DNA of 64,000 nt from Arthrobacter rhizophilus (GTDB taxonomy: Bacteria > Actinomycetota > Actinomycetes > Actinomycetales > Micrococcaceae), in contig NZ_JAPFFT010000018.1 in the NCBI RefSeq assembly GCF_026241105.1, positions 1 through 64,000 on the forward strand, written 5' to 3'. The notes under the pieces are model-generated. The model was not told the DNA's origin and did no database searches. It saw nothing but the letters and a program-made list of their open reading frames with translations. Made by a program: the position numbers and the translations under genes. Positions 1-64,000 of this stretch are shown piece after piece (the stretch's first letter is position 1; each line of letters begins with the position of its first letter).

Positions 1-76
1 CCCAAACCCCACGCACTCCATACACCACCACCACCCCCCCCGCCCGCGCGCCCCCCCCCGCGGCGCCCCCCCCACT
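1..76. other. C-rich low-complexity contig end
   Basis: Runs of C broken by CA and CG steps fill the first ~76 bases, with no codon structure and almost no G on this strand outside the CG runs. Composition changes abruptly to normal coding sequence afterwards. A sequencing or assembly artefact at a contig end is the simplest explanation; a genuine simple-sequence tract cannot be excluded. Confidence 0.6.
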
Positions 77-99
77 TTCCGGTCCAAGGGGTTAGGTCA

Positions 100-579
100 A
101 TGCCGACTATCTCTGACCCGATTGTCCCCGCCGGCGCACCGCGTCCCCGGGCTGAACGAATCTGGTGCGGCACTTGCGGCACCAATGAGCACGTGATTCT
201 TGATTCCATAGAGCCCCTCAAATCGCCGATGGCAGAGCTCGTGGATATCGCCTACATTTGCGCAGAATGCGACACTGCTTATGCCCATTCGGCTACATTC
301 CAGGACGTCGCGGAGATCCTGAACCAGCGTGGAACGGTATCGGATGTGCTCCAATTCGGCGGCGAATACATCCATTGCGGCGAACCCATGAAAATTTCGG
401 GAACCGGATTCCACAGCGTGTATGCGCCGATGTCCACCGAGGACCCCGCGATAGATCTTCTCGACGTGTACCTGGCGACAAAGGTGTTGCAATGCCGCTG
501 CGGGTTCCGGATGGAGCTCCCCCTCATAGCCGGGACCTCGACCGAAGGAGGAACGCATGCCAAGCAAGAAGAATCCTAG
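100..579 (+). CDS. Hypothetical protein with zinc-ribbon-like cysteine pairs
   Basis: 159 aa, no family name recognised. It has several CxxC pairs: CGTC near residues 23-26, CAEC near 53-56, and later HCG and CRC sites (residues ~92 and ~151), which suggests one or two zinc ribbons. There is no signal peptide or membrane segment, so it is probably cytosolic. The ATG at 100 is preceded by AGGGG at 88-92. Its 3' end overlaps the next small gene by 23 bp, so the two are probably co-transcribed. The function is unknown; metal binding is inferred from the cysteine pattern only. Confidence 0.6.
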
Positions 580-823
580 CCTCAAAGATCCGGAACTCTA
601 CGAAACCCTCCGCGAGGACGGCACCTCCAAGGAAAAGGCCGCCAGGATCTCGAATGCCGCTGCCAAGGTGGGCCGCAAGGAAATCGGCCGGCGGGGCGGC
701 ACCTCGGGCGACTATGAGGACTGGACAGTGCCCCAACTCAAGTCCCGAGCCAAGGAACTGGGCCTCACAGGCTACTCAAGCAAGAAGAAGGCCGAACTCA
801 TCTCGGCCCTTCGAAACCACTAG
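557..823 (+). CDS. Small SAP/Rho-N-like protein
   Basis: 88 aa, basic. The N-terminal half is a conserved small-protein module ([18 protein letters not shown], then an AARISNAAA stretch). The C-terminal half reads [20 protein letters not shown] followed by [13 protein letters not shown], the helix-extended-helix pattern of SAP or Rho N-terminal domains that bind nucleic acid. AGGAGG at 545-550 sits well before the ATG at 557. It overlaps the upstream gene by 23 bp and lies next to the Ku/LigD repair pair. A nucleic-acid-binding role is inferred from the SAP-like motif; a specific role in repair is not shown. Confidence 0.75.
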
Positions 824-860
824 GCCATCCACCGGACATGCTCTCCGCCCGGACCCAGGA

Positions 861-885
861 ATGGACATATTCGCATTATGTCCAT
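861..885. terminator. Inverted repeat between convergent genes
   Basis: ATGGACATA (861-869) and TATGTCCAT (877-885) form a perfect 9-bp inverted repeat with a 7-nt loop. It lies between the end of the SAP-like gene and the end of Ku, so it could terminate either strand. There is no clear U-tract. Confidence 0.35.
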
Positions 886-899
886 TCCTCGCCTCGCAC

Positions 900-965
900 G
901 AGGGACATGTCCACTGTTCCTCGGAGCGCCCAGAGGGACATGTCCAGTGCTCGCTGGAGCGCACG
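900..965. repeat. 33-bp tandem repeat with GGACATGTCC palindromes
   Basis: Two consecutive, similar 33-bp units (900-932 and 933-965). Each contains the self-complementary decamer GGACATGTCC (903-912 and 936-945) followed by a conserved GGAGCGC. A partial copy, GGACATG, lies at 834-840. They sit in the convergent gap between the SAP-like gene and Ku. Confidence 0.6.
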
Positions 966-976
966 ACGGCGCCGCG

Positions 977-1849
977 TCAGGCTTTCTTGACCCGCGCCCT
1001 GGGCTTGCTGGCCGCTTTGGCCGTCCCGACGTCGTCGGACTCCTCGCTGCCGGGGGATCCTTTGCCGCGCTTCTTCTCAAGGCTCCGCTTGAGGGCCTCC
1101 ATGAGGTCGATGACCTCGCCGCCCACGCCTTCGCTTACTGTCACGCCGAACGTCTCCTCGGTGTCGATGGAGTCGCCCTTTTCGAGTTTGGCCGCGATGA
1201 GTTGGCGCAGTTGCACCTGGTAATTGTCGGTGTATTGCTCGGGCTCGAAGTCGCGCGCCATGGAGTCCACCAGGGCCGAGGACATCTCCAGCTCCTTGTC
1301 CGAGATCTTGACGTCGGTCTCCAGCGACGGGAAGTTGGCTTCACGTACCTCGTCGTCCCAGAGCAGGGATTGCAGCATCAGGACGTCCCCCCGCACGCGC
1401 AGGGCCCCCAGCCTGGTCTTCTGCCGGAGGGCGTACTGCACAATGGCCACGCGCTCGGTGTCCTGGAGGGTGCGCAGAAGCAGCATGTAGGCCTTGGGCG
1501 ACTTGGAATCCGGCTCCAGGTAGTAGGGCCGCTCGTACATGATGGGGTCCAACTGCTCGGCCGGGACGAACTCCACTACCTCGATTTCGCGGCTGTTCTC
1601 CGCGGGCAGGGACTTCAAATCCGCGGAGGACAGCACCACCGTGCGGCCTTCCTCTTCGTAGGCCTTGTCGATATCCTCGTAATCCACAACAGAGGCGCAG
1701 ATTTCGCACTTCCGTTGGTAACGGATGCGGCCTCCGTCTTTGTTGTGGACTTGGTGAAGACTGACATCGTGGTCCTCGGTGGCGCTGTAGAGCTTGACGG
1801 GCACGTTGACCAGCCCGAACGCGATAGAACCCTTCCATATGGCCCTCAT
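977..1849 (-). CDS. ku: Ku protein, non-homologous end joining
   Basis: 290 aa, the usual length of bacterial Ku. It opens with MRAIWKGSIAFGLVNVPVKL, the family signature, and keeps the central LHQVH, RIRYQRKCE and YYLEPD segments of the beta-barrel core that threads onto DNA ends. The last ~35 residues are Lys/Arg/Ser-rich, typical of the flexible basic tail of actinobacterial Ku. It should bind double-strand ends as a homodimer and recruit LigD, which is divergently encoded only 38 bp away. No strong Shine-Dalgarno sequence precedes the ATG. Confidence 0.96.
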   Translation of the reverse strand: MRAIWKGSIAFGLVNVPVKLYSATEDHDVSLHQVHNKDGGRIRYQRKCEICASVVDYEDIDKAYEEEGRTVVLSSADLKSLPAENSREIEVVEFVPAEQLDPIMYERPYYLEPDSKSPKAYMLLLRTLQDTERVAIVQYALRQKTRLGALRVRGDVLMLQSLLWDDEVREANFPSLETDVKISDKELEMSSALVDSMARDFEPEQYTDNYQVQLRQLIAAKLEKGDSIDTEETFGVTVSEGVGGEVIDLMEALKRSLEKKRGKGSPGSEESDDVGTAKAASKPRARVKKA

Positions 1850-1887
1850 GCACTAAGTGAACATCACAACTCGGCGGAGGTGAAGAG

Positions 1888-4521
1888 GTGGCAACCAGCC
1901 AAAAGGAACGCGTCAACGTTGAAGGCCATGAACTGACGCTCACCAACCTGGGCAAAATCATCTACCCGGAGACTGGCACCACCAAGGCCGAAGTGCTCGA
2001 GTACTACGCAGCCGTGGCACCGTTCCTGATCCCCGCCGCCGCCAACCGGCCCGCCACGCGTAAGCGTTGGGTGCACGGCGTAGGGACCACGGAGGACCCC
2101 GGGCAGATGTTCTTCCAGAAGAACCTGGACCACTCCACCCCGTCCTGGGTTCCGCGCGTCACCATCCAGCACCGGGACCACAGCAACGTTTACCCCCTCG
2201 TCAACAACCTCGCCACACTGACCTGGCTGGCCCAGATAGCCGCCTTGGAGATCCACGTGCCGCAATGGCAGGTGGACGCCGACGGAACCATGTTGCCGCC
2301 GGACCGCCTCGTCCTTGACCTCGACCCCGGCCCGGGCACAGGCCTCGCCGAATGCGTTGAAGTGGCCAAGCTGGCGCGCAGCATCCTGCAGGACATCGGG
2401 CTTGATCCCGTCCCTGTGACGAGCGGCAGCAAAGGGATCCACCTCTACGCCGGGCTGGATGGCACGCGCAAATGGGAGCAGGTTTCAGCGTTCGCACACG
2501 AATTGGCGCGATCGCTCGAGGCGGACCACCCTGACCTGGTGGTCAGCGATATGAAGAAGACCCTGCGCAACGGCAAGGTCTTGGTGGACTGGAGCCAGAA
2601 CAGCGGAAACAAGACCACAATCGTCCCGTACTCCCTTCGCGGACGCGCGCACCCAATGGTGGCCGCACCGCGGACATGGCGGGAACTCACCTCAGCAAAG
2701 CTTGAGCATCTGGACTTCACAGCTGTCATGAAGCGCGTCAAAGAGGGGAAGGACCCTTTCGCCGGGGTGGCGTCCGGGAGCTCCGGGCACTCGCCCGTGC
2801 ACGCGACCATCGGATCCAGAGACAAGAACGACGACGACGGCTCCCCCGGCGCGGCCGGCGCCAGAACCGCCGCTGGAGGCACCGGAGCCAGAACCGGGCT
2901 TGGAGGCACCGCCGTCGGAGGCATCGCTGTGAACCCGCGGTTGGCCAGCTACTTGGACAAGCGCGATCCGCAGCGGACACCGGAACCGTTTCCCGCCGTC
3001 GAACACCAACCGGGGTGGCGCCCGCTCCAGGCCGATGCGGAACCCAATCCCCCCGGCGGAATCTTCGTCATCCAGGAACATCATGCCCGCCGCTTCCACC
3101 TGGATTTCCGGCTGGAACACAACGGCGTCTTGGCGTCGTGGGCCTTGCCACGTGGGGTGCCGGACACTCCGGCCAAGAACCACCTCGCGGTGCGCACGGA
3201 AGACCACCCGATGGAGTATGCGCAGTTCGCGGGCATCATTCCAAAGGGCGAATACGGTGCCGGGACTGTCAGCATCTGGGACAGCGGCGTGTTCGAATGC
3301 GAAAAATGGCGCGACGGCAAAGAAGTGATCGCTACCCTCACCGGCAAGCCCGGCGGCGGATTGCACGGCATCCGCCGTTTTGCGCTCATCCACACTGGGG
3401 AGTCGCCATCGCAATGGCTGATCCACCTGATGAAGGACAAACCGGGCCACCGGACCCTGCTGTTGCCTGATGCCCCGTCGCGTTCGAGCGGCACTCCCAG
3501 CTACGCGCCCATGCTCGCAACCTCCGGGACTGCGGCCGATGTTTCCTCCGGCGACTGGTTGTTTGAGCTCAAATGGGACGGCTTCCGCGCCATCGTTTCA
3601 GGTTCGGGTGGCAAGATCAGGCTGACCAGCCGCTCCGGGGTCGACATGACCCCCACCTACCCCGAGCTATCGGATCCGCAGTACTGGCCGGACCACGACT
3701 TCGTGGCAGACGGCGAAATCGTGGCACTCAGCAAGAACGGCCGGCCCAGTTTCGAGTTGCTCCAGAAGCGGATGAACCTCTTCAAACCCGGCGACGTCGG
3801 ACGCGCCCGGGCTGCGGTCCCCGTGCAGCTCATGCTGTTCGATCTCCTGTACGACGCCGGATCCCGCAGCAGCGCCGACAAAGGCGGCAGCGCCGAAAAA
3901 GGCGGCAGCGCCGAAAAAGGCGGCAGCGCCGACCTCACCTCCCTGCCGCTCGGCGAGCGCCGGGACCGGCTGGCGGCCTTCCATGCCGGGCTGACTGCCG
4001 CGGGCTCCCCCATCCATGTATCCGAAGTGTTGGAGCACGATCTTGCCGACATTCTGGCCAGCGCCGCGGAGCTCGGATTGGAGGGGGTCATGGCCAAGCG
4101 CGCGGATAGCCGGTACCAGTCGGGGCGGCGCAGCAGGTCCTGGATCAAGCTCAAGTTGGAACGCACGCAGGAAGTGGTGGTGGGTGGTTGGCGGCCCGGC
4201 GCCGGGGCGAGGCTCGGGACCATTGGCGCGTTGCTGGTGGGGATCCCCGACGGCGACAAGCTGCGCTACGCCGGCCGCGTCGGCACCGGTTTCAAGGACT
4301 GGCAACTCCGCGACATCCTGCAGCGCTTGGAGCGGCTCGACCGCCAGGATTCCCCCTTCCATGACATCCCGGCCGAGGACGCCGCCACCGCCCATTGGGT
4401 TGCCCCCGAGCTCGTAGGAGAGGTGACGTTCGGCGATTGGACCGGCACCGAGAGGATGCGGCATCCCGTCTGGCGGGGGTGGCGCCCGGACAAGTCCCCC
4501 GACGACGTCCAGCGCGGCTAG
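1888..4521 (+). CDS. ligD: Multifunctional ATP-dependent DNA ligase LigD
   Basis: 877 aa with the three NHEJ activities in mycobacterial order. The polymerase/primase domain spans ~1-300, with catalytic DLD at residues 144-146 and GSKGIHLY near 180. The 3'-phosphoesterase domain follows (HHARRFHLDFRLEHNG from ~398). The ATP-dependent ligase domain has nucleotidyl-transfer Lys562 in KWDG, and its OB-fold runs to the C-terminus. A low-complexity Gly/Ala/Thr linker (~residues 310-350) separates polymerase from phosphoesterase, and an in-frame GGSAEK repeat interrupts the ligase domain. The GTG start at 1888 is preceded by GGCGGAGG at 1872-1879. It acts with the divergently encoded Ku to fill, trim and seal broken ends. 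Confidence 0.96.
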   Translation: MATSQKERVNVEGHELTLTNLGKIIYPETGTTKAEVLEYYAAVAPFLIPAAANRPATRKRWVHGVGTTEDPGQMFFQKNLDHSTPSWVPRVTIQHRDHSNVYPLVNNLATLTWLAQIAALEIHVPQWQVDADGTMLPPDRLVLDLDPGPGTGLAECVEVAKLARSILQDIGLDPVPVTSGSKGIHLYAGLDGTRKWEQVSAFAHELARSLEADHPDLVVSDMKKTLRNGKVLVDWSQNSGNKTTIVPYSLRGRAHPMVAAPRTWRELTSAKLEHLDFTAVMKRVKEGKDPFAGVASGSSGHSPVHATIGSRDKNDDDGSPGAAGARTAAGGTGARTGLGGTAVGGIAVNPRLASYLDKRDPQRTPEPFPAVEHQPGWRPLQADAEPNPPGGIFVIQEHHARRFHLDFRLEHNGVLASWALPRGVPDTPAKNHLAVRTEDHPMEYAQFAGIIPKGEYGAGTVSIWDSGVFECEKWRDGKEVIATLTGKPGGGLHGIRRFALIHTGESPSQWLIHLMKDKPGHRTLLLPDAPSRSSGTPSYAPMLATSGTAADVSSGDWLFELKWDGFRAIVSGSGGKIRLTSRSGVDMTPTYPELSDPQYWPDHDFVADGEIVALSKNGRPSFELLQKRMNLFKPGDVGRARAAVPVQLMLFDLLYDAGSRSSADKGGSAEKGGSAEKGGSADLTSLPLGERRDRLAAFHAGLTAAGSPIHVSEVLEHDLADILASAAELGLEGVMAKRADSRYQSGRRSRSWIKLKLERTQEVVVGGWRPGAGARLGTIGALLVGIPDGDKLRYAGRVGTGFKDWQLRDILQRLERLDRQDSPFHDIPAEDAATAHWVAPELVGEVTFGDWTGTERMRHPVWRGWRPDKSPDDVQRG
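3865..3936 (+). repeat. 18-bp in-frame tandem repeat inside ligD
   Basis: Four 18-bp units: an imperfect one at 3865-3882, two identical ones at 3883-3900 and 3901-3918, and a final degenerate one ending near 3936. They encode the Ser/Ala/Lys/Gly linker GGSAEK-GGSAEK within the ligase domain. As the length is a multiple of three, copy number could change without breaking the frame. Confidence 0.85.
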
Positions 4522-4540
4522 GCGCGGCTAGGCCAGCCAT

Positions 4541-4598
4541 GACACGGAAAATGCCCTGCGCCACCAGAATTCCGGTCTCGCAGGGCATTTTCCGTGTC
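4541..4598. terminator. Perfect 20-bp inverted repeat, probable bidirectional terminator
   Basis: GACACGGAAAATGCCCTGCG (4541-4560) is repeated exactly in inverse at 4579-4598, with an 18-nt loop. It lies between the convergent ends of ligD and the small minus-strand gene. The internal A/T run can serve as a U-tract on either strand. Confidence 0.7.
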
Positions 4599-4612
4599 GC
4601 GGGCGAATATTT

Positions 4613-4873
4613 CTAAGAGGAGTGCGGCATCTGGGGACGGCTGGTGCGGTGGACCGCGGTGACCGCCGCTTGCTGGCCGACGCGGCCGTGGCTGGCTCCG
4701 CGGTCCTTAGGATGCTTGGTCTTGCCGCTACCGTCCGGCCAGGCCGCCCCTTGGGTTGAGCCCAGCGTGACGGCCACAGTTGCCGGGGCCGGCATGGGCG
4801 CCATATCCATGGACTCGACCAGGTGGCTGGCTACCTCGGAGTTGATTTGTTGCGCAACGCGCTTCGCAGCCAT
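4613..4873 (-). CDS. Small hypothetical protein
   Basis: 86 aa beginning MAAKRVAQQINSEVASHLVE. I chose the ATG at 4873 because AAAGGAAG lies just upstream on the minus strand; the reading frame stays open 13 codons further up, without a better ribosome site. There is a helical N-terminal region, then a hydrophilic Pro/Gly/Lys-rich tail. No recognisable domain, signal or membrane segment. It lies between two likely termination regions and downstream of another small gene on the same strand. Confidence 0.5.
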   Translation of the reverse strand: MAAKRVAQQINSEVASHLVESMDMAPMPAPATVAVTLGSTQGAAWPDGSGKTKHPKDRGASHGRVGQQAAVTAVHRTSRPQMPHSS

Positions 4874-4945
4874 TGTTCTTCCTTTCTGCGTTGAAACGAA
4901 GGGATTTTCCATACTAGGTGGGAGCGGTCCGCTTGTCTGCAGGAT

Positions 4946-5173
4946 CTACCAACGGACTTTCTTCTCGGACTTGGCCAGCTTGCCACTCGCTTGAGTGGGC
5001 TTGTGTCCTTTTCCGGTGCTTTGCCAGCTGTTCCCTGCCCCGCCACGGGACTTGCTGGCCAGCATCTCCTTCTGGGCGTCAGTCAGTTTCGATCTGACAC
5101 CGGCAGCCGGGGTGTCAGTTTCCTGCTCGGCGGGTTCCTGCCCGGCGTCGGTTTCCGGTGTGTTGGGTGTCAT
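4946..5173 (-). CDS. Small hydrophilic hypothetical protein
   Basis: 75 aa. An acidic, Thr/Pro/Glu-rich N-terminus is followed by a basic C-terminus (Lys/Ser/Gly, ending KKVRW). It looks intrinsically disordered and has no recognisable domain. TAAGGAG is correctly spaced before the ATG at 5173, which supports translation. It may share a transcript with the 86-aa protein gene 72 bp downstream. Confidence 0.5.
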   Translation of the reverse strand: MTPNTPETDAGQEPAEQETDTPAAGVRSKLTDAQKEMLASKSRGGAGNSWQSTGKGHKPTQASGKLAKSEKKVRW

Positions 5174-5489
5174 GCAGTGGACTCCTTAAAGCTCTTGATT
5201 TGCCGGAGGAGGTCTCGGGACGCGACGTCCTCTGCGGGGTCCAAATAGCAACAGTTACAGGAACGGCGCGGAGGCGAAGCCTCAACAGGCGTGGATTTTT
5301 GTCGGTTCAAACTCAACGGCGTCGGATCAACGTCCGCAGTGGCGTAGCCAGCATCTGCGACGAACCAGGACCCGCTGGTCTATTCAAAAATCAGTGTTCC
5401 CATACACCCACCCTAAACACTCCGGACCGGGTTTGTGAACCCTGACTTTCCCGGAGCGCGTTTCACGCATGGCCTCCATGTCGGCTCTG
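5174..5489. other. Intergenic stretch without recognised gene
   Basis: No convincing coding frame on either strand. It must hold the promoter of the minus-strand small genes. I see no clear consensus boxes, repeats or RNA gene here. Confidence 0.5.
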
Positions 5490-5492
5490 GGC

Positions 5493-5657
5493 TAGCATGG
5501 CATTTCAAGCGACTCGCGACGTGTCCCTAGCCGAGTCCTTACGCCAGGAGGTGAGACCCATCAAAGCAGCAATCCACGGGTGCTCCCTCCCGATCCCACG
5601 GCGAGCCTGAACTAGGTGGCCCGGAGAGCACCCCTCGGTATCCCGAAAGGCTCTCCC
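5493..5657 (+). promoter_or_regulatory. Long structured 5' leader of the PrmC-like gene
   Basis: A possible -10 (TAGCAT, 5493-5498) would give a leader of about 150 nt. The leader contains AGGAGG at 5547-5552 with no conventional start at the right distance. It also has an 8-bp inverted repeat, GGGTGCTC (5578-5585) and GAGCACCC (5626-5633), ending shortly before the real ribosome site GAAAGG (5645-5650). It matches no riboswitch class that I know. A leader-peptide or structural attenuation role is inference. Confidence 0.3.
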
Positions 5658-6461
5658 ATGTCAGCACCCACGTTCCACCCCTCCCACTCCGCCGTGACAT
5701 CTCGGCTCCGTTCCGCCGGTTGCGTCTTCGCTGAAGACGAAGCCCGGCTCCTGATCGACGCCGCGCACACTCCCGAGGAACTCGACCGGATGGTCGACCA
5801 ACGGGTTTCAGGGCTGCCCCTCGAACACCTCCTCGGCTGGGCTGAATTCTGCGGCCAACACCTTGCCGTGGACCCGGGAGTCTTCGTCCCCCGCCGCCGC
5901 ACGGAGTACCTCGCCCAGGAGGCGGCCCGCATCGCCCGGCCGGGCGCCGTCGTCGTCGATCTTTGCTGTGGTTCGGGTGCCGTGGGCGCCGCGGTGGCCG
6001 CCGCGGTGGGCGGCGTCGAACTGCACGCCGCCGACGTCGACCCAGTTGCGGTCCGCTGCGCGGCTCACAACGTCGGGCCGGCAGGCGGAGAAGTGCATGA
6101 AGGCGATCTCTATTCAGCCCTGCCGGTCTCTCTTCGCGGTCGCGTGGACGTCCTAGTGGCCAACGCTCCTTACGTCCCTACGGACGCGATCAGGATGATG
6201 CCGCCGGAGGCCCGGCTGTATGAACCGCTCATGGCGCTCGACGGCGGCGCAGACGGACTGGACGTGCAGCGCCGGATCGCTGGGGAGGCGCCGTTGTGGC
6301 TGGCTCCCGGGGGTAACCTGCTGATCGAAACGAGCGTCCGGCAAGCCCCGACGACCGCGGCCCTGTTTGAGCTCGCCGGATTGACCGCCAAAGTAGTCCA
6401 TTCCGACCAATTCGACGCCACGGTGGTGCTCGGAAAACTACAGGAATCTCACCGGAAATGA
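5658..6461 (+). CDS. PrmC/HemK-related protein methyltransferase, substrate unknown
   Basis: 267 aa, a SAM-dependent methyltransferase of the PrmC/HemK type: an N-terminal helical substrate domain (~1-75), then a Rossmann core with VVDLCCGSGAVG as the SAM loop and HAADVDP as the acidic loop. The catalytic tetrapeptide is NAPY (residues 169-172) rather than NPPY, which marks a paralogue branch rather than the housekeeping release-factor glutamine methyltransferase. I start it at the ATG at 5658 because GAAAGG lies 7 nt upstream; a start at 5616 would fall inside the leader hairpin. It is monocistronic. The target protein is unknown. Confidence 0.8.
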   Translation: MSAPTFHPSHSAVTSRLRSAGCVFAEDEARLLIDAAHTPEELDRMVDQRVSGLPLEHLLGWAEFCGQHLAVDPGVFVPRRRTEYLAQEAARIARPGAVVVDLCCGSGAVGAAVAAAVGGVELHAADVDPVAVRCAAHNVGPAGGEVHEGDLYSALPVSLRGRVDVLVANAPYVPTDAIRMMPPEARLYEPLMALDGGADGLDVQRRIAGEAPLWLAPGGNLLIETSVRQAPTTAALFELAGLTAKVVHSDQFDATVVLGKLQESHRK

Positions 6462-6715
6462 TCAGCAAACTGTGCTTTTCATGGTCCTGGCCCAAATAAT
6501 TTGGTAACGAAGTCCCGGAACACGCCAAATCCGCGTGATTCCGGGGCTGTAGAGGGCAAATGGATGTAAGGCATTTGCGCCGAAAATGGGCCGGAATAGC
6601 CTCGAAATTCGGAGTCCGGCTCTCCATTTCGGCCAATTTCGCGTAAAATTGAAACCCTGCCCAGAGCGGAGCAGCTGTATGTCGCAAGCAAATGATCTCC
6701 CTAGGAGAAACCCAA

Positions 6716-8302
6716 ATGCCCACAGACCGAAGCATTACCGACTCTTCAGCAGGCGCTAGGAACGCCGCTGCAACGAGCAATACCGCAACACGCGGTGTCT
6801 CAAAATTGAAACTTCCAACACGCCGTCGACTCAAGGTATCCGACGTCAACGTCGTAAACCAGCCCATGCTGAAAAAAGCACTCGGCGGCACGATCGTCGG
6901 TAACACCATGGAATGGTACGACGTCGGCGTGTTCGGCTACCTCATCACCACCATGGGGCCCGTCTTCCTGCCCGAGGCCGACAAGTCCGTGCAGACCCTG
7001 TTCCTGCTGGGAACATTCGCCGCAACTTTCGTGGCCCGTCCCCTCGGCGGCGTAATCTTCGGCTGGCTGGGTGACAAGGTGGGCCGCCAAAAGGTGCTCG
7101 CCACGACACTCCTGTTGATGGCGGCGAGCACCTTCGCCGTCGGACTCCTGCCTGGATACGCCCAAATCGGCATCTGGGCAGCTGTGCTGCTCGTCACCCT
7201 GAAGCTCGTCCAGGGTTTCTCCACGGGCGGCGAATACGCCGGCGCCACCACGTTCGTGAGCGAATACGCTCCGGACAAGCGCCGTGGATTCTTCGCGAGC
7301 TTCCTTGATATGGGCTCATACATCGGCTTCGCCCTCGGCGCGGCCTTCGTATCCGTCCTGCAGCTCACCATCGGCCAATCGGCCATGGAGGACTGGGGCT
7401 GGCGCTTGCCGTTCCTCCTCGCGGGACCGCTCGGCGTCATCGCCGTGTACTTCCGTAGCAAGATCGAGGAATCCCCCCAGTTCCAAGCCACTCTGGATGC
7501 CCAGGAAGCCCTCGCCGCGGACGCAGCGGCGGGCGATGCCGCAGTAGCCAAGGGCCCCATCGGCATCGTCAAGGCTTACTGGCGCCAGATTATCCTCGCC
7601 ATGATCCTCGCCGCAGCCGCCAACACCGTGGGCTACATGCTGACTTCCTACATGCCCACCTACCTGACCGAGTCCAAGGGCTACGACCCCGTTCACGGCA
7701 CTCTGCTGACCATTCCCGTGTTGGTCATCATGGCCGTCTGCATCCCGCTGACCGGCAAGCTCTCCGACCGCATTGGCCGCCGGCCCGTGCTGTGGATCGG
7801 CGCCATCAGCACGGTCGTCTTCGCCGTTCCGGCATTCCTGCTGATCGGACTCGGTGGCATTTGGTCTACCCTTGCCGGTTTGGCCCTGGTCGCGTTCCCC
7901 GTCACGTTCTACGTGGCCAACCTCGCCTCGGCACTGCCGGCACTGTTCCCGACGTCGAGCCGTTACGGCGGCATGGGTATCGCCTACAACTTCTCCGTGG
8001 CGATCTTCGGCGGTACTACGCCGTTCATTGTCGCTGCCTTGATCAAGGCATCGGGCGACGACATGATGCCGGCTTACTACCTCATGGGCACGTCCGTGGT
8101 TGGCGCAATCGCCATCTACTTCCTGCGTGAATCTGCGCAGCGCCCACTCCCCGGTTCCATGCCCAGCGTGGACACCCCGGCGGAGGCTCACGAGCTGGTG
8201 GCCACTCAGGACACCAACCCTTTGATCGACCTGGACGAGATGCCGTTCGATGACGGCACCCTCGTAGCAGCGGAGCCGGACCGGGACCACGTCCCGGCCT
8301 AG
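6716..8302 (+). CDS. MHS-family MFS symporter, ProP-like
   Basis: 528 aa, 12 predicted membrane helices. The first helix begins GNTMEWYDVGVFGYL, the metabolite:H+ symporter signature. The loop 2-3 motif GWLGDKVGRQKV and the GFSTGGEYAGATTFVSEYAP segment are the closest to ProP/ShiA-type transporters of proline, betaine and organic acids. AGGAG at 6703-6707 fixes the start at 6716; the frame is open slightly further up. An AT-rich 250-bp region precedes it. The substrate cannot be read from sequence; an osmolyte or carboxylate symporter is likely. Confidence 0.85.
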   Translation: MPTDRSITDSSAGARNAAATSNTATRGVSKLKLPTRRRLKVSDVNVVNQPMLKKALGGTIVGNTMEWYDVGVFGYLITTMGPVFLPEADKSVQTLFLLGTFAATFVARPLGGVIFGWLGDKVGRQKVLATTLLLMAASTFAVGLLPGYAQIGIWAAVLLVTLKLVQGFSTGGEYAGATTFVSEYAPDKRRGFFASFLDMGSYIGFALGAAFVSVLQLTIGQSAMEDWGWRLPFLLAGPLGVIAVYFRSKIEESPQFQATLDAQEALAADAAAGDAAVAKGPIGIVKAYWRQIILAMILAAAANTVGYMLTSYMPTYLTESKGYDPVHGTLLTIPVLVIMAVCIPLTGKLSDRIGRRPVLWIGAISTVVFAVPAFLLIGLGGIWSTLAGLALVAFPVTFYVANLASALPALFPTSSRYGGMGIAYNFSVAIFGGTTPFIVAALIKASGDDMMPAYYLMGTSVVGAIAIYFLRESAQRPLPGSMPSVDTPAEAHELVATQDTNPLIDLDEMPFDDGTLVAAEPDRDHVPA

Positions 8303-8339
8303 TCCCCGGCTTTCCGAAGGCTGTCCCGCATTGGAGGTC

Positions 8340-8357
8340 TAGGGCCGTTCGGCCCTA
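8340..8357 (+). terminator. Small GC hairpin between the MHS transporter and narG
   Basis: TAGGGCC, a GTTC loop and GGCCCTA form a perfect 7-bp stem. It follows the transporter stop by 38 bp and could end that transcript before narG. There is no U-tract, so it may instead be a leader structure of the nar transcript. Confidence 0.35.
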
Positions 8358-8392
8358 TCCATGGGTGGAAATCGCAATTTAGGCTCGAAGGC

Positions 8393-11300
8393 ATGACTGC
8401 CGAACCTCATGCGGGGTTAGATGGACCCGCATCAGATGCAATGTTGAAGCTGGCCCGGTTTTTCACCAAATGGGACCAGACCGACGACGGCAGGGCAGTC
8501 TTCAGGGAGGGCGGGCGCAGTGGCGATATTTTCTATCGGGACAGGTGGAGCCATGACAAGGTGGTTCGTTCCACGCACGGGGTGAACTGCACGGGCTCCT
8601 GTTCCTGGAAGGTGTACGTCAAGGACGGCATCATCACCTGGGAGTCACAGCAGACCGATTACCCCTCCGTGGGGCCGGATAGCCCGGAATACGAGCCCAG
8701 GGGCTGCCCCCGCGGGGCCGCGTTCTCCTGGTACACCTATTCGCCTACGCGCGTCCGCTTCCCCTACGCCCGGGGCGTCCTCGTCGAAATGTACCGCGAA
8801 GCGAAGGCCAGGCTCGGCGACCCGGTGCTGGCCTTCGCCGACGTTGTAGGGGACCCGGAACGCCGCCGCCGCTACCAGCAGGCCCGCGGCAAGGGTGGGC
8901 TGGTGCGGGTGTCCTGGCAGGAAGCCATCGAAATCGCCGCCGCCGCACACGTCAACACCATCAAGACTTACGGCCCGGACCGCTGCTCCGGCTTCTCTCC
9001 GATCCCGGCGATGTCCATGGTCTCCCATGCCGTCGGGACCCGGTTCATCCAGCTGATCGGCGGGGTGATGACGTCCTTCTACGACTGGTACGCCGACCTG
9101 CCCGTTGCCAGTCCGCAGGTGTTCGGGGACCAGACCGACGTCCCGGAATCCGGTGACTGGTGGGACGCCGGCTACCTCATGATGTGGGGCTCCAACGTCC
9201 CCGTTACCAGGACCCCGGACGCGCACTGGATGGCGGAGGTGCGGTACCGAGGCACCAAGGTGGTGACCGTCAGCCCCGATTATGCGGACAACACCAAGTT
9301 CGCGGACGAATGGCTTCCGGCACAGGCGGGAACAGACGCCGCCCTGGCCATGGCCATGGGGCACGTCATGCTCAAGGAATTCTTCATCGAGCGTGAGGTG
9401 CCTTTCTTTTCCGACTACGTCCGTCAATACACGGACCTGCCGTTCCTGGTCCGGCTCGAACGGCGCGACGACGGCTCCCTCACGCCCTCGAAGTTCCTCA
9501 CCGCCAAGGACCTCCCGCTGGAGTCCGGGGCTGAGGACGCAGCGTTCCGCACCGTGCTGTTCGACAAGAAGACCGGCCTGCCAGCCGTGCCGAACGGCTC
9601 CTTGGGGTTCCGTTACTCCGGAAGTGGCGAGGGCAAGTGGAATCTGGACCTTGAAGGCATCGAGCCCGCGCTGTCCCTGCGTGAGGTCTCGGCCCAAAGC
9701 GCCGAAATCCTACTGCCTTGCTTCGAGGACGCGGGGGGCGCCGGCAGCGTGCTCCGCCGCGGCGTGCCCGTCATGGAGGTCGAGGGCCAACTGGTCACCA
9801 CCGTGTTCGACCTCATGCTGGCCCAGTACGGTGTCGGCCGCGAAGGGCTCCCGGGAGAATGGGCCGCAGGCTACGACGACGCCTCTACGCCCTACACCCC
9901 GGCATGGCAGGAGGAGATCACGTCCGTCCCGGCGCAGGCCTGCATCCGGGTGGCCCGCGAGTTTGCCCGTAACGCCGAGGAGTCCAAGGGCCGCTCGATG
10001 ATCATCATGGGCGCCGGAATCTGCCAATGGTTCCACGGCGACACGACCTACCGGGCGGTGCTGGCCCTCGTGATGCTGACCGGCTGCATGGGCCGGAACG
10101 GCGGCGGCTGGGCGCACTACGTGGGCCAGGAAAAGACCCGCCCTGCGACCGGCTGGGTGTCCCTGGCCAACGCGCTGGACTGGTCCCGGCCGCCGCGGAC
10201 CATGATCGGCACCGGCTACTGGTACATGCACACGGACCAGTGGCGCCAGGACGGCTACTCCGCGGACGCGCTGAAATCCCCGCTCTCCACCGGAGCCCTC
10301 GACGGCATGCACACCGCGGACGCTCTGGCCCAGTCCGCTCGGCTCGGCTGGATGCCGTTCTACCCGCAGTTCGACCGGAATCCGCTGGACCTCGCTGACG
10401 AGGCGGAGGCCGCCGTCGCCGCCGGCACCGCGAAGGACACCCCCGGCTACATCGCTGACGCGCTCAAGAACCGGACCCTGAACCCGGCGATCGAGGACGT
10501 GGATGCCCCGGAGAACTGGCCACGAACCCTCGTGTTGTGGCGCTCAAACCTGTTCGGTTCCTCCGCCAAGGGCAACGAGTACTTCCTCCGCAACCTGCTG
10601 GGCACCCACAACAACGTCCTGGGCAAGGACCACGCCGAAGGGCTCAAGCCCAAGGACGTGAAATGGCATGAGCAGGCGCCCGAAGGAAAGCTGGACTTGC
10701 TGGTCTCCGCCGACTTCCGGATGACCTCCACTACGCTGCTGTCCGACGTCGTGTTCCCGGCCGCCACCTGGTACGAGAAGCACGATCTGTCCTCCACTGA
10801 CATGCACCCCTTTGTGCACGCCTTCACCCCTGCGATCGACCCGCCGTGGGAGACCAAGACCGACTTCGACACTTTCCACTTGCTGGCCCAGGAGTTCTCC
10901 CGGATGGCGAAAACCCACCTGGGCGTCCGCCGGGACCTGGTCAGCGTGCCGATGCAGCACGACACTCCGGGCCAGCTCGCCCAGCCCGGCGGGATCGTAC
11001 GGGACTGGCGGGACACGTCCATACCGGCGGTGCCAGGCCAGAACATGCCCATTTTTTCTGTTGTCGAGAGGGACTACACGGCCATCGCGGACAAGCTGGC
11101 CGCCGTCGGGCCGCTGGCCGACAAGCTGGGCTTCACGGTCAAGAACGTCACCTACGAACTTGCCGGTCCTCTGAAGCGGCTCAGCCACGCCAACGGCGTC
11201 ATGCTCGGCGGCGCCGCGGACGGCCGCCCCGCAATCGACACGGACGCGAAAATGGCCGAGGCCATCCTGGCATTTTCCGGCACTACCAACGGCGCGCTGT

Positions 11301-12103
11301 CGGTGCAGGGCTTCAAGGACCTGGAAATCCGCACCGGCCGGAAACTCGCGGACCTTTCAGAGGGCTCCGAGGAAAAATTCATCACCTTCGCCCAGACCCA
11401 GGCCGGCCCGGTCCCCGTGATCACCTCGCCGGAATGGTCCGGCTCCGAAACCGGCGGCCGCCGCTACGCCCCGTTCACCATCAACGTGGAGCGGCTCAAG
11501 CCCTGGCACACCCTCACCGGGCGGATGCACTTCTTCCTGGACCACGACTGGATGATCGACATCGGCGAGGCCCTGCCGATCTACCGGCCGCCCCTGGACA
11601 TGCACCGCCTCTTCGGCGAACCCAAACTCGGCCAGGACGGGGCCATGGAAGTGGTGGTCCGCTACCTGACACCGCACTCCAAATGGTCCATCCATTCCGA
11701 ATACCAGGACAACCTGCTGATGCTCTCGCTGTCCCGCGGCGGGCCCACTGTCTGGATGAGCCCTTCGGACGCCGGCGCCATCGAAGTCAAGGACAACGAC
11801 TGGGTGGAATGCGTCAACACCAACGGGGTTCTTGTGGCCAGGGCCGTGGTCAGCCACCGGATGCCTGCGGGAGTGGTCTACGTCCACCACGCGCAGGAAC
11901 GCACCATCGACGTACCGAAGTCCGAGGCGACGGGACGGCGCGGTGGCATCCACAACTCCGTGACACGGCTGCTGGTCAAGCCCTCGCACCTGATCGGCGG
12001 CTACGGCCAACAGACCTACGCATTCAACTACCTTGGCCCCACCGGGAACCAACGTGACATGGTTGCCACCGTCCGCCGTCGTTCACAGGAGGTGCAGTAC
12101 TGA
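8393..12103 (+). CDS. narG: Respiratory nitrate reductase alpha subunit
   Basis: 1236 aa, full length. This is the catalytic molybdenum (bis-MGD) subunit reducing nitrate to nitrite on the cytoplasmic face of the NarGHI complex. The FS0 cluster ligands are present: His62, Cys66 and Cys70 in HGVNCTGSC, and Cys105 in CPRG. Asp235, in YADLPVASPQ, matches the Mo-coordinating aspartate, followed by the conserved DQTDVPES segment. There is no twin-arginine signal, as expected for cytoplasmic Nar. The ATG at 8393 has GAAGG just upstream. It overlaps narH by one base and starts a five-gene nar unit. Confidence 0.97.
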   Translation: MTAEPHAGLDGPASDAMLKLARFFTKWDQTDDGRAVFREGGRSGDIFYRDRWSHDKVVRSTHGVNCTGSCSWKVYVKDGIITWESQQTDYPSVGPDSPEYEPRGCPRGAAFSWYTYSPTRVRFPYARGVLVEMYREAKARLGDPVLAFADVVGDPERRRRYQQARGKGGLVRVSWQEAIEIAAAAHVNTIKTYGPDRCSGFSPIPAMSMVSHAVGTRFIQLIGGVMTSFYDWYADLPVASPQVFGDQTDVPESGDWWDAGYLMMWGSNVPVTRTPDAHWMAEVRYRGTKVVTVSPDYADNTKFADEWLPAQAGTDAALAMAMGHVMLKEFFIEREVPFFSDYVRQYTDLPFLVRLERRDDGSLTPSKFLTAKDLPLESGAEDAAFRTVLFDKKTGLPAVPNGSLGFRYSGSGEGKWNLDLEGIEPALSLREVSAQSAEILLPCFEDAGGAGSVLRRGVPVMEVEGQLVTTVFDLMLAQYGVGREGLPGEWAAGYDDASTPYTPAWQEEITSVPAQACIRVAREFARNAEESKGRSMIIMGAGICQWFHGDTTYRAVLALVMLTGCMGRNGGGWAHYVGQEKTRPATGWVSLANALDWSRPPRTMIGTGYWYMHTDQWRQDGYSADALKSPLSTGALDGMHTADALAQSARLGWMPFYPQFDRNPLDLADEAEAAVAAGTAKDTPGYIADALKNRTLNPAIEDVDAPENWPRTLVLWRSNLFGSSAKGNEYFLRNLLGTHNNVLGKDHAEGLKPKDVKWHEQAPEGKLDLLVSADFRMTSTTLLSDVVFPAATWYEKHDLSSTDMHPFVHAFTPAIDPPWETKTDFDTFHLLAQEFSRMAKTHLGVRRDLVSVPMQHDTPGQLAQPGGIVRDWRDTSIPAVPGQNMPIFSVVERDYTAIADKLAAVGPLADKLGFTVKNVTYELAGPLKRLSHANGVMLGGAADGRPAIDTDAKMAEAILAFSGTTNGALSVQGFKDLEIRTGRKLADLSEGSEEKFITFAQTQAGPVPVITSPEWSGSETGGRRYAPFTINVERLKPWHTLTGRMHFFLDHDWMIDIGEALPIYRPPLDMHRLFGEPKLGQDGAMEVVVRYLTPHSKWSIHSEYQDNLLMLSLSRGGPTVWMSPSDAGAIEVKDNDWVECVNTNGVLVARAVVSHRMPAGVVYVHHAQERTIDVPKSEATGRRGGIHNSVTRLLVKPSHLIGGYGQQTYAFNYLGPTGNQRDMVATVRRRSQEVQY

Positions 12104-13812
12104 TGCGTGTCATGGCTCAAATGGGCATGGTCATGAACCTGGACAAATGCATCGGCTGCCACACCTGTTCCGTGACCTGCAAACAGGCATGGACCAACCG
12201 TGCAGGCACCGAATACGTCTGGTTCAACAACGTCGAAACACGTCCCGGGCAAGGGTATCCGCGTCGCTACGAGGACCAGGAGAAGTGGCAGGGCGGCTGG
12301 GAGTTGAACAAGCGCGGCAGACTGGTGCTCAAAGCCGGCGGCCGGGTGAAGAAGCTCCTAGGGATCTTCGCGAGCCCGGTCCAGCCCGAGCTCAAGGACT
12401 ACTACGAGCCGTGGACCTACGATTACAAGACCCTCGTGGACGCACCGCTTGGCGACGATTTCCCGGTGGCCCGGCCCAAATCCCTCATCACCGGCGAGGA
12501 CACCAAGATCACCTGGTCCGCGAACTGGGACGATGACCTCGGCGGAGCCCCCGAAATGGGCCATCTGGATCCGATCGTAGAGAAAGTCCGTCGGGAGTCC
12601 GAGGACAAGATCAAGTTCGCCTACGAACAGACCTTCATGTTCTACCTGCCCCGGATCTGTGAGCACTGCCTGAACCCTTCCTGTATGGCCTCCTGTCCCT
12701 CGGGTGCCATCTACAAACGGGTGGAGGACGGGATTGTCCTGGTGGACCAGGACAAGTGCCGCGGCTGGCGGCAGTGCGTCACCGGCTGCCCGTACAAGAA
12801 GATCTACTTCAACCACAAAACTGGCAAGGCCGAGAAGTGCACGTTCTGCTACCCACGGGTCGAGGTGGGGCTGCCGACGGTCTGCTCGGAGACCTGCGTG
12901 GGGAGGCTGCGGTATCTGGGGTTGTTCCTGTACGACGCCGACTCCGTCACCGCGGCGGCGTCCGTCACGGACCCCCAGGAGCTCTACGATGCGCAGATGG
13001 ACGTGCTGCTGGATCCGAACGATCCCGCCGTCCAGGCCGAGGCCCGGGCCCAAGGCATCCCCGAGGACTGGATCGACGCCGCCCGGCGCTCGCCGGTCTA
13101 CGCCCTGGCCAAGGTGTACAAAGTGGCCCTGCCCTTACACCCCGAATACAGGACCATGCCGATGGTCTGGTACGTTCCCCCGCTGTCCCCGGTGGTGGAC
13201 CTGCTGCGGGACCAGGGGCACGACGGCGAGGACGCCGGCAACCTGTTCGGCGCCATCGATGCACTGCGCATCCCGGTGGAATACCTTGCGGAGCTCTTCA
13301 CCGCCGGGGACTCCGACCGGGTCACCGCGGTGCTGAAGAAACTCGCGGCCATGCGCTCCTACATGCGCGGCATCAGCATGGGCAACGACCCCGACGATTC
13401 CATCCCGGAAGCCGTTGGCATGGACGGGCAGACGATGTACGAGATGTACAGGCTGATGGCGATCGCAAAGTACGAGGAGCGCTACGTCATCCCCAAGGCC
13501 CATGTGGAACAGGCCCACGACCTCGAGGAGATGGGCTGCTCGCTGGACTTCGAAGGCGGCCCGGGCATGCAGGATTCCTCGCCGTTCGGCGAAGCCAGCG
13601 GCAAGCCCGTTCCAGTGGCGGTGGAAACCTTCAATGCCCTGCGGGACCGGCAAACCTCCGGCTCGGCGCCCGGCCAAACGACCCTGCGCGGCAGGGTGAA
13701 CCTGCTGAATTGGGACGGCACGGGGGCTCCGGACGGGCTCTTCCCCGAGAAACCATTCCCCGTGAAGCCCGGCGGCCTCGCGGAGACCCCGACGGTCGGT
13801 GAACAACCATGA
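12103..13812 (+). CDS. narH: Respiratory nitrate reductase beta subunit
   Basis: 569 aa iron-sulphur electron-transfer subunit linking NarI haem to NarG. Four cysteine clusters are visible: CIGCHTCSVTC (residues 16-26), CEHCLNPSCMASCPSG, CRGWRQCVTGCPYKK and CTFCYPR. The Trp in CRGW replaces a cysteine, giving the expected [3Fe-4S] centre. The start codon overlaps the narG stop (TGATG), indicating translational coupling. The C-terminus is ~50 residues longer than in E. coli, with a Gly/Pro-rich tail. Confidence 0.97.
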   Translation: MRVMAQMGMVMNLDKCIGCHTCSVTCKQAWTNRAGTEYVWFNNVETRPGQGYPRRYEDQEKWQGGWELNKRGRLVLKAGGRVKKLLGIFASPVQPELKDYYEPWTYDYKTLVDAPLGDDFPVARPKSLITGEDTKITWSANWDDDLGGAPEMGHLDPIVEKVRRESEDKIKFAYEQTFMFYLPRICEHCLNPSCMASCPSGAIYKRVEDGIVLVDQDKCRGWRQCVTGCPYKKIYFNHKTGKAEKCTFCYPRVEVGLPTVCSETCVGRLRYLGLFLYDADSVTAAASVTDPQELYDAQMDVLLDPNDPAVQAEARAQGIPEDWIDAARRSPVYALAKVYKVALPLHPEYRTMPMVWYVPPLSPVVDLLRDQGHDGEDAGNLFGAIDALRIPVEYLAELFTAGDSDRVTAVLKKLAAMRSYMRGISMGNDPDDSIPEAVGMDGQTMYEMYRLMAIAKYEERYVIPKAHVEQAHDLEEMGCSLDFEGGPGMQDSSPFGEASGKPVPVAVETFNALRDRQTSGSAPGQTTLRGRVNLLNWDGTGAPDGLFPEKPFPVKPGGLAETPTVGEQP

Positions 13813-14429
13813 TCCGGAACCAGCAAGTCGTCTACCTCGCGGCGGCCTGGTGCTTGTCCTACCCGGATGAGGAACTGATCGGCCGAGTGCCGCTCATGCG
13901 CTCCGCGCTGGCCGAGTTCCCCGGGGCCGTGGCGGATTTCGCGGAAGTCCTGGACCGGCTGGAGTCCACGCCGCCCATGGAGATCCAGGCGCACTATGTG
14001 CGCGAGTTCGACCTCGGCAGGCGCCATGCCCTGCATCTGTCCTATTGGACGGACGGGGACACCCGGCGCCGTGGTGAAGTGCTGGGCAGCTTCAAGAAGG
14101 TATACCGCCGGAGCGACATCTTGGTGGACACCCACGGTGAACTGCCGGATTACCTCCCGATGGTCCTCGAATATGCGGCCGTGGTGGACATGGCAGCGGG
14201 CCGGGATCTGCTTATCCGGTACCGGGCCAGCCTGGAGATGCTCCGCTTCGGCCTGCTCCGGGACGAACTCCCGCATGCACGGATCCTGCAGGCCATCTGC
14301 GCCACGCTTCCGGGGAAGTCCCCGGCGGACGAGCAGGCCGTCATGCGGATGGCCGGGTACGGGCCGCCCACCGAAGCCGTGGGGTTGGACCCCTACGATC
14401 CCCGCCTGCTGCCCGTGAAGGGAGCCTGA
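13809..14429 (+). CDS. narJ: Nitrate reductase assembly chaperone
   Basis: 206 aa member of the TorD/NarJ chaperone family, needed to insert the Mo cofactor into NarG before membrane attachment. It has the all-helical pattern LAAAWCLSYPDEEL near the N-terminus and the central YVREFDLGRRHALHLSYWTDG segment typical of NarJ. The 4-bp ATGA overlap with narH supports co-translation; narI follows after one base. Confidence 0.95.
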   Translation: MIRNQQVVYLAAAWCLSYPDEELIGRVPLMRSALAEFPGAVADFAEVLDRLESTPPMEIQAHYVREFDLGRRHALHLSYWTDGDTRRRGEVLGSFKKVYRRSDILVDTHGELPDYLPMVLEYAAVVDMAAGRDLLIRYRASLEMLRFGLLRDELPHARILQAICATLPGKSPADEQAVMRMAGYGPPTEAVGLDPYDPRLLPVKGA

Positions 14430-14430
14430 G

Positions 14431-15288
14431 ATGAACCCGTCTGCGGAGGGCACCGCCATGCTTGCCAGCGCCCCCCTGGACATCTTGCTCTGGGGAGCCT
14501 TGCCGTACGTCATGGTGGTGGTGCTGGTTGGCGGGCTGGTGTGGCGCTACAAGTACGACCAATTCGGCTGGACCACTCGGTCCTCGCAACTCTACGAATC
14601 CCGGCTGCTGCGCATCGCCTCCCCGCTGTTCCATTTCGGTTTGCTGGCCGTGATCGCTGGCCACTTCTTCGGCTTGGTCATTCCGATGGCGTGGACCCAG
14701 GCCGTGGGGATGAGCCAGGAGTTCTACCATTTCAACGCCTTGCTTGTGGGCGGGGTCGCCGGCGTCGGGACCCTAGGCGGGATCGTCTTGCTGATCTACC
14801 GTCGGCGCACCACCGGACCGGTGTTCATGGCCACCACCAAGAACGACAAAACCATGTACGTGGTGCTGACCGCCGCGATCCTTTTCGGTCTGTGGACCAC
14901 TCTGGCAAGCGTCTTCGAAGGCGAGCACGGCCACAACTACCGCGAAACGGTTGCCCCGTGGTTCCGGTCCCTCTTCATCTTCCAGCCGGACATCGCCGCC
15001 ATGGCCACGGCGCCGTTCTCCTTCCACCTGCACACGCTCGTGGGCATGGCTCTCTTTGTGATCTGGCCGTTCACCCGGCTGGTCCATGCCTTCACGGCGC
15101 CGTTCCACTATCTTTTCCGCCCTTACATCGTCTACCGCTCACGGGACCGGGACGGCAGCCGGACAGGCGGCATGGGCAGGGCAGGCGCCCGCGGCGGACG
15201 GAGCTCCACGGCACGGACGTCAAGAACAGCCGCCCGCCGCGGTTGGTCCGCCGTCGGAACCCGGGACCGGGACACCCGGAACCGCTGA
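14431..15288 (+). CDS. narI: Respiratory nitrate reductase gamma subunit (cytochrome b)
   Basis: 285 aa. Five membrane helices carry two b haems and oxidise quinol. Haem-ligand histidines are visible in SPLFHFGLLAVIAGHFFGL and in FSFHLHTLVGM. The family core ends near residue 225 (FRPYIVYRSR). The remaining ~55 residues are an Arg/Gly/Ser/Thr-rich basic tail not typical of NarI. It starts one base after the narJ stop, with GGGAG upstream; a second ATG at 14458 is an alternative start. Confidence 0.95.
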   Translation: MNPSAEGTAMLASAPLDILLWGALPYVMVVVLVGGLVWRYKYDQFGWTTRSSQLYESRLLRIASPLFHFGLLAVIAGHFFGLVIPMAWTQAVGMSQEFYHFNALLVGGVAGVGTLGGIVLLIYRRRTTGPVFMATTKNDKTMYVVLTAAILFGLWTTLASVFEGEHGHNYRETVAPWFRSLFIFQPDIAAMATAPFSFHLHTLVGMALFVIWPFTRLVHAFTAPFHYLFRPYIVYRSRDRDGSRTGGMGRAGARGGRSSTARTSRTAARRGWSAVGTRDRDTRNR

Positions 15289-15349
15289 CCTGCACCCGTA
15301 AGCGCCGCCGGAGTAAACCGGGCCGCTGAACCACTTTGAGGAGGGAACC

Positions 15350-16633
15350 GTGGCCGGAACTCAGCCGCACACGATGTCCGCACCCGCCGACCGGACGCTC
15401 AACCTAGTACTCGCCACCTCGGCTTCGGTGATTTGTTTTTGGGCGTGGAACTCCGTGGCCACCCTGGGGTCCTTCTACACTCTGAACCTGCATCTCAATC
15501 CGGCCGCCACGGGCGTGCTGGTGGCCATGCCCGTGTTTGTAGGCTCGCTCGGCCGGATCGTGGTGGGCACGCTGACGGACCGGTACGGCGGCCGTGCCAT
15601 GTTCACGTTTGTCCTGCTGGCCGCCATCCTGCCCATATTGCTGGTGGCCGTGGGCGGAACCCTCAACTCATTTGCCGCGGTCCTCGGCGCAGGTCTGCTT
15701 CTCGGCGTGGCCGGGACTGTCTTCGCCGTGGGGATCCCGTTCGTGAGCGGCTGGTACGAACCCTCCCGGAGGGGCTTTGCCACCGGGGTATTCGGGGCCG
15801 GAATGGGCGGAACGGCCCTCGCCGCGTTCCTAAACCCGCGGCTCGTGGCCTGGATCGGGTATTTCCCGACGCACCTCGTGATCGCGGCGCTCCTGGCGGG
15901 CATGGCCGCCCTCATCTGGTTCCTCATGAAGGAATCACCCGACTGGAGCCGCAATAGCGCGCCCGTCATTCCCAAGCTCATGGACGCCGCCAGGAACCCG
16001 GTCACGTGGAAGATGTGTTTCCTCTACGCCGTCGTCTTCGGCGGGTTCGTGTCATTCGCGACCTACCTGCCAACGTACCTCCGCGATGTCTACAGCTTCG
16101 ATCCGAACGGGGCGGGGGCCCGCACAGCCGGATTCGCCCTGGCCGCCGTCCTGGCGCGGCCCCTGGGCGGCGTGCTCGCGGACAAGCTGGGTCCCAAGCC
16201 AGTGGTGATCGCGTCGCTTGCCGGCGTCGCGCTACTCGCCTGGGTGGTGAACCTGCAGCCCGACGGCGAAGTCCCGGCCGGCCTGACGTTCGTGGCGATG
16301 GCGGCCGCCCTGGGTCTGGGCGCCGGCGGGGTTTTCGCGTGGGTAGGCGTGCTGGCGCCACAAGGAAAGGTGGGCAGCATCACCGGCCTCGTCAGCGCGG
16401 CGGGCGGCCTGGGCGGCTACTTCCCACCGCTGGTGATGGGCGCAACGTACCAGGCCGCTACCCACAGCTACTCGATCGGCTTGCTGCTTCTGGTGTTCAC
16501 GGCCCTTGTTGCCTTGGCCTTCACCGTCTTCGCCGTGAGGGGCAGAACCAAGGCGGCGACAGCACCGAAAGATCCTTCAATCCCTTCAAACAATGGCGGG
16601 CCACCGCCACCGGCTACGACAAACGCGCCCTGA
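15350..16633 (+). CDS. narK: NarK-type nitrate/nitrite MFS transporter
   Basis: 427 aa, 12 membrane helices. Both nitrate-signature regions are present: GIPFVSGWYEPSRRGFATG in helix 5 and a Gly-rich GLVSAAGGLGGYFPPLVMG in helix 11. This places it in the nitrate/nitrite porter family (nitrate uptake by proton symport or nitrate/nitrite exchange). A GTG start at 15350 follows GAGGAGGG. It lies 61 bp after narI in the same direction, so it supplies nitrate to, and exports nitrite from, the NarGHI complex. Confidence 0.93.
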   Translation: MAGTQPHTMSAPADRTLNLVLATSASVICFWAWNSVATLGSFYTLNLHLNPAATGVLVAMPVFVGSLGRIVVGTLTDRYGGRAMFTFVLLAAILPILLVAVGGTLNSFAAVLGAGLLLGVAGTVFAVGIPFVSGWYEPSRRGFATGVFGAGMGGTALAAFLNPRLVAWIGYFPTHLVIAALLAGMAALIWFLMKESPDWSRNSAPVIPKLMDAARNPVTWKMCFLYAVVFGGFVSFATYLPTYLRDVYSFDPNGAGARTAGFALAAVLARPLGGVLADKLGPKPVVIASLAGVALLAWVVNLQPDGEVPAGLTFVAMAAALGLGAGGVFAWVGVLAPQGKVGSITGLVSAAGGLGGYFPPLVMGATYQAATHSYSIGLLLLVFTALVALAFTVFAVRGRTKAATAPKDPSIPSNNGGPPPPATTNAP

Positions 16634-16695
16634 CCTGACGCGCCACCGTTGCACTTTGCACCGTCCTCATCTGGCGGTAATAAGGACACGCCCCA

Positions 16696-17208
16696 CTAGG
16701 CCTTGCGGTCAACCTTCTGCTCCTGTATCCGCTTTGCCTCCGCCTGGATCTTCGCACCGTAGTCGCCGCTCAGTGCGGTGTCCTTGATGTGGGTGGCTTT
16801 AGCGACCCGATCGCCGGCCGCGGCGTCCTTCAGCGCCTTCAGGTCCGCCTGCAATGCAGCCGGAAGCTTTGCGGCGAGCTTCGGACGCTTGTCCAGGATA
16901 AAGGTGGCGATCTTCGCGGCGCGTTGGCCGTAGTTGGGCTTGCTGCTGTCACCGTTCACAAAGAACCGCAGGGCGGCCGCCAAAGGGTGCCGCGCCAAGG
17001 CCGTCTTGGCTGCCGCCGCAGCCGTCGCCTTGGGCTGGGAGGTGGCTGCCGCCGTCGTGCTTGGTGCGTTAGTGGAGGTGGCCGCGTTTGCGGCAAGCAC
17101 CCCACCACCCAGCAATAGGCCAGCGGCAAGAACGCCGACGACGGCGGTCCGGGCCTTGCTGCCCTTGCGCCGCTGAGTTGGGGTGCTGGAGAATGCGTTG
17201 TTGTCCAT
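16696..17208 (-). CDS. Secreted or membrane-anchored small protein
   Basis: 170 aa. A basic N-terminus (TQRRKGSKAR) precedes one hydrophobic segment, AVVGVLAAGLLLGGGVLAANA (split after 20 residues), likely a signal peptide or anchor. Then come an Ala/Thr-rich linker and a Lys/Ala-rich helical domain (~70-170). No family recognised. The ATG at 17208 has AAAGGACA upstream. It is divergent from the two-component pair at 17.4 kb, 149 bp apart, so it may be a target or sensor accessory of that system; this is inference from position. Confidence 0.6.
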   Translation of the reverse strand: MDNNAFSSTPTQRRKGSKARTAVVGVLAAGLLLGGGVLAANAATSTNAPSTTAAATSQPKATAAAAAKTALARHPLAAALRFFVNGDSSKPNYGQRAAKIATFILDKRPKLAAKLPAALQADLKALKDAAAGDRVAKATHIKDTALSGDYGAKIQAEAKRIQEQKVDRKA

Positions 17209-17357
17209 GGTCAGTGTCCTTTGTTCCGGCCGGCGGCCCATCCACCAGCGCTCTTCACAACACTCTTATCCGACGGCATGAACTGATTGTTCGGCCAATG
17301 TTCGAGGAATGTAAAACGTCGCCGTCAGCGGCCAAGGACACTCCGGGGAGTCCGCGC

Positions 17358-18065
17358 GTGCTGTTGAATGGACCCATGGAGGACAGCCGAGGATTGGTGC
17401 TGATTGCCGAGGATGAACAGGCAATCGCCGATATCCAGCGCCTGTACCTGAGTCGCGCGGGTTTCGGCGTTCACGTGGAGCGCGATGGGATTTCTGCGCT
17501 GGCACAGATCAGGCGTCTCAAGCCGGTCGCGGTGATCCTCGACGTCGGGCTGCCCGGTATGGACGGGGTCGAACTCTGCCGGCAGCTGCGGCAGGCCGAG
17601 GACTGGACACCCATCCTGTTCGTGACCGCCCGAGACGAGGAAGTGGACCGCGTCCTTGGCCTGGAATTGGGCGCCGACGACTATCTCACCAAGCCGTTCT
17701 CACCCTCCGAACTCGTGGCCCGGGTCAAGGCGGTCCTCCGTCGGACGGAAGGCACCCTTCGGCCCAAACCGCTGGTGCTGGGCAACATCGAACTGGATCC
17801 GTTGAACCGGACCGCTCGCGCGGGCACCACGGAACTCACCCTGACGGCTACGGAGTTCGATCTCCTCGCCTATCTCATGGCCCGGCCCGGCCGCGTGTTT
17901 TCCCGTGAGCAGCTGCTTTCTGCCGTGTGGGGGCAGGCCAGTTATGCCGCTGGACGGACCGTGGACGTGCACATCGCGCAGCTCCGCGCCAAGCTCGGCG
18001 AGCACTCACCCATCGCGACGAGCCGCGGCGTCGGGTACTCAGCGATCGCCGGGGGCGCCCGGTGA
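17358..18065 (+). CDS. OmpR-family response regulator
   Basis: 235 aa from the GTG at 17358, chosen because CGGGGAG is correctly placed upstream; the ATG at 17376 is the alternative. The receiver domain holds the acidic pair in IAEDEQ, phospho-acceptor Asp62 in LDVGLPGMDG and Lys in TKPFSPSEL. A winged-helix DNA-binding domain fills residues ~135-235, with LTATEFDLLAYL and VDVHIAQLRAKL. It overlaps the kinase gene by 4 bp (GTGA). Target genes are unknown; the divergent secreted-protein gene is a candidate. Confidence 0.92.
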   Translation: MLLNGPMEDSRGLVLIAEDEQAIADIQRLYLSRAGFGVHVERDGISALAQIRRLKPVAVILDVGLPGMDGVELCRQLRQAEDWTPILFVTARDEEVDRVLGLELGADDYLTKPFSPSELVARVKAVLRRTEGTLRPKPLVLGNIELDPLNRTARAGTTELTLTATEFDLLAYLMARPGRVFSREQLLSAVWGQASYAAGRTVDVHIAQLRAKLGEHSPIATSRGVGYSAIAGGAR

Positions 18066-19429
18066 GGCGCTGGTTCGGCACACTGGCCGGGCGCACGACG
18101 GCGGTGATCGCCGCCGTCGCGACCGTCGCCGTCGTTCTCGCTGGCCTTCTGGCCGCCCAGCTGGTGAACGCCACAGCCGTGGACGAAGCCAAGAAGTATC
18201 TCGCGGTCGAGGCCGATTCGCTCAGCAAACAAACGAGCCTCGGAAGCCTGCAGGACCTTCGCGCAGATCTGCTTACCCATGGCGCGAGGCTCGCGCAAAT
18301 CGGTTCCGATGGCCGCGTGACGGGCGGCGGAGCCAGGCTGGTGGATGCGAAGACTGTATCGGATGTTCTGGCCGGAAAGCCGGTATCCAGGACCGTCGAC
18401 GGTCCGCAGAACACTGTGGTCCTGGAGGCCCGGCCCTTGGCGGCCGGCGGTGGCGTAGTGCTGGCGCAGCCCGTGTCCGAAATCCGTGCGGCCGCCGCTC
18501 CCCTGCTGAGCCGCATGCTGCTCGCCCTCGCGGCCTGCCTCGTGTTCTCCATTGTCGCGGGCGGCCTGCTGGCGCAGTGGCTCAGCCGGCCGTTGGTGCG
18601 TACGGCCCAATCGGCCCATCGGCTCGCAGCCGGTGAACGTTCCGTGCCTGTGGCCCCCGGCGGACCGGCCGAAGTGATGGAGGTTTCGCGGGCCTTGGCC
18701 GCCCTCGACGGAGCGCTCCGGACCAGCGAGGGGCGCCAACGCGAATTCCTGCTCTCAATTTCGCACGAAATCCGGACGCCCCTCACGGCCCTTCGAGGCT
18801 ACGCCGAGGCCCTGGCGGATGGTGTGGTCAGCGGAGACGACGTAAGCGGCGTCGGGCGGACCCTAGTTGCCGAAACCAATCGGCTGGACCGATTCGTCCG
18901 CGATCTCCTGGAATTGGCACGGCTTGAATCCGACGATTTCCGCGTGGAACTGCAACCCGTGGACGCATCCTTGATCCTGCGCGAGAGCTGGCAGGCTTGG
19001 CAGGCTGTGTTCCTCCAAAACGGGATCACCGGACGGCTCGAACTGCCCTCAGGGCCTTTGCTGGTCCGTAGCGATGGCCAGCGGTTGCGCCAAGTGGTGG
19101 ACGGGCTGCTGGAAAACGCCCTGCGGGTGACTCCCGGGGGCTCTCCCGTTGTGCTCGCCGCATACCCCGCCGGCGGCGCGCTCACCGTGGAAGTGCGCGA
19201 CGGCGGACCGGGGCTCACGGAGGCGGATGCCGCCGTCGCGTTTGAACGCGGTGCGCTCTTTGCCAGATACAGCGGCGAACGGCCCGTAGGCAGCGGGTTG
19301 GGATTGTCCATTGCCGCAAGGATCGTGCAGCGGCTTGGTGGGCGCATCAGCGTGCGGACAGCACCGGAGGGCGGCGCGGCGTTCGTGGTGGAGTTGCCCG
19401 CCATTCCGGCTGACTCCAAGCAAACGTAG
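18062..19429 (+). CDS. HisKA sensor histidine kinase
   Basis: 455 aa. A short cytoplasmic N-terminus is followed by TM1 (TTAVIAAVATVAVVLAGLLA), an extracytoplasmic sensor of ~120 residues and TM2 (~155-180). HAMP comes next, then the H-box with His235 in SISHEIRTPLTALRGY. The ATPase domain has N-box LLENALRVTP, G1 DGGPGL and G2 GSGLGLSIAARIV. The GTG start overlaps the regulator stop. It should phosphorylate the upstream OmpR-type regulator. The sensor domain matches no family I recognise, so the signal is unknown. Confidence 0.92.
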   Translation: MRRWFGTLAGRTTAVIAAVATVAVVLAGLLAAQLVNATAVDEAKKYLAVEADSLSKQTSLGSLQDLRADLLTHGARLAQIGSDGRVTGGGARLVDAKTVSDVLAGKPVSRTVDGPQNTVVLEARPLAAGGGVVLAQPVSEIRAAAAPLLSRMLLALAACLVFSIVAGGLLAQWLSRPLVRTAQSAHRLAAGERSVPVAPGGPAEVMEVSRALAALDGALRTSEGRQREFLLSISHEIRTPLTALRGYAEALADGVVSGDDVSGVGRTLVAETNRLDRFVRDLLELARLESDDFRVELQPVDASLILRESWQAWQAVFLQNGITGRLELPSGPLLVRSDGQRLRQVVDGLLENALRVTPGGSPVVLAAYPAGGALTVEVRDGGPGLTEADAAVAFERGALFARYSGERPVGSGLGLSIAARIVQRLGGRISVRTAPEGGAAFVVELPAIPADSKQT

Positions 19430-19438
19430 ACTCTGCGC

Positions 19439-19840
19439 ATGGCTGAAGTTCCAGTGGGTTCGTTGCACCACGTAGAGATTTGGGTACCGCAAATCGACCG
19501 GGCTCAGGAGGAGTGGGGCTGGCTGCTGGCGGAGATGGGCTACGAACAATTCCAGGACTGGCCCGATGGCTGCAGTTGGAAACTCGGAGCCACGTACATC
19601 GTGATCGAACAGTCCGCGGCGCTCACCGGCAGCACGCACCGCAGGACGGAGCCCGGGCTCAACCACCTCGCGTTCCATGCAGGTACCCGGGAGAACGTGG
19701 ACCGGCTCCGGGAACTCGGTGCCGATTCCGGCTGGTACGAGATGTTCGAGAGCAAATATCCCCACGCGGGCGGCCCCGACCATTATGCCGCCTATCTGGT
19801 GAACACCGACGGCTACGAGGTTGAACTGGTTGCTGGCTAG
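19439..19840 (+). CDS. VOC-superfamily (glyoxalase-like) protein
   Basis: 133 aa, one vicinal-oxygen-chelate domain of two beta-alpha-beta-beta-beta modules. It starts LHHVEIWVPQIDRAQEEW and has GLNHLAFHA and GYEVELVAG at the expected metal-ligand positions (His, His, Glu). Enzymes of this fold include lyases, dioxygenases and resistance proteins; the substrate cannot be assigned. It follows the histidine kinase by 9 bp and may share its transcript. Confidence 0.8.
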   Translation: MAEVPVGSLHHVEIWVPQIDRAQEEWGWLLAEMGYEQFQDWPDGCSWKLGATYIVIEQSAALTGSTHRRTEPGLNHLAFHAGTRENVDRLRELGADSGWYEMFESKYPHAGGPDHYAAYLVNTDGYEVELVAG

Positions 19841-19855
19841 GGGGCCGGAGGGCCG

Positions 19856-20320
19856 CTATGACTCCGGGTTCTGGAGCCGGACTTTCAAGGCAGCCGTATC
19901 CACGCCCAACTTGTTGAGCAGGACCGCGGCCGGGTCGGGTTGCTGCCGCTCCAGCAGCGCGAGCAGCAGGTGCCGCGTGGTGATTCTGCGGGCTTTCTCC
20001 CGGGTGGTCAGTATCAAGGAGTCCTGAATGACCGAGCGGGCGGCCGAGGTGAACGTGGTCCGGCTGCTTCCCTTCGGCGCATTTAGCGGACCGAAGTCCC
20101 CCAGCGTGATGCCAACGGATTCCAGGGCCTCCTGGTCGAGGGCATCGAGCTGGGCGCGGGCAGACTCCAGGTCGGTCTCCAGAGTCCGGCAGCTTTCGGG
20201 GTCGTGGAGCAATCCCAGCAGCAAATGGTCCGTGCCGATTCTGCGGTCCCCACGGCGTTTGGCTTCCTCGGCACCAGCATGGACAGCGGTTCTCGCTTCG
20301 CCCGCAAATCGTTCAAACAT
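19856..20320 (-). CDS. Clp N-terminal-domain protein
   Basis: 154 aa. It carries the double Clp_N repeat (IGTDHLLLGLLHDP and ITTRHLLLALLERQ) found at the front of ClpA/ClpC, but no ATPase. The start at 20320 (MFERFAGEARTAV) has GGAAAGTGAG upstream. Stand-alone Clp_N proteins are thought to act as adaptors or decoys for Clp unfoldases. It lies 7 bp after the small HTH gene and is almost certainly its operon partner. Confidence 0.85.
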   Translation of the reverse strand: MFERFAGEARTAVHAGAEEAKRRGDRRIGTDHLLLGLLHDPESCRTLETDLESARAQLDALDQEALESVGITLGDFGPLNAPKGSSRTTFTSAARSVIQDSLILTTREKARRITTRHLLLALLERQQPDPAAVLLNKLGVDTAALKVRLQNPES

Positions 20321-20327
20321 GGCAAAC

Positions 20328-20531
20328 TCACTTTCCGTATTTGGCGTGGACCGACTGCCGGGAGACGCCCAAGGCATCGCCAATCTGCTCCCACGACCAG
20401 CCCTGCTCCCTAGAGAGAGCCACGTTAGTGGCCTCCACCTTTTCGGCCAGACGATGCAAGGCACCGACGGCGCGAAGGCCAATTGCCGGGTCTGTCGCCG
20501 GGATGTGGGAAGTCAGCTCATCACCATTCAT
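20328..20531 (-). CDS. Small HTH protein, partner of the Clp_N protein
   Basis: 67 aa from the ATG at 20531. A long helix (GLRAVGALHRLAEKVEATNV) precedes a helix-turn-helix with SWEQIGDALGVSRQSVHAKYG, like a MerR/sigma region-4 recognition unit. The first eight codons of the longer frame lie inside a 26-bp palindrome. The ATG at 20531 sits 6 nt after a -10-like hexamer, so the message may be leaderless. The protein probably binds the palindrome and autoregulates, in line with HTH/Clp_N pairs seen in actinomycetes. Confidence 0.8.
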   Translation of the reverse strand: MNGDELTSHIPATDPAIGLRAVGALHRLAEKVEATNVALSREQGWSWEQIGDALGVSRQSVHAKYGK

Positions 20532-20574
20532 GGTGTCAGTTTGAACTGACACCATGAGTCTGTCAACACAGACT
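20530..20574 (-). promoter_or_regulatory. Palindromic operator overlapping promoter and start codon
   Basis: ATGGTGTCAGTT (20530-20541) and its exact inverse (20544-20555) form a 26-bp palindrome with a 2-bp centre. A second dyad, AGTCTGT/ACAGACT (20557-20563, 20568-20574), adjoins it. On the minus strand a perfect -35 TTGACA (20566-20561) lies 17 bp before CAAACT (20543-20538), with ATG 6 nt later. The palindrome therefore covers the spacer, the -10 and the first base pairs of the HTH gene. Confidence 0.75.
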
Positions 20575-21105
20575 GACAGATTCTTCGTGGCTGAGAATTG
20601 ACCTGACCCGCCGTCGCATGGCGATCCTCGGCCACCGGCTCAAGCCCACCAAGCCCTCGCACTCCACGATGCCGCGCAGCCCGTTGTCGAGCATGTCCGG
20701 ATCCAGCTCCTCGAAACCAAGCCGGCGATAGTAGGGCGCATTCCACGCAACATCACGGAAGGTGGTCAGGGTCAGCCACGCCAACCCCTCGGCGTGTGCC
20801 CACTTTTCGGCGGCATCAAGCAACTCACTCCCGAGGCCTCGCCGCGCATGCGAAGGATGGACACTCAGTTGCTCCACATGCGCGTTGCCATCCAGGTACT
20901 CAAGCAGGAGATAGGCCACCGGGACGTCCGATGCGTCGGCAAACACCAACGCACCGCCGCGCGTTTGGAAGAGTGCCAACTCAGTGACGGTCAACGGCTC
21001 GTCATCAGCGATTGCGTCCATTCCGCAAGACCGGAAGATCTCGCCCGCAGCGAATTCGATCCCGCGCAACCGTTCCAACTCGTCCACGCGGGCCGCCCTG
21101 ATCAT
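20563..21105 (-). CDS. GNAT-family N-acetyltransferase
   Basis: 180 aa. It has the GNAT acetyl-CoA core: ALVFADASDVPVAYLLLEY (motif D/A strands), VEQLSVHPSHARRGLGSELL (pyrophosphate loop RRGLGS) and APYYRRLGFEEL (motif B). The substrate is unknown. Its start overlaps the stop of the SRPBCC gene (ATGA), and its 3' end runs into the -35 region of the HTH/Clp_N promoter, so read-through could feed that operon. Confidence 0.85.
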   Translation of the reverse strand: MIRAARVDELERLRGIEFAAGEIFRSCGMDAIADDEPLTVTELALFQTRGGALVFADASDVPVAYLLLEYLDGNAHVEQLSVHPSHARRGLGSELLDAAEKWAHAEGLAWLTLTTFRDVAWNAPYYRRLGFEELDPDMLDNGLRGIVECEGLVGLSRWPRIAMRRRVRSILSHEESVSLC

Positions 21106-21557
21106 GCGGCGGCCGCGTTGCTGGCGAGGTATCGATTGCGCTGTTCAATGAGGTTCCGCAGATATCTGCCAAGAACCGCTTTCTCCGCAAGCCGGCCCAC
21201 GACGCCGAAGGGCGCCGCGAACTCGACGCGATCGATCATGAGCGTCCCGCCGTCGTCGGGAATGAACTCATGGACGTGCCGGAAGAAGCGGAAGGGACCG
21301 CGCACTTGCTCATCGGTGAAGGATTCGGGGAAGTGAAACTGGGTGATGCGGCTGCTCATCCGCAAGGGTACGGCGAAATGCCAAGCCTGCCAGGTGACTT
21401 CGTCCCCTTCGGACAGCAGTCCGGACACCACGCCGGCCACGGCACGTTCCCGGGACTTGGCCATGGAACCGACGTGCGCTTCGACGTTCCGCGCGAGGTC
21501 AAATAGCTCGCCGGGCTCGCGTTGGACGTGGGTGTGGCAGGTGAACGACACGGTCAT
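21102..21557 (-). CDS. SRPBCC/START-like protein
   Basis: 151 aa, a ligand-binding helix-grip fold. It begins with the strand SFTCHTHVQREPGELFDLA and ends with a long C-terminal helix (GRLAEKAVLGRYLRNLIEQR) preceded by VEFAAPFGVVG. This looks like the cyclase/dehydrase-type SRPBCC family often annotated as cell-division inhibitor SulA-like or polyketide cyclase. The ligand is unknown. It is translationally coupled to the downstream GNAT gene. Confidence 0.75.
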   Translation of the reverse strand: MTVSFTCHTHVQREPGELFDLARNVEAHVGSMAKSRERAVAGVVSGLLSEGDEVTWQAWHFAVPLRMSSRITQFHFPESFTDEQVRGPFRFFRHVHEFIPDDGGTLMIDRVEFAAPFGVVGRLAEKAVLGRYLRNLIEQRNRYLASNAAAA

Positions 21558-21691
21558 GCTTCGATCCTGCCACTGTTTTCGAACCTGTTTCAGCGCCGAT
21601 CAGCAATCTTCCTTCGAAACACTCAGCAATGTTGTGACCCAGCTAATGGCGCGGATCTTGAGGTGCTGATAACTTCCGATGGTCGGCAGAA

Positions 21692-22786
21692 ATGATTGGT
21701 GGTGTCCCGTTGCGATCAATCATGGCCCATGCCCGCGCCCTTCATACCGTTCCGCCGGCAAGCAACGATCACCTGGCTGCGGTCCGGGTCGCGCTGAGCG
21801 TCGCAGTGCCCGCACTCGCGCTCCTGGCTCTTGGCCGGCCCGACCTCATCATCTACGCCGTGTTCGGCGCCCTGACCGGCATGTACGGCCGTGCCGAGTC
21901 GCACCAACTGCGGCTCAAGCACCAAGCGCAAGCCGCCGCCGTGCTCTTGGCCGGCGTCTCCGTGGGCACCTTCTTGTCCGTCTCCCATATCCATTCATGG
22001 GGATTGGTAGCTGTGGAGGCGCTCCTGGCAGGCGTAGGTTCGCTGTTCTCGGACAAGGTACGGCTCAAGCCCAACGGCCCCTTCTTCGGAATCCTGGCGC
22101 TAGGCGCATGCGCTTCCGTTCCGGCGACAATCCCCTTCTTTGCTGCGGTCCTGATCTGCGCAGCTTCGGCGGCGTTCTCCATGGTGGTTGGCTTTGCCGG
22201 ATGGCTCTTGCACCGGACCTGGGAACGCGGCGCCACCCGGGACATTCCGGCATTTAGCATGCAGCTGCGTCAAGCAGCCGGGGTCCACGCGGCCCGGTAT
22301 GTGCTCGCCGTCGGCGTGGCTGGCGCCTGCGGAGTTCTCACGGGCAGCGGCCACCCGCACTGGGCCATGGCTGCCGCCGCTGTGCCGCTTGCCGGGGCCG
22401 ACATGCCCAGCCGGCTACACCGCGGCATCCACCGCATCGTGGGGACGTTCCTCGGATTGGCGATTGTCGCCGTCGTGCTCTTTCCCGGACCGCTGTCCCC
22501 GCTGCAGTATTTCCCGGGACAAACCGCGCTCATCCTGGCCCTGATGGTGATCGGCTTCCAGTTCCCCACCGAGTTGTTCATGGCACGGCACTACGGCTGG
22601 GCCATGGTGTTCTTCACACCGGTCATCCTGCTCATGACCCAACTGGCGGCCCCCGCAGATCCTGGGGTGCTGGTCTTGGAACGCGGGGTGGAGACTTTCG
22701 TCGGCGCCGTGATCGGGATTGCTGTGGCGGTGCTGGTCCAGGCGCCCCGGCTTACTTCGCGGGGCGGCGGGGCGGACCTGCCGTAA
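21692..22786 (+). CDS. FUSC-family membrane protein
   Basis: 364 aa, about ten hydrophobic segments in two halves (21-150 and 200-355). The second half contains GHPHWAMAAAAVPLAGAD and RGIHRIVGTFLGLAIVA, the signature of FUSC/aromatic-acid exporter proteins (AaeB, YccS). It probably exports small aromatic or amphipathic compounds; the substrate is unknown. Start uncertain: ATG at 21692 or 21722, with no clear ribosome site for either. The 3' end overlaps the convergent dehydrogenase gene by 35 bp. Confidence 0.8.
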   Translation: MIGGVPLRSIMAHARALHTVPPASNDHLAAVRVALSVAVPALALLALGRPDLIIYAVFGALTGMYGRAESHQLRLKHQAQAAAVLLAGVSVGTFLSVSHIHSWGLVAVEALLAGVGSLFSDKVRLKPNGPFFGILALGACASVPATIPFFAAVLICAASAAFSMVVGFAGWLLHRTWERGATRDIPAFSMQLRQAAGVHAARYVLAVGVAGACGVLTGSGHPHWAMAAAAVPLAGADMPSRLHRGIHRIVGTFLGLAIVAVVLFPGPLSPLQYFPGQTALILALMVIGFQFPTELFMARHYGWAMVFFTPVILLMTQLAAPADPGVLVLERGVETFVGAVIGIAVAVLVQAPRLTSRGGGADLP

Positions 22787-23528
22787 GCTTCGCCGGCAGG
22801 ACGCGCGCGACGGCGGTGATCACCTTGTAGCGCTTCGTCGGGATGGATATCCCCTTACCCCGCTCGTTGTCTTCCAGCCCTTCCCGGACAACGCGCTCTG
22901 CCCTCAGCCAAAGAAAGCGCGGAGCTACCGATTTGTCCATGCCCATGCGATCGTGGAATTCCGTGTGGGTGAAGCCCGGGCACACCGCCGTGACCTTCAC
23001 CCCGTTGCCTGCATAGGCAAGGTTGGCCCAGCGGCTGAAGCTGACCTGCCAGGCCTTAGCCGCCGAGTAACTGCCGCGGTTCGCGAAGGCAGCAACGCTG
23101 GCGACGTTGATGATCCGGCCGGCCCGGCGGGCCAGCATGACTTCAAGGGCCGCGTGGCACAGCTCCAGAGGCGTCTGGACATGCAAACGCAAATGCCGTT
23201 TTTCGTCTTCCAGATCGTTCTTCTCGAAGGACTTCAGGAGACCAATGCCGGCATTGTTGACCAGCACGTCCACCGGCCGCGAAGCATCCCGCAACCGGTC
23301 CGCCACAGCCGCAACCCCGACGTCGGAGGTCAGGTCGGCGGGCAATACCTCCACCGAGATACTGAAGTCCCGTTCAAGCACCTCCGCGGTAGCCCGCAGT
23401 CGGCCTTCGTCGCGGGCTACGAGGACGAGGTGGTGGCCGGATTCGGCCAGTTGGCGGGCGAATTCCGCCCCAAGCCCGGCGGTGGCACCGGTGACCAAGG
23501 CTGTGAGTTCGTTGGCACGAGTTGTCAT
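22752..23528 (-). CDS. Short-chain dehydrogenase/reductase
   Basis: 258 aa classical SDR. Cofactor loop TGATAGLGAEFA (TGxxxGxG), DLTSDVG, structural NNAG in VLVNNAGIGL, catalytic Ser in NVASVAAF and the YSAAK active-site Tyr-Lys pair. The substrate is unknown; the family is annotated YqjQ/DltE-like. It ends inside the convergent FUSC gene. The 328-bp region upstream of it contains 11-bp tandem repeats and a hairpin. Confidence 0.88.
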   Translation of the reverse strand: MTTRANELTALVTGATAGLGAEFARQLAESGHHLVLVARDEGRLRATAEVLERDFSISVEVLPADLTSDVGVAAVADRLRDASRPVDVLVNNAGIGLLKSFEKNDLEDEKRHLRLHVQTPLELCHAALEVMLARRAGRIINVASVAAFANRGSYSAAKAWQVSFSRWANLAYAGNGVKVTAVCPGFTHTEFHDRMGMDKSVAPRFLWLRAERVVREGLEDNERGKGISIPTKRYKVITAVARVLPAKLTAGPPRRPAK

Positions 23529-23668
23529 GCGCCCAGACTAGTCCCGTCGGGCGGGGTGAATGTGCGTTTTACTGCCATCTTTCCGGCGGGCTGTCGCAAG
23601 AAGTCGTGGTGGCGGCGGACCTGATGATTCCCGCGCGTCCCACACAAAACGGACTCAATTTTTCGATA

Positions 23669-23717
23669 ACGGCCAGCGAACGGCCAGCGAACGGCCACCC
23701 ACTTAAATAAGTGGGTG
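23669..23717. repeat. 11-bp tandem repeats adjoining a 9-bp hairpin
   Basis: ACGGCCAGCGA is repeated head to tail at 23669-23679 and 23680-23690, with a partial third copy at 23691-23697. It abuts CACCCACTT/AAGTGGGTG (23696-23704 and 23709-23717, AAAT loop). The hairpin could terminate the minus-strand hypothetical gene; the 11-bp spacing is about one helical turn. Nothing else is recognised in 23529-23856. Confidence 0.6.
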
Positions 23718-23856
23718 TTGTTCGCGATTCGTGACGCGAAAAGTGAAACTAATTTTCGAGAGGCCAGATTGACCCCAAATGTTCCTGGTGAAAGGCGTTG
23801 GCCAAGGTCTTCGTGATGATGCGCGGTCCGCTGTATTGGCCAGGGGCGACGTTGAC

Positions 23857-24237
23857 TTAGGACTTCGGTTTGTGGAGTTCACGAAGGTGTGAACCGAGGT
23901 CTTCGGTGAAAATCGCTGCCGGCGGCTTGGCTTCGCCTGCTCCCAGCCACATCACCACAAGGTTCCCGGACATGGCAACCACCCCGGACACTCCGGCGGC
24001 CCGCAGCGCCCAGCCTTGAACGGCAGCGCCGTCGATTCGGATCACAACCGGTTCTGAGCTTGCCCGATCGAGGGCGGCGGCGAGCTGAGCTTCGTCCTCC
24101 GTCATGAGTTGCCAACGACCGAACGGAGACAGTTCTGCCGCCAGGAACGCCGCCAACCGGGCAGACCCTTGCCGGCCCGATACTGCCGGCTTCAACGTCA
24201 CCAGGCACTCCGGTGCCTCGCCGGTCCGCTCTGTCAC
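23857..24237 (-). CDS. Hypothetical protein
   Basis: 126 aa with a GTG start. Alternating hydrophobic and charged residues suggest a compact alpha/beta fold (strands around VVIRIDGAAVQGWALRA and GVVAMSGNLVVMWLG). No cysteines, membrane span or known motif. It precedes the dehydrogenase gene on the same strand but is separated from it by ~330 bp with a hairpin. An overlapping longer frame on the same strand has an implausible composition. Confidence 0.45.
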   Translation of the reverse strand: MTERTGEAPECLVTLKPAVSGRQGSARLAAFLAAELSPFGRWQLMTEDEAQLAAALDRASSEPVVIRIDGAAVQGWALRAAGVSGVVAMSGNLVVMWLGAGEAKPPAAIFTEDLGSHLRELHKPKS

Positions 24238-24555
24238 CGATCACTTCGAAATTCGTGACGACCACGGTACCGTGGCGGTTCGGCCGCGGGGCGGAGACGG
24301 AGAGCGGACGTACTCCCGGAGACGATGAACGCGCCGCGTACAAGCCGAACTCCTCCGACACGGCCAAAACTATTGCACGACGTGCGGCCCGACCTGCATC
24401 AGGGACGCTGGCCCGTACATTGATCCTCCCATGATTTGATTGTGCACCCGGGAAGGCCTCACGTGCGGGACCGGCACTACCGTCAGGGAATCCGGGCCGC
24501 CATGCCGACTTCGACTCATAGGAGTCACAGGCATCAGGCGCGGTGTCCGGCGTGT
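24238..24555. other. Intergenic stretch, nothing recognised
   Basis: About 320 bp between two minus-strand genes. It should contain the sigma-factor terminator and the promoter of the 126-aa gene. I find no strong inverted repeat, consensus promoter or RNA gene. Confidence 0.4.
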
Positions 24556-26226
24556 CTAGTGGAAAGTGTTGGTGAATGTCGTCGGTGCGATGCGCTGTCC
24601 GCTGAATTGATAGCTCAGGGTGGCGTGATCGGCGCCGCTGGAGATCATGGCGTCCAGCGTGAAGTCGAGGCTGTGGGGGTCGATGGATGACGTCGTGCAG
24701 CGGATATAGCCAGACGACTGGTCCGGGCAAGTCCAGCCGGCTGGCGCCAGGAGTTTCCCGGGGACGAATGCTGCCTCGGGTGAAAGGCTGAAGAGCGTTT
24801 CGCCCGTGCTCGGCGTGCCATCGCCCTGCAGCGAGAAGGCCACGTCGATCTGACGCTCGGGCTGCCCTGTGCCTGGCTGACTGCCGAAGGAAGCCGAGAC
24901 GGTTTGCTGGGGCGGCGCCGTGGTGGAAGGTTGCGGAATCGGAGTTGCGATGACCGTTGGGGAGTGTTGTGGAACGGGGGGTGTGACAACCGCTGCGGAG
25001 CTGATCGCCTTGGCTGTCTTCTGCGTCACGGGCACTGCCGCGGGTGCGGTCCTCTGAGGGATCGGCGCGGCAACGGGCGCGGGCGCGGGCGCGGGCGCGG
25101 CAACGGGCGCGGGCGCGGGAGGCTCGGGCGCCGCTATGGCGGGCGGGTCCGACGTCGGGACCGGGCTTGGCAAGGGTGCCGACAGTGTCGGCGCGACTTC
25201 CGGCACCGACCTAATGGCCGCCGTCGCGCTGCTCGCAGCATCGGCTGCGACGATAGGCGCAGTCTGTCCGAGCCTTAGGAAGACCCCCGCGATCGCGAGG
25301 CCGGCCAAGACCAGCGCGGCGACTGCCATCTTCCAGATGACACTCCCCGGCCGCTTTCCGGCTGCCGTCGGATCGCCGACTCCGGGGGTCAGCGCCTCCG
25401 GGGGAAGGAAACCGCCAGCCACCGCCGGCGTGAAGACCACCCCGGCCACCAGCGGGAAGACAGCTGCCCGCATGCCTGCCTGGACGTCGTTGAGTTCCAC
25501 CAGCACGGCCGTGCACTTCGGACAGGTCTCCAAATGGGCCTCGACCTTTTCGCGCGACGTACGTTTCAAGCCGTCGCGGGCATACTTTCCGAGCTGGCTT
25601 GAATACTCGAAGCATGAGTCGTCACTGGCCAGGCTGATGTGATTCTGCAAATAGGCCTGCCGAAGTCCCTCACGGGCCCGGATCGCAAGCGACGAGACTC
25701 CGTTCGGGCTCAATCCGATGAACGGCGCGGCTGCGGCAGGCTTCAGTCCTTCGATGTCTACGTGCCAGAGCACGGCCTGCCAGCGCTCCGGAAGAGAGGT
25801 GAAGGCCTTCGCCATGGTGCTGGACTCAAAGGCCTCAAGGACCCCGTCCGCGTCAACGGCAATGGTGTCCAAGCTGGACTCGTCCCCCACGGCCAGTGTT
25901 CGCCTGGCCTTCCGGTTCCGGTCGTGGGCAATTCGCCGCACGGCGGTCAGGAGATAGGAACGGAAGAATTGGTCCGGGCCCTTGCCTTCGGTGAGGGCTT
26001 GGAAAATCGAGGCGAATGCCTCGGAAACGACGTCGTCGGCGTCACTGACATTGTCCGTTTGGGTGCGGGCAACATACTGGGCAGCTGCCGCGTGTCGCCG
26101 GTAGAGGACATCGAACGCGGACGCGTCACCCCCACGCACCATCGCCATAATTTCGGGGTCGCCGTGGGTCTCTGCATCCCAGGACGGGCGCGAGCCACGC
26201 GACCCAAAGTCAGAATCCTGCTCCAT
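24556..26226 (-). CDS. ECF sigma factor fused to a zinc-finger and membrane anti-sigma-like extension
   Basis: 556 aa. Residues ~25-195 are an ECF sigma factor: region 2 with YRRHAAAAQYVAR and DADDVVSEAFASIFQAL, region 4 with LPERWQAVLWH and GLSPNGVSSLAIRAREGLRQAY. Residues ~226-238 hold an HxxxCxxC anti-sigma zinc motif (His231, Cys235, Cys238). One hydrophobic segment spans ~298-316. A Pro/Ala-rich stalk (~340-450) and a ~100-residue exported C-terminal domain follow. Sigma and its restraint are thus on one polypeptide anchored in the membrane, resembling actinobacterial ECF classes with large C-terminal extensions. No separate anti-sigma gene lies nearby. Confidence 0.85.
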   Translation of the reverse strand: MEQDSDFGSRGSRPSWDAETHGDPEIMAMVRGGDASAFDVLYRRHAAAAQYVARTQTDNVSDADDVVSEAFASIFQALTEGKGPDQFFRSYLLTAVRRIAHDRNRKARRTLAVGDESSLDTIAVDADGVLEAFESSTMAKAFTSLPERWQAVLWHVDIEGLKPAAAAPFIGLSPNGVSSLAIRAREGLRQAYLQNHISLASDDSCFEYSSQLGKYARDGLKRTSREKVEAHLETCPKCTAVLVELNDVQAGMRAAVFPLVAGVVFTPAVAGGFLPPEALTPGVGDPTAAGKRPGSVIWKMAVAALVLAGLAIAGVFLRLGQTAPIVAADAASSATAAIRSVPEVAPTLSAPLPSPVPTSDPPAIAAPEPPAPAPVAAPAPAPAPVAAPIPQRTAPAAVPVTQKTAKAISSAAVVTPPVPQHSPTVIATPIPQPSTTAPPQQTVSASFGSQPGTGQPERQIDVAFSLQGDGTPSTGETLFSLSPEAAFVPGKLLAPAGWTCPDQSSGYIRCTTSSIDPHSLDFTLDAMISSGADHATLSYQFSGQRIAPTTFTNTFH

Positions 26227-26291
26227 AGCAATCCAGTGTGACAGCAGTTTGCATGTGACTTGAACCTACGCCGGTCCCGGCTGTGCCCTGA

Positions 26292-26648
26292 CTATTCGTT
26301 GTCCGGCTCCCCCACCGGCGGTTCCGGCGGCCAATCGACGTCGAGCTCGTAGCCCTCATGATTGCGCAGATAGGCGGCGATGAACGGGCAATGCGGAATG
26401 ATCCGCTTGCCGGAGGCCACTACATCGTCCAGGGCAAAGTGCGCCAAGACCTTGGCCAGTCCGCGGCCCTTGAACTGCGGGCGGGTCTCGGTGTGCAGGA
26501 AGTCGATGTGGCCAGGCTTGTCCATGAACTGGGAGATCACGGCCACTTCACCGTCAACCAGAAGCTCGTAGCGGTGGAATTTGTCGTTCCTGACCGTTGT
26601 GACGTCCGGGCTGAACGACTCTGCGGTTGAATCCGTGAACTCAGTCAT
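26292..26648 (-). CDS. GNAT-like acetyltransferase (YjdJ/COG2388 type)
   Basis: 118 aa, the short single-domain GNAT variant. RYELLVDGEVAVISQF leads to the core HTETRPQFKGRGLAKVLAHFALD (acetyl-CoA loop KGRGLA) and IIPHCPFIAAYLRNHEGY. I start it at the ATG at 26648, which overlaps the stop of the acyltransferase gene; the frame is open further up but inside that gene. Proteins of this type are poorly characterised; the acceptor is unknown. Confidence 0.82.
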   Translation of the reverse strand: MTEFTDSTAESFSPDVTTVRNDKFHRYELLVDGEVAVISQFMDKPGHIDFLHTETRPQFKGRGLAKVLAHFALDDVVASGKRIIPHCPFIAAYLRNHEGYELDVDWPPEPPVGEPDNE

Positions 26649-27991
26649 GAGTCGAGATTGGCACGTAAACCGTGCTCTGGCAATGGCACCGTGGGGGCAT
26701 CGGGAACCGCCGGGGGAAGGACTCCGGCCGGCACCCGTCCCAGCAGCAGGACCGCGAGCGCGAAACACGCCGCGCCCCCACCGAGAAGCGTCAGCGTCAG
26801 TCCGTTAAGGACTGCGTCCACCACCGGGATGAAGACCACGACGCCGGCAGTCACCACCGCGGCGTGCGCCCTGCCGCGCGCGTGGACGGCCGCCGTCGGG
26901 CGCTCTTCGAGCCTGCCGCACAGCAACAGGACCGGTAACAAAAGTACGACGACGGCGAGCAGCACCACAGGGCGAGCCCACCACCATTCGGCGGTACCGG
27001 CCGCCGGCTTGGGCAAATCCGTGAGCAGAAGCAGTCCGGATAAAGCTGCAAGCAGAGGCAAATGCCACAAATAAACGGTCATGGACCGCCGGCCCGCCAC
27101 AGCCACCACCCAGCGGATCCAACGCACCCGCGCCACCCATTCCAGGCCCGGGCGCAGTACCTGCAGGGTGGCGGCCTGCGACAGGCCGAGGAGCAGCATG
27201 CAGAAGTTGGGCGGATTCAGGTCCACGATCATGTTCCCGGAGTAGACCCCAATTCCGGTCAGGAAGCCTAGCAGCAGGTTGCTGCCGACAATCAACCCCA
27301 CGAACCAGCCCCGGCTGCGTCCAGCGAAGATGCCGTCGGCAATGAAGAAGCCGAATTGCTGGACCGCGCACCAGACAAAGAGCATGTTGACGAAGGCGAG
27401 CATCGGAAAAGCGCCGCGCAGGGAGTCGAGGGTGATCACCGCGGCCACCAGTCCGCTGAGGGTCAACCAGGGGGAATGTCCGTGCAGGCGGGCCAGCAAG
27501 GGAACACTGAGTTGAGTAGCAAGGTAAGCGGCCAGGAACCACAGGGGCATGCCCGCGCCGGTGGCGATGAGCTGGACCACCTGCGGGTCGACACCAAGGA
27601 GCAGCGCTGCCCACAGCCCCACGAACATCGAGGCCAGCAGCGCAGTTGCCGGACGGATGAGGCGCAAGAGCCGCAGTTGCGCGTACTCGACGCCGGTGCC
27701 TCCGCGCGCATGGAGCCGACGCCATGATCCCAGCCCGGTGATGCCTCCGACGACGAAGAACAACGGCATCACCTGCAGCACCCACAGCACGGGTTCGAAC
27801 CAACGCTGTTCCATGAGCGTATTTTCGGTGGTGACGGTGCCGTCCGGGTGCAGGACCGGACTGACCATCATGCAGTGCGCGAGCACCACCAGGACGAGGC
27901 AGAAGAATCGGGCGAGGTCGATCACAGGATCACGTGAACGGCCGAGCGTAGCCCGGTCCGCGGATGCCCTCTGTTGCCTCAAGAATCCCAT
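26645..27991 (-). CDS. Acyltransferase-3 family membrane protein
   Basis: 448 aa, ~10 membrane helices. It starts with DPVIDLARFFCLVLVVLAHC, where Arg and His match the essential residues of acyltransferase-3 (OafA/NodX type) proteins that transfer acyl groups to surface polymers. Later segments include GRRSMTVYLWHLPLLAAL. The start at 27991 (MGFLRQQ) has AGGGAGCG upstream. It is translationally coupled to the downstream GNAT-like gene. The acceptor is unknown; cell-wall polysaccharide is plausible. Confidence 0.85.
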   Translation of the reverse strand: MGFLRQQRASADRATLGRSRDPVIDLARFFCLVLVVLAHCMMVSPVLHPDGTVTTENTLMEQRWFEPVLWVLQVMPLFFVVGGITGLGSWRRLHARGGTGVEYAQLRLLRLIRPATALLASMFVGLWAALLLGVDPQVVQLIATGAGMPLWFLAAYLATQLSVPLLARLHGHSPWLTLSGLVAAVITLDSLRGAFPMLAFVNMLFVWCAVQQFGFFIADGIFAGRSRGWFVGLIVGSNLLLGFLTGIGVYSGNMIVDLNPPNFCMLLLGLSQAATLQVLRPGLEWVARVRWIRWVVAVAGRRSMTVYLWHLPLLAALSGLLLLTDLPKPAAGTAEWWWARPVVLLAVVVLLLPVLLLCGRLEERPTAAVHARGRAHAAVVTAGVVVFIPVVDAVLNGLTLTLLGGGAACFALAVLLLGRVPAGVLPPAVPDAPTVPLPEHGLRANLDS

Positions 27992-28135
27992 TGCGCTCCC
28001 TTGCGATCTGCTGAGTCCATTGTCCGCCCGCTCGACGGCGGGAACCATAGCGGACGGACAGTGTGAATTCGTGGGTGCGGGCCGTGGGCTGCGTTCCGGA
28101 ACGCGGCTGTGGAGCCGCACCCACGATCTCGGCGT

Positions 28136-29332
28136 TTAGCGACGCACGGTCAGCAGCCGTTCCCGTTGCCGCGAATCGCTGGCAGCCGCACTGGCGGCCA
28201 GGGCCAAGCCGAATGCGCCGTCCAGGACTGCCTGGTCCGCGGAAGCTGAAGAGCCGTGGGCAGCAAACTCGGCGGTGTGGTGGGCGGCGCCGCCCACGTC
28301 GTAGCCGAGCAGCGGGTGGATGCTTGGAACCAGTTGCGAGACGTTGCCCATGTCCGTGGAAGCCACTGGTTCTTCGTTGAACGCAACAGCCCTCCCCCTG
28401 GTCGACATCGCGTCCCGGTAGGCCTCGGAAAGGAACCGGTCCTGCCTGAGTTCAGCGTATGCATTGCCCGTGGAGGTAACCTTGAGCGTGCTCCCGCTGG
28501 CAAGTGCTCCCGCCTCCAGGCATCGCCGCACGCGTTCCTCGATGACGCGCAGATTCTTGATGCTGGGCGAACGCATTTCCACGCTTGCCTGGGCCCGCTC
28601 CGGTATGACGTTGACGGCACTCCCGCCTTCCGTCACGATCAGCGAAACTACGGAGCCGGGCGGAAGCTGCTGCCGCGCCAAGGCAATGGCCGTCTGCGCA
28701 ATCACCAGCGCGTCGAGGGCATTGACCCCCTCGGATGGAGCAGCTGCGGCGTGTGCCGGACGGCCCTCGTAAAGCACATCCCACATACACATGGCCAAGG
28801 ATGAGCCTCCGATGACGTCCTCCCCGCCGGCGTGGGCCATCATTGCCAGGGATACGTCGTCGAAGAACCCTTCGCCAATGAGGTCGACCTTACCCCCGCT
28901 TGTTTCCTCCGCAGGAGTACCGAGCACCTTGACGGTGATCCGGAGCTCGTCGGCTACGGAAGCGAGTGCAAGTGCCGCCCCCACAGCGCAGGCGGCATTC
29001 ACGTTGTGTCCGCACGCATGCCCGATGTTCGGCAAGGCGTCGTATTCAACACACAGCGCGACCACCAGTTCCCCGGTCCCGAATCGTGCGCTGAACGAAG
29101 CCGGGAGAAGCGGTTGCGGGCTGTCAAAGCTGAATCCCGCGCTCCGGAGCAGCCGGCTAACACGCTTGGCGGCCCGGAATTCCTGGCCGCTAAGCTCTGG
29201 ATCTGCGTGGATCGCGTGGCTCAGGCCAAGGATTTCCGGCGCCCACCTTTCCAGCACGGCAGAGACGCCGCGTTCGACGGCGGTCGAAGGGACCGTGGGG
29301 GGCGTTGCGGTTTCCAGGGAGGCGGCCTTCAC
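28136..29332 (-). CDS. M20-family amidohydrolase/peptidase
   Basis: 398 aa, M20D-like. Metal ligands are visible in VEYDALPNIGHACGHN and in the catalytic-Glu region GTPAEETSGGKVDL, with MMAHAG further on. The dimerisation domain begins around WDVLYEGRPAHAAAAPSEG. It resembles AbgB or N-acyl-amino-acid amidohydrolases, which cleave aminobenzoyl-glutamate or acylated amino acids. The GTG start at 29332 overlaps the MFS stop (GTGA), so the two are coupled. It is probably controlled by the divergent Lrp-type regulator. Confidence 0.88.
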   Translation of the reverse strand: MKAASLETATPPTVPSTAVERGVSAVLERWAPEILGLSHAIHADPELSGQEFRAAKRVSRLLRSAGFSFDSPQPLLPASFSARFGTGELVVALCVEYDALPNIGHACGHNVNAACAVGAALALASVADELRITVKVLGTPAEETSGGKVDLIGEGFFDDVSLAMMAHAGGEDVIGGSSLAMCMWDVLYEGRPAHAAAAPSEGVNALDALVIAQTAIALARQQLPPGSVVSLIVTEGGSAVNVIPERAQASVEMRSPSIKNLRVIEERVRRCLEAGALASGSTLKVTSTGNAYAELRQDRFLSEAYRDAMSTRGRAVAFNEEPVASTDMGNVSQLVPSIHPLLGYDVGGAAHHTAEFAAHGSSASADQAVLDGAFGLALAASAAASDSRQRERLLTVRR

Positions 29333-30747
29333 GCGCCCACCCCCGCTGCTTGGCGCTTCGGGTAGCGGGCGGCTGCTGCCGCAGCGATCAGGGCAGCGAC
29401 GGCTAGCGTAATCCAGATGGACAGCAGCCCGCCCTCGCTGATGTGCCCGGACTGGACTGAGGACGAAGAGATAAGCTTCACGACGGCGGCACCCACGGCG
29501 ATTCCGACGGACAGCGCCAGCTCGTTGAGGCCGGCCGCCGTCGAGGTTTCCTCGAGCGGAACGCCCTCCACAGACAGTGCCCGGGTCCCTGCCTGGTACA
29601 TGCCCAGGCTCAGGTTGAACATGGCAAATCCCGCGCAGTACCCGGCCAGGGAGCCGTGCGCAACTGCCATGACCAGGAAGCCGCCCGCCAACAGGAGGCC
29701 AGCGAATACCAGGGTGGCCCGTTCGCCGAACAGGCTGAGTGCCCTTGAGGTCAGGAGCGAGGAAAGCAGCGAGAGTACCGATGCCACCGCTAGGACGATC
29801 GCGATCATGAGGGGGCTCAGCGCGAAGCCGTAGCCTGTCTTGTCCGGGTTCGAATACAGGAAGATGCCGTTGGTGCCGAAGTAGCTGATCGAGGCAAACC
29901 CGAAGAAGAACGTGGCGAGCGAGACCGTCCGAATGCGCGGGATCGCAAGCATGCGAAGGTCCATAAAACGCTTCCCGTTGATGTTGCGAGCGTCCAGGAC
30001 CACCCAGTAGGCCAACAATGCGAGGCCGAGGATTCCGGAGCCGAGCGTCTTGGGGTCCAACCAACCCCAGTCCGGACCCATCGAAAGGGCCACAACAAAG
30101 CCGATCAGCCCGAGGGAACATGCCAAGAGCGGCACTAGGGCGAGTCCCTCGCGGGTGGGGGTACCGGCGTCGGGCAGGACGAAGGAACAAACCAGGGCCA
30201 CAACCGCAAAAGGCACCGCTACCCAGAAACCGAGGGTGGGATCGTCGACGCCGATGATCCCGGCAAGCAGCCCGCCGGCGCCCACCATGATCATGAGCAT
30301 GCCGATCATCACGCTGACGCCGGTGCGGGTCTGCGCGGGGCTGCTCACCCGCAGGATGCCCATCATGAGCGGAATGAATCCAACCACGCACGTGAGCATG
30401 ACGACGCCGATTGTCACCGTCCACAGCGACGGCCACAAAGCCATCATGACGACGCCGGCAGCGACTACCGCCGTCGACCAGCGGAGTACGAGCCTGTAGC
30501 CGTAGCTGTCGCCGAGCCGCGAGATGATCGGCGTGAGCACCGCGAAACTCACGTTTGAGATGAGGAAAATGCCGTTGATGGTGGGGTCGTCGATCGAGAA
30601 GGTCGGTCCTAAGGCGGGGAGGATCGGGTTCAGGTAACCCTGGGTGACTCCGCTAAGTGATTCGATCAGGGCCATCGCCACGATCATTCCAGTGATGGTC
30701 CGGCGAGCGATGGCCGCCGTCGCTGGAGGTGCTGTCCTGCTTGCCAT
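29329..30747 (-). CDS. MFS transporter
   Basis: 472 aa, predicted 12-14 membrane helices. ITGMIVAMALIESLSGVTQG starts helix 1, RLGDSYGYRLVLRW is the loop 2-3 motif, and GAGGLLAGIIG lies in helix 5. The length and helix count fit a DHA2-type or related permease. The ATG at 30747 has CAAGGAAG upstream. It is the first gene of the transporter/amidohydrolase pair, divergent from the Lrp regulator. Given the partner enzyme it may import an acylated amino acid or peptide-like substrate (inference). Confidence 0.83.
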   Translation of the reverse strand: MASRTAPPATAAIARRTITGMIVAMALIESLSGVTQGYLNPILPALGPTFSIDDPTINGIFLISNVSFAVLTPIISRLGDSYGYRLVLRWSTAVVAAGVVMMALWPSLWTVTIGVVMLTCVVGFIPLMMGILRVSSPAQTRTGVSVMIGMLMIMVGAGGLLAGIIGVDDPTLGFWVAVPFAVVALVCSFVLPDAGTPTREGLALVPLLACSLGLIGFVVALSMGPDWGWLDPKTLGSGILGLALLAYWVVLDARNINGKRFMDLRMLAIPRIRTVSLATFFFGFASISYFGTNGIFLYSNPDKTGYGFALSPLMIAIVLAVASVLSLLSSLLTSRALSLFGERATLVFAGLLLAGGFLVMAVAHGSLAGYCAGFAMFNLSLGMYQAGTRALSVEGVPLEETSTAAGLNELALSVGIAVGAAVVKLISSSSVQSGHISEGGLLSIWITLAVAALIAAAAAARYPKRQAAGVGA

Positions 30748-30895
30748 GTGCTTCCTTGGGTGTTGGGAGGGCTTCTTTGCCCGGTCTTTGGATGCGAGTG
30801 GGGTGATTCGAGTCACAACATTAGGCCCGCCGTTTACACTGGCTAGGAATTTGTTTAAAATCATCTAAGAATCTTGAAATTTGAAGGAATCAGCC

Positions 30896-31897
30896 ATGAT
30901 CTCCGAGACTGACCTCGAAATCGTCAATGCGCTGCAGATCAATCCCCGTGCCGATTGGAGCCGCGTTGGGGGGGTCCTCGGCCTGTCCGGGCCTACCGTC
31001 GCACGCCGCTGGAACGCCCTCGCCGAGCAGGGACTAGCGTGGATCACCCCGGCCCCGGGGGCGCGCTATTTGAGTGCAGGCTGGTCGGCGTTCATCAGCC
31101 TTTCTTCGCTTCCGAGCGAAAACGAAGCCCTGGTCCAAAAGCTGTGCGAGGAGCCGGCATTCGGCACCGTGTCCCTCGTGTCCGGCTCCCACGATCTCTT
31201 CGTGGACTGTTTCGCCTCGAGCCACGAGGAACTCATGGATATCGTCACCGGTTCCTTCGCGGGACTGCCCGGCGTCACCCACCGCGAGGTCGTTTTCGTC
31301 ACCAAGCTGTACCGGCAGGCCTCCGACTGGCGCAGCGGAACCCTGGAGCCGGCGCGGGCCCGGCTCATGTCGGCAGAGCCTCTGACCGCACCGGCCGCCT
31401 ATGCTCCGGACAGGCTTGATGCGTCCTTGCTGGAGGAGCTCGCCCAGGACGGGCGGGCGAGCTGGGCGGAACTGGGAGCGGCCTGCGGCATTTCCCCTCA
31501 GACGGCACGACGGCGGGTGGAGCGGTTCCTCGCGTCCGGCTACATGACGCTGAGGTGCGACACGTCCGCATCGGCCCAACAAGGGCTGAGGGAAGTGAGC
31601 CTGATCCTCAACGTGCCCGCACACTTCCTGGACGGCGTCGGGCGCTACTTCGCACCCCTGCCGAATTGCAGGCTCAGCGCCCAAGTATTGGGTGCCCAGA
31701 ACCTGTTGGTCACGCTGTGGGTCCGCGACTACCTGGAGGTCCAGGGCCATGAGCGGGAACTCGCGGAGCGGGCACCAGGGAGTGCCGTGATCTCCCGTCA
31801 AGCCGTGGTGCGCAACTACAAACGCCTCGGCCACGTGTTGGACGAGTCCGGACGCAGCCGCAGCGTCGTCCCGTTGCCGCTGTGGCGTGAGGCGTAG
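30896..31897 (+). CDS. Double-module Lrp/AsnC-family regulator
   Basis: 333 aa, twice the usual Lrp length. Two HTH motifs occur: ETDLEIVNALQINPRADWSR at the N-terminus and DASLLEELAQDGRASWAELG near residue 175. Each is followed by an AsnC-type ligand domain (the first has LVSGSHDLFVDCF, the second VLGAQNLLVTLWV). The ATG at 30896 has GAAGGA 7 nt upstream. It faces the transporter/amidohydrolase pair across ~150 bp of AT-rich sequence and probably controls it in response to an amino acid-like effector. Confidence 0.88.
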   Translation: MISETDLEIVNALQINPRADWSRVGGVLGLSGPTVARRWNALAEQGLAWITPAPGARYLSAGWSAFISLSSLPSENEALVQKLCEEPAFGTVSLVSGSHDLFVDCFASSHEELMDIVTGSFAGLPGVTHREVVFVTKLYRQASDWRSGTLEPARARLMSAEPLTAPAAYAPDRLDASLLEELAQDGRASWAELGAACGISPQTARRRVERFLASGYMTLRCDTSASAQQGLREVSLILNVPAHFLDGVGRYFAPLPNCRLSAQVLGAQNLLVTLWVRDYLEVQGHERELAERAPGSAVISRQAVVRNYKRLGHVLDESGRSRSVVPLPLWREA

Positions 31898-31911
31898 CAA
31901 CTCGGCTCGCT

Positions 31912-31941
31912 GGGCGCGCCGACTTTGTGGGGGGCGCGCCC
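31912..31941 (+). terminator. GC-rich inverted repeat after the Lrp gene
   Basis: GGGCGCGCC (31912-31920) and GGCGCGCCC (31933-31941) form a 9-bp stem with a 12-nt loop, 15 bp after the stop codon. No U-tract follows. Confidence 0.4.
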
Positions 31942-31943
31942 AC

Positions 31944-32071
31944 ACGCTCGCTCACCTATGACCCAAAACTCCCCAACGCTCGCTCACCTATGACCGGAAA
32001 AGCCGCAACCCTCCTGCAGATGATGATCCGCAGGAGGGTTGCGGGTTTTGGCCCCAAAGGTGAGCGAGGGT
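31944..32071. repeat. Phased intergenic repeat, locus 1
   Basis: On this strand the motif appears inverted: ACGCTCGCTCA at 31944 and 31976, and the variant ACCCTCCTGCA at 32008, each exactly 32 bp apart. An opposite copy, TGAGCGAGGGT, lies at 32061-32071. The full unit reads CATANGTGAGCGAGSGT plus ~15 variable bases on the minus strand. Confidence 0.8.
32004..32043 (+). terminator. Strong hairpin terminator within repeat locus 1
   Basis: CGCAACCCTCCTGC (32004-32017) and its exact inverse (32030-32043) form a 14-bp stem with a 12-nt loop, followed by GGTTTTGG. It separates the Lrp gene from the decarboxylase gene. Its left arm is itself a copy of the phased repeat motif. Confidence 0.65.
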
Positions 32072-32202
32072 CCGGTTCCGGGAGCATCCCGCGGTTCGCC
32101 TGCATCTGGAAACCCAGACGGCAACCCCGACAATTGCCCTGCGGTGCGGCGGATCCCGGCGTTTAGTAGAGAGTGCTATCAATCCATGACAAAGGAGTCA
32201 TC

Positions 32203-35094
32203 GTGGCACGCGCCAATTTAGCGACAGTGCAATCAGCCCCATTTCCCCTCCCCTCAGCCTCCTCCGTTGCCCATGGCACGGCGATCGGCCTCGGCCCTGA
32301 ACCGACAGCAAAACCACATGCCTCCGACGATTCAGAGGCCGGCGGCGAAGTCCCCAGCAGTGCCTGGCGGGTGCGGGCGGATGCTTGGGAGTTCCTTGGC
32401 TACGCCGTCAAGCAGCTGGCTGCCCCTAGCGCGAAGCCAGCGGCGGGCGCCCGCTTTGCGCTGGAGCCGCGGGAACTGCCACGCGAGGTTCGAAAGTTGC
32501 TGCCGTTGCTGGAATCGCTCGAAATGTATTGGGCGTCTCCGGGCCCGCAGTATGTCACGGAACTGCGGCGAACCTTGGAAACCGGGGAATACCCCGAGGC
32601 ACTGGGCCTCATAGAACCGGTCGCGCGGCGCGTTGCGGGCCATAACCAGCACGCCCCGGAACCGTCCGCGGACGGTGAACGCGAGGCGGACAGGATTGAA
32701 GAACCCGCCGATGGGCGGAAGCGGTTCGAAGTCCTGGTGATCGACGACGTCTCCGATGTGGACCGTGAAGCCCTCCAAGCAGAACTTCTCAACCAGCGGC
32801 GCCCCGCCGACGCCTTCAACTACGAGCTGGTGTTCGTCCCTAGTTTCGAGGACGCCATAGTGGCCGTCCTCCTCAACCCCGACATCCAAGCGTGTGTCCT
32901 GCGGCCCGGATTTGTCCTCAACAGCACGCAACGCCTGGGCCGGGACATGCGCGGTTTCCTGGACGGGTTCTTGGGCGGTTCGCTCCCCGAGCGCCCCTTG
33001 GACCGCATCCTGAGCCTGGCGGAGAAACTGGGTCAACTCCGCCCCGAAGTTGACCTCTACTTGGTAGCTGGAGTGGGGATCGAGGGACTCGCGGGTTCCT
33101 TGACCCGCCGATTCCGCCGGATATTCCGCCGCCAGGACGGGCTGGAGCTCCATTTGTCCTTGCTGGCGGGCGTCGCTGAACGATATGAGGCGCCGTTCTT
33201 CCACGCGGTCCAGCAATACAGCCGGAAACCCGCCGGTGTTTTCCATGCGCTGCCGGTGTCCCGGGGAGGATCAGTTATCCATTCAAAGTGGATCAACGAT
33301 CTGGGCGAGTTCTATGGCCTCAATCTGCTTCTGGCAGAAACTTCGGCCACGTCCGGCGGGCTCGATTCGCTCTTGGATCCGCATGGGTCCCTCAAACAGG
33401 CCCAGAAGCTGGCGGCCCGGGCATTCGGTGCCCAAAAATCGCTGTTTGTCACCAACGGAACCTCAACAGCCAACAAGATCGTGCACCAATCGATTCTTGC
33501 GCCCGGAGATGTAGTCCTGGTGGACCGGAACTGCCACAAATCGCACCACTATGCCCTCATGCTGGCTGGCGCGCAGGTCTCCTATTTGGACGCCTACCCG
33601 TTGAACGATTTCTCGTTCTATGGAGCAGTTCCCTTGGAGAGCATCAAACGGATGCTCTTGGACTACCGCCGGTCTGGCAGGCTTCACGAGGTCAAGATGC
33701 TCGCCCTCACCAACTGCACCTTCGACGGCATCGTCTACGACGTCGAACGGGTCATGGAAGAGTGCCTGGCCATCAAACCGGACTTGGTATTCCTGTGGGA
33801 CGAGGCGTGGTTCGCGTTCGCGGGCTTCCACCACATCTACCGCCGTCGCACTGCCATGGCCTCGGCACGGTCGCTTGAGGCAAAGTTCTCGGATCCGGCC
33901 TACGCCCGGCGCCATGCCGAACAGTTGCGCGCGCTGGACGCGGCAGGCGCGGCGGCCGGCGGTGGCCAAGCGGCCGGCGAGCCCGACGACGGCGGCCCGG
34001 GTTCCGGCGTCGGGCCCGTGAGCGATGAACTGCTACTCAAGACGAGGCTGTTGCCCGATCCGGCGAAGGCCCGCCTGAGGGTCTACTCGACCCAGTCGAC
34101 CCACAAGACCCTGACTTCGCTCCGCCAAGGGTCCATGATCCATATCCATGACCAGGATTTCGGCCAGTTGAACGAGGAGAGCTTCCGGGAGGCGTACATG
34201 ACCCACACCTCCACCTCGCCCAACTACCAAATCCTTGCCTCCCTTGATATGGGACGGCGGCAGGTCGAGTTCGAAGGCTACGAACTGGTGCAACGGCAGG
34301 CCGACCTCGCCGTCAGCATCGCCCAGGCCGTGGCCAGGCATCCCCTGCTGAAGAAGTACTTCCGCGTGCTCGGCACCAGGGACCTCATTCCGGCGCAATA
34401 CCGCGAAACCAGCCGGCAAATGCCCCTGCGGGACGGACTGGCCGCGATGTCGGAGGCTTGGGAGCGGGACGAGTTCGTCGTCGATCCGAGCCGTTTGACC
34501 CTGCACATCGGCCTCACCGGCGTGGACGGGGACACTTTCAAGCACGACTACCTGATGGACAAGTACGGGATCCAGGTCAATAAGACGTCACGGAACAGCG
34601 TGCTGTTCATGACCAACATCGGAACCTCGCGGAGTGCCGTCGCCTACCTCGTCGAGGTTCTGGTCAAGCTGGCCGAAACCTTCGAAGACGAGCAATCCGG
34701 GCTGAGTGGCTTGGGCAAGCGGGCCCGCAATGCCCGCGTTGCCGCGCTGACCGGCACGCCCCCACCCCTGCCGGATTTCAGTCGCTTCGCCGAGCGATTC
34801 CGCAAAGACGCACAAACTCCCGATGGCAACATGCGCGCAGCTTACTTCGAGAGCTACAAAGCCGGTTCCTGCGAGTACTTCAGTGCGGCCGAACTCGCAC
34901 GCAAGGTCGCCGTGGGCGAAGAAATGGTGTCCGCGTCTTTCGTCACCCCCTACCCGCCCGGATTCCCCGTCTTGGTTCCCGGGCAGGTCATCACGGAGGA
35001 GATCCTGGCCTTCATGTCGGCACTGGATACGCGGGAGATCCACGGCTTCAATGCCGAGCTAGGATTCCGGGTCCTGACGGGCAAACCCTCGTAG
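32203..35094 (+). CDS. Orn/Lys/Arg-type PLP decarboxylase
   Basis: 963 aa, a large fold-type-I PLP enzyme of the inducible amino-acid decarboxylase class. A ~180-residue N-terminal extension precedes the wing domain (FEVLVIDDVSDVDREAL). The PLP domain contains TNGTSTANKIV, WDEAWFAFAGFH and the Schiff-base Lys in STQSTHKTLTS. A Gly/Ala/Asp low-complexity insert sits before that Lys. The C-terminal domain holds VTPYPPGFPVLVPGQ. The GTG start at 32203 follows AAAGGAG. It should convert arginine, lysine or ornithine to a polyamine or diamine; no antiporter is adjacent, so a biosynthetic role or one in acid stress is open. Confidence 0.88.
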   Translation: MARANLATVQSAPFPLPSASSVAHGTAIGLGPEPTAKPHASDDSEAGGEVPSSAWRVRADAWEFLGYAVKQLAAPSAKPAAGARFALEPRELPREVRKLLPLLESLEMYWASPGPQYVTELRRTLETGEYPEALGLIEPVARRVAGHNQHAPEPSADGEREADRIEEPADGRKRFEVLVIDDVSDVDREALQAELLNQRRPADAFNYELVFVPSFEDAIVAVLLNPDIQACVLRPGFVLNSTQRLGRDMRGFLDGFLGGSLPERPLDRILSLAEKLGQLRPEVDLYLVAGVGIEGLAGSLTRRFRRIFRRQDGLELHLSLLAGVAERYEAPFFHAVQQYSRKPAGVFHALPVSRGGSVIHSKWINDLGEFYGLNLLLAETSATSGGLDSLLDPHGSLKQAQKLAARAFGAQKSLFVTNGTSTANKIVHQSILAPGDVVLVDRNCHKSHHYALMLAGAQVSYLDAYPLNDFSFYGAVPLESIKRMLLDYRRSGRLHEVKMLALTNCTFDGIVYDVERVMEECLAIKPDLVFLWDEAWFAFAGFHHIYRRRTAMASARSLEAKFSDPAYARRHAEQLRALDAAGAAAGGGQAAGEPDDGGPGSGVGPVSDELLLKTRLLPDPAKARLRVYSTQSTHKTLTSLRQGSMIHIHDQDFGQLNEESFREAYMTHTSTSPNYQILASLDMGRRQVEFEGYELVQRQADLAVSIAQAVARHPLLKKYFRVLGTRDLIPAQYRETSRQMPLRDGLAAMSEAWERDEFVVDPSRLTLHIGLTGVDGDTFKHDYLMDKYGIQVNKTSRNSVLFMTNIGTSRSAVAYLVEVLVKLAETFEDEQSGLSGLGKRARNARVAALTGTPPPLPDFSRFAERFRKDAQTPDGNMRAAYFESYKAGSCEYFSAAELARKVAVGEEMVSASFVTPYPPGFPVLVPGQVITEEILAFMSALDTREIHGFNAELGFRVLTGKPS

Positions 35095-35236
35095 CCAGAC
35101 TCCACAGGCAATGTCGACGACGGCCGGACACGGGTCCGGGTTAGCCCGCCAACCGCCGTCGTACTTCATCAAACGCTCGTGCAGATTTCGACCCCAATCC
35201 ACCGACCCTCCATCACTTTTAGGGCAAATACCGTCA

Positions 35237-35327
35237 ACGCTCGCGCACAAGACGTGAGCGAGGGTCACCCCAAAGGCATATAAGTGAGCGAGCGACGGGC
35301 CTGGAGGGCACATACGTGAGCGAGCGT
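35237..35327. repeat. Phased intergenic repeat, locus 2
   Basis: An inverted copy, ACGCTCGCGCA (35237), lies 7 bp from TGAGCGAGGGT (35255). Forward copies TGAGCGAGCGA (35285) and TGAGCGAGCGT (35317) follow at +30 and +32. It lies in the convergent gap after the decarboxylase gene. No gene is seen in 35095-35332. Confidence 0.8.
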
Positions 35328-35332
35328 TCCGC

Positions 35333-35725
35333 TTAGCCGAGCGCAACGGCCAGAATGCCGAGCACGACGGCGAGTAGCGGCGTCGTGCCCTGAAGAACCG
35401 CGGCGCGGAGGTACTTTTTGCCGCTCAAGGCAAGCACGATTGCCGCCAGCAGCATGGAGCCGCACGAGCTGAAGACGAGGGTCCAACCCACCTGCGGGTG
35501 ACCGAGCGCGACCACCGCGATCCCGGCGAGCGCGCCAATGGCGAGGAAAAGGTTGTAGAAGCCCTGGTTGTACGCGAGGGGCTTGGTGGTTTCGGCGTCG
35601 GCTTGGGACGAGACGCTGAAACGCTTCCACGTGGCTGGGCGAGTCCAAGTGATGGACTCCATGCTGAAGATGTAGACGTGCAGCAAACCGGCAATGAGGG
35701 CAAAAAGCAAGGAGGCCAGGATCAT
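35333..35725 (-). CDS. DUF1304-type small membrane protein
   Basis: 130 aa with four membrane helices. It opens ILASLLFALIAGLLHVYIFS and has the family pattern MESITWTRPATWKRF and NQGFYNLFLAIGALAGI. This matches the DUF1304 family of unknown function. The start codon lies inside a perfect 7-bp inverted repeat (35718-35724, 35730-35736) that would also pair the ribosome site, so translation may be structure-sensitive. Confidence 0.85.
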   Translation of the reverse strand: MILASLLFALIAGLLHVYIFSMESITWTRPATWKRFSVSSQADAETTKPLAYNQGFYNLFLAIGALAGIAVVALGHPQVGWTLVFSSCGSMLLAAIVLALSGKKYLRAAVLQGTTPLLAVVLGILAVALG

Positions 35726-35760
35726 GTGCTGATCCTAGCCTCCGTGTGTTTCGGGAGGGG

Positions 35761-36660
35761 TTAGTTTGAGCGCCTGGTGGGCGCGACGACCTTGATAACT
35801 GCGGAGTCGTCGGCGGCGGCGAGGCCTTGGGCCTGGCCGAGGAGGTAGAGCTGTTCGGCAGCGGCGGCAACGGGTGCGGCCAGGCCGGCGGCGCGGGTGG
35901 CCTTGCCGACGATGCCCATGTCCTTGACGAAGATATCCAGGCGGCTGAGGACCTCGGCGCCTTCCTCGTTGTATGCCTCGAGGATTCGGGGGCCGCGGTT
36001 GGACAGCATGAACGAGCCGGCGGCACCTGCTTCCAGGGCGGCGAGGGTCTTCGCCTGATCCAATCCGAGGGCGTCAGCGAGTGCCATTGCCTCGGCGGCA
36101 GCGGCGATGTGGACACCGCAGAGGAGCTGGTTGACGGTCTTCAGAGCCTGGCCGTCACCGGGTTTGTCGCCCACGATGCTCAGGGTGGAGGCCAACAGTT
36201 CCAGCGCGGGGCGTGCTTTTTCGCGGGCGGCCGGCGTCGCGCCAACCACGATCAGGAGGTCGCCCTCGCCGGCACGCTTGGGGCCGCCGGAAAGGGGCGC
36301 GTCAACGAGTTCGACGCCGTACTCCGCCAGGCGGGCCACAGTGGCCGGAATCGCTTCAGTACCGACAGTGCTGCCGAGGATCACGACGGCGCCCGGCTTG
36401 AGCACCGGCGCGACGCCGTTGGCGCCGAAGAGGACGTCGTCGAGCTGTTCGCCGTTGCGCACGGCAAGGAGCAGGGCATCGGCGCCTTCCGACGCTTCAC
36501 GGGCCGAAGCGAAGGTGCGGATTCCGGCGTCGGCGGCGAGCTTCAGCCTCGATTCGGCGATGTCGAAGCCGTGGACAGTCAGCTGGGTTGCCAGGCGGGT
36601 GGCCATCGGCAGGCCCATGGCGCCAAGGCCGAGGACGGCGACGGTGTAGTTGCTGGTCAT
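35761..36660 (-). CDS. ltnD: L-threonate/3-hydroxyacid-type dehydrogenase
   Basis: 299 aa, beta-hydroxyacid dehydrogenase family. VAVLGLGAMGLPMATRL is the NAD(P) loop, VDAPLSGGPKRAGEGDL the substrate-binding signature, and Lys in LKTVNQLL the catalytic residue. The ATG at 36660 has GGAGAACACC upstream. It sits directly downstream of a four-carbon acid-sugar kinase. In characterised pathways this pair oxidises and phosphorylates L-threonate or D-erythronate. No decarboxylase or isomerase partner is visible in this window. Confidence 0.85.
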   Translation of the reverse strand: MTSNYTVAVLGLGAMGLPMATRLATQLTVHGFDIAESRLKLAADAGIRTFASAREASEGADALLLAVRNGEQLDDVLFGANGVAPVLKPGAVVILGSTVGTEAIPATVARLAEYGVELVDAPLSGGPKRAGEGDLLIVVGATPAAREKARPALELLASTLSIVGDKPGDGQALKTVNQLLCGVHIAAAAEAMALADALGLDQAKTLAALEAGAAGSFMLSNRGPRILEAYNEEGAEVLSRLDIFVKDMGIVGKATRAAGLAAPVAAAAEQLYLLGQAQGLAAADDSAVIKVVAPTRRSN

Positions 36661-36683
36661 GGTGTTCTCCATTGAATTCAGTG

Positions 36684-38186
36684 TTAGAAAGTGTTGCTGA
36701 GCTTGCGCGTGACCTGCGCCAGGGATTCGTCATCGCCCACGTTGCCGGCGAAGACGATGTACGGGATGCCCTTCGCGGGTCCGTCCACCGGCTCCCACAG
36801 GGAGACGATGCCGGGCAGCATAGGGCCGCGAACAATCGCGTGGCGGATTTCCAGGCCGTGCGCGGCCACATCCGAGGACGTGATCCCACCCTTGGCGATG
36901 ACGAAGCGCGGCGGGAAGGCCTTGAGCGTCCGGTTCACGATCGCCACGACGGCGGCAGAGACGGTGCGGGCAATCTGCAGGCTCGCCGCGGCGTCGTCGG
37001 TCTTGATGAGCAGGCGGCTCGTGTGGACAATCACGTCGCCGCTGTGGAGGGCGTCGACGACGGCGGCGACCGTTTCGTCGAGATAGGCTTCCGCGCCGCC
37101 GACGAGAAGCCTCTCGACGTCGATCTCGACGATGCGGGCAGCTCTGTGCTGGGCGGTCAGGACGTTGAGCTGGCGCGTGGTGAGGCCGACATGGGAGCCA
37201 ACAACAATGAGGCCCCCGGCTGTGGAGGGAGTGTTGCCTTCGTAGGCTTCCTCGCCGCTGAGTGCCTCGCGGATTTCCTGGCCGATGCGGCCGCGGACGA
37301 ACGGCGGGCCGACGCGGTAAAGCAGCTTCTTGCCGCGGCGTTCGGCCTCTTCGAGTCCAAGGGCGAGTGCACGGAGGTCGTTCTCGGTGACAATGTCCGC
37401 GACGATCGGCGTGGATTTGGTAGCCGGTTCGATGGCATCGGCGATGGCCTTCGCGGAGAGCTCGGGATCTCCGGCGGATCCGTTCGCAGCGGCAGCGCCG
37501 GCGCGGATGATGTTCAGGTCGAGGACGATCACATCGCTGGCCGGGAAGCGGCCCTGCGACTTTTCCTCCACATATTTGGCCATCTCGGAGTTGGCGAACC
37601 CGAAGCTCGCATCCTTGGCGAACTCGGTCTCGGCAACCGGGGTGAGCTTGCCGGCGTCGTCCCCGGTGCCGCGCATGTAGTGCACGCCGCCAATGGTGAC
37701 CCGTCCCGCGTCGGGAAACGCCGGGACTATCACGACGCCGTCGGTCGCTTCTCCGGTCACGTCGGCGACGGTGGCTGCAATGACGTTCGGTTCCAGCGGA
37801 TAGTGGCCGCGGAGGGTGGAATCGGAGCGGCTGACAAATCCGAGGCGAACATCCTTGGCGGCTGCGGCGACGGCGTTGCGGACGATTTCCTCGTTGCGGG
37901 CAGCGGCCTCAACCGGGTCCAGGCTGCGGGTGTTGGTCAGCACGTACACCGCGGGCTGGGACTTGCTTTCCGCGATGTGGGCGAACGCCCACGCGAAATC
38001 GGCGACCTCCCAGCGGGTAAGAACCGGCAGGTTGGCGACTGACTGGGTGCCCGTGGGGTCGTCGTCGAGGACTACCAGGACGCGGGGCGAGTTTGCGGAA
38101 GACGCTGCTACGGCGTCGGCAACCAGCTGCGCGGGGATCTGGACTTCAGCCGGGAAGGCGGCCAGAACATCGGCTTCAAGGGTCAC
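36684..38186 (-). CDS. otnK: Four-carbon acid sugar kinase (DUF1537 family)
   Basis: 500 aa, full length. The N-terminal domain starts RVLVVLDDDPTGTQSVA and contains SRSDSTLRGHYPLE. The C-terminal nucleotide-binding domain has FVIAKGGITSSDVA and FAGNVGDDESL. The family phosphorylates 2- or 3-oxo derivatives of tetronates. The GTG start at 38186 has a GGAG ribosome site. It is the first gene of the minus-strand unit; an exact copy of a 19-bp palindrome lies ~45 bp upstream. Substrate (threonate versus erythronate) not decidable, so the symbol is provisional. Confidence 0.88.
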   Translation of the reverse strand: MTLEADVLAAFPAEVQIPAQLVADAVAASSANSPRVLVVLDDDPTGTQSVANLPVLTRWEVADFAWAFAHIAESKSQPAVYVLTNTRSLDPVEAAARNEEIVRNAVAAAAKDVRLGFVSRSDSTLRGHYPLEPNVIAATVADVTGEATDGVVIVPAFPDAGRVTIGGVHYMRGTGDDAGKLTPVAETEFAKDASFGFANSEMAKYVEEKSQGRFPASDVIVLDLNIIRAGAAAANGSAGDPELSAKAIADAIEPATKSTPIVADIVTENDLRALALGLEEAERRGKKLLYRVGPPFVRGRIGQEIREALSGEEAYEGNTPSTAGGLIVVGSHVGLTTRQLNVLTAQHRAARIVEIDVERLLVGGAEAYLDETVAAVVDALHSGDVIVHTSRLLIKTDDAAASLQIARTVSAAVVAIVNRTLKAFPPRFVIAKGGITSSDVAAHGLEIRHAIVRGPMLPGIVSLWEPVDGPAKGIPYIVFAGNVGDDESLAQVTRKLSNTF

Positions 38187-38229
38187 TGTGCACTCCGTCG
38201 TGGGAAATCTCTGGTTCTGAACGTAAATG

Positions 38230-38248
38230 TAAGATGTCAGACATCTAA
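38230..38248. promoter_or_regulatory. 19-bp palindromic operator, copy 1
   Basis: TAAGATGTCAGACATCTAA, with arms AGATGT/ACATCT around CAG. It lies between the divergent acid-sugar kinase and alpha/beta-hydrolase genes. An identical copy precedes the GntR gene at 39136. The size and symmetry fit FadR-subfamily GntR operators. Confidence 0.85.
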
Positions 38249-38316
38249 TATTTGAATGCTAGTGTGACACACCCACTTTCGGCTGTGCAAGTGTCAGTCG
38301 TCACTATGCTTGGCGC

Positions 38317-39138
38317 ATGCTTCAAGAGCCTCCCGCCGTCGCGGCGCTGCACGTGGACATGCGCCATCCAACGGCCGCCATCACGACGCCGGCCCTCCAG
38401 TCCCAGCCTCCCGTCCTGTTGCTGCACGGCTGGGCCTCGACGTCCGCTTATTGGGAGCCGCTCGCCGCCGAATTGCTCGACGCCGGGCGTTCAGTGTGGA
38501 TCGTCGATTTGCCTGGGTATCACCGCGGCGATGCATTGCCTCCGGGCTTCGAGTGGACGCTTGAGTCGGCGGCGGCTTCCGTTGCGGCCATCGCCGCCCG
38601 GAACCCCTCGCCGGTCCACATCGCGGGCCACTCCATGGGCGGCAGCGTGGCGCTGACACTGGCCGCAAAGCATCCGGAGTTGGTGGCGAGTGTGGCCCTG
38701 ATCGGCATGGTGCCGGCCCCGCCGAACGATGCCTTCAAGTCGATGCTCGAATCCCAGCTCGGCCAAGGCTTCATTGACGACGCGACGCGCGCTAAATGCA
38801 TGAAAGCCTGGTTTGGGGCGTTGCTTACGGAGGACGAACGGCTGCTGAGCCGCGGATTCGAGCTCCCGTTTGAGGTTCTGGGGCCTAGCGGCCTCGCGGC
38901 AATGGCGGGCGTGGCTGCGGATGTCCCCGAAAAGGTGACCGTGCCGACCCTAGTGATTGCCGGCGTCGGGGACCGCTTACGCTCGCTGGACCAGGCGGAA
39001 GCCTTCGTAGCGGCCAGTCCCATGCGAAGGCTGGCGGCCATCCCGAACGCCGGGCACAGCCTCCATTGGGAGCAGCCGCATGCTTGTGCGGTGGCGCTCG
39101 GCGCGTTTTGGGACGAAAGCCGGCAACCCTCGGCGTAA
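38317..39138 (+). CDS. Alpha/beta hydrolase
   Basis: 273 aa. The oxyanion region is VLLLHGWASTSAYW, the nucleophile elbow is GHSMGGS, an acid is likely in VIAGVGDRLRS, and the catalytic His is in IPNAGHSLHWEQP. It is divergent from the acid-sugar kinase across operator copy 1 and ends 29 bp before the GntR gene, so it is probably in the same regulon. A lactonase or esterase that opens a tetronolactone is a reasonable but unproven role. Confidence 0.85.
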   Translation: MLQEPPAVAALHVDMRHPTAAITTPALQSQPPVLLLHGWASTSAYWEPLAAELLDAGRSVWIVDLPGYHRGDALPPGFEWTLESAAASVAAIAARNPSPVHIAGHSMGGSVALTLAAKHPELVASVALIGMVPAPPNDAFKSMLESQLGQGFIDDATRAKCMKAWFGALLTEDERLLSRGFELPFEVLGPSGLAAMAGVAADVPEKVTVPTLVIAGVGDRLRSLDQAEAFVAASPMRRLAAIPNAGHSLHWEQPHACAVALGAFWDESRQPSA

Positions 39139-39154
39139 GATGTCAGACATCTAA
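39136..39154. promoter_or_regulatory. 19-bp palindromic operator, copy 2
   Basis: Identical to the site at 38230-38248. It overlaps the hydrolase stop codon and ends 12 bp before the GntR start, overlapping the ribosome-binding region. This implies autoregulation. Confidence 0.85.
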
Positions 39155-39166
39155 GAACGGAGCACC

Positions 39167-39868
39167 ATGGCACGCAAGTCGCTGGTCGGCGTCGTAGCTG
39201 ACGAGCTACTGGACCGCATCGTCGCGGGCGAATTTCCGCCGGGCACTGTGGTTCCCGGCGAACTTGAGTTGAGCGCAAAGCATGAGGTCAGCCGCATGAC
39301 CGTGCGCGAGGCGATGAAAACCCTCGAGGCGCAGCGAATCCTGAGCGTCGAGCGTGGCCGGGGAACGTTCGTCAATCCCCTGAACCGCTGGGCTTCCCTT
39401 GAAGCGGTATTGCGTGCGGTTTCGGAAGGAAAGAACGACGCCGCAGCGGCCGTCCAGCTCATCGAGCTGCGGCGCATGCTCGAGACCGGCGCCTGCGAAC
39501 TCGCCGCCTCACGGGTCTCCCCCGAGGAAATCGACCAGCTGCAGGTTCATGTGTCCGCCATGCAGAAAGCCCACGATTCCAATGATGTGAGCGCGTTCGT
39601 CGAGGCGGACCTCGGGTTCCACGATGTCATCCTGCATGCTTCCGGCAACGTGTTCGTGGCCGTGCTCTTCGAACCCCTGCACCGCGTCTTGGAAGCCCGG
39701 CGCACCCAGACCTCGCAAATCCCCGACATCCAGCGGCACGCGATCGGACATCACCGGGCCATCCTGAAAGCCCTCGAAGCCGGAGACTCTCCCCGCGCCC
39801 GCGAGGCCATGGACGCGCACATGCAGCAAACCCTGGACGACCTCAAGACGTACGTCCTGGAGGCGTAA
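39167..39868 (+). CDS. FadR/GntR-family regulator of the acid-sugar locus
   Basis: 233 aa. Winged-helix GntR domain (VVADELLDRIVAGEFPPGT, then VSRMTVREAMKTLEAQRIL) and an all-helical FCD effector domain (ADLGFHDVILHASGN, HHRAILKALEAGD) with the metal/ligand histidines of the family. GGAG precedes the ATG. The two identical palindromes before the kinase/hydrolase pair and before this gene make it the likely local repressor, released by a tetronate intermediate. Confidence 0.92.
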   Translation: MARKSLVGVVADELLDRIVAGEFPPGTVVPGELELSAKHEVSRMTVREAMKTLEAQRILSVERGRGTFVNPLNRWASLEAVLRAVSEGKNDAAAAVQLIELRRMLETGACELAASRVSPEEIDQLQVHVSAMQKAHDSNDVSAFVEADLGFHDVILHASGNVFVAVLFEPLHRVLEARRTQTSQIPDIQRHAIGHHRAILKALEAGDSPRAREAMDAHMQQTLDDLKTYVLEA

Positions 39869-39877
39869 GTTCCCTGA

Positions 39878-39998
39878 ACGCCCGCTCACATATGCAGGCC
39901 GATTCCCCAACCCTCCTGCACCTATATGGGCCGATTCCCCAACCCTCCTGCAGATCATGAAGTCGTCCCGTACTTTGACCTGATAGGTGAGCAAGTAT
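39878..39998. repeat. Phased intergenic repeat, locus 3
   Basis: ACGCCCGCTCA at 39878, then ACCCTCCTGCA at 39910 and 39942, each exactly 32 bp apart. A degenerate opposite copy, TGAGCAAGTAT, lies at 39988. Within it a 24-nt sequence is duplicated exactly (39897-39920 and 39929-39952). It lies between the convergent GntR and LysR genes. Confidence 0.8.
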
Positions 39999-40047
39999 CG
40001 GCCGGGGGGTTCCAACCGGAGGGCGGACCCTTCAATCCAAAAGTTAC

Positions 40048-40932
40048 TCACATGAGCCCGTCGAGGCAGGCTGCCCTGAGTTTGCTCACAAGGGGCGACT
40101 CCGACATCTCTGCGCTGCAGATCAAACTGACCTTCGATATGGCATTCGAGTCCTCGATGTCCAGGTAAGTCAGGCCGGGAATAGCAAATGCCTTGAGGGA
40201 ATCGGGAACAACCGCGACGCCGAGCCTCGCAGCCACGAGGCCCAGGATTGTGGGGAACTGAACCGCCTCCTGAGCGATGTCGAACTCTACGTCTGAGGAA
40301 TGGAGTAGCGCGGCGATGTGGTCGAACAGCCGCGAGATGCGGTTTCTCGGGAAGGCGATGAACTTCTCCCCCGCCAATTCTCCCAAACTCACCGAGGAGC
40401 GGGCGGCCAGCCGATGATCCACGGCCACCGCAACTACCAGGGGCTCATTCCGCAGAAGGGTCTGGGATATGCCAGGACCAGCCCTGACCTCCCTCGCGAT
40501 TCCAGCGTCCAGGTTTCCCGCGGCGATGAGGTCCATCTGCTCATCCGTGGTTACTTCCCTGAGATCAAGTTCGATACCTGGCCACTCGGACCGGAGGTAC
40601 CTGACGACAGGTGGGATTGCCGAAATTGCGGCCGACGAGACGAAGCCCAGCCGAAGCCGTCCGATTTCGCCGTTTCGTGCCTGACGCAGGGCCGCGGCCA
40701 TTGCTTCGTATTGGGTCAGGACTTTCCTGGCATGGGTCAAAAGCAGTTCGCCATCAGCGGTGAGCTGGACATTGCGCGAATTGCGCACGAAGAGCTGCAC
40801 TTTGCATTCCTCTTCGAGTTTTCGAATCTGTTGGCTGAGGGGAGGCTGCGCCATATGCAGGCGCTCAGCAGCGCGATTGAAATGCAATTCCTCGGCCACC
40901 GCGACGAACAGTTCAAGGCGTCGAAGGTTCAT
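40048..40932 (-). CDS. LysR-family regulator of the adjacent catabolic operon
   Basis: 294 aa. N-terminal winged HTH (LRRLELFVAVAEELHFNRAA, PPLSQQIRKLEEE) and the two-lobed periplasmic-binding-like effector domain (GRLRLGFVSSAAISAIPPVV; VAARLGVAVVPDSL). It resembles the BenM/CatM type by its start and length. It is divergent from the aldehyde-dehydrogenase-led operon across 118 bp. The co-inducer is unknown but is probably the operon's substrate or first intermediate. Confidence 0.92.
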   Translation of the reverse strand: MNLRRLELFVAVAEELHFNRAAERLHMAQPPLSQQIRKLEEECKVQLFVRNSRNVQLTADGELLLTHARKVLTQYEAMAAALRQARNGEIGRLRLGFVSSAAISAIPPVVRYLRSEWPGIELDLREVTTDEQMDLIAAGNLDAGIAREVRAGPGISQTLLRNEPLVVAVAVDHRLAARSSVSLGELAGEKFIAFPRNRISRLFDHIAALLHSSDVEFDIAQEAVQFPTILGLVAARLGVAVVPDSLKAFAIPGLTYLDIEDSNAISKVSLICSAEMSESPLVSKLRAACLDGLM

Positions 40933-40950
40933 GGAACAAGACTAAACAGA

Positions 40951-40969
40951 TATTGATGTTCGTCAAATA
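40951..40969. promoter_or_regulatory. Candidate LysR binding dyad
   Basis: TATTGATGTTCGTCAAATA is an imperfect inverted repeat with outer TATT/AATA-like and inner TTGA/TCAA arms, just upstream of the LysR start in the divergent promoter region. It fits the interrupted T-N11-A style of LysR boxes. Confidence 0.45.
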
Positions 40970-41050
40970 GATACTTCAGTGGCCGGGCCGCGAGGTCTAC
41001 CGTTGATCGTGAGGACAGTCACACATCAACAAGCAGCAAGAGGTTAGAGA

Positions 41051-42511
41051 ATGCCCGTAATGACCGAGCCCGCCAGTAGCTTCATCAACGGCGCCTGGGT
41101 AGAAGGCGCCGGGGCCATCACCTACCGTTTCAACCCGGCAGCGCCGACCGAAGCGGTTACCGCATACCGTCAAGCAGGTTCCGAGGATCTGGCAAAGGCA
41201 ATGCAAGCCGCAACTGAGGCTGCGCCAGCTTGGGACCGGCTCGGAATTCTGGCCAGGGGTCGCATCCTGTCAGCTGCGGCGCGGCTGATCCGCGAACGGG
41301 CCGAAGAGATCGCTAGGACGATGACGGCAGAGCACGGCAAGACACTGGCAGAATCGCGGATGGAGGTCGACGCCTCGGCTGACACGTTTGACTACCACGC
41401 CGGCTCTGCTCGTAACCCGGTCGGCACTGAATACCCTTCCAGCCACCTTGACGAGCGCATCGTTACAGTCCGTAGGCCTTTAGGCATCATCGGTGTAATC
41501 ACGCCATGGAATTTCCCCTTGCAGATCCCGGCCTGGAAAATCGCTCCAGCCTTGCTGCATGGAAACACGGTGGTTTGGAAGTCTGCAAGCAACACCCCCG
41601 GCGTCTCTGTCCTCCTGATGGACATCCTTGCGAAAGCAGGCGTTCCCGCGGGCGTCGCGAACCTACTCCTAGGACCAGGTTCGCTCGGTTCTGAACTCGT
41701 CTCGCATCCGAAGATCGCCGGGGTGACATTCACGGGGTCCGTCCCCGTGGGCCACCAGATCCGCTCTATCGTCTGTGGTCGCGGCGCGAAGCTTCAAATG
41801 GAACTCGGAGGGCACAATGCGACGCTCGTTCTCCCTGACGCCGACCCGGAACTGGCCGCCAGCAGTGCGGTCAACGCAGCCATGGGGTCTACCGGCCAGA
41901 AATGCACCGCAACCCGCCGGATTATTCTCGTCGGCGACGGGCATGAGGAATTCCTTAAAAGGTTGACGGAGAAGGTCGCTGCCCTGGCTGTGGGCCCGGG
42001 CACGGATCCATCGGTGCAGATTGGCCCGGTTGTGTCGGCTTCGGCACGGGACGAGATCACATCTGCGATCAGCCAAGCCCTCTCCGAAGGCGGGCAGATC
42101 ATTGCCCAGGCCGCGGTTCCGGACTCGGACGGATGCTATGTTCCGCCCACTGTCCTGACCGGGCCGGCATCTTTGACTATCTGCCATGAAGAGGTGTTCG
42201 GACCCGTTGTGACAGTCCTGCGGGCTTCCACCCTGGATGATGCTATCGCGTTGGCGAACAGCACCGACTTCGGGCTGACAGCTGCGGTCTTCACAAGCGA
42301 TGAACGTGCTGCCCGAAAATGCGTCACCTATCTGGACGCCGGGCTGGTGAAGATCAATGCGCCGTCCACTGGATCGGAACTGCACGCACCATTCGGCGGA
42401 ATGAAAGATTCAACATTCGCCGGGCCCCGTGAACAGAACAGTGAAGCCGCCGCAGCCTTCTTCACACATGAAAAGACTGCCTACCTGCGCCTCGCGCCCG
42501 AAAAGGCATGA
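41051..42511 (+). CDS. NAD(P)-dependent aldehyde dehydrogenase
   Basis: 486 aa. Glu251 in MELGGHN and nucleophile Cys285 in GQKCTATRR are 34 residues apart as in the family, with PWNFPLQIPAWKIAPALLHGN, FTGSVPVG and HEEVFGPV. It is closest to semialdehyde/ketoglutarate-semialdehyde-type ALDHs. AGAGG precedes the ATG. It is the first gene of a LysR-linked operon, coupled to the next gene by an ATGA overlap, and probably oxidises an aldehyde produced by the downstream enzymes. Confidence 0.92.
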   Translation: MPVMTEPASSFINGAWVEGAGAITYRFNPAAPTEAVTAYRQAGSEDLAKAMQAATEAAPAWDRLGILARGRILSAAARLIRERAEEIARTMTAEHGKTLAESRMEVDASADTFDYHAGSARNPVGTEYPSSHLDERIVTVRRPLGIIGVITPWNFPLQIPAWKIAPALLHGNTVVWKSASNTPGVSVLLMDILAKAGVPAGVANLLLGPGSLGSELVSHPKIAGVTFTGSVPVGHQIRSIVCGRGAKLQMELGGHNATLVLPDADPELAASSAVNAAMGSTGQKCTATRRIILVGDGHEEFLKRLTEKVAALAVGPGTDPSVQIGPVVSASARDEITSAISQALSEGGQIIAQAAVPDSDGCYVPPTVLTGPASLTICHEEVFGPVVTVLRASTLDDAIALANSTDFGLTAAVFTSDERAARKCVTYLDAGLVKINAPSTGSELHAPFGGMKDSTFAGPREQNSEAAAAFFTHEKTAYLRLAPEKA

Positions 42512-44232
42512 TCATGACACTTCAGGACCACCGAGTCGTACCCAAGCTACGGCCCCCGCACGAGGTTCTCTCCGGCACCGACATGAACGGAGCCTGGGCC
42601 ACACGTCACAGCTTCGCCCGCACCTTCCTCCGTCGCGCAGCAGCCCGGAGATGGTCCGTAACCAGGACCCGCCTCGAATTCGACGCCGAGGGCTGCGGTA
42701 CGGCGGTCTACACCGTGGATGCCGAAGGCCGGAAGCTGAGCTTCATCGCCTTTTCCCGCACTTTGGATGAAAGCGAACGCACGGATCGTGTTATCGCTGA
42801 TGCTTGGGACGTCACGGCCGCCCTCATCGACGGCGATCTCAACCCGGAACGGGAAGCGGACTTGCGGCGCAATGTCCCTATCCAGGAACGTGGCCGCGTT
42901 GACCCTGACACGATCATCCTTACGAGGGCCAATCGCAGTGCCCGCTTCTTCGACTACGTCAGCGATTGCCTGGCCGCCGGCGACCAGCCAGATGTCGGTT
43001 TCATCGGGCCCAGCCCGTACCTCATTCGAAGCACCGCGTTCTACGGCAACGGAAAATTCGGCCTGAAGGAGTTCTCCGACTTCCCTGCGGACCACCCGCT
43101 AGCCGTCCCATACCGCTCCCAAATGCTCACCGCCTGGCTGCTGCGCGAGCTCAGTATGGACATGGTGGAGCACGTCGCCCGCGAAAAGGCCTTGCAACGC
43201 GGCACGACAGCCGCCTCCCTCGACGCCGAGTGGGGCAAGTATCTGGGACTGGGCAACGCAACTGGCCTGGGCATGGTGCCCTTCGTTATCAACCATCCCG
43301 GCTATCTGGACGTGTGGTGCCGGTTGCGGGAGGTTCCACTCGCCGCAGGTCTCGGCCAGGACTATCGCCCCAACCATCCTGATCTCGCACGCGTTGCGGA
43401 ACTGCTCAGACAGGCGGACCGCTACCTTGCAGAGAAACACGCACTCGAAACTGCCCCGTTCCTGCCCACCGAAGCGATTAGGCCCCAACTACAACAACTC
43501 CTGGCGGAGTTGCAGACACACATTTCCACCGGGTCCGAGCCTGCCCGAGTGCTCGATCGCCTCCACGACCTCGCGACGGCCCTCAGCCCGGAAGCCCGTG
43601 GACTCTTCGCCTCCATCGTCATTGAACTGCGCTCAGACTTTGACGATGCCGCGGAGGCCCTCCTCACAGTTCCCGACGCCACATGGTTCGACACTGCGAT
43701 GCACTGCTGGGAGCTGAAGCAGTTGCTCGACACGAATTATGGCTGGGTCCGCGCCTACGACTTCGCGGATCCGGAACGCGCAAGCTACTACTGGTTCTCC
43801 TCCGAAGCCAATGAAGAACCCCGTCGGGCACTACGCGCTGATCGCCACCCTGGCACAGTGGAACACTGCACTGACATCGCTCGCCGGATCAGCGCCCTCA
43901 CGGAAGACCTGGAAAGGTTTCCGGCACACCGCAGCATCACGGAGTTTCTCCTGGCCCACCCCGGGCACCGCTTTGCCGCAGCCCGTATTCAGCAAACCCG
44001 GCCTTACTACTACGGAGAACTGCGGGACAACCTCATTGACGCCGAGTTCCTGCCCTTGAGCACCCAACGTTTTCAGCTGGCCACGTACGGGATGAACAAC
44101 TTCAGCCCCCAATCCACCGACTGGCTACGCGTCACGCTGTTCAGCGGAGCTCCCCGGGTAGTGGACATCAACCACGGCACCGACGCCGATGATTGGCTCT
44201 TCCCCACCGCACCGAAGGAGCCGGCACGATGA
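42508..44232 (+). CDS. Uncharacterised 574-aa protein of the catabolic operon
   Basis: I do not recognise the family. It is soluble, without a signal peptide, cofactor loop or metal cluster. Notable segments are RRWSVTRTRLEF, YLIRSTAFYGNGKFGLKEF, KYLGLGNATGLGMVPFVI (Gly-rich, perhaps a binding loop) and a charged helical C-terminal half ending YYYGELRDNL and DDWLFPTAP. The ATG at 42508 overlaps the ALDH stop, and a second ATG lies at 42514. The stop overlaps the next gene, so it is an integral part of the pathway, presumably catalytic or a large accessory subunit. No function assigned. Confidence 0.7.
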   Translation: MIMTLQDHRVVPKLRPPHEVLSGTDMNGAWATRHSFARTFLRRAAARRWSVTRTRLEFDAEGCGTAVYTVDAEGRKLSFIAFSRTLDESERTDRVIADAWDVTAALIDGDLNPEREADLRRNVPIQERGRVDPDTIILTRANRSARFFDYVSDCLAAGDQPDVGFIGPSPYLIRSTAFYGNGKFGLKEFSDFPADHPLAVPYRSQMLTAWLLRELSMDMVEHVAREKALQRGTTAASLDAEWGKYLGLGNATGLGMVPFVINHPGYLDVWCRLREVPLAAGLGQDYRPNHPDLARVAELLRQADRYLAEKHALETAPFLPTEAIRPQLQQLLAELQTHISTGSEPARVLDRLHDLATALSPEARGLFASIVIELRSDFDDAAEALLTVPDATWFDTAMHCWELKQLLDTNYGWVRAYDFADPERASYYWFSSEANEEPRRALRADRHPGTVEHCTDIARRISALTEDLERFPAHRSITEFLLAHPGHRFAAARIQQTRPYYYGELRDNLIDAEFLPLSTQRFQLATYGMNNFSPQSTDWLRVTLFSGAPRVVDINHGTDADDWLFPTAPKEPAR

Positions 44233-45221
44233 GTCTTCATGAGCGGCTTACCGTCGTCGATGGACTCCAGATCAGCAATTGGGACCGTTCTGTCCTGGAG
44301 GAACTTCGCACTGGCGGCGTCAGCGCCGTCAACGCCACCTGCGCCGTCTGGGAAAACGCCGCCGATACCCTCCGGTCGGTAGGCCAGTGGCTGGAACTCG
44401 CGAACCGCAACAAGGATCTTGTGTTCCTTGCAGAAAGCGGGGAGGACATCGACAAAGCGAAGCGGCAGAACAGAATTGCCGTGTTCCTGGGATTCCAGAA
44501 CACAAGCCCTTTCGAAGATGACTACCGAAACGTGGAGCTCTTCCATCGGCTCGGCGTCCGGATAGCCCAACTGACTTACAACAACCAAAACCTTCTCGGT
44601 GGCGGGTGCTTTGAGTCCAACGATGCCGGCCTCACCCGGTATGGCCGCGTAGTTGTGGAGGAGATGAATCGGGTGGGAATGCTCATCGACCTTTCGCACG
44701 TAGGGTACAGGACCAGTCGTGAAGCCATCGAGGCCTCATCGGTCCCGGTCTCCATCACCCATTCCAACCCTCTCTGGTTCTATGACACACCCCGCAACAA
44801 GCCCCACGAGGTCATCCAGCCCCTCGTCGAGCGGGGCGGTGTCATCGGTTGCTGCCTGTACCCGACTGTCAGCGGCGGGGAGCAGGTCACCCTCGAAAGT
44901 TTCTGCAGCATGGTCTCGCGAATGGTCGACTTGTACGGCCCCGCCAGCATTGGTATCGGAAGTGACTGCACAAGAGGCTGGAACCAGGAATTTGTCGGCT
45001 GGCTCCGCAATGGCCGGTGGCAGCCCCTTCATCCAGAAGACGCTCCCACTTGGCCGGTGTGGCCGAACTGGTTCAGCGGTCCCCTGGATTTCCCCCGGCT
45101 CACGGAGGGTTTGTCGTCGGCCGGCCTGACCGACGACACCATCGGCGCTGTCATGGGTGGCAACTGGAGCCGGCTATTCACCGAAGTCATGGACACCACG
45201 AAGGAACACGCGCATGTCTGA
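44229..45221 (+). CDS. M19 (membrane dipeptidase)-like amidohydrolase with altered metal site
   Basis: 330 aa, TIM-barrel of the renal-dipeptidase family. The second-metal His ligands are intact: His157 in IDLSH and His178 in SITHSN, 21 residues apart as in human dipeptidase. Asp246 in IGSDCTRG matches the catalytic Asp. The first-metal HxD is replaced (VDGLQI, Leu13 and Ile15), and the bridging Glu appears as Gln90 in FLGFQNTSP. It may therefore bind one metal or catalyse a different C-N cleavage. ATG at 44229 by ATGA overlap with the upstream gene; no signal peptide. Confidence 0.83.
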   Translation: MSLHERLTVVDGLQISNWDRSVLEELRTGGVSAVNATCAVWENAADTLRSVGQWLELANRNKDLVFLAESGEDIDKAKRQNRIAVFLGFQNTSPFEDDYRNVELFHRLGVRIAQLTYNNQNLLGGGCFESNDAGLTRYGRVVVEEMNRVGMLIDLSHVGYRTSREAIEASSVPVSITHSNPLWFYDTPRNKPHEVIQPLVERGGVIGCCLYPTVSGGEQVTLESFCSMVSRMVDLYGPASIGIGSDCTRGWNQEFVGWLRNGRWQPLHPEDAPTWPVWPNWFSGPLDFPRLTEGLSSAGLTDDTIGAVMGGNWSRLFTEVMDTTKEHAHV

Positions 45222-45957
45222 CACCATCGCCCAGACGGCACACGAAGCCGGCCCACCGGCCCGGACGATTTCCATCCAACCACGCGAAATCAAGGAGGCA
45301 GCCTACAGGGCTCTTTGTGCGGCAGGCGCGGACCCCGCCGAAGCCCAGGAGGGGGCCTTCGCGATTCTCCGCGCGGAATCCGACAACCACAACGGACTCG
45401 GTCAGCTCAAGGCATTGATCGACGCGGACTGGGAAACACCGTCCCAGCCCGCGACGGCGGCCCCCGCCTTCTGGGACTGCGGAAACCTGACGGACCTCGT
45501 CACCACCCGCCAACCCGGGCTGCGCACAGCCCTGCAGCTCATGGACTGTGCCTTGGACTCCGGCGCGGACGAAATCTCCGCGGCTCGAACCAGCAGTCCT
45601 TGCATCCCAGCCCAGCTCTGGAACGACCTGCTGATCCGGCGCTCAGCTTCGTTGCAAAGGACAATCATTCTGGCCACATCCACGGCAGGCACCGAAAAAG
45701 GGGAAACTGCCCGAATTGAATACCGGACCCTCACCGGCCAAGGAGTCATCACCAGTCAGGAGCCTCCCCACAGAGTGATCAATTCGCTTCCCGACGGACA
45801 TCAAGACGGAGAGATGACGAGCATCATCGTGCTGCCAACTACTTCTCCCCTAGATCCGAAGACAAGTTCCATTCCCACCAAGCCCCTGAAAGTCAGCGAA
45901 CAAGAATGGCAGAAGATGTACCAGTTGTCCCGGAAATTCCTGGTGCCGGACACATGA
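45214..45957 (+). CDS. Uncharacterised 247-aa protein, possibly DUF3726-like
   Basis: Start at the ATG at 45214, overlapping the M19-like gene by 8 bp. The N-terminal pattern ISIQPREIKEAAYRALCAAG, followed by an acidic EAQEGA helix, recalls DUF3726 proteins and the N-terminus of Ldh2-type dehydrogenases, but the rest (a Cys in ALQLMDCALDSGADEI, beta-rich middle) gives no clear fold. No membrane span. Its stop overlaps the RidA start, so it is co-translated. The DUF3726 link is tentative. Confidence 0.55.
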   Translation: MSDTIAQTAHEAGPPARTISIQPREIKEAAYRALCAAGADPAEAQEGAFAILRAESDNHNGLGQLKALIDADWETPSQPATAAPAFWDCGNLTDLVTTRQPGLRTALQLMDCALDSGADEISAARTSSPCIPAQLWNDLLIRRSASLQRTIILATSTAGTEKGETARIEYRTLTGQGVITSQEPPHRVINSLPDGHQDGEMTSIIVLPTTSPLDPKTSSIPTKPLKVSEQEWQKMYQLSRKFLVPDT

Positions 45958-46334
45958 ATACCATAGTGAGAACCCAGTTCACAGACGGCAATCCCCGGCC
46001 TTACTCCGCCTCCGCAGCAATCGGCGGTCTCGTCTTCATGTGCGGCCAAGTACCGTCCCGCGACGACGGAACCGTACCAGCTGACATGCCTGGCCAGGTT
46101 ATCCAGGCTTTCGACAACCTGGAAGCGGCCCTCAATCGCGCGGGGTCGAGTCTCTCACATCTTCTCAAACTCACCGTTTTCCTGGCCGACCTCGACGAGT
46201 TTGATCAGTACAACGCCGCCTATCTCACAAGGCTCAGCGGCTACCCTCTGCCTCCCCGCACCACCGTTCAGGTAGCGAGGTTCAGGGGCGAGAAGCGCAT
46301 CGAAGTCGATGCCATCGCAACAACAACAGCGTGA
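45954..46334 (+). CDS. RidA-family (YjgF/YER057c/UK114) protein
   Basis: 126 aa. It shows the family strands SASAAIGGLVFMCGQVP, the helix IQAFDNLEAALNRAG and YPLPPRTTVQV, with Arg at the position that binds the carboxylate of imines. RidA enzymes hydrolyse reactive enamines/imines to ketones plus ammonia. ATG at 45954 by ATGA overlap. In a catabolic operon it suggests that the pathway generates an imine or enamine intermediate. Confidence 0.88.
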   Translation: MNTIVRTQFTDGNPRPYSASAAIGGLVFMCGQVPSRDDGTVPADMPGQVIQAFDNLEAALNRAGSSLSHLLKLTVFLADLDEFDQYNAAYLTRLSGYPLPPRTTVQVARFRGEKRIEVDAIATTTA

Positions 46335-46367
46335 CCGTATGAACGTACGGATCTGCTGGGGTATCCA

Positions 46368-47756
46368 ATGACGCTATCCCCTTCCCGGATCGGAACCATC
46401 ATGCTCCTCCCAACCAAAACCACCGAGGTTACCCTTGACTCGGCGCCACTCAATTCGTTCCACAAACGCCTTACCCTTTTCAGTTCAGGGGGTCCGTTCC
46501 TCGACGGATATATCCTCGCCATCATCGGCATCGCTTTGGTGCAAGTCATTCCCGCCTGGCATATGAATGACTGGTGGAACGGTCTCATCGGCGCCTCAGC
46601 GCTGATCGGCGTCTTCCTCGGCGGCTTGATCTTCGGAAACCTGACCGACAAAATCGGGCGCAAACTTATGTACACGATCGACCTCATTGCCATCATCGTG
46701 TTCTCCATCGCCCAGTTTTTCGTTCAGGAACCGTGGCAGCTGTTCGTCCTGCGGCTCATGATCGGCATCGCGGTGGGCGCCGACTATCCCATCGCAACCG
46801 CTCTCGTCGCAGAATTTGTCCCAAAGAATTGGCGTGCCCGCCTCCTTGGCGGCCTCAATGCCATGTGGTTTGTCGGGGCGACAGTAGCCGCCTTCATCGG
46901 TTATTGGCTTCTGTCCTTCGAGGACGGGTGGCGATGGATGTTGCTGTCCTCTGCCGTTCCCGCACTGCTGATCCTCATCGCAAGGGCCACCATCCCTGAA
47001 TCTCCCCATTGGCTCGTCGGGAAGGGCCGTCACGAGGAAGCCCTCGATATCCTCAAGAAGACCATCGGCGAGGGCGCGACGCTGGACGGAATCACGGCAC
47101 ACGATCCGAACGCCGCCAAGCTCAGCACCGCGAAAGCCTTCCGGCTGGTGCTGACCGGCGGCTATCTGAATCGAGTCGTCTTCATCTCAATTTTCTGGAC
47201 TTGCACCATCGTCACGCTGTTCTCGATCTACGCCTTCGGTCCACAGATCCTCGCGCTGTTCAACCTCCAGTCTGGTGACGAGGCGAACATCGGCTACGGA
47301 CTGATCAACCTGTTCTTCCTCGTTGGCAACATCGTCGCTCTCCTGGTCGTGGACAAACTCGGCCGGCGGCCAGTCCTGATTTGGGGCTTCGTCCTCTCCG
47401 GCGTCGGGCTCCTTTTCCTCGCAGTGTTCCCGAACGCACCGCTCGCCCTGATCGCTCTGGCCTTCGCCTTCTACGCGATCTTCAACGGCGGACCTTCAAT
47501 TCTCGAATGGATCTACCCCAACGAACTCTTCCCGACCAAAGTCCGGGCGACCGCCGTCGGCCTTTGCACGGGAACCAGCAGGGTTGGAGCCGCCATCGGC
47601 ACGTTCGCTACTCCGCTAGCACTGACACATCTCGGTCTCTCCGGGACCATGTGGATCGCGGCGGGCATCGCACTCATCGGCGCAGCAGTCAGCTACTTCA
47701 TGGCTCCCGAGACCAAGGGCCAGAACCTCGAAGAAGCAGCCTCCCTTCACATGTGA
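46368..47756 (+). CDS. Sugar-porter-type MFS transporter
   Basis: 462 aa, 12 helices. GNLTDKIGRKLMYTIDL (loop 2-3), RLMIGIAVGADYPIA, PESPHWLVGKGRHEEAL (PESPRWL motif before the central loop) and DKLGRRPVLIWG place it in the SP/AAHS-like group, near YgcS/NiaP importers of organic acids. The start may be 46368 or 46401. It closes the six-gene operon and presumably imports its substrate. Confidence 0.85.
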   Translation: MTLSPSRIGTIMLLPTKTTEVTLDSAPLNSFHKRLTLFSSGGPFLDGYILAIIGIALVQVIPAWHMNDWWNGLIGASALIGVFLGGLIFGNLTDKIGRKLMYTIDLIAIIVFSIAQFFVQEPWQLFVLRLMIGIAVGADYPIATALVAEFVPKNWRARLLGGLNAMWFVGATVAAFIGYWLLSFEDGWRWMLLSSAVPALLILIARATIPESPHWLVGKGRHEEALDILKKTIGEGATLDGITAHDPNAAKLSTAKAFRLVLTGGYLNRVVFISIFWTCTIVTLFSIYAFGPQILALFNLQSGDEANIGYGLINLFFLVGNIVALLVVDKLGRRPVLIWGFVLSGVGLLFLAVFPNAPLALIALAFAFYAIFNGGPSILEWIYPNELFPTKVRATAVGLCTGTSRVGAAIGTFATPLALTHLGLSGTMWIAAGIALIGAAVSYFMAPETKGQNLEEAASLHM

Positions 47757-47795
47757 CGTCCGAAGCCGCTGCCAACCGGGGAACAAATCCGCAGT

Positions 47796-47831
47796 GGGAG
47801 CAGCCAGTTTCAAGAAGGACTGGCTGCTCCC
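47796..47831 (+). terminator. Operon-end hairpin
   Basis: GGGAGCAGCCAGT (47796-47808) and its exact inverse (47819-47831) form a 13-bp stem with a 10-nt loop, 40 bp after the transporter stop. No U-tract follows, but position and strength suit termination of the catabolic operon. Confidence 0.6.
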
Positions 47832-47841
47832 GCAGATCACT

Positions 47842-47916
47842 TGAGCGAGCGTTCGGCCATCCGGCCTCATACGTGAGCGAGCGTGCGCCGGGGACAAGCC
47901 ATAGGTGAGCGAGCGT
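47842..47916. repeat. Phased intergenic repeat, locus 4
   Basis: TGAGCGAGCGT at 47842, 47874 and 47906, spaced exactly 32 bp, with CATACG or CATAGG immediately before the second and third copies. It follows the operon terminator and precedes the dodecin gene. Confidence 0.85.
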
Positions 47917-48021
47917 CGGCAGGGACCGACCCCTAGTCCCCCGGCCCTGCGTCGGCTAGTCTGCTTTCACGGCCTGCCAGGCCCGCAGTTCAGGCATCAA
48001 GGACGATCATGAGGAGCAAGA

Positions 48022-48231
48022 ATGGCTGACCACACATATAGCGTTTCCGAAATTGTTGGAACCTCGTCCGAAGGCGTCGACGCCGCCATCAAGAACGGGA
48101 TCGCGGCTGCCAGCCAGACCCTCCGCAATCTCGACTGGTTCGAGGTGAAGGAAATCCGCGGCCACCTAAGCGAGGGCGCCGTTGGCGACTGGCAGGTAAC
48201 TATCAAGCTTGGCTTCCGCTTGGAGCGTTAG
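48022..48231 (+). CDS. Dodecin
   Basis: 69 aa, full length. MADHTYSVSEIVGTSSEGVDAAI and the central LDWFEVKEIRG contain the flavin-stacking Trp, and GDWQVTIKLGFRLE is the last strand. Dodecins assemble as hollow 12-mers that store or buffer flavins. GAGGAGC precedes the ATG by ~8 nt. Monocistronic, between repeat locus 4 and a strong hairpin. Confidence 0.93.
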   Translation: MADHTYSVSEIVGTSSEGVDAAIKNGIAAASQTLRNLDWFEVKEIRGHLSEGAVGDWQVTIKLGFRLER

Positions 48232-48269
48232 AAACCGAGAGCGTTAGGCCCTACAAAGACCAAAACGAC

Positions 48270-48309
48270 GATGGCCGTCAGCCTTTCTGTGGAAAGGCTG
48301 ACGGCCATC
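48270..48309. terminator. 18-bp perfect hairpin, bidirectional terminator
   Basis: GATGGCCGTCAGCCTTTC (48270-48287) and its exact inverse (48292-48309) enclose a TGTG tetraloop. It lies between the convergent dodecin gene and the two-gene minus-strand unit. Confidence 0.75.
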
Positions 48310-48325
48310 AGTTGCGAGGCTGGAC

Positions 48326-48598
48326 TCACCCGCGGGTCCAGACTTGGACGGGGTCACCGCCACAGAGGAGTCGCCGGCCACGGCCGGCAAATTCGATCCA
48401 CAGGAATTCGTGGTCGGACGAAACTTCGTCCACCAGCCCAGCGTCGAAGCCCCACTTCTCTTCGTAGATCCAAACGGTCTCGCCGCGGGTGAGTTCGGAC
48501 CACTTCGACGGCGGCAGGTTCAGTGACGCTCCAGCGGGCCGCTGGGCCGACGTCGTGAAGTGGCTTGGACCCCAAGCCCCTATGGTTTCGGGACTCAT
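48326..48598 (-). CDS. Small conserved hypothetical protein
   Basis: 90 aa. The C-terminal half is beta-rich (LTRGETVWIYEEKWGFDAG, then DEVSSDHEFLWIEFAGRGRR), like an SH3-type barrel. The N-terminus is low in structure. The start overlaps the stop of the 68-aa gene (ATGA), so the two form a unit. Function unknown. Confidence 0.55.
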   Translation of the reverse strand: MSPETIGAWGPSHFTTSAQRPAGASLNLPPSKWSELTRGETVWIYEEKWGFDAGLVDEVSSDHEFLWIEFAGRGRRLLCGGDPVQVWTRG

Positions 48599-48801
48599 CG
48601 GGATTCAGCGAGCAGGTACTGGCGATGCCACACTGTTGCCGCGCCATTGTGGGACGGGAAGACGTGGCCCTCGAAAAAGGTGTGCACGACGTGGGGTTCG
48701 CCTTCAGGGCTCCACTGACCGGATGCCGGGCAATGCGAGCCTGTGGATCCCGCGGACCCGGCGGTGGCTACCCGTTCCCGCAGCAGCGCGATGCGTTTCA
48801 T
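48595..48801 (-). CDS. Small conserved hypothetical protein with CPxSGxW motif
   Basis: 68 aa. After a basic N-terminus comes SHCPASGQWSPEG and FEGHVFPSHNGAATVWHRQ, a pattern I associate with small actinobacterial proteins of unknown function. There is a single Cys but several His, so metal binding is possible but unproven. AAGGATGG lies upstream of the ATG. Translationally coupled to the 90-aa gene. Confidence 0.55.
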   Translation of the reverse strand: MKRIALLRERVATAGSAGSTGSHCPASGQWSPEGEPHVVHTFFEGHVFPSHNGAATVWHRQYLLAESR

Positions 48802-48946
48802 CGTTGAATTCCATCCTTGATATGCGAAAAGGTCTGGATTCAGCCTAGAACGCCATACAAGGGCCGCCCAATGGGCACATAGACAGAATCATGCCAATTC
48901 ACTATGCAGCAGCACAGTGACATGGAGCACATTTTGCTGAAACCCC

Positions 48947-49849
48947 TCAGCCCCCGCTTGTCGCCTGCCGCTCGGAGAGCTCCGGGCTCGTCGCCGTTCC
49001 CGCACCAAGCGCCGTTCCCGCACCAAAGCTGCCCAGCAGCTTGAGCGCATCGTCCGACGGCGAACCCGCCTTTGCGGAATAGACGCGCAGGACTTGGTCC
49101 GGGTCCTGCGGCAGGGCCAGATTCTCGAAGTTGAGCTCAATGTCCCCAACTGCGGGGTGATGCAAGCGGACGGTGCCTGCCGAACGGGCCGCCACGCGAT
49201 GCCCTGCCCACCATTGGCGGAAATGTTCGCTATTGACAGCGAGCTCGCCCACCAACTGGTTGGCTTGGGGATCATCAGGGTGGCGTCCGGTGTCCGCCCG
49301 CAGGGATCCAGCAGCTTCCGCGGCCACGGTCTTCCAGTCCCGGAACAGTTCCCGCGCCTGTGGATCCAGGATCAGCCAACGCGTGAGGTTTCGCTCGGCG
49401 GGAGGCATGGCGGGGAAATCGGCAAACAGCAAAACCGCCATGCCGTTGGCGCCAAGGACGTCGCTCCGCCGGCCGAGCAAGAGCGCGGGAACGTCGCCCA
49501 CAGCATCCAGGAGTTGGCGCAGCGCGGGCCGCACACGCGTAGTGGGAGCCGGTGCTTTGGCGCTCTCCGCACAGTGCTCTAGGAGGTCCATCATGTGCGT
49601 GTGCTCGCTCGAGTCCAGGCGAAGAGCCCGCGACACTGATTCAAGGACCGCCCGGGAAGGATGGATGTGGCGGCCCTGTTCGAGGCGTGTGTAGTAGTCG
49701 GTGCTGACATCGGCCAAGTGGGCGATCTCTTCCCTGCGCAGCCCGGGGACGCGGCGCGCGCTGGACGCTTCCGGCAACCCTGCATCCTCCGGCGACATCC
49801 GGGCACGCATGGCTTTGAGGAATCTTCCAAACTCGGCGCTTTGACCCAT
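48947..49849 (-). CDS. XRE-family regulator with MmyB-like ligand domain
   Basis: 300 aa. N-terminal HTH (GLRREEIAHLADVSTDYYTRL, split here as GLRREEIAHLADVS then TDYYTRLEQGR) and the C-terminal MmyB-like PAS-type domain (VRPALRQLLDAVGDVPALLL, FRQWWAGHRV). The C-terminus ends in a low-complexity Gly/Ala/Thr tail. Start at 49849 with GGGGG upstream; a GTG at 49891 is possible. It is divergent from a cluster of aldo-keto reductases across a 17-bp palindrome and probably regulates them. Confidence 0.9.
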   Translation of the reverse strand: MGQSAEFGRFLKAMRARMSPEDAGLPEASSARRVPGLRREEIAHLADVSTDYYTRLEQGRHIHPSRAVLESVSRALRLDSSEHTHMMDLLEHCAESAKAPAPTTRVRPALRQLLDAVGDVPALLLGRRSDVLGANGMAVLLFADFPAMPPAERNLTRWLILDPQARELFRDWKTVAAEAAGSLRADTGRHPDDPQANQLVGELAVNSEHFRQWWAGHRVAARSAGTVRLHHPAVGDIELNFENLALPQDPDQVLRVYSAKAGSPSDDALKLLGSFGAGTALGAGTATSPELSERQATSGG

Positions 49850-49894
49850 GCCCCCATTCTTCCCTTCCGGAGGATCCGTTTCTACGGCCAAGGG

Positions 49895-49911
49895 TAGGAC
49901 TGCGAGTCCTA
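49895..49911. promoter_or_regulatory. 17-bp palindromic operator
   Basis: TAGGACT-GCG-AGTCCTA, a perfect 7-bp dyad in the divergent region between the MmyB-like regulator and the first aldo-keto reductase. It is the only strong symmetric site there, so it is the likely regulator target. Confidence 0.7.
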
Positions 49912-50014
49912 GGAAAAACAGGGGGCGGCAAAACTACTGATTGTTGTGCCGAAAGTGCATAGGCTCGAGAAAGCCAGTCAGGCAATCCACCCAACAGAGA
50001 CGAAAGGGCCGGAC

Positions 50015-50860
50015 ATGTCCAACGCTCAGAATTCAACCGTTCCCGGGCTCGTCCTGAACAACTCGGTCACCATCCCGCAGCTCGGCTTCGGCGTCTTCCA
50101 GGTCCCGCCTGCCGAAACCCAGAAGGCCGTGGAGGACGCCCTTGAAGCCGGATACAGGCACATCGACACAGCCGCGGCGTACCGGAACGAATCCGGCGTC
50201 GGTGCCGCGATCAAGGCCTCCGGCATCTCCCGGGAAGAACTCTTCATCACCACCAAACTCCGCAACGGCGAGCAAGGCCGGGCAGCATCAGCGTTCAACC
50301 ACAGCCGTCGCGAACTTGGCCTCGACGTCATCGACCTCTACTTGATCCACTGGCCGGTGCCGTCCCAAGGCCTCTTCGTGGACGCGTGGAAGGCACTGGA
50401 AAAGATCCACGCCGACGGCGGCGCCCGGGCAATCGGCGTCTCCAACTTCCTGCCCGATCACCTCGACACGCTTCTGGCGACCGCCGACGTCGTACCCGCC
50501 GTCAACCAGATCGAACTGCACCCGACGTTCCAGCAGCGAGAGCTGGCGGCGAAGAGCCGCTCGCACGGGATTGCAGTCGAGGCCTATAGCCCGCTTGGCC
50601 AGGGAGCGGACCTGGGGTCTGCCACGGTCACGGACCTTGCCGAAAAGCATCGGGCCACCCCGGCGCAGATCGTGCTGGCCTGGCACCTCGGAACCGGCAA
50701 CATCGTCATCCCCAAGTCCGTCCACCCGGAGCGGATCCGCCAGAACCTCGCAGCCGCATCGTTGCAGCTCACCCCGGAGGAACTGGCAGCAATCAGCGCG
50801 CTCGACGCCGGTGCCCGCCTCGGTGCCGACCCCGCCGTCGCGTCCTTCAGCCAGATGTAA
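50015..50860 (+). CDS. Aldo-keto reductase (AKR5-like)
   Basis: 281 aa, single TIM-barrel. Catalytic tetrad: Asp in YRHIDTAAAYRNE, Tyr in the same segment, Lys in FITTKLRN and His in LIHWPVP; cofactor end IVIPKSVHPERIRQN. It resembles 2,5-diketo-gluconate reductase-type NADPH enzymes. ATG at 50015 with AAAGGGCCGG upstream. First gene of a five-gene plus-strand cluster behind the MmyB-like regulator. Confidence 0.9.
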   Translation: MSNAQNSTVPGLVLNNSVTIPQLGFGVFQVPPAETQKAVEDALEAGYRHIDTAAAYRNESGVGAAIKASGISREELFITTKLRNGEQGRAASAFNHSRRELGLDVIDLYLIHWPVPSQGLFVDAWKALEKIHADGGARAIGVSNFLPDHLDTLLATADVVPAVNQIELHPTFQQRELAAKSRSHGIAVEAYSPLGQGADLGSATVTDLAEKHRATPAQIVLAWHLGTGNIVIPKSVHPERIRQNLAAASLQLTPEELAAISALDAGARLGADPAVASFSQM

Positions 50861-50907
50861 AACGCTCACCAGGAACAAAACCCACCACAGCGTAAGGAAC
50901 CCAAACC

Positions 50908-51879
50908 ATGCAGTACACCCACTTGGGCCGCTCAGGCCTTAGCGTCTCCCGCCTGTGCCTCGGAACCATGAACTTCGGCCCGCAGACGGAGGAATCCGCC
51001 GCCCACGCAATTATGGATTCCGCCCTGGACTCCGGCATCAACTTCTTCGACACGGCCAACGTCTACGGCGGCCACGACAACCGCGGCTGGACCGAGGAAA
51101 TCATCGGCCGCTGGTTTGCCAAGGGCGGCGAGCGCCGCGAACGCGTCGTCCTGGCCACCAAGCTCTACGGCACGATGACGGAACGCCCCAACGAGTCCAA
51201 GCTGTCCGCCCTCAACATCCGTCGAGCCTTGGACGCCAGCCTGAAGCGACTGCAAACCGACTACATCGACGTTTACCAGTTCCACCACGTGGACCGGAAC
51301 ACGCCGTGGGACGAGATCTGGCAGGCTATCGAGGTTGCTGTCCAGCAGGGCAAAATCCTGTATTCCGGCAGCAGCAACTTCGCCGGCTGGCACATCGCCC
51401 AGGCCCAGGAAGCGGCGGCGCGGCGCAGCTACAACGGACTCGTGAGCGAGCAGTCCATCTACAACCTGCTCACCCGCAACGTCGAACTGGAGGTCATCCC
51501 GGCGGCCCAGCAGTACGGCCTCGGGCTGATCCCGTGGTCGCCGCTTCACGGCGGGCTGTTGGGCGGGGTTCTGAAGAAAGAGCGCGACGGCGTCCGGCGC
51601 CTTGAGGGGCGTGCGGCCGAGACCCTGAAAAAGCACGAAGAGCAGATCCGCCAGTATGAGGACCTCGCCGACGACCTTGGCCACGAGCCGGGCGATGTGG
51701 CGCTGGCCTGGTTGCTGCACCAGCCGGCCGTGACCGCACCGATCGTGGGTCCGCGCACGCAGGAGCAGTTGGACGCTGCCATCAGGGCTTTGGATGTCAC
51801 CCTCGACGCCGATGCGCTCAAGCGGCTCGACGACATCTTCCCGGGCCACCGGACCGCGCCGGAAGACTACGCGTGGTGA
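50908..51879 (+). CDS. Aldo-keto reductase (YajO/potassium-channel-beta-like)
   Basis: 323 aa. It starts QYTHLGRSGLSVSRLCLGTM, with Asp/Tyr in FFDTANVYGG, Lys in LATKLYG and His in VYQFHHVDR, plus IPWSPLHGGLLGG. It belongs to the AKR group (AKR12-14-like) different from the two flanking AKRs. Its end overlaps the epimerase start (GTG within the stop region), indicating coupling. Substrate unknown, likely a sugar or small aldehyde. Confidence 0.9.
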   Translation: MQYTHLGRSGLSVSRLCLGTMNFGPQTEESAAHAIMDSALDSGINFFDTANVYGGHDNRGWTEEIIGRWFAKGGERRERVVLATKLYGTMTERPNESKLSALNIRRALDASLKRLQTDYIDVYQFHHVDRNTPWDEIWQAIEVAVQQGKILYSGSSNFAGWHIAQAQEAAARRSYNGLVSEQSIYNLLTRNVELEVIPAAQQYGLGLIPWSPLHGGLLGGVLKKERDGVRRLEGRAAETLKKHEEQIRQYEDLADDLGHEPGDVALAWLLHQPAVTAPIVGPRTQEQLDAAIRALDVTLDADALKRLDDIFPGHRTAPEDYAW

Positions 51880-52880
51880 CTTCAGCCCCATTGCGCCTGC
51901 TGTTCATCGGCGGGACCGGGACCATCAGCGCGGCGGCGGCGAAGCTCGCCGTCGCGCTGGGTCACCGGCTCACGGTCCTCAACCGCGGACTGACCTCGGA
52001 CAGGGCCCTACCGGCAGAAACCGAACTGCTCCGGGCCGATATCCGCAACGCCGCCGAGGTGTCGGAGGTGCTGAACGGACGCGAGTTCGACGTCGTCGCG
52101 GACTTCATCTCTTTCACCCCAGAGCACGTCTCGGCCGCGATCGAGCTGTTCCGGGGCCGGACCGGTCAGTACGTGTTCATCAGCTCGGCGTCGGCCTACC
52201 AAAAGCCGCCCGCCCACTTGCCGATCCTTGAGTCGACCCCGTTAAGAAACCCGTTCTGGAAGTACTCGCAGGACAAGATCGCGTGCGAGGACCTCCTCGT
52301 GCGGGCCTATCGGGAAGAGGGATTCCCCGTCACCATCGTCCGGCCCTCGCATACCTATGACCGCGCTCGGATCGCCTTGCTGGGCGGTTGGACGGACATC
52401 CATCGCATGCGGGAGGGGCTGCCGGTGATCGTCCACGGTGACGGTACCTCGCTATGGACCCTCACCCACACGGATGACTTTGCGGTGGCCTTCGTGGGAC
52501 TCCTCGGCCGGCCGCAGGCTGTGGGGGAAAGCTACACCATCACCTCGGACGAAGCGCTCCCCTGGGACCAGGTCTACCGGCTCTTCGCCACGGCAGCAGG
52601 GGCCCCGGAACCCGAACTGGTGCACATCGCCTCGGAGACCATTGCCGCGCACTACCCGGAGCTTGGGCCCGGGCTTCTGGGGGACAGGTCCCACTCCGTG
52701 GTGTTCGACAACACCAAGGTCAAAACCCTGGTGCCTTGGTATCGGGCAGAAATCCCGTTCGCCGCAGGCGCGCGGGAGATCGTCCGGTGGCATGATGAAC
52801 ATCCAGGCATCAAGCACGTGGACCAGGACTTCATGAAACTCAGTGACCAACTGGTCCAATGGGCACGGAGGCCGATTTAG
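51873..52880 (+). CDS. NAD-dependent epimerase/dehydratase-like protein
   Basis: 335 aa. Rossmann loop LLFIGGTGTISAAAAKLA, then VVADFISF, FISSASAY and a YSQDKIACED Tyr-Lys pair (extended SDR active site). The atypical start GGTGTIS resembles plastid CSP41/isoflavone-reductase-type extended SDRs more than sugar epimerases. GTG start at 51873 or 51876. It lies between two AKR genes and probably acts on the same sugar-like substrate. Confidence 0.82.
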   Translation: MVTSAPLRLLFIGGTGTISAAAAKLAVALGHRLTVLNRGLTSDRALPAETELLRADIRNAAEVSEVLNGREFDVVADFISFTPEHVSAAIELFRGRTGQYVFISSASAYQKPPAHLPILESTPLRNPFWKYSQDKIACEDLLVRAYREEGFPVTIVRPSHTYDRARIALLGGWTDIHRMREGLPVIVHGDGTSLWTLTHTDDFAVAFVGLLGRPQAVGESYTITSDEALPWDQVYRLFATAAGAPEPELVHIASETIAAHYPELGPGLLGDRSHSVVFDNTKVKTLVPWYRAEIPFAAGAREIVRWHDEHPGIKHVDQDFMKLSDQLVQWARRPI

Positions 52881-52899
52881 GAACCGAAAGGACAGGACC

Positions 52900-53730
52900 A
52901 TGGCACTTGCTCCGACCGTCAGGCTCAATGACGGCAACGCCATTCCGCAGATCGGCCTCGGAACCTGGCCGCTCGACGACGCCGAGGTAGCCGCGGCGGT
53001 GGTGTCCGCCGTCGAACTTGGCTACCGGCATGTCGACACGGCCTACCGCTACGGTAACGAGGCCGGCGTCGGGCAAGGCGTGCGGGACTGCGGCATCCCG
53101 CGCGAGGAACTGTTCATCACCACCAAGCTGGACGGCACCTACCAAGGCCGCGATCGCGCCGTGGATGGGCTTGAGAGCTCCCTCAAACGCCTCGGGCTGG
53201 ACTACGTGGACCTCTTGCTGATCCATTGGCCGCTCCCCCAACGGAACGAGTTCATCTCCACCTGGGAGACTTTCGAGCGGCTCCAGGCCGAGGGGAAGGC
53301 GCGATCGATCGGTGTGTCCAACTTCAAGCCCTCGCACCTCGAGCGGCTTCTGGAGGAAACCTCGGTGGTGCCTGCCGTCAACCAAATCCAGATCTCACCA
53401 TCCATCACGCGGATCGACGAGCGGGCCTTCAACGGCAACCACGGCATCGCAACGGAGTCGTACAGCCCGTTGGGAGCCGGGCGGGATCTCCTGAATGCTC
53501 CGGTCCTGGCCGCGATCGCGCGGAAACACGGAAAGACCCCCGGACAGGTTGTGCTGCGCTGGCACGTCCAGGAAGGTCTCGTGGCCATCCCGAAGTCCGC
53601 TAATCCGCTGCGCATGAAGGAAAACCTCGACGTGTTCGGCTTTGCCTTGGACCATGAAGACATGTCGGCGATCGCCACGTTGGACGCTGGTGCCGACGCC
53701 GGCGTCGACTCGGACGTGCAAGGACACTGA
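52900..53730 (+). CDS. Aldo-keto reductase (AKR5-like), second copy
   Basis: 276 aa. Tetrad in YRHVDTAYRYGNE, TTKLDG and LIHWPLP; cofactor end VAIPKSANPLRMKEN. It is related to the 50.0-kb AKR but diverged throughout. ATG at 52900 with GAAAGGACAGGA upstream, 19 bp after the epimerase stop. Part of the same cluster; a role in redox conversion of a polyol or keto-sugar is inferred. Confidence 0.9.
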   Translation: MALAPTVRLNDGNAIPQIGLGTWPLDDAEVAAAVVSAVELGYRHVDTAYRYGNEAGVGQGVRDCGIPREELFITTKLDGTYQGRDRAVDGLESSLKRLGLDYVDLLLIHWPLPQRNEFISTWETFERLQAEGKARSIGVSNFKPSHLERLLEETSVVPAVNQIQISPSITRIDERAFNGNHGIATESYSPLGAGRDLLNAPVLAAIARKHGKTPGQVVLRWHVQEGLVAIPKSANPLRMKENLDVFGFALDHEDMSAIATLDAGADAGVDSDVQGH

Positions 53731-53765
53731 CGCAGGTTTACTCCATCACCAACACTGAGGACGGC

Positions 53766-54836
53766 ATGGCAGAAAACATCGACGGAACGCTCACCTGGGC
53801 GGGCTCCTACACAGCCGACAGCAACGGGAACGGAACGGGCATTGGTGCCATTGCCGCCGGTGATTACGGAAGCGTTAGTTGGCTGGGCACCGCCGTCGAA
53901 GCGCCGTCGCCGTCGTTCCTTGCCGTACACCCCACCCTGCCCGTGGTCTATGCGGTAGCCGAGGCCGCTCAAACGGTCCGCGCGTACCGAAGGACTGGGC
54001 CCTTCGGCCTCGAGCCTCTGGGCGAAGCCTGGCCCGCGGGCGCCGCCGCCTGCCACGTCGCCGTGGACCCGGACGGCCGCTTCATCGTGGTTGCCTGCTG
54101 GGGTGATGGCAACGTTCTGCTCTACGGGCTCGACGACGACGGCGGCATCACCTCGCGCTTTGCCGCTCCACCGGCGAAGGATCCGCACGCGGGCGTCGAC
54201 GGCGGCATCGACATCGCCACGGGCGGCACACGGGTGAGCCGCGCCCACGCGAGCCTCATGCTCAACGACGGCCGGATCATGACCACGGACCTCGGCTTCG
54301 ACCTCGTGCGGGTGTGGAACTACTTCCCCGACACCGGCTTGCTCCCCGACCACCAAGTCGCTCTCCCTATGGGCAGCGGCCCGCGGCACTTGGTCCAGCA
54401 CCCCTCCGCGGATGCCGTATTCATCGTGACCGAGTACTCCATCGAAGTGGCGCTGCTGCTCCCCGGCGCGGACGGCCGCTTTGTGCTCCACAGTCGCGGT
54501 CCTGCGACGGCCGGCGGCGCTTCCGACGGCGATGCAGCCGCCGAAATCGCGCTGTCCCCGAACAATCGCTTCGTCTACACGGGCATCCGCGGCTCCAACC
54601 GGATCTCGGTGCTGGCCGTCGAAGGCAGCGGAACCCGGCTCCGCCCCGTAGCTGACGTGCCCAGCGGAGGAGCCTGGCCCCGCCACCATCTGGTCCGCGA
54701 CGGCTGGCTCCACGTGGCGCACGAGCGTTCCAACCAAGTCACCACGTTCGCACTGGACCCCGCCACCGGCATCCCGGGCGAGGTCCTGGACCAGTTGGCA
54801 ACGGGCTCGCCGACGGCCTTGGTCGCGGCGCACTAA
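53766..54836 (+). CDS. Lactonase-family beta-propeller (Pgl-like)
   Basis: 356 aa, seven-bladed propeller of the YbhE/6-phosphogluconolactonase type: PSFLAVHPTLPVVYAVAE, CHVAVDPDGRFIVVACWGDG, GSGPRHLVQHPSADAVFIVTE and SPNNRFVYTGIRGSN blades, ending WPRHHLVRDGWLHVAHERSN. It would hydrolyse an aldonolactone made by an oxidoreductase, consistent with the AKR/epimerase genes upstream, 35 bp away. Confidence 0.87.
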   Translation: MAENIDGTLTWAGSYTADSNGNGTGIGAIAAGDYGSVSWLGTAVEAPSPSFLAVHPTLPVVYAVAEAAQTVRAYRRTGPFGLEPLGEAWPAGAAACHVAVDPDGRFIVVACWGDGNVLLYGLDDDGGITSRFAAPPAKDPHAGVDGGIDIATGGTRVSRAHASLMLNDGRIMTTDLGFDLVRVWNYFPDTGLLPDHQVALPMGSGPRHLVQHPSADAVFIVTEYSIEVALLLPGADGRFVLHSRGPATAGGASDGDAAAEIALSPNNRFVYTGIRGSNRISVLAVEGSGTRLRPVADVPSGGAWPRHHLVRDGWLHVAHERSNQVTTFALDPATGIPGEVLDQLATGSPTALVAAH

Positions 54837-54851
54837 CCCGGCTAATCCACA

Positions 54852-54898
54852 CGTGAGGTCTCGCCCCTTTCGCGCGCCCAAAGGGGCGAGACCTCACG
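54852..54898. terminator. 19-bp perfect inverted repeat, bidirectional terminator
   Basis: CGTGAGGTCTCGCCCCTTT (54852-54870) and its exact inverse (54880-54898), with a 9-nt loop, lie between the convergent lactonase and malQ genes. Confidence 0.75.
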
Positions 54899-54913
54899 AC
54901 TCGATGGTGGTGA

Positions 54914-57124
54914 CTAGCCCCGCACTGCCTCGTCAACAGCCGCCAGCAAGGAATTGAACCGCGGATTCGCGTCGAGGTCATCAATCAGCACCGCACGGCC
55001 GCGTTCGTCGGCTAGTGGCACCTGCCAGTTGGGATAGACCTCGGAGGTCGTGCCCGGCTGATTCTGCACCCTCCGTTCCCCCACGGCATCCACCAGCGCA
55101 ACGCCCAACAACACTGAAGGTGCGTGTGCCAGCAGCCGATGCAACGCCTCGATGACCTGTTCCTCCCCAAGCGTCGGAGCTCCGTCGGCTCCGCCGCCGC
55201 GGGGAGGCAGCAGGCCGCGTTCGCGCAGCAACCCCATCATCTTGTCCAAGGTGGCCTCGTGCTCGGCCCGTTCCTCGGCCACGCTTCGTTCAAGCAAGCC
55301 CAGCTGGCCTCGGAGTTCCACGTGGTCGCCGGCGAGATACCCGGCGGTCGGCGGCAGGTCGTGGGTGTTGACGCTCGCGAGGGCCTGCGTTCGGTACAGT
55401 TCGGGCGGCAGGGGCGAGTCGCCGTCGTACTCGAACCACAGGATCGATGTGCCCAAGATGCCGCGCGCCGCAAGGTAGTCCCGAACCCAAGGTTCGAAGA
55501 CGCCCAAGTCTTCGCCGATGACCACAGCGCCGGCACGGTGGGCTTCAAGGGCCAGGATGCCGATGAGGGCCTCGTGGTCGTAGCGGACGTAGGCGCCGTC
55601 GCGAGCGGAGTTGCCGGCGGGCACCCACCACAAGCGGAACAGCCCAAGGATGTGGTCCACACGGATTCCGCCCGCGTGGCGAAGGACGGTGGAGAGCATC
55701 GCGCGCAAAGGCGCGTAGCCCGCCTCGGCCAAACGGACTGGGTGCCACGGCGGCTGGTTCCAGTTCTGGCCGAGCTGGTTGTACATGTCCGGCGGTGCGC
55801 CCACGCTGACTCCCGGCGCGAAGCTGCTGCGCAAAGTCCAGGCATCGGCGCTGCTGAGGTCCGCGCCGACGGCGAGATCGTGGACCACTCCCAGCCGCAT
55901 GCCGGAACGCTTCGCCGCGGCCTGGGCCGATTCGAGCTGCTCATCACAGATCCACTGAAGCCAACGGTGGAAACCAATCCGATCGGCCAAAGCCTGACGC
56001 ATCGACTCAACTTTGGGCGAGCCGAGCGTGGCGGTGGGGTCCTGCCAGAAGGGGTCGTCCGGCGATCGGTCCTCGCGGATGGCGCACCAAAGCGCAAAAT
56101 CGTCCAAGCCCGGGCCGGCCTCACGGCAGAATTCCTCGAAGGAGCGCTGCCGGGCCGGAGAAAGCTTGACCGTGTGAAGGAGTTCCAGGGCAGCGAGCTT
56201 GGCGGCGAAGATCTGGTCCCGGTCGAGCCGTTCCGCGTCCTTGTTGAGCGCATGGACGTGATCCAACAGCCGATCCACCGTGGCGCGCTTCCGGGCCTTC
56301 ACATATGCCAATTCGGGAATGGCTTCCACGCGGATGTAGAGCGGGTTGAAGAATCGCCTGGTTGAGGGAGAATACGGCGACGCTTGGACCGGCGGCACAG
56401 GATCCGCAGCATGCAGGGGATTCACCAGGACGTAGTCGGCCCCACGTGCGCCGGCCAAAGACGCCAAATCCGCCAGGTCCGCGAAGTCTCCGATGCCCCA
56501 CGAGCGCTTGGAGCGTACCGAGTACAGCTGCGTGGCGAGTCCCCAGCCGCGCCGTTCCTCGAGCTGTGCCGCCGTCTGCAATTTGACCGGAACCACGGCG
56601 AGCGTGGCGGTGGCCGTCACGCCGTCGGACTCAGCCGTGAGCGAATGCCAACCGAGCGGCAAACCGGCGGGCACCTCAAACGTGGCACGGCCGGTGGGCA
56701 CGCCGTCTACGTCACGCGGCGGCGCCCAGTCCTCCTGTTGGGCGGCCGCGAGTTCCGTCCCGTTCTCGAGCGAGATCGTCAGGCGCGCCGGCGAACCGTC
56801 GCGGACGTGCACGTGTACAGCCGCCGTCGTTCCCTCTTGGACGACGACGGCGGGCGGCAGCGTCCGCCGCCACGGCGCCAGTTCGGCTTCCACAAGGGCA
56901 GCCTCGATCTGACTGTTGGAATCCGCTGCTACCCCCAGGGCGGCCAGTACTTGGATCAAGGTGGTTGGCGAAACGTTGTGCTGCAGCCCATCCCAACCGT
57001 GGAAAGATGTCCCGACGCCATGAGCGTCCGCGAGCCGGTGAAGCAGTTCTTCGTCGGTGGCGGCGTCCAGATTGCCCGTTGTTGGCTGGGTCACGGTGTC
57101 CTGCTGGATGGGAGTGTTGGTCAT
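54914..57124 (-). CDS. malQ: 4-alpha-glucanotransferase (amylomaltase)
   Basis: 736 aa, GH77, with the ~170-residue N-terminal beta extension of actinobacterial MalQ. Catalytic sites: nucleophile Asp in GIRVDHILGLFRLWW, acid/base Glu in VVIGEDLGVFEPW and stabilising Asp in SVNTHDLPPTAGYLAGD. It transfers glucan segments between maltodextrins. Start at the ATG at 57124 (MTNTPIQQ) with GAGGCGGA upstream; the frame is open 23 codons further. It is divergent from the PHP gene across repeat locus 5. Confidence 0.95.
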   Translation of the reverse strand: MTNTPIQQDTVTQPTTGNLDAATDEELLHRLADAHGVGTSFHGWDGLQHNVSPTTLIQVLAALGVAADSNSQIEAALVEAELAPWRRTLPPAVVVQEGTTAAVHVHVRDGSPARLTISLENGTELAAAQQEDWAPPRDVDGVPTGRATFEVPAGLPLGWHSLTAESDGVTATATLAVVPVKLQTAAQLEERRGWGLATQLYSVRSKRSWGIGDFADLADLASLAGARGADYVLVNPLHAADPVPPVQASPYSPSTRRFFNPLYIRVEAIPELAYVKARKRATVDRLLDHVHALNKDAERLDRDQIFAAKLAALELLHTVKLSPARQRSFEEFCREAGPGLDDFALWCAIREDRSPDDPFWQDPTATLGSPKVESMRQALADRIGFHRWLQWICDEQLESAQAAAKRSGMRLGVVHDLAVGADLSSADAWTLRSSFAPGVSVGAPPDMYNQLGQNWNQPPWHPVRLAEAGYAPLRAMLSTVLRHAGGIRVDHILGLFRLWWVPAGNSARDGAYVRYDHEALIGILALEAHRAGAVVIGEDLGVFEPWVRDYLAARGILGTSILWFEYDGDSPLPPELYRTQALASVNTHDLPPTAGYLAGDHVELRGQLGLLERSVAEERAEHEATLDKMMGLLRERGLLPPRGGGADGAPTLGEEQVIEALHRLLAHAPSVLLGVALVDAVGERRVQNQPGTTSEVYPNWQVPLADERGRAVLIDDLDANPRFNSLLAAVDEAVRG

Positions 57125-57262
57125 GTCCGCCTCGTCTGCAATGTGATTCGTCCGAAGGTGCATACCGCCCCACGTGCAACACGAGTGAGGCAACTGGTTC
57201 CGATTATTGCAGGGTGGCCGGGGCCGTCACAGTTATTCCGACAGCATGACGCTCGTCCCCCA

Positions 57263-57376
57263 ACGGCCGCTCATATGATGTGAGCGAGGGTCCCGCCAAA
57301 CCGCCATAAGTGAGAGAGCGTCAGGAACCCCCAACCCTCGCTCACATATAGGCCCCCAGACCCGAACGCTCGCTCA
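57263..57376. repeat. Phased intergenic repeat, locus 5
   Basis: ACGGCCGCTCA (57263) sits 7 bp from TGAGCGAGGGT (57281), and TGAGAGAGCGT lies at +30 (57311). Inverted copies ACCCTCGCTCA (57334) and ACGCTCGCTCA (57366) are 32 bp apart. This locus lies between divergent genes, so it occupies their promoter region. No gene seen in 57125-57412. Confidence 0.8.
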
Positions 57377-57412
57377 CATACGCCCGAGCGCAGCGTGGTA
57401 CATCATTGAGCT

Positions 57413-58438
57413 ATGGACGCCGTAGACGCGCTCAATGAAACCGCCTTCTGGCTGGAACGGGAACTCGCGGACAGCTTCAAAGTCCAGGCGTTTCGCCGAG
57501 CCGCGGACATCATCGCCGGCCTGAGCCAAGAGGAACTGGCTGCCCGGGCCAAGGATGGCCGCCTCAAGCGAACCAAGGGAATCGGCAGCCGGACCTTCGA
57601 GGTGATCAGCCAAGCCCTGGGCGGCGCCGTTCCGGACTACCTTGAGAACCTCCGCCGTGGCGGCGCCGAACCCTTGGTCAACGGTGGACACCAGCTGCAC
57701 GCCCAGCTTCGCGGCGATCTGCACAGCCATAGCAACTGGTCGGATGGCGGCTCGCCGATCAAAGTTATGGCCGACGCGGCTCGTATACTCGGCCGGGAAT
57801 ATATCGCGTTGACTGATCACTCCCCCAACCTCACCATCGCCAACGGTCTCAGCCCGGAGCGTTTGATGGAGCAACTCACCGTTTTGGATGGGATCAACGA
57901 CGGGTACGGCCAGGCGCCCGGCTTTCGGCTATTGGCCGGCATCGAAGTGGACATCCTTGAAGACGGCGACTTGGACCAGTCCGTGGAACTGCTGAGTCAA
58001 CTGGACGTTGTGGTTGCCAGCGTCCACTCGAAGCTCCGATCCGACAAACGGTCCACGACGCGTCGAATGCTCGCAGCAATCGAAAACCCGCACACAAACG
58101 TCCTCGGTCATTGCACCGGCAGATTGGTCAAGGGATCACGCGGAACAAGACCCCCATCGGAGTTCGACGCAGAAAAGGTGTTCGCGTCGTGTGCGGAGCA
58201 CTCGGTCGCCGTCGAAATCAATTCGAGGCCAGAGCGCCAGGACCCGCCGGACGAATTGATTCGGATTGCCCTCGATGCTGGCTGCCTTTTCAGCATCGAC
58301 AGTGACGCGCATGCCCCCGGCCAGCTCGATTTCCTGCAATACGGAGCGGAGCGGGCAGAAGCCAACGGTGTACCCGCCGATCGGATCATCACGACGTGGC
58401 CCTTGGATCGGCTTCTTGAGTGGTTCCAGCCCGACTGA
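57413..58438 (+). CDS. PHP-domain phosphoesterase with helix-hairpin-helix (PolX C-terminal-like)
   Basis: 341 aa. The N-terminal ~90 residues form a PolX-like helical domain (FKVQAFRRAADIIAGL, RTKGIGSRTFEVI hairpin). The PHP domain has metal ligands in LRGDLHSHSNWSDG, ALTDHSPN, GIEVDI, VASVHSKL, LGHCTGR and SIDSDAHAP. It probably cleaves phosphodiester or phosphomonoester ends in DNA repair. Its ribosome site is weak. No polymerase catalytic domain is present. Confidence 0.87.
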   Translation: MDAVDALNETAFWLERELADSFKVQAFRRAADIIAGLSQEELAARAKDGRLKRTKGIGSRTFEVISQALGGAVPDYLENLRRGGAEPLVNGGHQLHAQLRGDLHSHSNWSDGGSPIKVMADAARILGREYIALTDHSPNLTIANGLSPERLMEQLTVLDGINDGYGQAPGFRLLAGIEVDILEDGDLDQSVELLSQLDVVVASVHSKLRSDKRSTTRRMLAAIENPHTNVLGHCTGRLVKGSRGTRPPSEFDAEKVFASCAEHSVAVEINSRPERQDPPDELIRIALDAGCLFSIDSDAHAPGQLDFLQYGAERAEANGVPADRIITTWPLDRLLEWFQPD

Positions 58439-58517
58439 CGGCGCCGGCACCATCAGCGGCGTCGCGCCGCCCGCACCCGTAAGGCCGCAACCACCCGCAC
58501 GACGGCGAACAGCCCGA

Positions 58518-58715
58518 TCAGCCGCAGTCCGGCGTCGCCGAGGTCTCTTTCGCCCAGCCACGTAGATGCCCCACCAAGCTGGCACCGCCGACCACCATCA
58601 CGCCGGCCAGGATCACCACCGAGCTGTGGCCCAGGCTGAACGCAAATCCGACGCTCACGGGGTCTTTGCGCTGTGCCACGAGGCGAACTCCGCGAGTGAG
58701 GTCATCAGTATTTCC
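58518..58715 (-). pseudogene. Remnant of a NiCoT-type nickel/cobalt permease
   Basis: Read on the minus strand below the ureD stop, one frame gives RLVAQRKDP then VSVGFAFSLGHSSVVILAGV and MVVGGASLVGHLRGWAK before a stop at 58518-58520. GFxFSLGHSSVV is the conserved central motif of HoxN/NicT permeases. There is no start codon in frame, and the rest of the ~330-aa protein is missing; the 3' continuation looks like another frame, possibly by frameshift. Its place directly after ureD, where nickel-uptake genes are common, supports the call. Short, so not certain. Confidence 0.45.
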
Positions 58716-59601
58716 TTAGGTTCAGCGGCGCCCGGCCGTACCAGCGTTCGCGCAAAAGGCCGGTACACGCACCAAGCAATCGATTGAGTTCGCCGGTGCT
58801 GTTCGAGAGGGAGCGTAGGACCAGGCCCGTTGTGTCCGCAAGGGTCCGGGTCAGCGACAAGCCCGAGTAAGCGTCATAGCTGATCGTCAGCCGGTGGAGT
58901 TCATCGGCGAGCGCTTGGTCAACCCGAGGATCCACCAGAATGAGCGAACCCAGGTGGCTGTAGCCCTCCATGAAGCCCATTCCCGTCACATCACCCCGGG
59001 GTGGCCGGATCAGGAGGTTGTCCAGCGCAAGAAGCCCCGTGCCGTCGTCGCTCTCCACCTGGATTTCGTTCCGGAGCCGGAGTTCCCGGTACTTGAAGGA
59101 AGCGCCGTCCGGCGACCAGCCGGGGGTGATGACTTCCGCCATGATGAGGCTCGACGTCGGATGGACAGTGATGTGCGTATTCTGCCGATAGCTGGCCTCC
59201 CGGTAGGCGATGAGTTGGTCCGGAGCCAACTCCAGTTCCGCGCCCTCCCCCAGCCGGATGGTCATCCGCTGCTCCGCAAACGACCCCGGTGTCCGATATA
59301 TCTTCGTGGCCGACTGCGTCGTCAAAAGCAAGGACGCCCCGGCCTCCACCTCGACTTCCACAACGTAGAGATCCGCCCCTAAATACGCCCCACCCGGATT
59401 GACCATGACATAACAAACCTGCCCGGACCCATCCAAGTAGTGCGGCCTCAACACCCGCAAGGCACCCTGATGAAACTGCTGCACGGCCACGGAACGCTGA
59501 GCACGCAAGGCGACCCGAAGGCTGAGCTCTCCCGTGGGCGAGACAACAGCAGCGGCGGAGTCGGGCATAGAAAGCTCAGCCGCTGTCGCCGTCGTGCTCA
59601 T
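58705..59601 (-). CDS. ureD: Urease accessory protein UreD
   Basis: 298 aa. It is part of the UreD-UreF-UreG scaffold that guides nickel into apo-urease. Family segments: [49 protein letters not shown] and [10 protein letters not shown]-like [21 protein letters not shown] at 59601 overlaps the ureG stop (ATGA). It is the last gene of the urease operon; nickel-permease debris follows. Confidence 0.93.
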
Positions 59602-60215
59602 TGCGCCAGGTCGAGCATCAGGACATCGTGCCGCATCCATGCGATGACCTTGTCGAGCCCTTCGTCGGTTTTGAGGTTGGTGAAGCAGAAGGGTTTGTCG
59701 CCGCGGAATTCCTTGGAGTCCCGCTCCATCACGGAGAGGTCGGCCCCGACGAACGGTGCGAGGTCGGTCTTGTTGATGATGAAGAGGTCCGATTTGATCA
59801 TGCCTTGGCCGGCTTTGCGGGGGATTTTCTCTCCCTGGGCGACGTCGATGATGTAGATCGAGAAGTCCACGAGTTCGGGGCTGAACGTGGCGGAGAGATT
59901 GTCGCCGCCGGATTCCACGAAGATGACCTGCAGGTCCGGGTGGCGTTTCTTGAGTTCCTCGATTGCCGCCGTGTTCATGGATGTGTCTTCGCGGATGGCG
60001 GTGTGCGGGCAGCCGCCGGTTTCGACGCCGATGATCCGGTCCTCGGGCAGGATGCCGTTGGCAGCGAGGATCTTGGCGTCTTCGATCGTATAGATGTCGT
60101 TGGTGATGGCGGCCATGGAGATTTCCCGGCTCATGTGGCGGGTCAGGCGCTCCACGAGCTGCGTTTTTCCGGCTCCAACCGGGCCGCCGATCCCGATCTT
60201 GATGGGCTCAGACAT
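59598..60215 (-). CDS. ureG: Urease accessory GTPase UreG
   Basis: 205 aa. P-loop [15 protein letters not shown], nickel/dimer motif CPHT in [28 protein letters not shown] and base-specificity NKTD. It hydrolyses GTP to drive nickel delivery. AGGAGG precedes the ATG at 60215; ureF ends 16 bp upstream. Confidence 0.97.
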
Positions 60216-60231
60216 GTGTCCTCCTATGGTT

Positions 60232-60921
60232 CTAGCTCATGAACATGCGCGCACGTTGCCATTCGTGCCGCATCTGCGAGATTTCCAGCCCGGGGCTCAC
60301 GGCCCCGAAGTCGTCCGGCGTCAGGTGCGCGACCCGCTCGACGGCGGCAGCGACGTCGTCGTGCGCCTTTCGCAGCACCCGCTGCCCGGCGTTCTGGCCG
60401 AGCGGGATGGCGCGCACGGCGTTTTGCGTCAGAGTGGTGACCGCGGCGAAGAGGTACGCGGCGAGCGCTTCCTCGAACGGCACGCCGAGCGAGCGCGCGA
60501 CGACGGCGAACGCCAGCGGCTGATGGCCGGCGGCACGGCCCGTGGTCACCAACGCCCGGTACGCATCGAGCTCCGCCGAGGGAAAGACTTCGCTCCCGAT
60601 CTCGATCAGCCGCCCGCCCATCTTGGTACTGGCCTCCCGCAACTGCCGCGGCAGCAGCTGAGCGCTCAAATGAGCATCCAACCCACCGAGATCCACCCCC
60701 TCATAAAGGAACCGAATGGCCAACCCATCGGAATAAGTCAACTGCTGCCCCACAAACGCAGCCAGCCACACCCCAAAACTTCCCTCATCAGATACGAGCC
60801 CACGATCGATGTACGTCTCAAACCCCAGCGAGTGCGCAAACGCCCCAGTAGGCAACGCGGAGTCAGTCAGCTGCTGAAGCGCGAGCTGATGAAAGGCGGA
60901 ACTAGTGCGTGTGTTCAGCAT
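60232..60921 (-). CDS. ureF: Urease accessory protein UreF
   Basis: 229 aa, all-helical. [20 protein letters not shown] is the signature (LxxPxGxxxHSxGxE), with [13 protein letters not shown] and a C-terminal [24 protein letters not shown]. It bridges UreD and UreG and activates the GTPase. Its start lies 20 bp inside ureE. Confidence 0.94.
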
Positions 60922-61381
60922 GGCGGAAAGGCACCGGCATTACGCGTTCCTGACGGTCGTACGGCACGCCGACGTGTTTGAGGTAGTCCTCCACCGTGTG
61001 GTCGTACTGGCACACCATGACTTCGGCCCCGTACTCGGAGCCAGCGTCGAAGAATTGCGCCTGCAGGTGTCGGTTGCCCAAGGAGTGCGCCACCACACCC
61101 ATTTCGTAGATGCTGCGCGCGGCGACGACCAGGACGTCGGTCGGCAGCACGGAGACCACGATGAGGTTCGCATCCTCGACGGCAAGGATGTCGCCGTCGC
61201 GCAGATCCCCGGACCCGGCAGGGAGGCGGATGCCGAACTCCTTGCCGTGGTCCGTGGTGACGCGCTGGATGCGTTTGACCAGTTGGGCGCTGGGCAGCAC
61301 AACCTTCTCCTTGTGGAAACCGGCAAACTGTTCGGGATTGGGCAGTTCGTGCAGATTGCCCAGGATCTTTTCGATGATCAT
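60902..61381 (-). CDS. ureE: Urease nickel metallochaperone UreE
   Basis: 159 aa. The peptide-binding N-terminal domain and the metal-binding domain are present, with VVAHSLGNRHLQAQF and the conserved His in CQYDHTVEDYL. The His-poor tail ends RHAEHTH, so it stores few nickel ions. GGAGAACAC precedes the ATG. It lies 18 bp after ureC. Confidence 0.95.
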   Translation of the reverse strand: MIIEKILGNLHELPNPEQFAGFHKEKVVLPSAQLVKRIQRVTTDHGKEFGIRLPAGSGDLRDGDILAVEDANLIVVSVLPTDVLVVAARSIYEMGVVAHSLGNRHLQAQFFDAGSEYGAEVMVCQYDHTVEDYLKHVGVPYDRQERVMPVPFRHAEHTH

Positions 61382-61399
61382 GTGTTCTCCTCCAGCGAT

Positions 61400-63196
61400 C
61401 TAGAAAAGGAAGTAGCGCTGGGCCATGGGCAGCACGTCGGAGGGCTCGCAGGTGACGTCTTCGCCGTCGACCGTCACTTTGTAGGTCTCGGGGTCGACGG
61501 CGATATCCGGCGTCTCGCCGTTGAACTTCAAGTCCGCTTTGCTCAGGTTCCGGATGCCGGACACCGGCCGGATAACGCGCTGCAGGCCGAGTTCTTCCGG
61601 GACGCCGGCGTCGATGGCCGCCTTGGACAGGAAGGTGATGGAGGACTGCTGCAACGCCTTCCCGTGGGTGGCGAACATCGGGCGCATGGTGCGCGGCTGC
61701 GGGGTGGGGATGGAGCCGTTGGAATCGCCCATGAGTGCGTAGGCAATCTGCCCGCCTTTGAGGACCAGCTCGGGCTTCACGCCGAAGAAGGCCGGATTCC
61801 AGAGGACGAGGTCGGCGAACTTGCCCACTTCCACGGAGCCGATGGAGTCCGCCATGCCCTGCGCGATGGCCGGGTTGATGGTGTATTTGGAGATGTAGCG
61901 CTTGATCCTGAAGTTGTCGCTTTCCTCGCCCAAGCCGTTTGCAGCGCCGTGGCTTGCGCCTGTGCTGTCCCTCCAGGGGTCCTTGAGGACGCCCCGCTGC
62001 CGCTTCATGGCATCGGCCACCTGCCAGGTCCGGATCACGACTTCGCCCACACGTCCCATGGCCTGGGAATCCGAGGACGTCATGGAGAAGATGCCCAGGT
62101 CCTGGAGCACGTCTTCGGCTGCGATGGTCTCGGCCCGGATGCGGGAATCGGCGAACGCCACGTCTTCAGGAATGTCCGGGTTGAGGTGGTGGCACACCAT
62201 GAGCATGTCGAGGTGCTCTTCGATGGTGTTCCGCGTGTATGGGAGCGTGGGGTTGGTGGATGCCGGGAGCACATTGGGCAGTCCGGCGATCTTGATGATG
62301 TCCGGGGCGTGCCCTCCGCCTGCTCCTTCGGTGTGGAAGGTGTGGATCACACGGCCGTCGATCGCCTTGATGGTGTCCTCCACGAATCCGCACTCGTTGA
62401 GGGTGTCCGTGTGGATGGCTACCTGTACATCGTATTCATCGGCTACGCGGAGCGACATGTCGATGGACGACGTCGTGGCGCCCCAGTCTTCATGGACTTT
62501 GAGGCCCACTGCGCCTGCGCGGATCTGTTCGGCCAGCGGCTCGATGGCAGAGGCGTGCCCCTTGCCCAGGAGTCCGATGTTGATCGGGAGCCCCTCCGCC
62601 GCTTGCAGCATCCGCGAAATGTGCCATTTGCCGGGAGTGACGGTGGTGGCCTTGGTACCTTCGGCCGGTCCCGTGCCACCGCCCACCATGGTTGTGACGC
62701 CGCTGCACAGGGCAGTGGGGACCTGGTCCGGGGAAATGTAGTGGATATGGGTGTCAACGCCGCCTGCGGTGAGGATCTTGCCTTCCCCCGCGATCATCTC
62801 GGTACTGGCGCCGATCACGATGTCCACGCCGTCGGCGATCTGGGGGTTCCCGGCTTTGCCTATCTTGAAGATGTGCCCATCTTTGAGCGCCACGTCGGCT
62901 TTGTAGATTCCGGTGTAGTCGAGGACCACCACGTTGGAAATGACGGTGTCCGGGACGTCGAGCGTCTGGTCCGATGCCGCGTTGGATTCAGGCAGGCGGC
63001 CGTCGCGGGTCACTTGGCCGTTCTGCCCCATGCCGTCGCGGACCACTTTGCCGCCGCCGAACATGACCTCTTCGCCGTAGACCGTGTAGTCCTTTTCGAT
63101 CTCAAGGAACAGCTCGGTGTCCGCCAAGCGGATGGAGTCGCCCGTCGTCGGGCCGTAAAGGTCTGCGTACTGCTTGCGCGAAATTTCAAAGCTCAC
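61400..63196 (-). CDS. ureC: Urease alpha (catalytic) subunit
   Basis: 598 aa. Nickel ligands and catalytic residues are all visible: HIH in [14 protein letters not shown], carbamylated Lys in [27 protein letters not shown], flap His in MVCHHLNP and Asp in [14 protein letters not shown] start at 63196 ([19 protein letters not shown]), overlapping ureB by 11 bp; the longer open frame above it is antisense-like composition. Slightly longer than the ~570-aa norm because of an insert around [17 protein letters not shown]. It hydrolyses urea to ammonia and carbamate. Confidence 0.97.
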
Positions 63197-63593
63197 TGGG
63201 CTGTCCTTCCTTGCCTGCTCCGGGCCCTTCGGTGGCTCCGGGCCCTTCGGTGGCGGCAGCGCCGCCGTCGTTCTTTCCGGCGCCCGCATCAAGGGGACCG
63301 TTGACGGCGTTCCGCAGGCCGTAGACTTCACGGCTGCCTGCAAGCGCAATGAGCTTGACGGTCTTGGAATCGCCGGGTTCGAAGCGCGCGGCCGTTCCGG
63401 CGGGGATGTCGAGGCGCCGGCCGTAAGCGGCTTCGCGGTCGAACTCGAGCGCGGGATTCGATTCGGCAAAGTGGTAATGCGAGCCCACCTGGACCGGGCG
63501 GTCGCCACGGTTGACGACGTCGACGGCGATTGCCTCGCGTCCGCTGTTGCAGGCAATGGGCTCTGTTTGGAGACGGTATTCACCGGGAATCAT
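63186..63593 (-). CDS. ureB: Urease beta subunit
   Basis: 135 aa. [20 protein letters not shown], then [19 protein letters not shown] and the [10 protein letters not shown] strand, are the family hallmarks. The last ~30 residues are an extra Gly/Pro/Glu tail containing a doubled TEGPGA unit, coded by an 18-bp tandem repeat (63217-63252). It lies 9 bp after ureA and overlaps ureC. Confidence 0.95.
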
Positions 63594-63602
63594 GTTGGCC
63601 TC

Positions 63603-63905
63603 CTAGCGGATCGGGTCGTGGACGGTGACGAGCTTGGTGCCGTCAGGGAAAGTGGCCTCGATTTGGACATCATGGATCATCTCGGGCACGCCCTCCATGA
63701 CATCCTCACGGCGAAGCAGCGTTGTCCCGTAGCTCATGAGTTCAGCGACGGTTTTCCCGTCTCGGGCACCCTCAATCAGTTCGTAGCTGATGATCGCGAC
63801 GGCTTCGGGAAAGTTGAGTTTGAGCCCGCGGGATTGCCGACGGCGCGCGAGGTCGGCCGCGACCACGATCATGAGCTTTTCCTGCTCACGGGGCAAAAGA
63901 TGCAT
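63603..63905 (-). CDS. ureA: Urease gamma subunit
   Basis: 100 aa, full length. [42 protein letters not shown] and [21 protein letters not shown] cover the whole family. AAGGAG is 6-7 nt before the ATG at 63905. First gene of the operon ureABCEFGD. Confidence 0.97.
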
Positions 63906-64000
63906 CGGTTCTCCTTAAAAGTTGTGTGCTGCAGAGGCGGACATCAGTTCACTCAAGACTCAGAAAAGCCGAGGACGTCGGGGCAGCTACTACGGTTATA
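63906..64000 (-). promoter_or_regulatory. Upstream region of the urease operon
   Basis: The last 95 bases hold the ureA ribosome site and presumably the operon promoter. I see no clear -35/-10 pair or palindrome before the window ends. Confidence 0.3.

Follow-up and report, generated by a model that had tools for sequence, protein, structure and literature searches.

Catabolism of homarine (N-methylpicolinate) is familiar from marine work, and a 2026 study reportedly describes an operon for it, homABCDER, composed of five genes and a regulator. Proline-betaine catabolism operons contain a Rieske demethylase and a betaine epimerase, and DpkA, an enzyme related to the Ldh_2 reductases, makes N-methylamino acids. 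One report implicates N-methylglutamate dehydrogenase (Mgd) in homarine catabolism and places AraC-type tmaR homologues often next to mgd (PMC13390433); the available parts of three others name no homarine genes (PMC9723723, PMC9038784, PMC12817926). The dimethylglycine loci of Vibrio and Pseudomonas (pepD-hp-dgcAB) carry a predicted dipeptidase gene beside genes for N-demethylation, with its role left unstated in the accessible part of the source (PMC12093977).

We compared with these systems a locus of Arthrobacter rhizophilus lying in a 64,000-nt stretch of DNA, the whole of which we call the window. Like the pepD-hp-dgcAB loci, it has a gene from a family of predicted dipeptidases, here M19; it differs in that none of the nine window proteins that were scanned is of the dgcAB type. 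A Pfam scan of the same nine proteins found neither a Rieske demethylase nor a betaine epimerase. When set against its proteobacterial relatives that adjoin genes of the sarcosine-oxidase (sox) or Mgd type, the window operon has RidA in place of Ldh_2, an MFS transporter in place of BCCT or ProXVW, and no adjacent demethylase. We consider it an even call that the locus as a whole is a LysR-linked betaine operon, likely for homarine or a closely related betaine (pyridinium or cyclic), which would work by the steps proposed below.

The genes of the window bore out the calls and coordinates of an earlier sequence-only reading (Table 1). The LysR gene lies just beyond the span that this reading had covered (41051-47756). 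From ALDH to RidA the genes overlap in succession by 4, 4, 8 and 4 bp, and a gap of 33 bp separates RidA from the MFS gene. Between LysR and ALDH, an imperfect dyad, ATATTGAT-N4-GTCAAATA, occupies positions 40950-40969 and is a possible LysR site, judging from its sequence.

Table 1. Parts of the LysR-linked locus, with positions in the 64,000-nt window
Feature	Coordinates	Strand	Support
LysR-type regulator, divergent	40048..40932	-	PF03466 and PF00126 above cut-off; ortholog in 11/11 named loci
LysR-ALDH divergent intergenic region	40933..41050		Conserved blocks (alignment, 12 loci)
Aldehyde dehydrogenase (ALDH), 486 aa	41051..42511	+	PF00171, 477 bits
574-aa protein, unnamed family	42508..44232	+	Homologues in 168 plasmid records; invariant residues across 13 diverse members
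M19-family protein, 330 aa	44229..45221	+	PF01244, 240.7 bits
247-aa protein, predicted Ldh_2 fold	45214..45957	+	AlphaFold2 model, structure comparison
RidA-type imine/enamine deaminase, 126 aa	45954..46334	+	PF01042; alternative upstream start open at 45906
MFS transporter, 462 aa, presumed importer	46368..47756	+	PF00083, 234 bits

The order LysR, ALDH, 574, M19, 247, RidA, MFS is kept in 11 of 11 named loci, from Arthrobacter (four records), Pseudarthrobacter (two), Paenarthrobacter (two), Specibacter, Cryobacterium and Tersicoccus. Because the search that retrieved these loci began from exact peptide patterns, they are near relatives of the window and not a census. In two of the 11 (L023 and L024) the ALDH and 574-aa genes each match in two pieces; with their interrupted 574-aa frames, both loci were excluded from alignment A1 and included in alignment A2 and in all counts. 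None of the genes flanking the operon in the window is common to more than one of the 11 named loci, and most of those that are shared sit in the nearest relative (L014), so that the conserved unit is the seven genes themselves. When compared to L014, all seven are under purifying selection (pN/pS 0.06-0.31). The 247-aa gene evolves fastest, with pN/pS values (0.31 for L014, 0.53 for L015) that still indicate constraint; those of the other six range from 0.06 to 0.19. In a sample of 149 related genomes, the window's own genome counted, the 574-aa gene was found in five, and the 247-aa gene in the identical five; the 574-aa family was found in five of a sample of 396 genomes spread across the phylum, again counting the own genome. 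The sequence-only reading had offered a failure of these genes to co-occur elsewhere as evidence against its operon, and co-occurrence is what we found, both in the 11 loci and in the same five genomes. The recurrence of the gene order and the purifying selection on the seven genes argue that the arrangement is not due to chance: the operon is real.

Two of the encoded proteins had been described as belonging to no nameable family. This description still fits the 574-aa protein, which matches nothing in Pfam or NCBIfam and returns a lone PDB row at chance level (E 0.16). An alignment of 13 diverse members of its family contains invariant residues; no Pfam family is hit by more than one of the 13, and a PDB profile search built from them gave six rows, all with E of 0.5 or worse. 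Structure prediction, which had been proposed for both proteins, was informative for one of them: the AlphaFold2 model of the 574-aa protein, built with 10 close homologues, was unreadable (pLDDT 46.4) and no fold was drawn from it.

The 247-aa protein likewise matches nothing in Pfam or the PDB; its single NCBIfam row is at chance level (E 0.061). Its AlphaFold2 model (pLDDT 79.9, pTM 0.78) matches 15 Ldh_2 entries with Z 11.4-13.5 and rmsd 4.1-4.8; the next fold has a Z of 4.8, and rows with Z below 5 were disregarded. Foldseek agrees on Ldh_2 (best E 5e-7). The fold predicted from the model is thus that of the Ldh_2 / type II malate dehydrogenase family, so that here the earlier description no longer applies. 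In contrast to members of that family, the protein is shorter (247 aa, compared to 311-361 in the matched chains), has no Pfam hit and lacks an aligned SHG. This motif, which we take to be catalytic in Ldh_2, is present in 3/3 true Ldh_2 sequences and has an aligned equivalent in 0/8 sequences of the 247/DUF3726 type. One of these loci (L049) has HHG four columns off the SHG position, and in the 12 window-clade sequences the His nearest to this position reads H in six, Q in two and K in four. Some counterparts of the 247-aa protein score with Ldh_2 under the cut-off (L049, 2.2e-7; P0015, 4.8e-9), and that of L050 has a weak DUF3726 score (0.0018). DUF3726 itself (PF12525, cut-off 22.1 bits) does not hit the window protein, and 5 of 8 counterparts pass; a profile comparison with six counterparts gave E 1.2e-4 with probability 55. 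A literature search with the term DUF3726 found no paper. Overall, the 247-aa protein is probably a non-catalytic subunit with the Ldh_2 fold. Since the 574 and DUF3726 genes are fused in Mesorhizobium sp. 131-2-1, where they encode one protein of 814 aa, the 574-aa and 247-aa proteins probably form one enzyme.

Beyond the window clade, relatives share about 30-45% identity in the 574-aa protein. A tblastn search with this protein matched 168 of 72,556 plasmid records, whereas the 247-aa protein gave no match in them. Among the plasmid matches listed, the 574-aa relatives belong to proteobacteria and one haloarchaeon, mostly with an M19 gene and a DUF3726-like gene. About 20 of the 168 places were fetched and inspected. 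In the annotated loci among them, the next gene after the 574 homologue is DUF3726 or hypothetical, with the exceptions of L046, where the two are fused, and of L048, which is unannotated and has a 42-bit tblastn match at this place. Two layouts are seen repeatedly. One of them, LysR - ALDH - M19 - 574 - DUF3726, mostly comes with Ldh_2 and a glycine-betaine ABC transporter or BCCT, and occurs in Roseateles, Shinella, Aminobacter, Pararhizobium, Phaeobacter, Ruegeria TM1040, Tritonibacter and Aliiroseovarius. With Ldh_2 counted, this layout is five genes plus one regulator, like the reported homABCDER, although an agreement in number is not a test. The second layout is IclR - 574 - hypothetical - M19 - spermidine-type ABC, hosted by Sinorhizobium, Bosea, Alloyangia and Neorhizobium. 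The haloarchaeon, Natrinema, has the 574 gene with an Ldh_2-like gene and BCCT, and two Mesorhizobium/Bosea loci devoid of M19 are more distant relatives. The IclR-type loci (L028, L033, L034, L045 and L064) combine ABC transporters of the spermidine type with an operon devoid of ALDH, so that the 574 family may have several substrates. The compounds handled by the two layouts may differ.

We then tabulated 40 loci in a uniform tblastn scan (the window, L014-L034, L043-L052 and L057-L064). They come from hit lists and are neither random nor independent, 12 of them forming one clade, and the stretches scanned range unequally from 11 to 24 kb. RidA is present without Ldh_2 in 19 loci (the 12 of the window clade, L026, L028, L029, L031, L045, L058 and L064), and Ldh_2 without RidA in 13 (L025, L027, L032, L043, L044, L046, L047, L048, L052, L057, L059, L060 and L061); the Ldh_2 copy of L060 matches in two pieces and those of L048 and L052 lie on the opposite strand. 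None of the 40 loci scanned has both. The remaining eight have neither (L030, L033, L034, L049, L050, L051, L062 and L063), counting two distant loci, L062 and L063, in which the M19 match is absent. A search of the window's genome gave no Ldh_2 match.

A sarcosine-oxidase-type alpha subunit was found in six loci, each with an AraC-type regulator nearby. All six are among the 13 Ldh_2 loci, as opposed to 0 of the 27 others (P-value 0.0004, Fisher test ignoring relatedness); the scanned 24 kb surrounding the window operon contain no such subunit. NCBIfam models do not tell Sox from Mgd, and the two AraC-type regulators examined score best with GbdR, under its cut-off. Six proteobacterial relatives of the window operon adjoin genes of the sox/Mgd type, Mgd being the enzyme implicated in homarine catabolism (PMC13390433). 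Betaine transporters occur in 17 of the 40 loci (BCCT in 11, ProV in 6), that is, in 17 of the 28 outside the window clade; in the actinobacterial loci L050 and L051, BCCT is located between the ALDH and 574-aa genes. Taken together, the betaine importers, the sarcosine-oxidase-type genes and the AraC-type regulators point to an N-methylated betaine as the probable substrate, with homarine as our best guess. This class is carried over from relatives of about 30-45% identity, as the window itself has an MFS transporter, no betaine transporter and no adjacent demethylase.

The same features of the window clade, its MFS importer and its want of a demethylase, would suit a nitrogen compound other than a betaine, such as a cyclic amine, a lactam, an imino acid or an N-acyl amino acid, on which RidA and ALDH would act as proposed below with no N-methyl group involved. 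The spermidine-type transporters of the IclR-type relatives and the eight loci with neither RidA nor Ldh_2 are also in keeping with such a compound. We nevertheless find it unlikely, given the BCCT or ProV genes in 17 of the 28 loci that do not belong to the window clade, two of them actinobacterial. A betaine without a pyridinium ring (proline betaine, hydroxyproline betaine or pipecolate betaine) could instead feed a cyclic imino-acid pathway. Rieske-type oxygenases lie near L029 (together with mandelate-racemase-family genes), L032 and L060, DHDPS-family genes lie near L030 and L064, and the piperideine-2-carboxylate reductase fold (1wtj) is found among the Ldh_2 proteins. This alternative appears improbable, however, as no Rieske, epimerase or DHDPS gene is found among the nine proteins scanned, which comprise the block and its upstream neighbours, or in the seven-gene unit.

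The M19 protein belongs to PF01244 (cut-off 26 bits), so that the family assigned to it by the sequence-only reading stands. Such membership would also accord with an ordinary operon for dipeptides or D-amino-acid dipeptides, with M19 as the key dipeptidase. However, its Q90 aligns with a Glu of the solved dipeptidases 3id7 and 5lx0, which we take to be their metal-bridging residue, and Gln is found there in 16 of 16 relatives aligned; His157, His178 and Asp246 are invariant among the relatives aligned. The nearest solved relative, 2i5g ('amidohydrolase'), which presumably derives from a pepD-hp-dgcAB-type locus, has the same Gln, and so has the second M19 gene of the window's genome. Because Gln replaces the metal-site Glu, ordinary dipeptide hydrolysis by this protein is doubtful. 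Moreover, two proteins of other families always accompany M19 in the 11 named loci. Both observations make a dipeptide operon very improbable.

Of the remaining enzymes, RidA and ALDH score too low for the named functions in NCBIfam, which counts against the preferred reading, a betaine operon. RidA scores 85.8 bits with PF01042 (cut-off 27.3) and stays under the NCBIfam cut-offs (TIGR00004, 74.5 against 106.25; PRK11401, 66.5 against 222). It retains the Arg and the Glu aligned with those of TdcF, the Arg being presumably catalytic. As the window's genome has 13 Rid-family genes, RidA in the operon is weak evidence by itself. ALDH is nearest to models of 2-oxoglutarate-semialdehyde dehydrogenases, all below cut-off, with NF042993 (alpha-ketoglutaric semialdehyde dehydrogenase) as top row (445 bits against 770). 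The top NCBIfam row of the MFS protein is aromatic acid/H+ symport, also under cut-off. A TPP enzyme adjoins 6 of the 19 RidA loci and none of the 13 Ldh_2 loci; five of the six also have an SSADH-type gene. The association of the TPP enzyme with RidA is not significant (P-value 0.059), and SSADH-type matches are found in other loci too; a TPP enzyme at this place would suit the onward use of 2-oxoglutarate.

In the pathway that we propose, the MFS protein would import homarine or a near relative among the pyridinium or cyclic betaines. A two-subunit enzyme, with the 574-aa protein as main subunit and the 247-aa protein as its partner, would open the betaine, releasing an aldehyde together with an N-methyl imine or enamine and possibly an N-formyl group. 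ALDH would oxidise the aldehyde to a 2-oxoglutarate-like skeleton, and the atypical M19 protein might remove an acyl group or carry out a nearby hydration or hydrolysis. RidA would hydrolyse the N-methyl imine to 2-oxoglutarate, a 2-oxo acid, and methylamine, which the product of the one copper amine oxidase gene of the genome could in principle use. If homarine loses one carbon on the way to a C5 product, an oxygenase-like step and an amide hydrolysis would be required, and we tentatively assign them to the 574-aa and 247-aa proteins and to M19, respectively. In the Ldh_2 loci, the reductase, placed between ALDH and Mgd, would turn the same imine into N-methylglutamate, to be demethylated by a complex of the sarcosine-oxidase/N-methylglutamate-dehydrogenase type. 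We infer the substrate, the two-subunit complex, the individual reactions and their order. The outline given by the sequence-only reading, namely import of a nitrogen compound, an imine or enamine step and oxidation of an aldehyde, survives in general terms, in view of the Arg and Glu kept in RidA and of the betaine importers in many homologous loci; its broad nitrogen compound is narrowed here to the N-methylated betaines.

The alternation of RidA and Ldh_2, and the occurrence of sarcosine-oxidase-type genes only with Ldh_2, suggest two fates of one imine: hydrolysis in the window clade and reduction elsewhere. This model would explain that no scanned locus had both genes, that sarcosine-oxidase-type genes accompany Ldh_2, and how the window's genome can lack Ldh_2. 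We tentatively advance, as a possibility that falls short of an even chance, that the 574-aa protein, together with a non-catalytic partner of the Ldh_2 fold, represents a new two-subunit enzyme class opening an N-methylpyridinium or cyclic betaine, and that some actinobacteria end the pathway by RidA-mediated release of methylamine instead of using an N-methylamino-acid reductase and a demethylase.

These results link two proteins that are nameless in Pfam and NCBIfam for this organism to the probable breakdown of betaines in bacteria and a haloarchaeon. They also lead to the prediction that the 247-aa protein is a pseudoenzyme subunit, and to the proposal of a RidA-for-reductase swap that is testable with purified proteins. 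If the link to homarine is true, a pathway from marine work would extend to the actinobacteria.

Upstream of the LysR gene, we found that the genes at window positions 35761-39868, two of which encode an alpha/beta hydrolase and a regulator of the GntR type, are common to only one of the 11 near relatives that hold all seven genes in the order of the window. These genes lie outside the conserved unit. Downstream of the operon, a thiamine diphosphate (TPP) enzyme and an SSADH-type gene occur in four of the same 11 loci. The TPP enzyme of L015 matches NCBIfam PRK08199 above the cut-off. TPP enzymes also adjoin two loci of the IclR-type layout, L045 and L064.

TPP enzyme and SSADH-type gene near the operon in four related loci
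Locus and positions	Feature	Location
L015:14558-17775	TPP enzyme + SSADH-type gene	downstream of operon
L017:14307-17602	TPP enzyme + SSADH-type gene	downstream of operon
L022:8608-11057	TPP enzyme + SSADH-type gene	downstream of operon
L024:11714-14871	TPP enzyme + SSADH-type gene	downstream of operon

In the assemblies of two near relatives, L023 and L024, both the ALDH and the 574-aa genes gave two-piece matches, which may reflect either sequencing error or decay.

The genome of the window carries a second M19 gene (L054, G000:C78:10062-10784), with the same Gln as the M19 protein of the operon. Its open frame, 484 aa from stop to stop, extends into membrane-protein-like sequence, and the gene may represent a fusion, a truncation or a frameshift.

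Two differing copies of the module reside on a single plasmid (NC_018291.1) of Phaeobacter inhibens DSM 17395. One copy (L060) is linked to sarcosine-oxidase-type genes, and its Ldh_2 gene (L060:12402-13400), which lacks annotation and matches in two pieces, is possibly broken. The other (L026) has RidA and adjoins DMSP demethylase genes.
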